DNA from: Planctomycetota bacterium
GTDB lineage: Bacteria > Planctomycetota > Planctomycetia > Pirellulales > Pirellulaceae
Direction: 5' to 3'
Assembly: GCA_029979005.1 (NCBI GenBank)
Contig: JAPOIJ010000028.1
Location: forward strand, 1 to 36,615
DNA length: 36,615 nucleotides
In this document: positions 1 to 36,615 of the stretch, in pieces
Position numbering within the stretch: position 1 is the first letter of the stretch
How the letters are laid out: every line of letters starts with the position of its first letter
Translations under genes and position numbers: made by a program
Notes under the pieces: generated by a model
Told to the model about the DNA's origin: nothing
What the model saw: only the letters and a program-made list of their open reading frames with translations
Database searches by the model: none

Positions 1-508
1 CATCCATTGAAACACGCTCGAGCCGAATATTTTTCCAATCCCCCTTGTTATCCGGGAAACTGGGATAACCCACTGCTGGGTGAGCACAAATATCATTATC
101 GATAACCAGATTTACCGCCAAAGCATTTTGCAGCCTACCTAATTCTGATAGGACAAAATTTTTATACCAAACTCCCGGATGAAATAGATCGGGCTGATGC
201 CCCGACAGGATAATGCTCTGGCTGTTAATGGATGGCAGTTCATCAAGGTAAGCCCCGCTGTAAGTGACTGCCATTTCCGTTAATTCAGCACGTCCCTGCG
301 TTTGAATTTCCTTCAGCGGTCGGTCAAATCGAGATGATCGGCTCTCGGCAATCCGCCTCAAGTTGACTTCCAACAGATCCGTGGCAAATAAAAGAGGCGG
401 AACCTGCAAGGTCTCACCACTTGCCGAGGGAGCCCTTAGTTTTTGGTAAACAACCCCTTGGTGATCATTAGGTTTCTCAGATCCATTACCCTGAGTCAAC
501 GGATTCAC
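1..508 (-). CDS. Partial conserved protein with BshC-like SGHQP motif (C-terminus outside the window)
   Basis: The minus strand is open from a GTG at 508-506 to the window edge, giving about 169 residues. The start lies 10 bp after the stop of the glycosyltransferase gene, so the two are probably co-transcribed. An in-frame TTG at 526-524, overlapping that gene and preceded by an AAGGG, is an alternative start. The readable part has a polar N-terminus, an arginine-rich helix-like stretch, and then SGHQPDLFHPGVWYKNF followed by a hydrophobic strand ending in VIDNDI. The GHQP-x-LFHPGVW-x-KN pattern resembles the GQQxGLF signature of BshC, the cysteine-adding enzyme of bacillithiol synthesis, but the similarity is short. 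I would call it a conserved protein of unknown function, possibly BshC-related. The remainder lies beyond base 1. Confidence 0.6.
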   Translation of the reverse strand, partial: MNPLTQGNGSEKPNDHQGVVYQKLRAPSASGETLQVPPLLFATDLLEVNLRRIAESRSSRFDRPLKEIQTQGRAELTEMAVTYSGAYLDELPSINSQSIILSGHQPDLFHPGVWYKNFVLSELGRLQNALAVNLVIDNDICAHPAVGYPSFPDNKGDWKNIRLERVSMD

Positions 509-518
509 TCCAATCGAT

Positions 519-1289
519 TTAACCAACCCGCATGCCCTTCAAACGCTCACAGTCACTTGGCAATGATGCGAATGCCTTATTCATGACGTCGTAATAGTAG
601 CTTAAACGGGTGGCTGGATCATCGAGCGTATCGCCAAAAGAACGATTCTCATCCAGGTAAATTCTCGGGACTGCAACTTCGACAACTGACAGCTCATGAC
701 AGGCCGCCTGAACCCATAATTCCAGGGGCATTGCATAACCTTTCTCTGAAAGGCGAATCCCCAAAAGAGACTTAACTCGATACGCCTTAAAACCGCAAAA
801 CGCATCGGTGATCGCAAACCCCATCCTCTGGTTCAAAATTTTAGTGACCTGACCATTAATCAACCTTCGCTGTTCAGGCGGTGGAGAGTCCTCACCGAAA
901 GAACGAAGATAACGACTGCCTGAAACGATATCCGCTCCCGTTTCGACACAAGTTTCTACAAATTTTAGAATTCGTTGCGGCTCATGTTGCCCATCACAGT
1001 CAATGGTGACGAGAATGTCGTATCCCTGTTCGGCGGCATATTGGAACGCAGTCTGCAATGCAGCACCATAGCCTTGATTTCCGGCATGCGTTAACACAAC
1101 AATATCGTCACGTGCTGCTAAAATATCCGCCGTGCCATCTGAAGACCCGTCATCAATCACCAGTATCTGATCACAATATCGGGAAACTTCGTCCAAAACA
1201 CTCTCGACAGTCGAAGCCTCGTTATAGACAGGTAAGGCCGTCAGAAACTTACAATGCCGCAAAGTACGCTCATTATCCGTTAGTTCCAT
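519..1289 (-). CDS. Family 2 glycosyltransferase, dolichyl-phosphate mannosyltransferase-like
   Basis: A GT-A fold glycosyltransferase of 256 residues. The N-terminal strand and loop ALPVYNE (18-24) and VIDDGSSDGT (44-53) are the GT2 nucleotide-sugar-binding signatures. TIDCDGQHEP (95-104) supplies the DxD metal-binding motif at Asp97 and Asp99. GSRY and a later aromatic stretch (CGFKAYR) match polyprenyl-phosphate mannosyl/glucosyltransferases. There is no C-terminal membrane domain, so the protein is probably cytosolic or peripheral and transfers a sugar to a lipid phosphate or another acceptor that cannot be named from sequence. The ATG start follows a plausible promoter. The downstream gene at 1-508 begins 10 bp after the stop and is probably in the same transcript. 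Confidence 0.88.
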   Translation of the reverse strand: MELTDNERTLRHCKFLTALPVYNEASTVESVLDEVSRYCDQILVIDDGSSDGTADILAARDDIVVLTHAGNQGYGAALQTAFQYAAEQGYDILVTIDCDGQHEPQRILKFVETCVETGADIVSGSRYLRSFGEDSPPPEQRRLINGQVTKILNQRMGFAITDAFCGFKAYRVKSLLGIRLSEKGYAMPLELWVQAACHELSVVEVAVPRIYLDENRSFGDTLDDPATRLSYYYDVMNKAFASLPSDCERLKGMRVG

Positions 1290-1328
1290 TTCCGTCCGTT
1301 TCCTAAAGATTCTTTGTCTTCGGATCGT

Positions 1329-1356
1329 ATTTTAGGCGTACCGCAAAAACGGTCAA
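1329..1356 (-). promoter_or_regulatory. Sigma70-like promoter for the glycosyltransferase gene
   Basis: Read on the minus strand, TTGACC (1356-1351) and TAAAAT (1334-1329) are separated by 16 bp; each matches the consensus at five of six bases. A transcript would begin near 1322, about 33 nt before the ATG at 1289. The assignment rests on consensus matching only. Confidence 0.45.
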
Positions 1357-1496
1357 CGCAATTCGAGAATCCAAAGGGAATCTACGGAATTTTCTCATTT
1401 TATTTTCCGATTAGCTCGATCACGATAGCTGGACAGTACTCAACCACCGAATCTACTCCGCTAGCCAACAACCAGGCACGACGATGCAAAAACAGT

Positions 1497-2288
1497 TTAC
1501 ATCGAACTCAGTGGATCTCGTTCATTAGCACTGGCCCAAATTTCCAGCGAATCAAAGGAGGAACCAAGTAACTCCGCAAGAGCCTCCACCGCAAAACGCT
1601 CACTTGCAAAGTGGCCTAGTAAAACCAGCGACACCCCCCGGGCCTTGGCTTCTAAACAGGTATGAAATGTAGCTTCCCCGGTCACAAGCGTATCACAACC
1701 ACGGGCTTTGGCTTTTCCCAGAAACGAACCACCACTACCACAGGCAATCGCCACCCGTTCAACGGAACCTCCGCCTCCGTCTACAACTCGAACCGATTCG
1801 ATCGACAAGTCTAATTTGATGCTGCTCACAAACTGAGTGAGCGATTGCCGTTCTGGCAACCTGCCAAAACGACCCGCTCCCACCTCCAGCAAACCATCTT
1901 CTTGCGGAATTAAAGACTCTAACTCGCCCACACCAAGACGTGTCCCGAGACTCTGATTGATTCCACCTTTTGCTGAATCAAACGCTGTGTGCGGGCTATA
2001 AACGGAAATTCCGGCACGCGCGAGCTGCCACACAAGACCTTCCGCCATTGAATCGGTCGTAAGACGCTTTATTGGCCGAAATGGTATTGGATGATGCGTC
2101 ACGATCAAATCAGCCTGACGCTGGACAGCTTCGTCAACGGTTTCAGGCGTCACCGTTAAACAGGTCATTACACGCTTGACCGGCAAGGCTCGATCGCCGA
2201 CAAGGAGCCCAACATTATCCCAGTCCTCTGCTAATTGCGTAGGAGCAAATTTTTCCATGAACTGACAAATATCATTAATCGAAGCCAC
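1497..2288 (-). CDS. Nif3-like dinuclear metal centre protein (YbgI/YqfO family)
   Basis: Nif3 family protein. The family forms ring-shaped oligomers with a di-metal site; members are often called GTP cyclohydrolase I type 2 homologues, but their physiological reaction is not settled. Family signatures visible are WDNVGLLVGD near the N-terminus, VTHHPIPF (metal-binding histidines), SPHTAFDSAKGGIN, a GSGGSFLGKAKARGCDTLVTGE stretch near the C-terminal half, and LGHFASERFAVEALAELL at the end. I chose the GTG at 2288 because the protein then begins just before INDICQFMEKFAP, as is usual in the family. The frame extends to a TTG at 2330, but neither start has a good SD. The insert domain seen in some longer homologues is absent. 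Confidence 0.85.
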   Translation of the reverse strand: MASINDICQFMEKFAPTQLAEDWDNVGLLVGDRALPVKRVMTCLTVTPETVDEAVQRQADLIVTHHPIPFRPIKRLTTDSMAEGLVWQLARAGISVYSPHTAFDSAKGGINQSLGTRLGVGELESLIPQEDGLLEVGAGRFGRLPERQSLTQFVSSIKLDLSIESVRVVDGGGGSVERVAIACGSGGSFLGKAKARGCDTLVTGEATFHTCLEAKARGVSLVLLGHFASERFAVEALAELLGSSFDSLEIWASANERDPLSSM

Positions 2289-2420
2289 TTGAAATCTTTC
2301 GCTCTTAAGCTGTGTCTTTAAATTCCCCAAACTGTAGAATAGCAGGCATCCGATTGCGTGAAAACAAACCCAGACGCTGTTTCAGCCTTTTGAGTACCAT
2401 CCTAAGACCATCAATCCTCC

Positions 2421-3209
2421 ATGTTAAAGTTAAAAAAATCAATTCGCCTGGAAAGTCTTCACCTTCCCTTTAAAAAGGCTCTGCTTACTGCCGCTAATTT
2501 GGGAGCCGATGGAGTCGAAATTAACGGGCGAACAGAAATCCGTTCGGCAGACATGTCACGAACCGCAATTCGCCATTTAAAAAAATTACTGGCCGATTTA
2601 AACCTACAAGTTTCTGCCGTCCATTTCCCAACTCGCCGTGGCTTCGGTATTTCGGACGATCTCGATCGCCGAATTGACGCGACTAAATCGGCAATGACTC
2701 TCGCGTATGAATTAGGCTGCAATCTTGTCGTGAACCGCATCGGCCGCATCCCAGAGGATGACCAGCACCCTGAGTTTGACGTGTTGGTGCAGGCTCTTTC
2801 CGATATTGGCAATTACAGTCAAAAATCAGGAGCATGGTTAGCTGCCCGTACGGGTTCAGAGCCCGGCTCCACAATGAAAAACCTGATCGATTCCTTACCC
2901 ATTCACTCACTGGTTGTAGACTTTGATCCCGGTGATTTCATCATCAACGGTTTCTCTGCCACAGACGCTATGAAATTACTCGGAACTCACGTCCGAAGCT
3001 TTCGCGCCCGCGACGCGGTCCAGGACCTCTCTCTCGGAAGATGCGTCGAGGTTGGACTGGGGCAGGGAAGTGTTGACTGGCCGACCCTGCTGGGAACCCT
3101 CGAAGAACATAATTATTCGGGATTCTTGACGGTCGAAAAAGACAGTGGTGAATACTCCATTGACGCAGTATCGCAAGCGATGGACTACCTGACGCAGCTA
3201 TTCCGGTAG
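2421..3209 (+). CDS. Sugar phosphate isomerase/epimerase-like TIM barrel protein
   Basis: 262 residues of the xylose isomerase-like TIM barrel (AP endonuclease 2) superfamily. Barrel landmarks are AANLGADGVEI (24-34), VSAVHFP on strand 3, the VVDFDPGDFI loop (about 165-174), and the closing FLTVEKDSGEY near the C-terminus. In this superfamily the first metal ligand is usually a Glu in an (E)TG loop. Here the corresponding loop reads LAARTGSEP, with Arg143 at the Glu position, so the classical divalent metal site may be incomplete and catalytic activity is uncertain. It starts with an ATG 132 bp from the GTG of the divergent Nif3 gene. No SD is visible. The substrate is unknown. Confidence 0.75.
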   Translation: MLKLKKSIRLESLHLPFKKALLTAANLGADGVEINGRTEIRSADMSRTAIRHLKKLLADLNLQVSAVHFPTRRGFGISDDLDRRIDATKSAMTLAYELGCNLVVNRIGRIPEDDQHPEFDVLVQALSDIGNYSQKSGAWLAARTGSEPGSTMKNLIDSLPIHSLVVDFDPGDFIINGFSATDAMKLLGTHVRSFRARDAVQDLSLGRCVEVGLGQGSVDWPTLLGTLEEHNYSGFLTVEKDSGEYSIDAVSQAMDYLTQLFR

Positions 3210-3337
3210 CTCGACCAACTAAGAGAAGCATACCGATCATAAATTTAATCCAACTGAGATGGACAACTCACCCCACGATTAAGAACCTGGCACAGTCTTT
3301 CCAGTAAGCGACGTGACCAAATCAAGCCGGGAGCAAA

Positions 3338-4354
3338 TTAAGCCAAAACCGTCTTGTTCGGCTCGCCTCGTAATTCCTGAACATATCGCGGAACCGCATA
3401 GCCCGGTAAGCAGGAACGCAGTTCAGAAATCAATTGAAGACCTTTGTTAATATCAACCTCGAAATGCGCTGCTCCCCTCACGGGGTCGAGTTGATGCAAA
3501 TAATACGGCAGTACGCGACAGCTCAGCAACCGCTCGCTCAAGTCTTTCAGCGCTTCTAATGAATCGTTGACTTCGCGCAGCAACACCGCCTGATTCAGCA
3601 ACAAAGCACCGGAATCAGCAATCTGCCCGAGCGATTGCTCTACTGACAAATCGAGTTCGTTGGCGTGATTTGCGTGAATCACCACAATCATCTGACAACG
3701 CGAATTAGCTAGAATTTCTAGCAAGGCATCTGTCACCCGCTGAGGGATCATGATGGGTAAACGCGTGTGAAAGCGAATACGTTTGACATGCGTTATGTCA
3801 TCAATTTTTGAAATCAAACGAGCTAACGAATGATCGACCAGCGTCAACGGATCCCCTCCACTCAAAATAACCTCATCAATCGATTTGTCAGCGGCAATTT
3901 CAGCGAGCGTTGGCTCCCATTGAAGCATTGACTTTGGTGCTTGCTCGTACGGAAAGTGCCGGCGAAAACAATAGCGGCAGTGCACCGCACACGCTCCCGT
4001 CGTCACCAACAACACTCGCCCTTTGTACTTCTGGAGCATTCCGAAGGACTTCGTCGCATCCGATTCACCGAGCGGATCTGTTGAGAAATGAACTGGAGAT
4101 TCCATCTCATTGCCACTTGGCCATATTTGGCGAAGCAACGGATCTCCCGTGTCAGACCGATTAATTCGACTCAAATACGGCAAGGGGGCAAAAACTGGAA
4201 ATTCAGCCTCTGCCGCATGCTGTAGCCCCCCTTCCTCGGCTAAACCGAGAGCCTCCTGCAATCCCCGCAGGTCTCGAATAGCCCATTTCATCTGATCTTG
4301 CCAGGTACCGGAACCGGCGCGGACAAGATCGGTTTTATTCGCTAAAATTGTCAT
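3338..4354 (-). CDS. epmB: EF-P beta-lysylation protein EpmB (lysine 2,3-aminomutase family)
   Basis: Radical SAM, PLP-dependent aminomutase of 338 residues, the length of EpmB rather than of the longer catabolic KamA enzymes. The [4Fe-4S]/SAM motif is Cys122-x3-Cys126-x2-Cys129, within ACAVHCRYCFRRHFPYE. The barrel motif EVILSGGDPL follows, and the C-terminal PNKTVL carries Lys334, which by family alignment should hold PLP. EpmB converts (S)-alpha-lysine to (R)-beta-lysine, which EpmA ligates to elongation factor P. The gene is divergent from efp with 98 bp between start codons, which strongly supports EpmB over a general lysine aminomutase. No epmA is in this window. The ATG has no convincing SD. 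Confidence 0.9.
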   Translation of the reverse strand: MTILANKTDLVRAGSGTWQDQMKWAIRDLRGLQEALGLAEEGGLQHAAEAEFPVFAPLPYLSRINRSDTGDPLLRQIWPSGNEMESPVHFSTDPLGESDATKSFGMLQKYKGRVLLVTTGACAVHCRYCFRRHFPYEQAPKSMLQWEPTLAEIAADKSIDEVILSGGDPLTLVDHSLARLISKIDDITHVKRIRFHTRLPIMIPQRVTDALLEILANSRCQMIVVIHANHANELDLSVEQSLGQIADSGALLLNQAVLLREVNDSLEALKDLSERLLSCRVLPYYLHQLDPVRGAAHFEVDINKGLQLISELRSCLPGYAVPRYVQELRGEPNKTVLA

Positions 4355-4452
4355 GTGTAAAGGATAACTGTTTCGCCTGTCTCTTCCAGTAGTCAGCGCC
4401 AGACACTACCGATGTCAAACCGATTTTTCGCCGAATAACTCAGGATTCAACC

Positions 4453-5019
4453 GTGGCTTATAAAACAAGTGATTTTCGAAAAGGTCTCCGTGTTCAAATT
4501 AACGGTGAACCGTACATCATGACGAGCATGGAATTTAAGAAACCCGGAAAAGGGAGTGCTCTCTATATCTGCAAACTGAAAAACTTACTTCGTGGCACCA
4601 CGCTTGACCGAACCTACAAAGGTGGCGACTCACTCGAAGAAGCCGACATCGTAGAAACGGATGTTCAATATCTGTATAAGCAGGGAACTTCATACGTCTT
4701 TATGGATAAAGTGAATTTCGAACAATACGAACTGTCTGCCGAGCAAATTGGTGAGGACTGGCGATATCTAAAAGACAACATGGATTGTCAGATGACGTTT
4801 TTTAGTGGCAACCCAATTATCATGACTCCGCCCAATCACGTTGAGTTGCGGGTCGAGTTTTGCGAACCCGGTGCAAAGGGAGACACGTCGACAAATGTCC
4901 GAAAACCGGTCAAAGTAGAAACCGGCGGAGAGTTCCAGACTCCCATTTTCGTGAATGAAGGCGACATCATCAAAATTGATACGCGAACCGGCGAATATGT
5001 CGAACGTGTCAAACACTAG
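4453..5019 (+). CDS. efp: Translation elongation factor P
   Basis: Full-length EF-P of 188 residues, which relieves ribosome stalling at polyproline stretches. It has an N-terminal KOW-like domain (1-64) followed by two OB-fold domains. The modification loop KKPGKGSA places Lys33 where E. coli EF-P has the beta-lysylated Lys34, which fits the divergent epmB. The C-terminal domain ends with the conserved GDIIKIDTRTGEYVERV. The start is GTG at 4453, preceded by AGGA seven bases upstream, and the product begins M-A-Y-K. Two clues, the epmB neighbour and the conserved Lys, indicate EpmAB-type modification rather than rhamnosylation or 5-aminopentanol modification. Confidence 0.96.
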   Translation: MAYKTSDFRKGLRVQINGEPYIMTSMEFKKPGKGSALYICKLKNLLRGTTLDRTYKGGDSLEEADIVETDVQYLYKQGTSYVFMDKVNFEQYELSAEQIGEDWRYLKDNMDCQMTFFSGNPIIMTPPNHVELRVEFCEPGAKGDTSTNVRKPVKVETGGEFQTPIFVNEGDIIKIDTRTGEYVERVKH

Positions 5020-5090
5020 ATTGATCTCAGATCGAGTTCGGGGGGGCACTCGTCTCCCTAACCCGCCTTCAAATAGAGCATACTCTCCCT

Positions 5091-5116
5091 CAAAAGGATG
5101 CGTTCGCATCCTTTTG
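5091..5116. other. Perfect hairpin downstream of efp, no T-tract
   Basis: CAAAAGGATGC (5091-5101) is followed by the tetraloop GTTC and the exact complement GCATCCTTTTG (5106-5116). It lies 72 bp after efp. There is no U-run after the stem, so it is either a weak terminator, an RNA-stabilising 3' hairpin, or a protein-binding palindrome. The rest of 5020-5303 shows no gene. Confidence 0.5.
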
Positions 5117-5303
5117 ACTTGGTAGGTGTGAATATTATTCTGAACCCGACTGCAAAAAGCTGACGGTCGGATCGGCATAGGTTACCCTAGAAGGAGTAAC
5201 AGCCAGCAAATGTACCACCGATTTCAAAGGCGGTTTTAACAGGCGGCTCAACTTTCGACATGAAACCTGAAATTTAAAATCCTCTTTTCTTGCAGGCAGG
5301 GCT

Positions 5304-6722
5304 ATGAAAGTTCAATTCTGGGGTGCGGCGCAAACGGTAACGGGATCAATGCACTTGATCCATCACGACGGCAAAAAAATCCTGCTCGATTGCGGGCTCT
5401 ATCAAGGACGCCGAAAAATTGCTTTTGAAAAAAACCGCCAGCTGCCTTTTGATGCGAAAGAAATTGACATCGTCATTCTTTCACACGCCCATATCGACCA
5501 CAGCGGTAATCTTCCCTCTTTGGTTAAATCTGGTTTCACCGGTCCAATCTACACAACATCAGCAAGCCGGGATTTAGCCGCGATCATGCTGCTGGACAGC
5601 GCCAAAATCCAAACCAACGACGTCAAATACGTCAATAAAAAACGAAAAAAGAAAAACCAGCCTCCCTTTCACCCGCTCTACGAAACGCTGGATGCGGTGC
5701 AAACACTCCGGCAATTCAGAACGGTTGAGTATGACCAGCCATTTTTCCCGCTACCCGGTGTTGAAGCACGCTTCCACGTCGCCGGCCACATGCTGGGGGC
5801 CGCAATTGTTGAACTTAACCTTGACGCCGAGCATCCAGATACACCACCAACCCGCCTTGTTTTCAGCGGTGACATTGGCCGCCCCAACATGCCAATCCTC
5901 AAAACGCCGGTATCCGTACCTGGTGTCGACTATTTGATCATGGAAGCCACCTACGGCAACCGTGTTCACCCAGCCGGCGGGGACGCCAAAAAAACACTTC
6001 TGGAAGCTGCTCATTCGGTCTACGAATCCAAAGGCAAACTGATCATTCCCGCGTTCTCGGTAGGACGGACCCAGGAAATTGTCTATCGTCTTAACCTACT
6101 CGCCGAAGCGGGGGAATTGCCTCCGATCAAAGTACATGTCGACAGCCCACTTGCCGTCAATACAACAGATATCTTTCGGGAACATGTTGAGTGCTTTGAC
6201 GACGAGATGATCAACGCCATTCTTTCCGAGGAAGACGAAGACCCACTGAACTTCGGGAATTTGCACTACATTCGCAGCGTCAAAGAATCAAAAGCTCTCA
6301 ACGAATCCAACGAACCCTGCATCATTATCAGCGCATCGGGAATGTGTGAAGCAGGACGTATTCTGCACCACTTAAAAAATAACATTGAAAAAAGTAATAC
6401 ACTAATTTTATTTGCAGGCTATCAGGCGCCACATACTCTTGGCAGAATCCTCCTTGACCGCTCGCTCGACAAGGTCAAAATTTACGGTCAGGAATACGAA
6501 GTGAAGGCTCAAGTCTGCAAATTGCAGGGCAGCAGTGGACACGCTGATCAGCAAGAATTGCTCGACTGGGCTGAGCAAACGGCGCGAGACGGTAATTTAA
6601 AGAAAATTGCTCTTGTCCACTGTGAGCTCGACAGCGCTACGGAATTCAAAACCTTACTAGAACAGAAGGAACTTGGCCCAGTAATAATTCCTGCGCCTGG
6701 AGAAGAAATGTTGATGCAATAA
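5304..6722 (+). CDS. Beta-CASP metallo-beta-lactamase fold RNase-like protein
   Basis: 472 residues of the MBL/beta-CASP family (CPSF73/Ysh1-like, related to bacterial and archaeal RNA endo/exonucleases). The zinc motif SHAHIDHSGN gives His61, His63, Asp65 and His66. His162 in FHVAGHMLG and Asp190 in FSGDIGR complete the metal site. The beta-CASP insert follows, with PAFSVGRTQEIVY, HVDSPLAVNTTDIF, IIISASGMCEAGR and FAGYQAPHTLGR. The GSSGHADQ motif near the C-terminus carries the beta-CASP histidine. No KH or S1 RNA-binding extension is present. The family acts on RNA, and this member is expected to be cytosolic. It is a stand-alone gene with 284 bp of non-coding DNA upstream. Confidence 0.9.
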   Translation: MKVQFWGAAQTVTGSMHLIHHDGKKILLDCGLYQGRRKIAFEKNRQLPFDAKEIDIVILSHAHIDHSGNLPSLVKSGFTGPIYTTSASRDLAAIMLLDSAKIQTNDVKYVNKKRKKKNQPPFHPLYETLDAVQTLRQFRTVEYDQPFFPLPGVEARFHVAGHMLGAAIVELNLDAEHPDTPPTRLVFSGDIGRPNMPILKTPVSVPGVDYLIMEATYGNRVHPAGGDAKKTLLEAAHSVYESKGKLIIPAFSVGRTQEIVYRLNLLAEAGELPPIKVHVDSPLAVNTTDIFREHVECFDDEMINAILSEEDEDPLNFGNLHYIRSVKESKALNESNEPCIIISASGMCEAGRILHHLKNNIEKSNTLILFAGYQAPHTLGRILLDRSLDKVKIYGQEYEVKAQVCKLQGSSGHADQQELLDWAEQTARDGNLKKIALVHCELDSATEFKTLLEQKELGPVIIPAPGEEMLMQ

Positions 6723-6810
6723 AGTAACCGATGGTTGCATCTAATCATGTGTCAACTGCGTCTAACTTTTAATCGCCACCTAATTTCACCTTTATTGTCT
6801 GGTTAAAACT

Positions 6811-8181
6811 ATGAGATCCGCTACTTTTATCGCCATCATCGCGATTGCTATGGCAGTCTTTACACTGAGCAACTGCACGGTCGCACCGGCGCAGGAACAA
6901 CCCAACATTGTGATGATCATTTCCGACGACCAGGCGTGGACTGACTATTCATTTATGGGGCACGAGTCGATCCAAACGCCCAACCTAGATCAACTCGCTC
7001 GAGAAAGTGTTGTGTTTCCACGCGGTTATGTTCCGACCGCTCTTTGTAGACCTTCTCTCATGACAATGATTACAGGCCATTATGCTCATCAACATGGAAT
7101 TACAGGAAACGATCCATCCCCGAAATACAATGCCCAAAATAACGAACTCAAGAATGCACAGCGAGCTGCGCTGATTGCCAATGTCGATAAGTATGCCACG
7201 CTGCCACGTCAACTTGCCAAGGCTGGTTATCTTTGCCATCAATCAGGAAAGTGGTGGGAAGGCAGTTTCAAACGAGGCGGTTTTACTCACGGCATGACTC
7301 GGGGATTCCCGGAAAAAGGTGGCAGGCACGGCGATGATGGTTTGAAAATTGGCCGGAACGGCCTGACTGCGGTCACGGATTTCATTGACATGTCGATCGA
7401 AGAAAAGAAGCCATTTTTCGTGTGGTACGCCCCGTTCTTGCCACACACACCACACAATCCACCAGCACGCTTACTCAATAAATATTCCGTCGACGGAAGA
7501 CCAGTCACCATCGCGAAATATTATGCCATGTGCGACTGGTTCGACGAAACTTGCGGACAGCTTATCGACCATCTCGATAAAACCAACGTCCGTGATAATA
7601 CGCTCATTGTTTACGCGTGTGACAACGGATGGATTCAAAAACCAGATGCCAGGGGTTACGCACCACGTTCTAAACAAACCCCCTACGAAGGCGGCATCCG
7701 AACGCCAATTATGTTCTCGTGGCCGACCAAAATGCAGCCTGCCATGCGAAAAGAACTATGCAGCACCATCGACTTAGCACCGACTATTTTGGCAGCCGCG
7801 CAGTTGCCTCAAGACGCCAATCTACCCGGACTAAACTTGCTCCCCAACTTGACGTCTGGTTCGGCCATCAAAAGAAAAACTATTTTTGGAGAATCGTTTG
7901 CTCATGATATTGCCGATATCAATAACCCGGAAGCATCCTTGTTATTCCGGTGGTGCATCACCGACAAATGGAAACTGCTCCTAACGTATGATGGTGAAGT
8001 AAATCGTTACCAATCGACTCATCCTCGAACGGAGAAACGACCACAGTTGTTTGACCTGAATGCCGACCCAACGGAGCAACAAAATGTTGCTGCAGAAAAT
8101 CCTGAATTAGTTGCCTTGATGGCAGAACAAATCGGGAACTGGTACCCCGTAAAAGAAAGAAAAACAATCACTAAATTCTAG
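6811..8181 (+). CDS. Exported type I sulfatase with a CRPSL active-site motif
   Basis: 456 residues. The N-terminus (about 1-28) is a hydrophobic signal peptide with likely signal peptidase I cleavage after APA. LSNC resembles a lipobox but has Asn at -1, so a lipoprotein is unlikely. The sulfatase core begins PNIVMIISDDQAW, with metal-binding Asp39 and Asp40. The active-site segment is Cys79-Arg-Pro-Ser-Leu83, followed by MTMITGHYAHQHG. The canonical formylglycine signature is C-x-P-S-R, so the Arg is replaced by Leu. Also present are SGKWW and the late CDNGW metal/substrate region. It probably removes sulfate esters from sulfated polysaccharides in the periplasm or outside. No SD is evident at the ATG. 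An intrinsic terminator follows. Confidence 0.88.
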   Translation: MRSATFIAIIAIAMAVFTLSNCTVAPAQEQPNIVMIISDDQAWTDYSFMGHESIQTPNLDQLARESVVFPRGYVPTALCRPSLMTMITGHYAHQHGITGNDPSPKYNAQNNELKNAQRAALIANVDKYATLPRQLAKAGYLCHQSGKWWEGSFKRGGFTHGMTRGFPEKGGRHGDDGLKIGRNGLTAVTDFIDMSIEEKKPFFVWYAPFLPHTPHNPPARLLNKYSVDGRPVTIAKYYAMCDWFDETCGQLIDHLDKTNVRDNTLIVYACDNGWIQKPDARGYAPRSKQTPYEGGIRTPIMFSWPTKMQPAMRKELCSTIDLAPTILAAAQLPQDANLPGLNLLPNLTSGSAIKRKTIFGESFAHDIADINNPEASLLFRWCITDKWKLLLTYDGEVNRYQSTHPRTEKRPQLFDLNADPTEQQNVAAENPELVALMAEQIGNWYPVKERKTITKF

Positions 8182-8275
8182 AAAGCAACGCCCAGGAGCG
8201 TTCAATTTTAACTGGAAACAGGTGGTTTCCATTGAATGGATAGCAATAACAAACTCGCGCCCGCGCGGCGCCCCG

Positions 8276-8302
8276 GGGACTCTTTGAGTCCCTGTTTTTT
8301 TT
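8276..8302 (+). terminator. Rho-independent terminator after the sulfatase gene
   Basis: GGGACTC (8276-8282), loop TTT, and GAGTCCC (8286-8292) are followed by TG and eight Ts. This is a textbook intrinsic terminator for plus-strand transcripts. Read in the opposite direction it has no T-tract, so it does not serve the convergent giant gene. Confidence 0.9.
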
Positions 8303-8330
8303 AGGGGCGAGGATTTGAACGACCCATCTT

Positions 8331-11300
8331 CTACTCGATTGGCGGCCGAGCTTGCCGAATGACAGCTCCTTGATTCTCGCTCATCATGAGGATTGAGAAC
8401 TTGACGATACCATCCAAACTGGTATTACTCTGCGAGACATAGTCAAATCGCCCACGAAGGTCGGTGTATCCATCTTTATGAAAGACCACTTCACCATTCC
8501 CTGACTTGGCATAAACCTTCACGTACGTCTTCGCAAGCGGCTTCCCAGTCGACGCTTCGCTGACCTTCAACTGTCCAAATTTTTCCACCAGTTGAATATC
8601 AAGCGAATGAGCAAAGTAAGGCATGGAACGGGTTTGATCTCCGCCCACCAACTCCACTAAGACATTTTTATTCTGCATCTTAGGCGGCAGTTCAAATTCG
8701 TGATTTCGCTTACCGCCCACTGGAGCAGTCGCATCACCATCCTTTTTATCCAACTCAATATTCTGTGAAAAATTGGGGCGAATCAAAGAAAATCCATCCA
8801 GATTATCCTGAGCAAACGGACTTCGACTGAACAACAGTTCAACGTCCATTTCGTATAAATTCACAGTCATTTCGTCGAGATTTTGGAAGTTGATTTTGGC
8901 AACCCCGCTTTCAACATTGAAATCAAAACTAGGCGCTCGATCGGCCATCTCAGTTTGCACTTCACCACTGTCTTTCGAATTGACCGTAATGGCAGACGCA
9001 CCGTTTATTTCATCGACCTGCGCGAGAATCTGTTTAAAACGGTTGGCCCACCTAGGAACAGGATGGTCCGCCCAAACCGCAGCCTTTTCAGCCGCTGATT
9101 TTGGATCGGCACGATACATATCGAGGTAAGCATCACAGTAATCATACTGAAGCTTCGAATCCAAATTTACTTTTGAGACCTTACCAAAATGCGACATCGC
9201 ATCTTCAATACGATCCTGCAGCAATAGGTAGTAAGTCAGAGCTAACTGGTCGTCATCTGTTAAGGTTCGACGATTGGAAAGCACCGTCAGTAAGCGATTG
9301 TATTGACTCGCAAATTCGGGATTCAGGATTTTCCGAGTCCCCCCTAACTGGTGCGCTCGTGCGTTGACCAATGGAGAATACTCCTTATGGGAGTACCAAT
9401 TTCGCTCAACTGGATCTATCGTTAGCAAATCCGATTGAAATGCCACTCCGCATTGACCAATCAGTTTGTTCGCATGCGATAAAAATTCTCTAATCCCACC
9501 TGAGTCATTATGTTTAACCGCATACGCCCACAGAACATTATCGTAAGCACACCGAGCACGAAGGGTCTCGATAGTTCTTTCAAAAAAGGCTTTATCCTTC
9601 ATTCGAAATGCGATGTCCGACAACTTAAGACGCAAAATATTTTCACGATTTAAAAAATCAATTACATCATCGTTTGTTCCATTCTGTGATACAAATTCCC
9701 ATGAAGTTTTATCAACCTCCGCTGGCTGATCGACCACCTTAAATGCAACCGGGTCGGCAACCGCAATGACCCTTTCTTTTGCCGAGACATGTGCCGGGTA
9801 GTGCTCAAAATCACCTGCCTCTGGAAAATAAAACGCATATTCAAACGTCGCGGTACTGAACGCTTCAAGACTCATTAGGACGGTTCTAGTTTCTCGCGAG
9901 CCACTCGATGTCATTGAACCACTCGGAATCTGCATTAATAATTCAACATTCATTGGTGTTGAAGTTGGATTAGTCAGAACCACCTGAGATCCATAAAGCG
10001 TATGCGCCAAGAAATCACCATTGACGAACTTATCAAAACGCACGCCGTTCTCGTATCGATAGCGATCATTCTTTTGAAAGAAATTTTCGCTTACAAGAAC
10101 CGTTGAGTTTCCTCGATCAAAAATAGCATCTTTCACTTGTTGATGTAAAACGATCGTTGGCCCAGCCGCTTTATAGGTCATCGTATTATTTACAAACTCA
10201 AACTTCTGCTCCGGCTCTTCAAACGGCAAATCGAGGACAGCCAACGCTAACATCATTTCAGTAAAATTCCGCGTGGACTCGGCAAAATAGGGCGAAAGAA
10301 ATACTCCATCTCGATGGCTTGCATAATCTCGCCAAAATCGATTGCTCGAAACCAATGCTGAATTTTGCGCTTTTGGGACTAACTCGTAATAGTTGTTTTC
10401 CATCCACTCCATCGTCGGCGCGACTCGGGTATACAGCCTGGCTGCGTTACTTCTGGCACGTGCAAGATCCTCAGACTGGTTAAACCACATTTTATCCATC
10501 AGCTGTTTTTCGAGTTGACGTTTTCCCCCAGCCTTGGATTTCTCCTTTTTGCCTGATTCCTCCTCGTCCATCTGGTCATCCTGCTCGAGATCAAAGGCAC
10601 CATTTAGTGACTCCGACTCAGCTTCGAAATCTACATCCGGACTTCGTGTTCTACCCAGGAACGATCTTCGGCCATCCGCCTTCCCTGAGCCCATGCCTCT
10701 ACCCATTTCCAGACCGCCACCACCGCCGCCAAAACCGCCGCCGCCCAGTCCGCCACTCGCCGTTGGTACCGGCCGATTCTCGGAATTTGCTAGGCTGGCC
10801 ATCCTGTCTTTTGCCTCATCCAATCCACGACTGCGAATCGAACTATCAAACAAACGATCCAACTCAGATCGTGGGGTTGGGTTTAAAAAATAGGTTTCGT
10901 CAATATTTCGGGTGATATCATCTTTTCGTTGCTCTAGTCGCTGTGAGAGCAATATTTTTTCGAAGGCATTTAGTCGCGAATACTCCCAAGGTTTCGCAAA
11001 TCGATTCAGATCCTCTTTCAGAAACCAAAGATCCATAAACGTGCGTTCTCGTTTATTTTTCAAAAACGGCAAAATTACAGATTCAAAGAATTCATAATCT
11101 TTCTTCATCAAGAAAAAATTAAGTTCGTGACATGCGAATTCGGAATAAAGACTCTGCTTTTCAATCGGCGTCTTTTTACTCCAAGCCAGAATAAAATCAA
11201 ACTTCGCCAAATTTGTTGCTGGATTCAGTGCGAGCATAAGCTGAAACGCGTCCCCCAGGTCATCAAACTGCTGGAATTTAGCGGATACTAAATCTTCGAT

Positions 11301-14300
11301 AACGAGTGTATCACCGGCCAACAATTTCTCCATCTGTTTCGATTGGGAGAAATGCTGAGCCGGGTCTAAGGCTTTCACTAAACGGGCATCCCGCGGAGCC
11401 AGCTCGCGAGCAGGGAAATCAACATTGCGCTGAACCGTCTCAAATACATTGACTGCAACAAATCGGAGATGCTGATTGGGCCCGAGTTTATCTCGATCAA
11501 TTGCGACAATCCCATTTTCGTTGGGACGCAGGTTAGCCAACAAGATGGAATCATCACCGAGATAGTCTAGATTTGCGAAATCGGCATCAGTTTCAGACTT
11601 CGCATCTTTACGTTCGGAGCGAGCTCCTGAGCCGCCAAGACCTCCCCCCACACCTCCAAAAGCTTCGCCAGCATTTGCAGTTTGTGCGTTATTGTCCGTC
11701 CCCTTCACCTCCCAGGGATTGAGAATTAAAGAAGGACGCTCCAACATATTACCGGGAAATTTCATCGCATATTTCCGATTTAAAATATATTGGTATTCAT
11801 CACCAATTATTCGTCCCTCTTTATATACGGACCGGCGATTGCCAGGCTGATATCCCCAGGGTTCCATATCTCCCACTCTCGAAAATTCGTCAAATGCATT
11901 GAAGGCAGCCTGATAACGATTAACAAACACATGTACTCTTGTGTACTTATTTGAATTTTCTAATTGGATTCGAATTTTCTCCTGATTCGAACTAATTCTC
12001 GAAATTTGAAGGGCAGGGGAGGTGCGATTTTCGAGATGACGTTTTTCACCAACAATCATATCCCCCGCTTCAACTCCCTTAACCACTCGAATTTTTAACG
12101 ACTGATAATTTCGACCGGATCGTTGGCGAGGGTAGGTCAATCGCAATTCGTAATCACCTCGGGGCAAATCAGCGATCCGAATCAGCCCGTTTTTAACTTT
12201 CACCAAATCAAACCAATCCTTTACAAAAGAATTGCGTCGAATTTCCAGCAGCGAGATAAAATTCCGATCAGCTTTTGTCACTTCAGCAGGGGCGGGCAAT
12301 GTAACCTCCTCACCTACCTGTACATGCATTGTCTGAACATAAGTTTGATCTTGAGTCCCAAGCGCCCATGTTTTTTCCTTGCTGCTGCCACGATTTTCAA
12401 CCGCCAGTTCCACGACTCCGGCAAGCCGTCCAAGCCCCACCAAACCGTCAGCATCAGATTGAAGATCCGCGATGACTGGATTCTTAAACTCACTTTTTGA
12501 AACTTTAATCCGCACGGGTTGCCCAGGTCGCCGCTCACCATTTTTTCCGAGAATCTCTAAAAAATAACCTGATTCTGTTGGCAACAAGTGCACATCTTCG
12601 ATCGTGTCTGATTTATCAATTCCATTAAACTGATAACTCCGCACGGCCGTCATCCGCCGAGACTTATTCTCACTAACAACTTCTAGATCCGCGGAGAGTT
12701 CGAGGGAAACGGAACTCAAACGGGGTGGAACAACGAACTCACAAACGGTTTCCACTGCCTCACTGAGCTCTAAACCGTCTATTACTTTTTTGGTTGCAAT
12801 CCCATCTAGATCTGTGGCCGTAACGACTAACTTCGGGGATTCAAGCATGGAGACTGGCACCGGGTTTCCACCCACAATTTTCAGCGAAGGGCGGATTAAC
12901 ACCTTGGCTTTGTTGCTTCGTGTCAAACTCTCCCGGTCTAAATAAATAGCTGCTTCAAATTGATAATTCTCTCCCACGTGGTTGAAAGGGCGGAGAGAAC
13001 TGAAGTCTCCCTGCGTCACCACCGCCTTCGCAATACCGGGTTGGGTCGAAAACGGGAGCATAATTTTCCCGTCGTCATCGTGTTCATAAAGAGAGCCATC
13101 CACCCATAAGTCAGCATCTTTGACAACCTTGCCAGATTCATCCGTCACGGTAAATTGCTGGCCTAAAGGAGTCACCGAAGCCGAGAAATGCAGACGCCCC
13201 TTACGGATTAGTGCCCGACTGCTTTTTCCCTGAGCAATAAAATCCACGACATAGACACCTCGCTTCTGCATTTGCGGAAACTTGAATTCACGCCGTTGTC
13301 GAATTGCGGGAGGAGATTGATACGAAAAAGTCTCCTCATAATTTGGTACCAATCCATCAAGATTAATATCTGTATCTACTTCCTTCCCGTTGGTCCGATA
13401 GTAATTCCCCGTGTTAATTTCGAAGATCTTTACGATCAACTTGGGGACGTTCTTTAGATGCAACGACAACGAGACATCGTCATTCACAGAAAACTGTTCT
13501 TTATTATCGGCCGCAAATTCAATATCCACCCGCTCGAGAATCTGTTTGTACTGATCTGGAGAAAGCTGGGACGCCCATTGTTCGGCATCGCCGATCCCAT
13601 TAAGAATTTTCACCATGGCAAATTGTTGCCCGAGAAAAGTCTCTCGCACGTAGGGGGTAAATTTCGAGACCCCCTCAGCGTCTCGCAAAAAATGGTGCAA
13701 GTAATCCTTAACTAAACCTTGATCATCCGTTACCGGCGGCAACATAATCCGATCCGAGTAGTTGGCCCGCAAATTCGCGATGGTCTGGCTCTTTTTATTT
13801 TTCAAAAGGACTGGATTGATATAAGCGACACTTTTTGGGAGCTTAAGGTACTCCACAAACAAGTCCAAGTCATATTTCCCCTCGCTCCGATCAAGCTCGA
13901 GTAGACGATACAGTACGCAAGCTTTGAGCGAGTTAAAATTAGCATTGAGAGGCGTTACAAAACTCCTCAACCGCTCCAAATACTTCCGATGCTCTGACGG
14001 ATCCGTTGTCCAATCTACATCTTCAGAAGGGTAGAGTTTTTTTAAATAGATATCGACAAAACGATCGATTGTTTTCGATTTTGGATACCGCTTGGCAAGT
14101 TCATCCATTTGCTCAAGCGTGAGCATTTGATGAATACGCATTGAGCCAAATCCTTCGCTGTACCGTTCGGTCAAATCCGCAGCAATCAATTCAACTAAAT
14201 TTGGAAAATCCGGATACTGCAAACGCTTAAGTAGATCTCGCCGTTTGGCTGCGTCCAATTGACTTGGAGACAGCAACCTCAAACCTCGCTCTGTAAATCC

Positions 14301-14786
14301 GCCAGTCAGCTTGGATGACTTTAAGGCCGACTGAATCATCCGGTCATTAGAGATTAGTTTTTGATCAAACTCAGTTGGGAAATTCTGTTCCGCCTGCGGC
14401 AATCTTTGCCGGTGTGCAAAATAGAGATTCAATTCCTTAGTAAGGAAATCTAGCGTTTCTTGCGGGTTACTGTTGTATCTTAAAAGAGCCTGGCGATTCC
14501 GTATCACTCGGTAATTCGGTTGTTCACCGAGCCGCTTTCTCCATTTATCGAGGATCTCATCAACCTTTTCATACTGTTCAAGGTTTTGAAAATGGAGTGC
14601 ATGGAAATAATAATAATCACTCGTGCCTGGTACCATTTTTTTCAAGACGGACTCACGGTCCGAGGACAGCACGAAATCTTCAAGAACGCCTAACTCTTGG
14701 CCAAACAGTTTCTTTTCGCCTGACGACGTTAGGAGGCCGATGAACACTGACAATACTAACGCGCTCTTAGTTAACCATCGCAGCAT
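8331..14786 (-). CDS. Giant exported macroglobulin-like protein with glycine-rich linkers
   Basis: 2151 residues from the ATG at 14786. The frame extends five codons to an ATG at 14801, but GGGAG lies six bases before 14786 and the signal peptide (MLRWLTKSALVLSVFIG, small residues after it) begins there. Residues about 30-430 look alpha-helical and repeat-like. About 430-1000 read as consecutive beta-sandwich domains, with segments such as VYVVDFIAQGKSSR and AAIYLDRESL that recall the MG domains of alpha-2-macroglobulins. No GCGEQ thioester is present. Two glycine-rich linkers occur near residues 1045 and 1355, and an acidic/lysine-rich segment lies near 1405-1430. A second macroglobulin-like and helical half follows, and the C-terminus has another beta-sandwich (about 2070-2140). 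It is probably extracytoplasmic. The function is unknown, and the macroglobulin relation is inferred. Confidence 0.85.
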   Translation of the reverse strand: MLRWLTKSALVLSVFIGLLTSSGEKKLFGQELGVLEDFVLSSDRESVLKKMVPGTSDYYYFHALHFQNLEQYEKVDEILDKWRKRLGEQPNYRVIRNRQALLRYNSNPQETLDFLTKELNLYFAHRQRLPQAEQNFPTEFDQKLISNDRMIQSALKSSKLTGGFTERGLRLLSPSQLDAAKRRDLLKRLQYPDFPNLVELIAADLTERYSEGFGSMRIHQMLTLEQMDELAKRYPKSKTIDRFVDIYLKKLYPSEDVDWTTDPSEHRKYLERLRSFVTPLNANFNSLKACVLYRLLELDRSEGKYDLDLFVEYLKLPKSVAYINPVLLKNKKSQTIANLRANYSDRIMLPPVTDDQGLVKDYLHHFLRDAEGVSKFTPYVRETFLGQQFAMVKILNGIGDAEQWASQLSPDQYKQILERVDIEFAADNKEQFSVNDDVSLSLHLKNVPKLIVKIFEINTGNYYRTNGKEVDTDINLDGLVPNYEETFSYQSPPAIRQRREFKFPQMQKRGVYVVDFIAQGKSSRALIRKGRLHFSASVTPLGQQFTVTDESGKVVKDADLWVDGSLYEHDDDGKIMLPFSTQPGIAKAVVTQGDFSSLRPFNHVGENYQFEAAIYLDRESLTRSNKAKVLIRPSLKIVGGNPVPVSMLESPKLVVTATDLDGIATKKVIDGLELSEAVETVCEFVVPPRLSSVSLELSADLEVVSENKSRRMTAVRSYQFNGIDKSDTIEDVHLLPTESGYFLEILGKNGERRPGQPVRIKVSKSEFKNPVIADLQSDADGLVGLGRLAGVVELAVENRGSSKEKTWALGTQDQTYVQTMHVQVGEEVTLPAPAEVTKADRNFISLLEIRRNSFVKDWFDLVKVKNGLIRIADLPRGDYELRLTYPRQRSGRNYQSLKIRVVKGVEAGDMIVGEKRHLENRTSPALQISRISSNQEKIRIQLENSNKYTRVHVFVNRYQAAFNAFDEFSRVGDMEPWGYQPGNRRSVYKEGRIIGDEYQYILNRKYAMKFPGNMLERPSLILNPWEVKGTDNNAQTANAGEAFGGVGGGLGGSGARSERKDAKSETDADFANLDYLGDDSILLANLRPNENGIVAIDRDKLGPNQHLRFVAVNVFETVQRNVDFPARELAPRDARLVKALDPAQHFSQSKQMEKLLAGDTLVIEDLVSAKFQQFDDLGDAFQLMLALNPATNLAKFDFILAWSKKTPIEKQSLYSEFACHELNFFLMKKDYEFFESVILPFLKNKRERTFMDLWFLKEDLNRFAKPWEYSRLNAFEKILLSQRLEQRKDDITRNIDETYFLNPTPRSELDRLFDSSIRSRGLDEAKDRMASLANSENRPVPTASGGLGGGGFGGGGGGLEMGRGMGSGKADGRRSFLGRTRSPDVDFEAESESLNGAFDLEQDDQMDEEESGKKEKSKAGGKRQLEKQLMDKMWFNQSEDLARARSNAARLYTRVAPTMEWMENNYYELVPKAQNSALVSSNRFWRDYASHRDGVFLSPYFAESTRNFTEMMLALAVLDLPFEEPEQKFEFVNNTMTYKAAGPTIVLHQQVKDAIFDRGNSTVLVSENFFQKNDRYRYENGVRFDKFVNGDFLAHTLYGSQVVLTNPTSTPMNVELLMQIPSGSMTSSGSRETRTVLMSLEAFSTATFEYAFYFPEAGDFEHYPAHVSAKERVIAVADPVAFKVVDQPAEVDKTSWEFVSQNGTNDDVIDFLNRENILRLKLSDIAFRMKDKAFFERTIETLRARCAYDNVLWAYAVKHNDSGGIREFLSHANKLIGQCGVAFQSDLLTIDPVERNWYSHKEYSPLVNARAHQLGGTRKILNPEFASQYNRLLTVLSNRRTLTDDDQLALTYYLLLQDRIEDAMSHFGKVSKVNLDSKLQYDYCDAYLDMYRADPKSAAEKAAVWADHPVPRWANRFKQILAQVDEINGASAITVNSKDSGEVQTEMADRAPSFDFNVESGVAKINFQNLDEMTVNLYEMDVELLFSRSPFAQDNLDGFSLIRPNFSQNIELDKKDGDATAPVGGKRNHEFELPPKMQNKNVLVELVGGDQTRSMPYFAHSLDIQLVEKFGQLKVSEASTGKPLAKTYVKVYAKSGNGEVVFHKDGYTDLRGRFDYVSQSNTSLDGIVKFSILMMSENQGAVIRQARPPIE

Positions 14787-14792
14787 GCTGAA

Positions 14793-14797
14793 CTCCC
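14793..14797 (-). promoter_or_regulatory. SD site that fixes the start of the giant gene
   Basis: GGGAG on the minus strand sits six bases before the ATG at 14786 and inside the first five codons of the longer reading. No SD precedes the outer ATG at 14801. The hydrophobic signal peptide also begins at the inner ATG. Confidence 0.6.
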
Positions 14798-14801
14798 ACA
14801 T

Positions 14802-15061
14802 TTGATTCTTTAGAATTCGTCAGTCTCTAACCTTACTCAGATCCTCTGACGCACCATCGGGTTCTACTTACTTATATACGCAAAACCCGCAAACCGTTAA
14901 GAATCCTAGATTCTTCAACGATCAATTCAACTTTTGACTCAGAGATTCACGTATGAATCTTAATTTTGTTAGGATATTTGTTGGTTTTTCACCCAAAACG
15001 GCTTAATCACCGTAAAAAGTAAAGCAATCTCTGCTCAACCTAGCCAGCCAAGGGGAATAAA
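14802..15061. other. Divergent intergenic region with three AGATTC-type palindromes
   Basis: No gene is seen. Three inverted repeats share an ATTC/GAAT core: ATTCT-TT-AGAAT (14805-14816), AAGAATC-CTA-GATTCTT (14899-14915) and AGATTCA-CGTA-TGAATCT (14943-14960). They lie between the divergent starts of the giant gene and the 15062 gene and may be regulator-binding sites. No convincing sigma70 promoter could be fixed. Confidence 0.4.
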
Positions 15062-15556
15062 ATGCTCTCTCGCAACCTCGATAGCCTCACCCCACTTGCC
15101 ACCTCGTGGGACGATCTCGCCTTTGGAGCCCCCACCATTATTGGCTTTTCGGAATTGTGCCGACACAGGATCGCCTCCTCGCTTCTCGAAACCGATGCGG
15201 CAGTTGACCTTAACCAAGTGCTTTCGATCGAAGCCAAAACGATTCTTTCGGCGGCTGGCAAACGCGGTACCATCGAAATTCGGGCGAACAAAGATTCATT
15301 CAACTCAGCTGAACGATTCCTAGCGGTTTGCGTCGAGTATGAGCTTGAAAAACGTCTACTTTTTCTACAAAAAGAGAACCCGGAACAGACAGTCAAATTC
15401 TTAGAGGGCTTTCGCCAACTCTGCCAATATGGCCTCGTCCTTCACCACCTCCAACGCGACTTTTCCCTGTCAGCTGCAGGCTTTGAATTCGCCAAATCGC
15501 TCAATGCAGAGGATTACGAATCAAGCTTAAGATTCGCATGTGAAATTGAACATTAA
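15062..15556 (+). CDS. Hypothetical 164-residue protein
   Basis: I do not recognise a family. The ATG is preceded by a strong SD, AAGGGG, six bases upstream, which argues that it is real. The protein has no signal peptide or membrane segment. It looks mostly alpha-helical, with a leucine-rich amphipathic C-terminal half (VCVEYELEKRLLFLQKE, then GFRQLCQYGLVLHHLQRDF) suggestive of a helical bundle or protein interaction. Three cysteines are scattered without a CxxC pattern. It is convergent with rplQ, and the hairpin at 15597-15629 lies 40 bp downstream and could serve both. It may belong to a lineage-restricted planctomycete family. Confidence 0.7.
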   Translation: MLSRNLDSLTPLATSWDDLAFGAPTIIGFSELCRHRIASSLLETDAAVDLNQVLSIEAKTILSAAGKRGTIEIRANKDSFNSAERFLAVCVEYELEKRLLFLQKENPEQTVKFLEGFRQLCQYGLVLHHLQRDFSLSAAGFEFAKSLNAEDYESSLRFACEIEH

Positions 15557-15592
15557 TTCGCTTCACTGCAGCCGCACCTTTGATTCAGGCAC

Positions 15593-15629
15593 AAAAAAAG
15601 CCCGCTGCGTTTTAAAAACAGCGGGCTTT
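15593..15629 (-). terminator. Intrinsic terminator of the ribosomal protein operon
   Basis: An 11-bp perfect stem, AAAGCCCGCTG (15597-15607) with CAGCGGGCTTT (15619-15629), encloses an 11-nt AT-rich loop. On the minus strand the stem is followed by seven Ts (complement of 15593-15599), 18 bp after the rplQ stop. On the plus strand it may weakly terminate the 15062-15556 gene. Confidence 0.9.
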
Positions 15630-15647
15630 GAAATGACAGTCGTTTTT

Positions 15648-16364
15648 TTACTCTTCTTCGCTGGTTGCCGCTTCGGCTTCGCCACCTTCAGCAACTGGCT
15701 CGTCGTCTACTGGTGTTTCAGTTTCAGCTTCAGCTTCAGCAACTTGTTCATCTTCAACTTCAACGTCGTCGTCCACAAAGGCTGGTTTCTGGCTGACTTG
15801 AGAAACACGATCGTGCACGCCTACGAACTCAAGAATCGCCTGAGTTCCAGCATCACCCAATCGCGGCTTTGCCAGTCGGAGAACTCGTGTGTAACCACCG
15901 GGACGATCAACAAAGCGATGGGCAACGTCATCGAACAGAATTTCCACTGCTTCTTTATCACGCAGCATTGCGAATACGCGACGCCGGGCGTTGACCGCTG
16001 GAGCCATTGCCGCAACCCATTTTTGCCAGTTCTCACTCTCTCGCCATTGCTTCCACGCTTCCGTGTTTCGCTCTGCGTCGGTTGCAAATTCTTCCGCTGC
16101 TTCCTCGTGAGGAATTGCATTCTTGGCAATTGTGATGCACTTCTCAACAAGTGGTTTAACCTCTTTTGCTTTTTGGATGGTCGTTACGACTCGCCCCTTA
16201 AAACGCGGAGGATTAACCACAGATTTGCCATCAGCCATGGTCAAACCTTCGTAATATGACTCGTCTCGTTCGGTTAAAAACAAGCCAGTCGCGAGGTTTC
16301 GAAGCATTGCTTTGCGATGACTGGAAGACCGCCCCAAGCGTCTTCCCTTTTTCTTATGTCTCAT
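15648..16364 (-). CDS. rplQ: 50S ribosomal protein L17, enlarged
   Basis: L17 is recognised from MRHKKKGRRLGRSSSHRKAM at the start, TIQKAKEVKPLVEKCITIAK (62-81), NARRRVFAMLRDKEAVEILF (125-144) and RPGGYTRVLRLAKPRLGD (154-171). It has 238 residues against about 120-130 in most bacteria. Three additions explain this: about 25-30 residues at 29-58, about 40 residues at 84-124 (acidic then Trp-rich), and an acidic Glu/Ala/Val tail from about 196 to 238. The conserved rRNA-binding blocks are intact. It is the last gene of the operon, 120 bp after rpoA, and is followed by an intrinsic terminator. Confidence 0.95.
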   Translation of the reverse strand: MRHKKKGRRLGRSSSHRKAMLRNLATGLFLTERDESYYEGLTMADGKSVVNPPRFKGRVVTTIQKAKEVKPLVEKCITIAKNAIPHEEAAEEFATDAERNTEAWKQWRESENWQKWVAAMAPAVNARRRVFAMLRDKEAVEILFDDVAHRFVDRPGGYTRVLRLAKPRLGDAGTQAILEFVGVHDRVSQVSQKPAFVDDDVEVEDEQVAEAEAETETPVDDEPVAEGGEAEAATSEEE

Positions 16365-16412
16365 TGGTACACCAAAAGGTCTGTTGTCAAATTTTTTCTA
16401 TGATTGCTCTTC

Positions 16413-16440
16413 AGCTAGAGGCGCCAACTACGCTCTAGCT
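16413..16440. repeat. Inverted repeat between rpoA and rplQ
   Basis: AGCTAGAG (16413-16420) and CTCTAGCT (16433-16440) form a perfect 8-bp stem around a 12-nt loop. With no T-tract, it could be an mRNA processing or stability element that uncouples rplQ from rpoA expression. Confidence 0.4.
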
Positions 16441-16484
16441 CTAAATACGACTCGCCAATACGCGGCAAGCCACCCAAGTATCGT

Positions 16485-17474
16485 CTATGAAATCTGTGGT
16501 GCCGGAGGAACCTTCATTCCTAAATGAAGCCCCAACTCGCTCAACAACTGCCGGACTTCTACCAGCGTCGTTTCACCAAAGTTTCGGATTTCCATCAACT
16601 GATCTTCATTCCGCTGAACCAAATCTCGCACGACACCGATACCGGCATACTCAAGACAGTTACTGGCTCGCACTGAAAATCGCAATTCTGAAATCGGCAT
16701 GTTCAACTTTGCTTCCAGAGCCGCATCAATGCCACCCTTGCTGCGCGGCTGTGAATGAACCTGTGCACCCAACTCCGAATACTGAACGAATGGATTAAGG
16801 TGCTTCCGCGTAATTTTTGCGGCCTCAACAACAGCCATTTCAGGATGAATCGATCCGTTGGTCCAGACTTCCAATGTTAACTTGTCGTAGTTTGTCTTCT
16901 GACCAACACGAGTCTCTTCGACATCGTAGCGAACCCGGGTTACTGGACTGTAAACCGCGTCAATTGGGATAATTCCAACTTCGTGATCGCGGCCACTATG
17001 CTCTGTCGCCGGCACATAACCACGGCCATTCTCAACGACCATTTCCATCATAAACGGAACATCATCAGTGAGAGTCACCAAGGTGTGATCAGCGTTGATA
17101 ATTTCCACATCACCGCCGGTCTGGATATCAGCACCGGTGATCGGACCAGCAGTGCTTTTCTCGATCGTAATGACTTTCATTTGATCGGTGTGATTTTTGA
17201 CAATCAACGATTTTACATTCAACACGATATCCGTAACGTCTTCGAGAACGCCGGGGATCGAGGAAAATTCGTGGTTTGCACCGCGGATTTTCAATTGAGT
17301 GATCGCGCTGCCTTCGAGACTCGAGAGTAATACGCGACGAAGACTGTTTCCGATCGTCGTCCCAAATCCCCGCTCGAAAGGTTCAGCCATGAACTTTCCG
17401 TAAGTGTCTGTAAGAGTCTTACGATCGCAATCTACAACGCTTGGTAATTCCAAACCGCGCCAACGAACGTGCAT
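16485..17474 (-). CDS. rpoA: DNA-directed RNA polymerase subunit alpha
   Basis: Full-length alpha subunit of 329 residues. The N-terminal assembly domain carries the signature [20 protein letters not shown] and the dimerisation and beta/beta'-binding region, including [13 protein letters not shown] and [15 protein letters not shown] flexible linker around 235-255 leads to the C-terminal DNA- and activator-binding domain, with [35 protein letters not shown] and LGLHLGM. The ATG has an SD GGAG seven bases upstream. It lies between rpsK and rplQ, the usual bacterial order except that rpsD (S4) is missing. Confidence 0.98.
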
Positions 17475-17639
17475 TGAGGATCTCCGTTAAAAGGTCAATC
17501 TTGAATCACTCGCATTCGAGATTGTAATTTCTGTGAATTAAATAAGCTGAAAGTTTTTTGCCCGTCTCAATGCTCACCCATCGAGAAACAGATAAGCCAA
17601 GGCATTCGCAGGCCAAACAAGCCAGCGAAATCAACCAGA

Positions 17640-18020
17640 TTAGACGCGTCTCTTCTTCCGCGGACGGCAACCGTTATGAGGAATTGGGGTGCAGTCCTCA
17701 ATCGACTTAATGTTCAAACCAGCAGCCTGTAGCGCGGTGATCGCACTCTCTCGGCCACTTCCAGGCCCTTTCACGCGAACATCAACTTCTTTCACCCCGA
17801 ATTTCAAGGCCTTGTCCGCAGCCTGTTGAGCAGCGCTCTGCCCGGCAAAAGGAGTGCTCTTGCGGCTACCCTTGAAACCACACGTTCCAGCACTAGCCCA
17901 GCAAAGCGTTTCCCCTTTGGTGTCAGTAATCGTGACGGTCGTGTTGTTAAATGTCGCCTGAATATGAGCAATACCGTAAGTAACGTTACGACGTACTCGA
18001 CGTTTTTTTGTCTTTGCCAC
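17640..18020 (-). CDS. rpsK: 30S ribosomal protein S11
   Basis: 126 residues, complete. S11 forms part of the platform of the small subunit near the mRNA exit. Family blocks are [18 protein letters not shown] near the N-terminus, [19 protein letters not shown], the PGSGRESAI loop and the basic C-terminus [13 protein letters not shown]. The start is GTG at 18020, with GGAG seven bases upstream. It lies 130 bp after rpsM and 165 bp before rpoA. Confidence 0.97.
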
Positions 18021-18150
18021 TGCTTGCTTTCTCCGCTTTCATGCCGCGCCAACCGACGCGATTTACTATTTTAAATTCTTATTTGTCTTGAGCTTAAAGG
18101 TCGTTTCAAAAGCCCAGGGAAAAGACCGGGGCAATCCACGTACGCAAGGA

Positions 18151-18534
18151 TTACTTGAGATCCTTCACACCCTTCTTTCCTGCAACCGTCTTCTTCGGGC
18201 CTTTTCTCGTTCGAGCATTCGTCTTGGTGCGCTGACCACGAACCGGCAATCCAACGCGGTGGCGAATTCCTCGGTAACATCGAATATCACGAAGTCGACC
18301 AATGTTTTGCTGTACTAAACGCCGTAACGGTCCCTCAACTGTGTAATCACGTTCGAGGATTGTTGCGATTCGACCAATTTCCTCATCGGTTAAATCACGC
18401 GCTCGTTTATCCTGATCAATTCCCGCCTTGTGACACAAATCACGGGCAGTCTGATTGCCAACACCGTACAAATAGGTAAGCGAAATAACAGTTTTTCTGT
18501 CATTCGGAATGTCAACACCCAACAAACGCGGCAT
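18151..18534 (-). CDS. rpsM: 30S ribosomal protein S13
   Basis: 127 residues, complete. It begins [13 protein letters not shown] and contains [16 protein letters not shown], the conserved helix-turn-helix hinge, and [25 protein letters not shown] followed by a lysine-rich tail that contacts tRNA in the P site. The ATG at 18534 has GGAG seven bases upstream. A 6-bp inverted repeat (GACCTG-AACG-CAGGTC, 18550-18565) lies just before the start and could take part in translational control, though that is speculation. Confidence 0.97.
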
Positions 18535-18803
18535 ACGATTTCTCCAACGGACCTGAACGCAGGTCGACTACATAAATGTTCGATTTAATAAATTCTAATG
18601 TCTTTTGTTTTACTAAGTTGAACGCCACAACATTCTGCGACGAGCCGCTTTAAACGTCAGGATACCTGTCCCGGACGATGCTTGCCTTCTCACTGCCCGT
18701 TGGGGCGCAATCAAGCCAAAATTTCAATCCATTGAGCAAGAGCTCCATCCATCGAAACCCTTTTTTGCTTTTACAACCAACCTTTGGGCAGCGCTGCAAA
18801 AAT

Positions 18804-18917
18804 CTAACCCTGACGCTGTTTATGGCGTGGGTTGGTGCAGATTACGTATACTCGGCCTTTACGCCGAACAACCTTACAATTCTCGCAAATTCGCTTAACG
18901 CTAGCGCGGACTTTCAT
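18804..18917 (-). CDS. rpmJ: 50S ribosomal protein L36
   Basis: 37-codon gene on the minus strand starting ATG at 18917. The product reads [20 protein letters not shown], then [17 protein letters not shown]. The zinc ligands are Cys11, Cys14, Cys27 and His32, the C+ form of L36. It is the first gene of the rpmJ-rpsM-rpsK-rpoA-rplQ operon, about 35 nt downstream of a predicted transcription start. It is too short for many gene finders. 269 bp without any visible gene separate it from rpsM. Confidence 0.97.
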
Positions 18918-19357
18918 CGAAGTTCTACTCGCTCTTATTCATCTTGTTTAAAGCCCACCAGTATAGGAATTTAGTGGCGATTATCACAAGGGCCAATCTG
19001 GGTGTAATTCGTTATTTTCCTAGGTCACACCAATTTATCGCCTCGAAGGTAAGCTTGGCTTCAATCGGATCCGGTAAACAAGCGACCAAATCAACGCTTT
19101 TCCCCGCAAAAACTCAATATCGGGGCAGAAACATCGCCAACTCAGCAGTTTTTCCTCTGTCTCCAGTTTTTGGCGTTTTGATTCATTCTTTGTCAAAAAA
19201 CCGAGCCGGGAACCAAAAAACCGACCTGAACTCACTTTTCGGGCACTGCAACCAACCTGCCTACCCAAGCCCCCTAGATCAACTTAAGTGGCACGCGGAT
19301 CTCCGAAACAGGTAAAAATGCCCTAAAACTGGCTTGCGGCTCCGCTAAACCTGAAAA
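18918..19357. other. 440-bp intergenic region upstream of rpmJ
   Basis: No gene is convincing here; the open frames present look like chance frames with no family signal. The region holds the operon promoter (18960-18989). Farther upstream it has runs of A/T: CAAAAAACCGA occurs twice, at 19194-19204 and 19214-19224, a 20-bp period, and AGTTTTT twice at 19147-19153 and 19165-19171. Such phased tracts can bend DNA. Confidence 0.4.
18960..18989 (-). promoter_or_regulatory. Sigma70-like promoter of the rpmJ-rplQ operon
   Basis: On the minus strand TTGTGA (18989-18984) and TATACT (18965-18960) are spaced by 18 bp; the -10 matches at five of six bases, the -35 at four. Transcription would start near 18953, about 35 nt before the rpmJ ATG. 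Confidence 0.5.
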
Positions 19358-19993
19358 TTAATCGTCCTCAAATTCCAAACTCTGCCATAGGTACCAACAG
19401 GCCACGGTCGAGTAGGGACGCCATAAAGTAGCAATTTCCAGCATTTCGGATTTCGTAGGCAATTCATCGAGTTGGTAATGACGAGCCATCGCGTTCTTGA
19501 TTCCGAGGTCATCGTAAGGAAATATGTCCATTCTTCCCAAAGAGAACATCAAAAACATTTGAGCCGTCCATACTCCAACCCCTTTGACCTGGGTCAAAAC
19601 TTCGATCACCTCACCATCGGACTGACGCTGTAGCCCTTCGAGCTCAACAACGCCAGTATGAACTTTCTCCGCGAGGTCTAGGATATAGGATGCCTTTTGA
19701 CGGGAAACTCCCAGTTCCCGCAATCCATCAACATCGAATTTCAAAATGCCTTCGGGTGTGAACTTAGGGCTTTCCACAGAACCGCCAGCCGCTTCTATCA
19801 AGCGGTTAGTAATCGTCTTAGCAGCGGCCACCGATATTTGCTGCGAAACAATCGATCTGACAAGGGTTCCAAACCGATCTCGTTTCGTTTTCGCGTGAAA
19901 CGGACCAACCAATTTAATGATTCGTTTCATGACCGGATCGTTCTTCTGAAGATGAAGCCGAGCCGCTTTAATATACTGCGCGTAAAATGGCAT
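19358..19993 (-). CDS. DNA-3-methyladenine glycosylase 2, AlkA-type HhH-GPD protein
   Basis: 211 residues, a compact HhH-GPD base-excision glycosylase of the AlkA/MAG class that removes alkylated purines from DNA. RFGTLVRSIVSQQISVAAAK (40-59) is the conserved helix that starts the fold. The helix-hairpin-helix is LTQVKGVGVWTAQM (133-146). The catalytic aspartate is Asp162 in FPYDDLGIKNA, aligned to Asp238 of E. coli AlkA. The extra N-terminal beta domain of E. coli AlkA is absent, as in many bacterial MAG-like enzymes. There is no Cys cluster, so it is not an EndoIII-type Fe-S enzyme. The ATG follows GGAG at four bases. It is divergent from the adenylating enzyme gene. Confidence 0.88.
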   Translation of the reverse strand: MPFYAQYIKAARLHLQKNDPVMKRIIKLVGPFHAKTKRDRFGTLVRSIVSQQISVAAAKTITNRLIEAAGGSVESPKFTPEGILKFDVDGLRELGVSRQKASYILDLAEKVHTGVVELEGLQRQSDGEVIEVLTQVKGVGVWTAQMFLMFSLGRMDIFPYDDLGIKNAMARHYQLDELPTKSEMLEIATLWRPYSTVACWYLWQSLEFEDD

Positions 19994-20177
19994 TTATCTC
20001 CAATCTATCGTTTGAAAAACCTGGGCTGTTGCCTCAAACACTTTAAGTTAGAGGGAACTGCTTCAGTGTAACCCTTTCCTTTTACTGATCCACCGGACCG
20101 ATTCAAAGCAATTCTCCCAAAAAGCATTTTGAGATCGCCCGATTTACGCTGCCCCTCGCCGAGTTTATCATTTTTAC

Positions 20178-21467
20178 ATGGCAAATATCGACTACCACCG
20201 AACAACGCCCGCCCAGCGCCGAGAAATAGAATCCTGGGATCGCGACCAACTGAGAAACCATCAGTTGAAACGCCTAAATCAGGCGCTGGAGGCGATTCTC
20301 CCAGCGAACCAATTTTACCAGTCAAAACTGAAAACAAACAACTTGCCCCTCAACTCGCTGGACGAACTCAGCGAATTACCTTTCACCCACAAAGAAGAAT
20401 TGCTCGATCCAGAAAACGAAGCTGGTTTTGCTGCAAATTTAACCTTCCCACTTGACCAATACTCCCGTTTTCACCGGACCTCGGGTACTCGCGGTCGCCC
20501 GCTAATTGTTTTGGATACGGCTAACGACTGGGACTGGTGGATGGAAACTTGGCAATACGTTCTCGATTCAGCCGCCCTGAACGCCAGCGATCGAGTCGTA
20601 ATGGCCTTCAGCTTCGGCCCGTTCATTGGCTTTTGGAGTGCGTTCGATGCAGCCGTGGAGCGTGGAGCGATGATCGCTCCAACTGGCTCCCTTTCAACAG
20701 TTGCAAGAATTGAGCTGATTCGCTCAATCCAAGCGACCATCATTTTTTGCACTCCCAGCTACGCGCTCCACATGGCTGAAGTCGCCCAGCAGAATGAAAT
20801 TGATTTAACTTCCTCTTCCGTTAAAAAGATTATCGTCGCTGGTGAACCGGGAGGCTCCATCCCAAGTATCCGACAGCAGATCGAATCATCATGGGCTGCC
20901 AAAGTGATCGACCACAGCGGCGCTAGTGAAGTAGGTCCATGGGGTTTTGCTGACGCCAATGGAACAGGGATTTACGTCAACGAAGCCGAGTTCGCTGCCG
21001 AGTTCATCTCACTGGCAACCGGCAAACCCGCGACCGAAGGTGAATTGTCTGAATTAGTCCTGACTTGTCTCGGCCGAATCGGTAGTCCCGTGATCCGTTA
21101 CCGCACCGGCGATCTTGTTCGCCCGCAGCGGCATACTTCCGGAGACTGTAACTTTGTTCTACTCCAAGGAGGAGTACTGGGACGCACTGACGATATGATG
21201 ATCATTCGAGGTGTGAATATTTTCCCTACTTCCGTCGAGAAAATCCTGCGTGGCTTTCCTGAAATCGTTGAATATCGGCTAACGACATTCAAGCAGGAAT
21301 CGATGGATCAATTAAAGATTGAAATAGAAGACCAACTCGCTTCTCCCGAGCGTGTTCGTGACGAACTACAAATCCAACTTGGATTGCGAGTCGATGTTGA
21401 ATGCGTTCCAGCAGGATCGTTACCCCGTTTCGAAGCTAAAGGTAAAAGGTTTATAGACCAAAGATGA
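20178..21467 (+). CDS. PaaK-like AMP-forming adenylate/CoA ligase
   Basis: 429 residues of the ANL superfamily, closest in style to phenylacetate-CoA ligases (PaaK). Motifs in order: the P-loop-like HRTSGTRGRP, SGASEVG, YRTGDLV with the ribose-binding Asp, GRTDDMMIIRGVNIFP, and C-terminal FEAKGKR with the adenylation lysine. The N-terminal core is about 1-320 and the mobile C-terminal domain 330-429. The reaction would be ATP-dependent activation of a carboxylate, usually to a CoA thioester; the substrate is unknown. It shares the four bases 21464-21467 with the downstream PLP enzyme gene, so the two are translationally coupled. The ATG has little SD. Confidence 0.85.
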   Translation: MANIDYHRTTPAQRREIESWDRDQLRNHQLKRLNQALEAILPANQFYQSKLKTNNLPLNSLDELSELPFTHKEELLDPENEAGFAANLTFPLDQYSRFHRTSGTRGRPLIVLDTANDWDWWMETWQYVLDSAALNASDRVVMAFSFGPFIGFWSAFDAAVERGAMIAPTGSLSTVARIELIRSIQATIIFCTPSYALHMAEVAQQNEIDLTSSSVKKIIVAGEPGGSIPSIRQQIESSWAAKVIDHSGASEVGPWGFADANGTGIYVNEAEFAAEFISLATGKPATEGELSELVLTCLGRIGSPVIRYRTGDLVRPQRHTSGDCNFVLLQGGVLGRTDDMMIIRGVNIFPTSVEKILRGFPEIVEYRLTTFKQESMDQLKIEIEDQLASPERVRDELQIQLGLRVDVECVPAGSLPRFEAKGKRFIDQR

Positions 21468-22735
21468 AATTTGACTCTCAGCTAATCGACGCCTGTCGCG
21501 CACAATTCCCCGCGCTCCTCCGCGAACAGAATGGCCAAACTGTAATATATTTTGATGGTCCGGCAGGAACTCAGGTTCCGCAGTGCGTTGCTGACGCGAT
21601 GTCGCACTATCTACTTCACTGCAACGCCAATCATGGTGGACACTTTACAACAAGTATCGAAAGTGATGAATTACTCCACCAATGCCACCAAGCCCATGCA
21701 GATTTCGTGGGCGCCACCGATGGCGATGAAGTCTCATTTGGACAAAATATGACTTCGCTTACTTTTTCATTCTCCCGAGCCCTTTCGAAAACGTGGAAAT
21801 CGGGTGACGAAATTATCGTTACCTCCCTCGACCACGACGCTAACATCTCCCCCTGGGTTCTTGCCGCAGAGGAGGCGGGCGCTAAAGTCCATTTCGTCAG
21901 CTTCAACCCGACCGACTACACACTCGATATGGATGACCTAGCAAACAAGCTCAATGAAAAAACACAACTCGTCGCTGTTGGCTGTGCTTCCAATGCAACT
22001 GGCGGCATCAACCCAGTCAAACGGGTCGCAAAAATGGCACATGATGTCGATGCTAAAGTTTATCTCGATGCAGTGCATTATGGACCGCACGGGCTAATCG
22101 ATGTGGCTGATTGGGACTGCGACTTTCTCGCTTGCTCTGACTACAAATTTTTTGGCCCCCACCTGGGAATGCTTTGGGGACGTCGCGAACTCCTTGAAGA
22201 GCTACAGCCTTTCAAAGTCCGCCCGGCAGACAATCGCCTGCCAACTCGCTGGATGACCGGAACCCAATCTCATGAATCAATTGCCGCCGGAATGGCGTGC
22301 ATTGATTACATCGCTGACATTGGCAGAAAAACAGGCGCTGCAGAGGATTCAAATCGTCGCGATGCATTAGTATCCGCGTTTTCGGCCATCGTCGAATATG
22401 AGCAGGCACTTTCGAAAAAACTAATTGAAGGTTTATCGGAAATTGAGGAGATTGAGATTTACGGCATTACCGATTTGGCGAGACTTAACGAACGTTTCCC
22501 AACCTTCTCTATCCGACATCGAAACATTCCACCGGCACAACTCGCGAGTCGACTTAGTGAAAACGGAATCTATGTATGGAATGGGAACTATTACGCACTC
22601 GAGTTCAGTGAAAGAATGGGATTTGAACCCGAAGGCATGGTGCGAATTGGATTGGTTCACTACAACACGCACGATGAAATCGACCGCCTTATCGATGTCA
22701 TCAAGCAACTCTCGCTCGAGGCTACCAAGGCCTAA
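21464..22735 (+). CDS. Cysteine desulfurase-like PLP enzyme lacking the catalytic Cys
   Basis: 423 residues, class V aminotransferase fold. PLP-binding residues are visible: NMTSLTFSF (95-103) for the phosphate cup, Asp202 and His205 in YLDAVHYGPH, and Schiff-base Lys228 in SDYKFFGPH. It matches the 'cysteine desulfurase-like' subfamily. In SufS/IscS the loop near the C-terminus carries the persulfide cysteine. The corresponding stretch here reads GIYVWNGNYYALEF, with no Cys, so classical desulfurase activity is doubtful and a lyase, racemase or transaminase role is possible. It overlaps the upstream adenylating enzyme by 4 bp. A DUF971 gene follows 36 bp later. Confidence 0.85.
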   Translation: MKFDSQLIDACRAQFPALLREQNGQTVIYFDGPAGTQVPQCVADAMSHYLLHCNANHGGHFTTSIESDELLHQCHQAHADFVGATDGDEVSFGQNMTSLTFSFSRALSKTWKSGDEIIVTSLDHDANISPWVLAAEEAGAKVHFVSFNPTDYTLDMDDLANKLNEKTQLVAVGCASNATGGINPVKRVAKMAHDVDAKVYLDAVHYGPHGLIDVADWDCDFLACSDYKFFGPHLGMLWGRRELLEELQPFKVRPADNRLPTRWMTGTQSHESIAAGMACIDYIADIGRKTGAAEDSNRRDALVSAFSAIVEYEQALSKKLIEGLSEIEEIEIYGITDLARLNERFPTFSIRHRNIPPAQLASRLSENGIYVWNGNYYALEFSERMGFEPEGMVRIGLVHYNTHDEIDRLIDVIKQLSLEATKA

Positions 22736-22771
22736 ACGACACGCCAGAAACCTAACTTCAACCACGTTTCC

Positions 22772-23122
22772 ATGACATCTCAAACTCCAGACGATCTGCT
22801 ACCGGTTCGGCTTGAAAAAACTGAAAACCGTGAACTGCTCATTCAATGGAGCGACTCAATGGAACAGACGGTTTCATTCCGAAAACTCCGCGACAACTGT
22901 CGATGTGCTCATTGCACCGAAAAGCGAATGGAACCGGCTCACGAATCAAGCGCTGGCGAGAAAAAACTGAGCAACTCCCTTCCAGTCCTTTCACTTCAAG
23001 AAACGATGCCGTTGGATATCGTCGCCATGAGCCCGGTCGGCAACTACGCCTACAACATCCAATTCTCAGATGGCCACAGTGCAGGCATCTATTCGTATGA
23101 ACTTCTAAGATCGATCAAGTAG
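22772..23122 (+). CDS. DUF971 domain protein
   Basis: 116 residues, covering the DUF971 (gamma-butyrobetaine hydroxylase N-terminal-like) domain alone. The cysteine-rich CRCAHC motif gives Cys43, Cys45 and Cys48, a likely zinc or iron site. The fold continues with LDIVAMSPVGNYAYNIQFSDGHSAGIYSYELL. In other organisms DUF971 is fused to carnitine-synthesis dioxygenases or to Mrp/ApbC (HCF101-type) Fe-S carriers, so a metal-related role is plausible. It lies 36 bp after the PLP enzyme in the same direction and is probably its operon partner. Confidence 0.85.
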   Translation: MTSQTPDDLLPVRLEKTENRELLIQWSDSMEQTVSFRKLRDNCRCAHCTEKRMEPAHESSAGEKKLSNSLPVLSLQETMPLDIVAMSPVGNYAYNIQFSDGHSAGIYSYELLRSIK

Positions 23123-23157
23123 TTTAGAATTTTCAAATCGCATGCTCGCCCCTTTCG

Positions 23158-23949
23158 TTAATCCCACTGGGGTGCACGCTTCTCCAAGAAAGCAGCAATG
23201 CCCTCGGTCGCTGCAGGTGTGGTGCGAGCCGCTGCCATATTCGCTGTTCCAATACTCAATTGCGTAAATAAATTCTCACCAATCGTCTCATTGAGCAATT
23301 GCTTGGTCATTTGATGAGACTCTCGAGCACCAGCAGCGCAATTACCAGCAATCTCAAAACACCTTGCCCATACTAAAGAGTCTTCAACCACCTCCTGATA
23401 TAACCCAAGACGCAGTGAGTCTTCCGCCGCCACAGGCACTCCTGAATAAAGCACTTTAGAGGCAGCGGCTGTTCCGATACGAAAACTCATTAAAGGCGTT
23501 GTTATTCCCGGATTAAGTCCTCGCAAGGACTCCGGCATACCCAAACGGGAACTCGCGCCGCCAACAACGATGTCAGACGCCAGCATCAAAGAAACACCAC
23601 TGCCAAGCACCCAACCATTGACCGAAGCAATGATCGGTTTGGGAAAACGTAGCATCTTTTCAATCAACTCCAGAAACGCGCGCGTGTCTTGATGCCATAG
23701 CTCCAGTGCATTCTTCGACTCTGCAGTTTCTTTCAATTGATTCAGATCGGTTCCCGCACAAAAAGAATCTCCACTCCCGGTCAGGATCACTGCACGGACA
23801 GATCGCTCACCGTGAAAGTCTTCCAATGCTTCACTAAGCTGCTGCACGGCCTCTCTTGATAGTGCATTCTTTCGTGCAGGACGGTTGAGAATAATCGTTC
23901 CACACGTTCCGTCACGTCGAATACTAATTAAATCTGAAGTTGAATTCAT
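23158..23949 (-). CDS. Enoyl-CoA hydratase/isomerase (crotonase) family protein
   Basis: 263 residues with a crotonase fold. CoA/oxyanion-hole motifs are FCAGTDL (63-69) and NGWVLGSG (111-118). The catalytic Glu of classical hydratases in the GGG-x-E helix (Glu144 in rat) is absent: here the helix reads LGSGVSLMLASD, with Ser at that position. The second acidic position, Glu140 in LGMPESLRGLNPG, is kept. It may therefore be an isomerase, hydrolase or another crotonase reaction rather than a 2-enoyl-CoA hydratase. It is convergent with the DUF971 gene (35 bp apart) and shares a region with the upstream adenylating enzyme, but a common pathway is only guesswork. The ATG start has no SD. Confidence 0.85.
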   Translation of the reverse strand: MNSTSDLISIRRDGTCGTIILNRPARKNALSREAVQQLSEALEDFHGERSVRAVILTGSGDSFCAGTDLNQLKETAESKNALELWHQDTRAFLELIEKMLRFPKPIIASVNGWVLGSGVSLMLASDIVVGGASSRLGMPESLRGLNPGITTPLMSFRIGTAAASKVLYSGVPVAAEDSLRLGLYQEVVEDSLVWARCFEIAGNCAAGARESHQMTKQLLNETIGENLFTQLSIGTANMAAARTTPAATEGIAAFLEKRAPQWD

Positions 23950-24057
23950 TCACTTGGCTTTACTAAACGCTTACTAGACTTACCTTGCCCCATTATCAAG
24001 ATTTTGAACGAGAAGGAAACACAGCTTCCCTTACATTCCGACAAATTGTCGCCCAAC

Positions 24058-24089
24058 AAAAAACGGCAGGTAGCGTTTACTACCTGCCG
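24058..24089 (-). terminator. Intrinsic terminator of the 24156-25196 gene
   Basis: CGGCAGGTAG (24064-24073), a six-base loop and CTACCTGCCG (24080-24089) form a perfect 10-bp stem. Read on the minus strand it is followed by six Ts (complement of 24058-24063), 67 bp after the stop codon. It separates this gene from the crotonase. Confidence 0.9.
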
Positions 24090-24155
24090 CAATAATTTTC
24101 AAACAATATTTAGTCGAATCTCAGGGTCGACAACAATACTGCTTCAGTGGAACGG

Positions 24156-25196
24156 TTAGGCACCCATTGCATCTTCGAAGGACCCTTCGGCAACGGGAAA
24201 ACAGAGATTATCTCGCACCCACGCAATTCCATCTGCACTCGTGGCATCGCCGTCGCGGTAATTGCTTTCAGCCTCCACGACTAAAGGTGCAGTTTCAGTA
24301 CCCATCACTTCACAGTAACGCTTAGCATAGCCGATCCGCAACATGACCTCGGCATAGCGAGTCATATTCAAATCTCCTGTAGCGAGATCGGTAAATTGCA
24401 TCGCCCGGTTGTGCCAGTCAGACTCCATCTTTCGCAACGGCACACCTTTGTGAATTGTAAAATTCTTGACATGACATCCATAAACCCTCGATCCCACTTT
24501 AAGGAATCTTGACTCCCAATCCTCGCCTTCCCAACAATGCGACGGATCAGCATTGACGGCAAGACATTGATCACCGTCACAAATATCGACAAGCATGTTG
24601 AATTCATCCGCACACATCGCGGCCGTACCAGGATGGATTTCATGTGCCAGATAAATTCCAAGGCTATTAGCGTGAGCGCGTAGTTTCGCGGTCTTATCAG
24701 CGAACCTCTCTTTGCCGGACTCGACTAAATCAAATCCCGGCCCAGCCCAAAAACCCCACGGATAACCGGTGGCGAGTTCCCAACCAAAAGCAACCCCCCA
24801 AAACATGGGAAGAATTTTAACTCCCAGTTCCGCACAAAGGTCCATCAACTTGAGGCAGTAGGTTTCATACCAAACCTCCAACTCATCCGGAGATAAATTT
24901 TGGTTGGGGCCATGAATAAAGGGATGCCCCGACTTTGTTCCGGTCCACGCACTGGTGTGAACCCAAAATGGGCAGTGGGCGGAAATGCCGTCGAGCTTTA
25001 GGCCATTTTTTTCAAAGGCATCTCGAATCTCCTGGGCAGTTTTAAAACTAGTCCCGTCTTCAGAAGCTTCGAGCATATAGTTGGACGGTTGCGCTCCCGC
25101 AGCGCCTGAATCTTTTGCAAAAGCAAGGAAATCATCAAGTCCCTTGGGACCATGCTGAGCGCCTTCAATACTAGCGTGAAAAGCTGGATTTGCCAT
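24156..25196 (-). CDS. Sugar phosphate isomerase/epimerase, TIM barrel
   Basis: 346 residues of the xylose isomerase-like TIM barrel family. Unlike the protein at 2421-3209, the expected metal-binding set is visible: Glu in AHEIHPG, Asp and His in NADPSHC, His in GCHVKNF, and Glu in VVEAESN near the C-terminus. The N-terminus (LEASEDG, DGISAHCPFW) and several Trp-rich loops such as WGVAFGWELATGYPWGFW suggest a hydrophobic sugar pocket. It is probably cytosolic; the substrate (a sugar, inositol or keto sugar) is not identifiable. It is monocistronic, with its own terminator. Confidence 0.85.
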   Translation of the reverse strand: MANPAFHASIEGAQHGPKGLDDFLAFAKDSGAAGAQPSNYMLEASEDGTSFKTAQEIRDAFEKNGLKLDGISAHCPFWVHTSAWTGTKSGHPFIHGPNQNLSPDELEVWYETYCLKLMDLCAELGVKILPMFWGVAFGWELATGYPWGFWAGPGFDLVESGKERFADKTAKLRAHANSLGIYLAHEIHPGTAAMCADEFNMLVDICDGDQCLAVNADPSHCWEGEDWESRFLKVGSRVYGCHVKNFTIHKGVPLRKMESDWHNRAMQFTDLATGDLNMTRYAEVMLRIGYAKRYCEVMGTETAPLVVEAESNYRDGDATSADGIAWVRDNLCFPVAEGSFEDAMGA

Positions 25197-25554
25197 AGTT
25201 TATCGTCTTTGAAATGGGTGAGTCGAATAGGTTCAATTGTGAGTTGCCGGCATTCAGAAACGAACCAACCAGTGCAACGAGCGAAAGTTGACTATCGTTC
25301 ATCGATCGCCACTGTATTGTGCCAAACAAACCAGAGGTTGCAACCATTTCCTTTACGGAAAAGCAGTAGATTGCACTTTCTAAATTTCAGAATGAAATTT
25401 CCACTGAAGCCAACGTGGACAGAGAGCGATGGGAGGCACGCTGATTCCAACACCAATTTGACCGCACCGCCCATTCCCGGTAATTTCGCTCAGGCTTGAG
25501 ATGGGTCGAGTATTTGATTGTTTTTATGAATGGATGCTTTTACTCTGCTGCTAC
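25197..25554. other. 358-bp intergenic region with one AT palindrome
   Basis: No gene. A perfect palindrome, AAATTTCA-GAA-TGAAATTT (25382-25400), lies 186 bp upstream of the isomerase start and could be an operator. No convincing promoter is visible. Confidence 0.35.
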
Positions 25555-26670
25555 TCAAAACGTAATTTTGAATATCTGCGGTGGAAAACATAGAAACGGG
25601 ATCGTCAGAGAAGCCAGTCCCAATCCGTAACGAAACGGTCCAATCGCGACCCGATCGTCACGGGTGGGCGGATGGTTAGGCCCCATCAACAACAATAATA
25701 CCACCATGAGAATCAACATAAAATTATTGTGGTAAACCATATAGGCAATCGCAAATACAATCGTCGCCTGAGCTATCCAGTGTGCTTTTTTACCAAATAA
25801 GGTATACGTGATGTGTCCGCCATCCAACTGGCCAATCGGCATCATATTGAGCCCTGTGATTAGCATGCCGACCCAACCAGCAACAAACAGAGGGTTCAGC
25901 TGACTCATCCAGACAACATCGCCTGTCTCGTAACCGGGAACTTCGGTCACCTTAGCAAACCAATCAAGAAGAACCGGCAAACGAAACCCAAAACCGCCGT
26001 AGGGTTGCCCCGTTAAATCCAGCTGGCTGACCCCAAAGTACGCAATCGGCACGGCAGCCACCAAACCAACCAACGGCCCAGCAATCCCGATGTCAAATAT
26101 TTGTTTCCGATCTGCGAGAGCGCCCTGCATTCCAATCACCGCACCAAGCGTTCCAATTGGATTAGCAGGGAACGGTAAAAAAAATGGATAAGACGCCGGC
26201 ACACGGTAGATTAATGTCGCGATAAAATGCCCCATCTCATGCATAAATAAAATCAGCATGACACACAGCATGTAGATCAGCCCGGTATCCCAATTCGACA
26301 GTAACATTTGGCGAATTTCTAAAAGACTCCCCTGCTGAACACCTGGGTTCGAAATCGCCCGATAAAAAGGCTCGAAGAAATTAGGATTCCAGAGAGAGAC
26401 TCCCACCCAAAATGTTGATAGGCAAGTCGCAAAAAACAAGCAAATTGGCAAAACAGTTTTTCGCTTAACCGAGCTCTGAGCAGCTGTCCTCGAAATCGGC
26501 ACGTAATCCAAATCTGTTTCTGCTACAAGCGCAGGCTCGGCAGGCTGCAAGACTTCCGTCGCAGTTTGCTCCTCTTTTGAATTGCTCCAAGCAGAGTCTT
26601 CGGTTGGATTTTCGCCACTATCCTTCATGCTCTCAGGATACACCAACCCTTGCCCGGCGACTACGGGCAC
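25555..26670 (-). CDS. Site-2 protease-like membrane protease (M50)
   Basis: 371 residues with about seven hydrophobic segments (first near 73-93). The zinc motif FMHEMGHF gives His144, Glu145 and His148, and NMMPIGQLDGGH (275-286) gives the third ligand Asp283. No PDZ domain interrupts the fold. Residues 1-70 are a soluble acidic cytosolic extension. Site-2 proteases cut transmembrane segments of regulators such as anti-sigma factors or SREBP-like proteins. The substrate is not visible here. The frame opens with GTG at 26670, immediately after the SD-like TTGAGGAGAG (26680-26671), with too short a spacing. An ATG at 26628 is a fair alternative without an SD. Confidence 0.9.
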   Translation of the reverse strand: MPVVAGQGLVYPESMKDSGENPTEDSAWSNSKEEQTATEVLQPAEPALVAETDLDYVPISRTAAQSSVKRKTVLPICLFFATCLSTFWVGVSLWNPNFFEPFYRAISNPGVQQGSLLEIRQMLLSNWDTGLIYMLCVMLILFMHEMGHFIATLIYRVPASYPFFLPFPANPIGTLGAVIGMQGALADRKQIFDIGIAGPLVGLVAAVPIAYFGVSQLDLTGQPYGGFGFRLPVLLDWFAKVTEVPGYETGDVVWMSQLNPLFVAGWVGMLITGLNMMPIGQLDGGHITYTLFGKKAHWIAQATIVFAIAYMVYHNNFMLILMVVLLLLMGPNHPPTRDDRVAIGPFRYGLGLASLTIPFLCFPPQIFKITF

Positions 26671-27316
26671 CTCTCCTCAATCGGTTTGCGTCGCTAAAAA
26701 TCCGACCGGTTACCGATTGTGGCTGAGTGCGTATTCTCAGACACATCAAATTCCGGCGGACGGCACAACGCAACCAGCCCCAAGCCCTCGCAGCCAATTC
26801 AACGGCGCAAGGCTAGACAAAATCAGGGATCAGTAACGTGTAACACAATGACAGTGCAAACAGCAGACTCGTCAAGCACCTGCCCGCTAACTCTTGATGA
26901 ATGAAAACTGTCCGACCATGAGCCAGACGGTAAAAAAACCAAGAGCGATAACTGTATTTAGACTTTCGAAAGACATGGATCTCTCCTCAACGGGGTAAAT
27001 AAAGATCCCTCCTTGAGTACTCACACACCATCCATGCGTATCAAGGGTATCGGAATTTCAACGAAAGAAAAATTAAAGAAAATCCTGCGCCCCATAGACC
27101 TTTCGCAGTCAACAACAACCAAACATTCAAAATTGTTTAGGTAATCCGCAAGCCTTTCCATCGGTGTTCTATACTTAAAAACAATGGCCTGTTTTTGGAC
27201 TTTATTATGCGATCAACTTACCTCAATCGGATTTAACTGGCTTGGCTGGACGGGCTTGGTCGATCAAAATAACGAGAAGATAACTCAAGACCGTCTATTT
27301 GAGCGAAAATATCTTA
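26671..27316. other. 646-bp region between the protease and Hsp70 genes
   Basis: It contains the 29-residue ORF at 26887-26976. A TATACT hexamer at 27170-27175 on the plus strand, about 140 bp before the Hsp70 start, could be a -10 element, but no good -35 is paired with it. An AAGGAGG on the minus strand upstream of the small ORF has no ATG/GTG/TTG start at a proper distance. No other gene is seen. Confidence 0.4.
26887..26976 (-). CDS. Probable small membrane protein, 29 residues
   Basis: The minus-strand ORF from ATG 26976 to TAG at 26887-26889 encodes MSFESLNTVIALGFFTV then WLMVGQFSFIKS. The SD TTGAGGAGAG (complement of 26981-26990) places AGGAG six bases before the ATG, better than most genes in this window. 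Residues 8-22 or so form one hydrophobic segment, with a Lys near the C-terminus, as in single-pass microproteins. It lies 216 bp upstream of the site-2 protease gene on the same strand and could be co-transcribed with it. Its being real is inferred from the SD, the hydrophobic character and the otherwise empty region. Confidence 0.45.
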   Translation of the reverse strand: MSFESLNTVIALGFFTVWLMVGQFSFIKS

Positions 27317-28858
27317 ATGAACGACACACCTATCAAACCCGCCGTTGGCATCGACCTTGGGACCACCTTCAGCGTCATTGCTCACGTAAATGATGTCGGA
27401 AGGCCAGAGACCATCCCCAACGCGGAAGGGGATCTGTTGACGCCCAGTGTCATTCTATTCGATGAAGATGAAGTGATTGTTGGCCGTGAAGCCGCAAAGG
27501 CGAAAGCAACTGAGTTAGAAAAAATTGCCGACTGTCCAAAACGCCAAATTGGAAACCAGGTTTACGACAAAGTTTTTGGAGATCGACGCTACCCTCCAGA
27601 AGCCCTGCAAGGCTGGATTCTGAATAAACTAAAACGTGATGCCGCGCGCGTGGCTGGGGATTTCGACGAAGCCGTCATCACCGTCCCTGCTTATTTCGAT
27701 GAAGTTCGCCGAAAATCAACACAGGACTCCGGCTTCATTGGAGGTCTCAATGTCCTCGACATTATCAATGAGCCCACGGCAGCCGCCGTCGCTTACGGTT
27801 ACCAAGCGGGGTGGATCGACCTTACCGGTAAAGTTGCCGAACCCATCAATGTGCTGGTTTACGATCTTGGTGGCGGTACGTTTGACGTGACTGTCATGGA
27901 AGTTGGAGTCAATCGATTTCGGACAATTGCAACCGATGGAGACATGCGTCTTGGCGGTCAGGACTGGGATCAACGTTTGATTGACCACGTAGCGAAAAAC
28001 TTCAAGGACAACTACGGAATTGATCCCACCGAAGATTCAACGGCACTTGGGAAACTGCTTCGCGACTGCAAAGATGCCAAAGAGACATTATCCTCTCGGT
28101 CAAAAGCGAGTGTCGAATGCGTTTTTGGGAGCTCCTCCATTAAAACGGACATCTCCCGTGAAATGTTCGAAGACATGACGCTGGACCTACTCGATCGAAC
28201 TGATTTTACTGTTAGACAAACACTCAAAGCAGCCAAACTGGCATGGACGGATATCGACAAAGTCATCCTCGTTGGAGGTTCGACTAGAATGCCAGCCGTA
28301 CGCGAGATGCTGACCTCACTTTCCGGACAACAGCCAGACACCACTCTCTCGCCGGATGAAGCGGTCGCTCACGGAGCAGCCTTGCGAGCGGCAATGCTGT
28401 CCAACCGTCACTCCAATGCTTTTGCTCCGAGTGAGATTAAAAACGTCAACTCACACACTCTCGGAGTGGTTGCTAATGAAGTCGAGACAGGGATCGCCAA
28501 AGTCGTGCCACTAATCCCTCGCAACACCCCCTTACCAGTTGTCGCTCGCCGTGTCTTTAAGACGCATCGCAAGAACCAGGAGTCAATTCTGGTGCAAATT
28601 GTGGAAGGGGAAAACAATACTCCGGAAGACTGTTCCCAACTGGGCCGCTGCGCTATCTGGGATCTACCAGACACCCTCGACGTTGGCACGCTGATTGAAG
28701 TTCGATTCGCTTATGAAGAGAACGGTCGATTAAAAATCAAAGTCAAAGTTGGCGGCACCACCCAAAAAGCATTCCGCTACGAAATCCAACGTCCGAACAG
28801 CCTCACCACTGAACAACTCGAGAGCTGGCGGGAATATATTTGCGAAACTGACGAATAA
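27317..28858 (+). CDS. Hsp70 family protein, short (no lid)
   Basis: 513 residues from ATG 27317. A TTG six codons earlier also opens the frame, but neither start has a clear SD. The actin-like ATPase domain is intact: GIDLGTTFSV (11-20), the phosphate-2 loop YDLGGGTFD (182-190), LVGGSTRMP (about 318) and LSPDEAVAHGAALRAA. A beta-type substrate-binding domain follows (NVNSHTLGVVANEV to about residue 480), but the usual alpha-helical lid and EEV-type tail of DnaK (about 640 residues) are missing; the protein ends soon after the beta sheet. No J-domain protein or GrpE is adjacent. It is probably a specialised Hsp70, paralogous to 33572-35470. Confidence 0.9.
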   Translation: MNDTPIKPAVGIDLGTTFSVIAHVNDVGRPETIPNAEGDLLTPSVILFDEDEVIVGREAAKAKATELEKIADCPKRQIGNQVYDKVFGDRRYPPEALQGWILNKLKRDAARVAGDFDEAVITVPAYFDEVRRKSTQDSGFIGGLNVLDIINEPTAAAVAYGYQAGWIDLTGKVAEPINVLVYDLGGGTFDVTVMEVGVNRFRTIATDGDMRLGGQDWDQRLIDHVAKNFKDNYGIDPTEDSTALGKLLRDCKDAKETLSSRSKASVECVFGSSSIKTDISREMFEDMTLDLLDRTDFTVRQTLKAAKLAWTDIDKVILVGGSTRMPAVREMLTSLSGQQPDTTLSPDEAVAHGAALRAAMLSNRHSNAFAPSEIKNVNSHTLGVVANEVETGIAKVVPLIPRNTPLPVVARRVFKTHRKNQESILVQIVEGENNTPEDCSQLGRCAIWDLPDTLDVGTLIEVRFAYEENGRLKIKVKVGGTTQKAFRYEIQRPNSLTTEQLESWREYICETDE

Positions 28859-28866
28859 CATTACCG

Positions 28867-28894
28867 GAAACGCGACTAATCAACGCCGCGTTTC
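28867..28894. terminator. Candidate hairpin between the convergent Hsp70 and symporter genes
   Basis: GAAACGCG (28867-28874) and CGCGTTTC (28887-28894) form a perfect 8-bp stem around a 12-nt loop in the 69-bp convergent gap. No T-tract follows on either strand, so termination would be weak. Confidence 0.35.
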
Positions 28895-28927
28895 ACGGTC
28901 TGTCTTCAATTAGCAGTCAAATAAAAT

Positions 28928-30709
28928 TTAGTGGGTCGCCGAACCGGCTTTACGTGGCAAGCGAATCTCTTCCACCATCTCTACCACCGATTCCGGCGGT
29001 GGAGGGGTCACGTAGGAAACCACGGTTGCTACTGAGAAATTGACCAACATTCCAACGAATCCGATTCCCTCGGGTGAAATCCCGAACACATAGTTCGTGT
29101 GATTTGCGATGAACTGGAAATAAATAATATATCCCAGTGTCAAACCAATTCCGGCCACCATGCCCGCAATCGCACCCTCTCGATTAATACGCTTGGAAAA
29201 CACTCCCATTAAAATGGTTGGAAAGAAAGAGGATGCAGCTAATCCAAAAGCAAACGCAACCGTTTTGGCGACAAACTCAGCCGGTGGATTGATCCCGAAA
29301 TAGGCTGCGATCGCCAGGAATCCAAACGACGCAGATCGCGCCCAAATCACTTCCTGAGAATCACTCATTCCAGGATTTACAATCTTCTTCATTAAGTCGT
29401 GCGAAATAGACGTTGATAAAACCAACAATAATCCGGCCGCTGTCGAGAGTGCGGCTGCCACACACCCCGCCATTACTAACGCGATGACCCACATCGGCAA
29501 ATTTGCCATTTCAGGGTTAGCCATCACGAGAATATCTCGATCGTAATAAACCTCGTTTGCATTATCGCTCAATTCATTGGTAGTCAAACGAGGCTCATTC
29601 GGTGCTCGTTCGGGAGCTTCCGCGTAAATAGGCTTTAAGTCTTTACCGGCGAATACAGAACCGGCTCGATGCTGCATGACGCCATCTCCATTTTTATCCA
29701 CCCAAGCAATCAGGCCTCGATCCTCCCAGCCCTTAAACCAGTCCGGCGCGTCAGCATAAGCTGTCCCTTGAACTTCCAAAATTAGATTCGTTCTCGCGAA
29801 GGCTCCGATCGCGGGCGCAGTCAAATAAATCACCGCTATAAACAGCAAGGTCCAGCAAGCCGATTTTCGAACAGCCTTAACTGACTTAACAGTAAAGAAC
29901 CTCACAATCACGTGTGGCAACCCTGCGGTTCCGCACATCAACGCCGCAGTAATGCAGAACATATCCAACGTTTCAAGCTTTCCAACAGTGTAATCAGGGA
30001 ATCCAAGATCCGTGTTGAGCTGATTTAATTTCGTCAACAACGGAACTGTGTCACCGGTCGCTTCTGTAAAGTTACCAATCAGTCCAAATTGCGGGATCAC
30101 ATTGCCAGTCAATGCCATCGAAATGAAAACAGCAGGAATCGTATAAGCAAAGACCATCACGCAGTACTGCGCTACCTGCGTATAAGTAATCCCCTTCATT
30201 CCACCAAGTCCGGCGTAAAAGAAAACAATTCCCGCGCCAATGATCACTCCCGTCCAGATTTCGATGTCAAATAATCTTGAAAAGACGAGCCCGACTCCCC
30301 GCATTTGCCCCATGATATAGGTCATACAAATAAACACGGCGCAAACAACACCGACCGCCCTCGCAAAATTCGAATAGAATCGATCCCCTAAAAAATCTGT
30401 TACCGTAAATTTGTTAAATTTTCGCAGATAGGGCACGATCAGTGTGGTTAATAGAACGAATCCCCCGGTCCAACCCATCAGAAATCGGGAAGCGTCGTAA
30501 CCGCTCGCTGCGATAATCCCCGCCATCGAAATAAACGTCGCCGCCGACATCCAATCTGCCGCCGTGGCCATTCCATTCGCAAATGGAGAGACTCCACCAC
30601 TGGCCACATAATATTCTTTAGTCGTGGCCGCCCGCGATCGCACTGCAATGCCGATATAAAGAGCAAAAGAGCCGCCAATGAAAATGTAATTCCATAAATC
30701 CTGATTCAT
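28928..30709 (-). CDS. Sodium:solute symporter large subunit (SSS family)
   Basis: 593 residues with about 13 hydrophobic segments, resembling cation/acetate symporters and specifically the two-component form paired with DUF4212. The first TM region carries the Na+-site-like [16 protein letters not shown] (47-62), later [18 protein letters not shown] and the core [22 protein letters not shown] long soluble insert (about 315-395) contains a D-x-N-x-D-G loop at Asp338-Asp342, which looks like an EF-hand or dockerin calcium site. The ATG overlaps the stop of the small-subunit gene upstream (4-bp overlap), which implies translational coupling. The likely substrates are small monocarboxylates. Confidence 0.92.
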
Positions 30710-31005
30710 TCTTCATCCTCCTGATCAAAACCAGACTTACCATCAAGAGAGTTCATCAAGACCATGTAAAGAAACAGCAAAATTAAAAAACCAATGATTG
30801 CCCCTTGCTGAGCCATCCAGAAACCAAACGGCGCACCTCCCATCGGTGGTAGCAATGCGTCCAACTTCTCCCGAAACAGCACACCGCAACCAAGAGAAAG
30901 GACAAACCAGATGGCGAGGATAAACAACACAATCTGAAGGCTTTTCGTCCAGTATACGTTTTGCCTGCCATTGTCCTGATTAGGGGTTTGGGGCGGAGAA
31001 TTCAT
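30706..31005 (-). CDS. Sodium:solute symporter small subunit (DUF4212)
   Basis: 99 residues with two hydrophobic segments (about 24-43 and 67-86) and a charged C-terminal tail, [11 protein letters not shown]. The [20 protein letters not shown] segment followed by [15 protein letters not shown] is typical of the DUF4212 partner of SSS transporters. It lies upstream of the large subunit and overlaps it by 4 bp, so stoichiometric expression is likely. Confidence 0.92.
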
Positions 31006-31110
31006 AGCGCTGACTTTATCTCAATAGATCGGGAAACAGGAATTACAAATAAATTCATGAACAAGTTAACTTCGAATAGCTTCACGTATTAGCAGACCAG
31101 AGTCAAATCG

Positions 31111-32457
31111 CTATGGCAGATCCAGTAGAACGCTTGAAGGCAAATCCAGAATCCTTGCCAGTTCTTCCATCGCCTCCCATGACTCAACGACCAAACTGGG
31201 ATCTCGGAGATCTTCCTGCGAAAGGCTCTCTCGGTAATGGCGACACACCCACTCGGTCAATTTCCCGTACAGCGTCTCCGTAAGAATCACTCCCCCATGC
31301 ATCGCCTTCTGCTGGCGATCGTTAAGCACAACTCTCAACCGGAGACAGGCCGGTCCGCCCCCATTATTCATCGATTCTCGCAGGTCCAGAAAAACAACTT
31401 CGTCAATGCTATTGTTCCCTTCGACGACCTTTGCCACGCACTCCCTCGCAGCCGGGTTCTCCTCGCACTCTATAGGGCAAATCAGGCTTACGCGACCGTC
31501 CTTTCGCGTGACCAATTGGCTATTAAATAAATAACTCGAAACCGCATCCGTCAGTGGTAACTCAGTATCGGAAAACTCGATAACCCGCAGGGAACTCCCG
31601 GTTAAACGTTCGAATTGTTTACCCAGTCGATCCAGCAACTCCCTTTGGTTGAAAAACGCCTGACGATGACACAATAACACGTCTTCGTGCCCAACCGCGA
31701 TTACATCATTGTGAAACACCCCCGCATCGATCACTTCCGGGTTTTGCTGACCGAAGCATATTTGATTAGGCAGCAACTGGTGCTGACGCGCAACTGCCTC
31801 ACTCGCCATCTGGGTTTGTCGGGCGGGAAACTTTCGAGGCATCTCGCCAGTACCATCTGACGGCATACCATAGACGAAAAACTCAAGCCCGATCTCTTTC
31901 CCAGCGCCGACAAAACGAGTGTGGTTGGCAGCCCCTTCATCGGCAAAACAAGCTTGAGCCGGAAGGGGCGGATGTACGCAGAACAGTTCTTCGGAATTGA
32001 AAATTGCCTTCAAATTACGAGCCGTCGAATTAACTTCTAACGATCGATGAAGTGTGCTTTGCAAATTTGCAGGCGTAAAGTGGAGTCGCCCATCGCCGCA
32101 ATCAACTGAGGGCGAAACTGTCGCGGCATTGGCAGTCCACATGCTAGAAGCTGAATAGCAAACTGCTAATAATTCCGGCCGGTATCGATACGCACGATCG
32201 ATTACCTCAGCGTCCGTTCCTTTAAATCCGAGCGATCTAAGGAACTCAAGACGCGGACGGCGAAGTGGCGGAAGCAGGCACTGCCGACCTGTCAAATCAG
32301 CCACTTGTTTCATCTTGGCAAGTCCCTGAAGCGCGGCAGACCTCGGATTAGCCACTTCGTGACGATGTAACTCAGACGCAATATTTCCAAAAGATAGGCC
32401 GGCATAATTATGCGTCGGACCAATTAACCCGTCAAAAAAATATTCCTGATTACTCAT
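31111..32457 (-). CDS. astB: N-succinylarginine dihydrolase
   Basis: 448 residues from ATG 32457; a TTG three codons upstream is less likely. The sequence follows E. coli AstB closely: YFFDGLIGPTHNYAGLSFGN at the start, SSSMWTANAATVSPS, FADEGAANHTRF (containing the catalytic Glu), QQNPEVIDAGVFHNDVIAVG (catalytic His) and SMNNGGGPACLRLRVVL (nucleophilic Cys). It hydrolyses N2-succinylarginine to succinylornithine, CO2 and two NH3 in the arginine succinyltransferase pathway. No other ast gene lies in the window. It overlaps the end of the DUF502 gene by 8 bp, so the two are translationally coupled. Confidence 0.97.
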   Translation of the reverse strand: MSNQEYFFDGLIGPTHNYAGLSFGNIASELHRHEVANPRSAALQGLAKMKQVADLTGRQCLLPPLRRPRLEFLRSLGFKGTDAEVIDRAYRYRPELLAVCYSASSMWTANAATVSPSVDCGDGRLHFTPANLQSTLHRSLEVNSTARNLKAIFNSEELFCVHPPLPAQACFADEGAANHTRFVGAGKEIGLEFFVYGMPSDGTGEMPRKFPARQTQMASEAVARQHQLLPNQICFGQQNPEVIDAGVFHNDVIAVGHEDVLLCHRQAFFNQRELLDRLGKQFERLTGSSLRVIEFSDTELPLTDAVSSYLFNSQLVTRKDGRVSLICPIECEENPAARECVAKVVEGNNSIDEVVFLDLRESMNNGGGPACLRLRVVLNDRQQKAMHGGVILTETLYGKLTEWVCRHYRESLSQEDLRDPSLVVESWEAMEELARILDLPSSVLLDLP

Positions 32458-33133
32458 CCGATTCAATTCCGTTAGAAATTGCCTGTTTCTTCATTTCCGT
32501 CCGGTAAGTTACGGTATCAGGAACAGTAATGCCTCCGGACACAATCGCCTGAAGTGTTTCTTCTAGATCCCAATTTAGCTCGACCACGTCCTCCTGCTCA
32601 ACCATCAACATATAGCCTGAAGTCGGCACAGGGGTGGTGGGCACATAGACACACAAGATGGTTCGCCCTGAGTTGACGTCTACGCTTTCCCCGGTCACGA
32701 ATGCCGGAGCTTTCATTCCAGGATGCGGGAACTCGACTAAAACAACCCGTTTAAATTTTTCAGAACTGTTTTGCGAGCTTGAAATCGCCTGAAAGACATT
32801 ATTTACCGCAGAGTAAACAGAACTGACGCCTGGAACATTAAGCAAAACCCAATCAATGGCACGGTGAATGCGCGACCGAAAAAACATCCCCGCAACAAAC
32901 AGGAAAGCAAGTATTAAAACGAATGCCGCTAAAGAAAAAAGAGAGTCGATTAGGAAAGATGTCTCATCTTCGCTCGGCAACCAACGAGATTTCAAATGGC
33001 TTGAAATCGGCCCCAAAGCAAGCGAATAAAGTGTGTCGTAAAGCCATTTGATAATAGCAAACGTAATAAACAGTGGCATCAAAACGAATAACCCAGCAAT
33101 AATTCGGTTTCGGATTGTTCGAATGTCACCCAA
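32450..33133 (-). CDS. DUF502 membrane protein
   Basis: 227 residues with two hydrophobic segments (about 10-30 and 62-86), then the conserved cytosolic domain containing VPGVSSVYSAVNNVFQAI, VVLVEFPHPGMKAPAFVTG and VYVPTTPVPTSGYMLMV, the DUF502 signature. Its function is unknown; homologues are found widely in bacteria and in plant COV1. The start is TTG at 33133, supported by a strong SD, GGAGGGG, seven bases upstream (complement of 33141-33147). It overlaps astB, and the meaning of that coupling is unclear. Confidence 0.88.
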   Translation of the reverse strand: MGDIRTIRNRIIAGLFVLMPLFITFAIIKWLYDTLYSLALGPISSHLKSRWLPSEDETSFLIDSLFSLAAFVLILAFLFVAGMFFRSRIHRAIDWVLLNVPGVSSVYSAVNNVFQAISSSQNSSEKFKRVVLVEFPHPGMKAPAFVTGESVDVNSGRTILCVYVPTTPVPTSGYMLMVEQEDVVELNWDLEETLQAIVSGGITVPDTVTYRTEMKKQAISNGIESDE

Positions 33134-33571
33134 TTCGTAGCCCCTCCAAAAATCTCAAAACAAAAATGCCGGATTAAAAATGAAAAACACCGGTCGGCTC
33201 AATTCGCACCGACCGATTTGCGATAACAAATTTGCGTCAACAAATCTTCGCCAACCGCCCGCATTAGACCCCAACCCTTCATTCGCGAGGATACCGATTT
33301 GCAGCTTTTTTTCATCATTGCCGTCAAAACAATTGGGAGCAACCGCCAGCAACTTAATTCACGAACTCAAACGAATCCTGCAAATACAGAGCCGAATCTC
33401 AATAAAATACTTCAAGAGTTTCTTCTCTCAGCTCCGCAGCAAACTCAGCCTATTTCCTGTAGTTCAGCAACGTGTTCAAGATAAAGTAAGCCACTTTGCT
33501 TTGAATCTGTAATTTTTGAGTTTACAATGGGATTTTCGATCGGCGAATTCCCCCTAACAAACCTAGCAATT
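33134..33571. other. Divergent region upstream of the second Hsp70
   Basis: Apart from the promoter candidate at 33501-33528 I see no gene. A 110-codon plus-strand frame at 33180-33512 is weak in composition and has no SD. Confidence 0.4.
33501..33528 (+). promoter_or_regulatory. Sigma70-like promoter candidate for the second Hsp70
   Basis: TTGAAT (33501-33506) and TACAAT (33523-33528) are 16 bp apart. Its predicted transcription start near 33535 lies after the outer ATG (33527), which favours the inner ATG (33572). Confidence 0.35.
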
Positions 33572-35470
33572 ATGGACAAACCTGAAATATCCGTAGGCAT
33601 CGACCTCGGAACAACTTTTTCAGCAGTGGCTCATATTGATAATGAAGGCAGACCCCTGACAATTATTAATAGTGAAGGGGAACTCACGACACCAAGTGCT
33701 GTTTTTTTTGATCACGATGCCGTAATTGTTGGTACCGAAGCAACTATTGCGGGGGAAAGCGACACTGACCGTCTTGCAAGAAATGCCAAACGAGACATGG
33801 GAGGCGCTCGCTATCGAAAAAAAATTCGCGATTGCTTTCTTCCACCTGAGGTCATTCAATCCCTCATTTTGAAACGTCTTAAAAGCGATGCGGAATTAAA
33901 GCTCGGCGAATTTACAAAAGCCGTGATCACTGTGCCCGCCTATTTCAATGAACCACGCCGCAAAGCCACACAGGACGCGGGGGAGCTTGCCGGGATCGAT
34001 GTGATTGACATCATCAACGAACCAACCGCCGCCGCGCTGGCCTATGGCGTTCAGCAAGGATTCCTCAATGCCCGAGGAGCCGCGAAAGAGGTTGAACGAG
34101 TTCTTGTCTACGACCTCGGTGGAGGCACCTTTGATGTCACGCTCATGGAAATTAAGAACTCCCACTTCAGAACAATCGCCACTGCCGGTGATGTCTATCT
34201 TGGCGGAATTGATTGGGATCATCGAATTTTTGACTTTGCAATGAAGGAATTCGAAACCAAGCATCAAATCTCGTTTGCAGATGACAACTCGCTTAAAGAA
34301 AAATTAATGAACCAGTGCATCCGAGCCAAAGCTTCTCTTTCGGCTCGCTCGCAAACGATCATTCGAATCGAGCACAAAGGGGAACGCTTTAAAATCGAAA
34401 TTACCAGAGGCCAGTTCGAGGAACTAACCAAAGACTTACTCGAACGCACTAAACTCACAACCGAACGTTTGCTGCGCGACGCAAAAACAGACTGGTCGTC
34501 AGTGACTAAACTCTTACTCGTTGGCGGCTCCACTCGCATGCCGATGGTCGCAAAAATGCTTGAGAAAACTTCCGGTTTAAAAGTCGATCGCACACTCTCT
34601 CCAGATGAATGTGTCGCCCATGGCGCGGCAATTTACGCAGACATCCTCATGAAATTCGGACAGGAAGCTGGAACCGGTATTTCAATTAAAAATGTGAACT
34701 CTCACGACCTTGGCGTTTTGGGAATTGACTCGAAAACCCAAACACAAAGAAGAAAGATAGTCATCCCGCGGAATCACAGCCTTCCCACCAAGGCTGCCCG
34801 AAAATTTCGAACGGCAAAAGATGGACAGACGCAAATCGTGGTAAGAGTTATTGAGGGAGGAACAGATACAGGGCAGGGGGCGACACTAATTGGTAAATGC
34901 ATTGTGCAAGACTTGCCCGCAGGCATTAAGCAAGGGACCGAGGTCGTCGTTTCCTTTAATTACCTTAACTCGGGAAGAATCGATGTCGTTGCAGAAATAC
35001 CTGAACTCAAAATCAGCGCCGACACAGCCATCAATCGCGCCGATGGCATGACCCGTGCAGACATACTTTCCTGGAAAGAAAAACTTGCCTCCAACACAGA
35101 CTTACTTGATCTAGCGGAACCGGCGAAGGATAGCAGCGCAGCAATCACACCTCCGACCCTTGCTTCGCCAACTGTCGAATCTTCAAAACGCTCCAACCCA
35201 CCCAAACCACCACGAGCAACCCCGGCTATCGTGCCCGCAATTCCCATGGCCGTGCCAGAAAAACCGGCTATCCCCGAAATAAAAATCACAAAGCCAAAAA
35301 CCAAACGGAAAATCGACATACCCTCGGAAGACGAAATGTTTGTATTTGAGGAAAGTTCACCAGCTACTGCTCCCGGAGACTCAGCTTTAGATTTCCTTAA
35401 TGACAACAAGCAACCTTCTGCAGGAGGTTCTGAGCTAGACGACTTTCTTGCTGACTTGGATCTCGACTAA
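33572..35470 (+). CDS. Hsp70 family protein with proline-rich acidic tail
   Basis: 632 residues from ATG 33572. The outer ATG at 33527 adds 15 residues but overlaps a promoter-like -10, and MDKPEISVGIDLGTTFS matches the other Hsp70 better. The ATPase domain carries VGIDLGTTFS, VYDLGGGTFDVTL, LLVGGSTRMPMVAKM and LSPDECVAHGAA. The beta-type substrate domain runs to about residue 510. Instead of a DnaK lid there is a proline/lysine-rich disordered region (about 525-600) and an acidic end, with ALDFLNDNK and ELDDFLADLDLD sharing an L-D-(D)-F-L pattern. The J-like membrane protein gene follows after 58 bp, so the pair is probably an operon. Confidence 0.9.
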   Translation: MDKPEISVGIDLGTTFSAVAHIDNEGRPLTIINSEGELTTPSAVFFDHDAVIVGTEATIAGESDTDRLARNAKRDMGGARYRKKIRDCFLPPEVIQSLILKRLKSDAELKLGEFTKAVITVPAYFNEPRRKATQDAGELAGIDVIDIINEPTAAALAYGVQQGFLNARGAAKEVERVLVYDLGGGTFDVTLMEIKNSHFRTIATAGDVYLGGIDWDHRIFDFAMKEFETKHQISFADDNSLKEKLMNQCIRAKASLSARSQTIIRIEHKGERFKIEITRGQFEELTKDLLERTKLTTERLLRDAKTDWSSVTKLLLVGGSTRMPMVAKMLEKTSGLKVDRTLSPDECVAHGAAIYADILMKFGQEAGTGISIKNVNSHDLGVLGIDSKTQTQRRKIVIPRNHSLPTKAARKFRTAKDGQTQIVVRVIEGGTDTGQGATLIGKCIVQDLPAGIKQGTEVVVSFNYLNSGRIDVVAEIPELKISADTAINRADGMTRADILSWKEKLASNTDLLDLAEPAKDSSAAITPPTLASPTVESSKRSNPPKPPRATPAIVPAIPMAVPEKPAIPEIKITKPKTKRKIDIPSEDEMFVFEESSPATAPGDSALDFLNDNKQPSAGGSELDDFLADLDLD

Positions 35471-35528
35471 CGCATCGCTCTGATTTTTTTGATTAACGCC
35501 ACCTCACCATCTCAGACACTTTTTTCAA

Positions 35529-36615
35529 ATGCCAATTGAATTTGATCCTTACTTAGAATGGCTTGGAATTCAGAGCACTGAACGCCCGCTGGATCATTAT
35601 GCACTACTCGGATTAACACGATTCGAAAGCTCCGAAGCGCTAATCGATCAACACTCCGTTCAGCGTATCGAATTGCTTCAAGATATTGCCACCGGCAGTG
35701 AACAGGTTGAGATCTCGCAAAAGATCTTGAACGAAGTTTCAGCAGCGAGAGTCTGTTTACTGGATCGGCAAAAACGAACCAAATATGATCTCCAGCTAAA
35801 AAAACAACTCGCCGGCTTTGATTCCGCGGAAAGCCGATTGGCACGGTTTACGTCCAATGCAGATTCCGCCGACCCAAGAGAATCACCAGCAAAAGAATCA
35901 CCAGCAAAACCAGTCGCTCCAATCAGCCTGGCAATTTCCACAGATCTAGAATCTAAAAAACGCAAATCTGGGGAAAACCCGATTCCTAGAATCAACAAAA
36001 GGAAAAAGCCATGGGTTTTCCCGGTAGTAGCAATGATCATCCCATTACTGATGGGAATTGGAGTCCTCCTTGGCGTCTACATTTTTTTAACACCGCAATT
36101 GCGAGAAGATTTTGACAAACTTAATTACGGACGAAGTAACGTTATTGAGACAAGCCACGACGAAGCCTCTCTGGGAGATCCGTTAAAGCTCAACCCCGCA
36201 CAACTCCCGAAGCCGACTACGCCGCCGAAATCAACCAAAAATCCAAAACGAAAAAAATCCTCGCCGAAAAAAGTTGCAGTGCCAACCGATAGCGGCGGCA
36301 AAATTATCGCTAGTTTTTATGCCGACCCAGCCATGGTTGGTGGCAACAACGCTAAATCACCAACAGCACTCGACCCGGAAAAACAAGATTGGAAAAAAGA
36401 CCCGAAATTCACCACCGACTTAAGCAAACCAGTGTCTTCGAGTAACTCAAAAATCGCCGCCTGGATGATGAGCGGAGATGAGGAGTGCAATGGGTTTGGC
36501 TTTAAACAAAATATTTCGGAAAATGAATTCGAACTGATGTACGAGCATGGCTGGCAATTAACGGTTATCGCAAAATTGGACGAAGGTTCCTATCAGTTTC
36601 AGATCCTTCCCAGTA
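35529..36615 (+). CDS. Membrane protein with HPD-less J-like domain (partial, runs off the window)
   Basis: Open from ATG 35529 to the window end (362 residues so far). Residues about 20-103 align with J-domain helices: LDHYALLGLTRFESSEALID resembles helix I/II, and KILNEVSAARVCLLDRQKRT followed by KYD resembles helix III/IV. The HPD tripeptide that stimulates Hsp70 ATPase is missing; the loop reads QDIATGSEQ. A polar linker rich in Ala, Pro and Lys leads to a basic stretch (INKRKK) and one TM segment (about 162-187), so the J-like part should be cytosolic. A Pro/Lys-rich linker and an apparently folded outer domain (IAAWMMSGDEECNGFGF onward) follow. It sits 58 bp after the Hsp70 gene, a likely functional partner. 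No SD is visible. Confidence 0.8.
   Translation, partial: MPIEFDPYLEWLGIQSTERPLDHYALLGLTRFESSEALIDQHSVQRIELLQDIATGSEQVEISQKILNEVSAARVCLLDRQKRTKYDLQLKKQLAGFDSAESRLARFTSNADSADPRESPAKESPAKPVAPISLAISTDLESKKRKSGENPIPRINKRKKPWVFPVVAMIIPLLMGIGVLLGVYIFLTPQLREDFDKLNYGRSNVIETSHDEASLGDPLKLNPAQLPKPTTPPKSTKNPKRKKSSPKKVAVPTDSGGKIIASFYADPAMVGGNNAKSPTALDPEKQDWKKDPKFTTDLSKPVSSSNSKIAAWMMSGDEECNGFGFKQNISENEFELMYEHGWQLTVIAKLDEGSYQFQILPS

Follow-up and report, generated by a model that had tools for sequence, protein, structure and literature searches.

An exported 2151-residue planctomycete protein as a probable bacterial CAGE-complex subunit with likely kinship to alpha-2-macroglobulins

The locus described here raises the question of what an exported planctomycete protein of 2151 residues might be when scans against Pfam and NCBIfam assign it to 0 families each. 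The window, by which we mean the whole stretch of DNA analysed (36,615 nucleotides of contig JAPOIJ010000028.1), carries its gene on the minus strand, read here from the second ATG (Table 1), and an upstream ATG offers an alternative ORF at 8331-14801 on the same strand, with a product of 2156 aa. The gene contains zero internal stops and is the single match in a search of its own genome, and comparison with three congeners gave dN/dS values of ~0.13, 0.07 and 0.06 (synonymous sites being close to saturation for the second and third), which shows a gene constrained by purifying selection relative to these congeners. The initial annotation had taken the product to be exported, and this is supported by a crude hydropathy test that found a hydrophobic N-terminus in 73 of 82 non-redundant family sequences, the 2151-aa protein included.

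These sequences were drawn from 144 related open frames in 138 loci, 102 of them full length, and after removal of one frame with X and thinning of the rest to <85% mutual identity, 82 sequences including the 2151-aa protein were retained. Related places numbered at least 571 in one-genome-per-species contigs, with matches in 29 of 60 near genomes and in 64 of 294 and 19 of 194 farther out, and a single match in 39 of 49 carrier genomes. A distribution limited to planctomycetes, as first proposed, did not hold: the titles of the 79 loci kept were planctomycete (47), verrucomicrobial (19) and other or unnamed (13, including one Desulfococcaceae), and relatives were titled Verrucomicrobia, Lentisphaerae, Kiritimatiellae, Hydrogenedentota, Ozemobacter and Desulfococcaceae. 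Cultured carriers of a relative include Limnoglobus roseus and Uabimicrobium amorphum. No relative was found in the virus and plasmid sequences searched, and PDB sequence searches with the 2151-aa protein and with a 30-sequence profile gave chance matches only, with no credible chain. Likewise, Pfam found zero MG2, A2M or bait domain in the protein, and among 23 family members the one A2M-type match was to bMG3, in one member (E 0.21). Other scattered weak Pfam/NCBIfam matches, each in 1-3 of the 23 members (the best being Cut8, E 0.0004, and CarboxypepD_reg, 0.0019), were taken as chance or generic beta-sandwich likeness. Because no Pfam or NCBIfam model matches the family, which is present in hundreds of sequenced species, it will probably be overlooked in routine annotation.

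The protein was modelled with AlphaFold2 as an N-half and a C-half (mean pLDDT 86.8 and 78.0, respectively), which placed helical regions at residues 34-418, 1177-1331, 1483-1517 and 1696-1950, and beta-sandwich regions at residues 421-1123, 1528-1685 and 1953-2146. The glycine-rich and acidic/lysine-rich stretches lie where the C-half model is of low confidence (1039-1078 and 1322-1433), and the N-half model is so at 1014-1042, ahead of the first glycine-rich stretch, so that the two half-models disagree around linker 1. This linker may sit about where alpha-2-macroglobulins (A2Ms) carry their bait region, and linker 2 ranges from 41 to 154 residues across the 82 sequences. The signal peptide, helical regions, macroglobulin-like beta-sandwiches, two glycine-rich linkers, acidic/lysine-rich stretch and missing thioester motif listed in the initial annotation were all confirmed, and the structure prediction that it had proposed returned beta-sandwich and helical regions, not the pure TPR solenoid that it had named as contrary to its reading.

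Table 1. Positions in the window of the gene and of the predicted parts of its product, with putative CAGE equivalents (D, domain)
Feature	Positions	Strand	Residues	Basis or remark
Gene of the CAGE-like protein	8331..14786	minus	2151 aa	From second ATG; residues coded by 8334-14786
N-terminal export signal	14691..14786	minus	1 to ~32	Hydrophobic stretch; cleavage site inferred by eye
Helical domains, CAGE D1-D2 equivalents	13533..14687	minus	34-418	N-half model and domain-table test
String of macroglobulin-like beta-sandwiches, CAGE D3 to first part of D8	11808..13526	minus	421-993	Model, Foldseek, VIA
Linker 1, Gly/Ala-rich	11553..11699	minus	1030-1078	Low model confidence
Short beta segment then helical domain, CAGE D10-D11	10794..11345	minus	1148-1331	CUB/TED-like by position
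C-H-E-L site	11121..11132	minus	1219-1222	Family sequence comparison
Linker 2, Gly-rich then acidic/Lys-rich	10488..10823	minus	1322-1433	Low model confidence
Second segments of discontinuous CAGE D11 and D10	10134..10340	minus	1483-1551	C-half model and domain-table test
Beta-sandwich, CAGE D12	9732..10097	minus	1564-1685	C-half model, fold comparison
Helical domains, CAGE D13-D14	8937..9701	minus	1696-1950	C-half model and domain-table test
C-terminal beta domains, CAGE D15	8334..8930	minus	1953-2151	Profile match to giant A2Ms
KDGYTDLRGRFDY	8439..8477	minus	2104-2116	Among best conserved stretches of family

A candidate identity comes from a 2025 preprint (PMC12485934), which tabulates the 15 domains of CAGE1, a ~250-kDa protein that forms a hollow homotetramer of 1 MDa, with a shell measuring 22 x 16 x 12 nm and coordinates deposited at Zenodo (10.5281/zenodo.17179865). 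CAGE proteins are described there as single polypeptides of ~1890-2418 aa without known Pfam domains, and planctomycete homologs are reported, the bacterial range being mainly PVC phyla (Planctomycetota, Verrucomicrobiota) and also Thermodesulfobacteria, with signal peptides in most members. With 2151 aa, against 2216 aa for CAGE1 (Tetrahymena I7MLD7; Dictyostelium AbpF is also a CAGE), and with no Pfam or NCBIfam family, our protein falls within this description, and the 73 hydrophobic N-termini, the planctomycete and verrucomicrobial titles and the one Desulfococcaceae locus agree with the published signals and hosts. The published order is helical D1-2, beta D3-10, helical D11, beta D12, helical D13-14 and beta D15, with D8-D11 discontinuous, and the 2151-aa models resemble it in the order and size of the 15 domains, discontinuous ones included. 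Mapping the CAGE1 table on these models by one linear scaling gave a summed score of 929, compared with at most 580 over 2031 circular shifts of at least 60 residues and 675 for the reversed string. Agreement in 14 of 15 domains is by itself not discriminating, because 14 are also attained by the reversed string, at its most favourable shift, and up to 13 by shifts, and it is the score alone that separates them. D10 does not agree when mapped linearly (24 helix versus 19 strand residues), and isolated strands were found at two places only, 1459-1463 and 1801-1804, both close to D9 segments (two of three).

Unlike eukaryotic CAGE, which in the preprint's main text generally appears without a signal, the protein is bacterial and predicted to be exported. 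The likeness was drawn through the published domain table and not through CAGE sequence, and the tetramer and cavity are those of CAGE1; the fold-search rows listed include no CAGE entry, which says nothing against membership. Judged by domain table, size, signal and host phyla, the 2151-aa protein is very probably a bacterial CAGE protein, and its best identification is as a subunit of the CAGE complex, a kind known since 2025 (PMC12485934).

Where such a protein might come from is suggested by its folds. In a Foldseek search with the N-half model, the 50 rows listed were all A2M or complement proteins (best E 2.4e-12), and with VIA the folds aligned in order with those of Type I A2Ms, residues 416-1126 with 156-1009 of SaA2M of Salmonella (4u48; Z 13.3, 392 aligned, rmsd 12.6) and residues 1138-1686 with 1124-1653 of ECAM of E. 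coli (5a42; Z 11.3, rmsd 15.6 over 290 residues). However, unlike Type I A2Ms the protein has neither a thioester nor a Pfam-recognisable bait or A2M domain, and it carries an extra C-terminal 460 residues and an N-terminal helical domain. The later helical part showed weak likeness to the thioester domain in the fold search, and a profile of residues 1120-1560 gave no match to TED; residues 1690-1960 as a TED found no support (profile E 0.081).

Profiles were also compared with TPR-containing A2Ms of ~2700 aa, represented by seven open frames of 2672-2863 aa (L177-L183), four of which had first been noticed through weak matches to the CAGE-like family. Matches were obtained over residues 410-938 (E 7.8e-10) and 1881-2118 (E 8.9e-11), the best being to the C-terminal beta domains, 1953-2151 (E 4e-11), and three giants picked by length alone still matched residues 400-700 (E 3.2e-7) and 1930-2151 (E 4.3e-9), with a best value of 0.28 in reversed-sequence controls. 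The N-terminal match is carried by the first beta pair, ~410-600: residues 640-1000 alone gave E 0.0075 (0.027-0.037 with the length-picked giants), the N-terminal helices 25-430 gave E 0.15, and sub-profiles spanning 880-1960 gave nothing below 0.047. The profile homology thus appears to rest on the end pairs, and the C-terminal beta domains are apparently a second copy of the pair at ~413-602, with a weak direct comparison of the two (E 0.0011). In this the protein resembles the giants, whose beta-domain pair, homologous to its own, likewise occurs twice, close to the N-terminus and at the C-terminus, with a helical region ahead of the first copy. The three giants scanned differ in that MG2 and A2M domains are recognisable in all of them and a bait-region domain in two, none of which the CAGE-like family has.

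The initial view of a macroglobulin-like protein without a thioester therefore gains support from fold and from end-domain profile homology to giant bacterial A2Ms, and we consider common descent of the CAGE-like family with A2Ms likely. Neither such descent nor the CAGE gene neighbourhood appears in the literature matches listed or in the main text of PMC12485934.

The thioester motif itself, CxEQ, is absent from the 2151-aa protein and present in 3 of 82 family sequences, all at unrelated positions, as well as in 2 of the 7 giants. A different site, C-H-E-L at residues 1219-1222, has H and E invariant in 82 of 82 sequences, with C in 64, S in 17 and G in 1, and is not a thioester motif. Lying at a helix start in a TED-like domain, C/S-H-E-L might be a remnant of a thioester site, which stays speculation because the Cys is Ser in 17 of 82 sequences and no profile ties the domain to TED.

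Taken together, the gene would encode a 240-kDa exported CAGE-complex subunit of a Mariniblastus-like planctomycete, and we infer that such subunits could assemble into a hollow homotetramer in the periplasm (or paryphoplasm). The family would descend from, or share an ancestor with, the giant TPR-containing A2Ms, the macroglobulin-type folds and end beta pairs being kept and the thioester absent, and proteins would be enclosed in the cavity non-covalently, with trapping of proteases, or shielding from them, as the likeliest specific role. A periplasmic cage of macroglobulin descent that encloses proteins without covalent chemistry, possibly as a protease trap, is the reading we favour with moderate confidence; a protease-directed role as such we put forward tentatively, and the partners reported for eukaryotic CAGE in PMC12485934 (actin, IFT proteins and a histone chaperone) do not suggest one.

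Among the roles that the preprint itself suggests for CAGE is that of a holding cage, here a periplasmic one, or of a container of chaperone type, which would take up folded or unfolded proteins and have nothing to do with proteases; the 600 nm3 cavity reported there would suit it (PMC12485934). The gene persists whether or not its host has serpins or A2M, neither PF00079 (serpin) nor PF00207 (A2M) being found in the window's own genome, and has no broadly conserved partner gene, both of which accord with such a container. Nothing direct speaks against it; macroglobulin-type folds are known from cleavage-triggered protein traps, though fold shows no function, and we hold this alternative to be rather unlikely.

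A thioester-less A2M of the known Type II sort, in which a protease is trapped after bait cleavage, would account for the macroglobulin string and A2M fold matches, and for a variable low-confidence linker close to a split beta domain. MagD of P. aeruginosa, a Type II A2M, likewise lacks CxEQ, is exported and traps protease without a thioester, but belongs to a six-gene operon (PMC5764988), whereas no mag-like or other conserved operon was seen around the CAGE-like gene. Pfam gave no A2M, MG2 or bait-region match, although three giant A2Ms from other carriers and relatives were recognised at once, and the additional domains at either end, helical and beta, are in keeping with CAGE; we consider this explanation improbable. 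A scaffold or coat protein, at the surface or in the periplasm, that encloses no cavity could draw on the large size, beta-sandwich domains and export signal; the domain order, however, fits a protein that PMC12485934 describes as forming a closed shell, no cell-wall or membrane anchor was noticed by eye, and the patchy occurrence and single match in most carriers suit a coat poorly, so that we regard it as highly improbable. A TPR or HEAT solenoid with accessory domains, which helical residues 34-418 and 1696-1950 might recall, is refuted, as an account of the entire protein, by the mostly beta regions between and after them and by the A2M/complement proteins at the top of the N-half fold matches, and its probability is negligible.

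If the preferred reading of a cage of macroglobulin descent is extended, CAGE might be no separate invention but a derived, thioester-less branch of the A2M superfamily, its origin lying in PVC bacteria and in giant TPR-macroglobulins with an NIE-MG1-like pair at both ends; it would be a constitutively closed cage that bacteria export and that was transferred at a later stage to the protist cytosol, C/S-H-E-L being a possible thioester remnant. We consider this wider history possible, with somewhat less than even confidence. The CAGE shell, of megadalton size, has been reported in organisms ranging from planctomycetes to slime moulds, and if its subunit descends from A2Ms, one could test whether the cavity traps or shields proteins, with cultured planctomycetes as a place to delete the gene and seek a phenotype.

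We finally compared the neighbours of the gene in the window and in the 79 loci, and most of them are not conserved; rpoA-rplQ, EF-P and a 164-aa product are encoded next to it in close relatives only. Sulfatase, a family we take to be DUF1501-like, and similar neighbours recur in few loci; such families are common in planctomycetes, and they were given no weight. A serpin with an inhibitory hinge and signal-like N-terminus lies directly downstream of the CAGE-like gene in 3 of 49 genomes (3 of ~60 serpin-bearing genomes), an association that is lineage-limited and was noticed after the fact. In a further 80 and 17 carriers searched there was no more adjacency, the genes lying on different contigs or far apart on one, so that some pairs may yet adjoin across a contig end. 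Serpins were equally frequent in genomes without a CAGE-like gene (20 of 55) and in carriers (28 of 80), and a general serpin link found no support in the wider searches or this control. Each of the three adjacent serpins is the sole serpin found in its genome; those of L099 and L112 are 82% identical, their CAGE-like proteins being 51% identical, the L134 serpin is not their closest relative, and one of the three is flanked by two A2M genes.

Using AlphaFold2 we modelled P0001, the 2151-residue CAGE-like protein encoded in the window, as two halves, each from an alignment of 82 non-redundant full-length family sequences. The N-half model (residues 26–1165) had a mean pLDDT of 86.8 and pTM of 0.80, and the C-half model (residues 1000–2151) had a mean pLDDT of 78.0 and pTM of 0.69. 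The initial annotation had placed the gene at the same coordinates but gave no strand, which is now assigned.

The CAGE-like gene and the predicted anatomy of its product (residues of P0001 below the first row)
Feature	Position	Strand	Remark
CAGE-like gene (P0001)	8331-14786	minus	2151 codons + stop; in-frame ATG five codons upstream
Predicted helices	export signal end to 418		N-half model
Run of predicted beta-sandwiches	up to ~993		N-half model
Short strand	1024-1029		confident in C-half model only
Gly/Ala-rich linker	1039-1078 (C-half model) vs 1014-1042 (N-half model)		pLDDT <50
Beta-domain end	to ~1123		AlphaFold2 model
Short beta segment, then helical domain	to 1331		AlphaFold2 model
Second low-confidence linker	after 1331		41 to 154 residues across 82 sequences
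Additional helices	between second linker and 1564		AlphaFold2 model
Beta-sandwich	1564-1685		AlphaFold2 model
Helices	1696-1950		AlphaFold2 model
C-terminal beta region	1953-2151		AlphaFold2 model

A Foldseek search with the N-half model placed only alpha-2-macroglobulins (A2Ms) and complement proteins in its best 50 rows, some of them as parts of complexes; the best E was 2.4e-12 and query TM-scores were low (0.09–0.19). With VIA-align, residues 416–1126 ran along residues 156–1009 of Salmonella A2M (Z 13.3, 392 aligned, rmsd 12.6) and residues 413–602 matched the NIE-MG1 fragment of the E. coli protein (Z 10.0, 179 aligned, rmsd 6.1). For the C-half the best 50 rows were complement proteins mixed with glycosidases; E. 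coli A2M aligned over 290 residues (Z 11.3) but at an rmsd of 15.6, while its MG7-to-C-terminus fragment aligned over 122 residues at 2.6 Å (Z 11.0). The macroglobulin-like character proposed initially is therefore well supported by the models for the beta parts, while a thioester-domain-like fold of the helical part is not proven. The proposed lack of a thioester was confirmed, with no CxEQ motif at a position conserved across the 82 sequences. Among the cysteines C1219 is the best conserved (C in 64, S in 17 and G in one of the 82). It lies in a C-H-E-L site in which H and E are invariant and L is present in 81/82, and in the model it stands before a helix of the thioester-domain-like part. 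C-H-E-L is incompatible with a normal thioester motif; to regard it as a thioester remnant is speculation.

We also compared the family with other A2Ms by sequence profile. Against 16 further bacterial A2Ms encoded in carrier genomes the matches were only borderline (best E 8.5e-5), with the seven thioester-bearing ones among them at E 0.0098. Seven giant A2Ms (L177–L183; 2672–2863 aa) form a TPR-macroglobulin class with a beta-domain pair strongly duplicated at both ends; TPR repeats, MG2 and A2M domains were found in all three giants scanned, a bait-region domain in two of these, and CxEQ in 2/7. The giants matched the P0001 family at 410–938 (E 7.8e-10) and 1881–2118 (E 8.9e-11), and matches of an N- against a C-copy reached 3.9e-8 and 4.7e-4, although four of the seven had been chosen through weak matches to this family. 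The three chosen by length alone matched at 3.2e-7 (400–700) and 4.3e-9 (1930–2151), the end pairs of the two thioester-bearing giants alone at ~8e-6, and reversed-profile controls at 0.28 at best. Outside the end pairs the match was weak: residues 640–1000 alone gave E 0.0075 (0.027–0.037 with the length-chosen giants), N-terminal residues 25–430 gave 0.15, and no sub-profile between 880 and 1960 fell below 0.047. Within the giants the two pair copies match at E 1.3e-23 and are clearly duplicates, while direct comparison of the copies in the CAGE-like family is weak (E 0.0011). These profile and fold results therefore show the end pairs of both groups to be homologous by sequence and the macroglobulin-domain string to be homologous to A2M by fold, while the middle part is linked through its position and a weak fold match.

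The preprint PMC12485934 describes CAGE as a ~1 MDa homotetrameric hollow shell from Tetrahymena and Dictyostelium. It reports several thousand homologs, of which more than two-thirds come from bacteria, above all from PVC phyla, and a signal peptide is predicted for most of the bacterial proteins. The 15 domains of Tetrahymena CAGE1, tabulated there with residue ranges and secondary-structure class, were mapped to P0001 by linear scaling, and agreement with the predicted secondary structure was summed as a score. This reached 929, against at most 580 in 2031 circular shifts of ≥60 residues and 675 for the reversed string at any shift; shifting the register by 10 residues either way gave 891 and 866, a small drop as expected of a true register. 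Unlike this score, the bare count of domains with the expected dominant structure (14/15) proves little, because the reversed string at its best shift also reaches 14 and shifts reach 13. D10 fails because a helical neighbour intrudes under the crude map. The only isolated strands in the models, 1459–1463 and 1801–1804, lie close to the mapped positions of two of the three pieces of CAGE1 D9. Since domain map, D9-like strands, size and distribution agree, we file P0001 as a CAGE member, the eukaryotic protein being compared through its published domain table rather than its sequence.

In the best-supported reading, P0001 would be exported and form a hollow homotetramer of macroglobulin-type domains that works without covalent capture. 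Such a cage may trap proteases, as the thioester-less macroglobulin MagD of P. aeruginosa is described as still doing (PMC5764988), may shelter clients or may store something.

The source genome is a 5.06-Mb draft of 322 contigs, of which the window is one entire contig. The closest named relative among the loci kept, from a Mariniblastus MAG (L064), is 96% identical over the full length. Comparison with three congeners (dN 0.018, 0.081 and 0.116; dS 0.14, 1.1 and 2.1, the latter two close to saturation) indicates purifying selection on the gene. Matches were found in 29/60 near relatives (among them 18/27 same-genus genomes, one with only a fragment) and 64/294 genomes of a phylum-wide planctomycete sample, a few of them short with E near 1e-4. 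In the phylum to which the Opitutia record L099 belongs, 19/194 genomes matched. When each species was represented by a single genome, the scan gave at least 571 confirmed relatives, and viral contigs and plasmids, also searched, gave none. By record title, which may be wrong for MAGs, the 79 loci kept comprise 47 planctomycete, 19 verrucomicrobial, three Lentisphaerae, two Kiritimatiellae, two Hydrogenedentota, one each of Candidatus Ozemobacter, Desulfococcaceae and Methylococcales, and three without a name. The gene thus occurs patchily over a broad range of bacteria, and the planctomycete-limited distribution envisaged initially does not hold. Two CAGE-like genes stand in tandem in L112 (1–8139, the first cut at the locus end), and the complete genome of Candidatus Uabimicrobium amorphum (L103 and L115) also has two, with four serpin and five A2M-domain matches.

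Across the 79 loci and the window, neighbour genes were conserved mainly among close relatives. In L099, L112 and L134 a serpin (PF00079) lies directly downstream of the CAGE-like gene on the same strand; it carries the hinge EEGTEAAAATAV, has a signal-like N-terminus and is the sole serpin found in its genome. In L134 (307–22384) this pair is flanked by two A2M genes. The reading frame of the second opens with a sigma-70 factor (PF04542, PF08281), which suggests a fusion with the macroglobulin or a read-through into it. No more cases of serpin adjacency were seen in 97 further carriers (four or more genomes are counted in two of the sets, so there are at most 142 distinct carriers in all), and serpins are equally frequent with and without a CAGE-like gene (20/55 against 28/80 genomes). 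In the genome of the window itself neither a serpin nor an A2M-domain match was found.

Within the window, the gene divergent from the CAGE-like one and 276 bp upstream of it (15062–15556, plus strand) encodes a 164-aa protein that matched no Pfam family and occupies the same position in six other relatives' loci (L060–L063, L065 and L066). An EF-P-like gene (4453–5019) is divergent to a lysine-2,3-aminomutase-like gene (3338–4354), which may encode the modifying enzyme of EF-P. Two Hsp70-like genes lie within 7 kb on the plus strand (27299–28858 and 33527–35470; PF00012 E 2.5e-119 and 8.2e-113).
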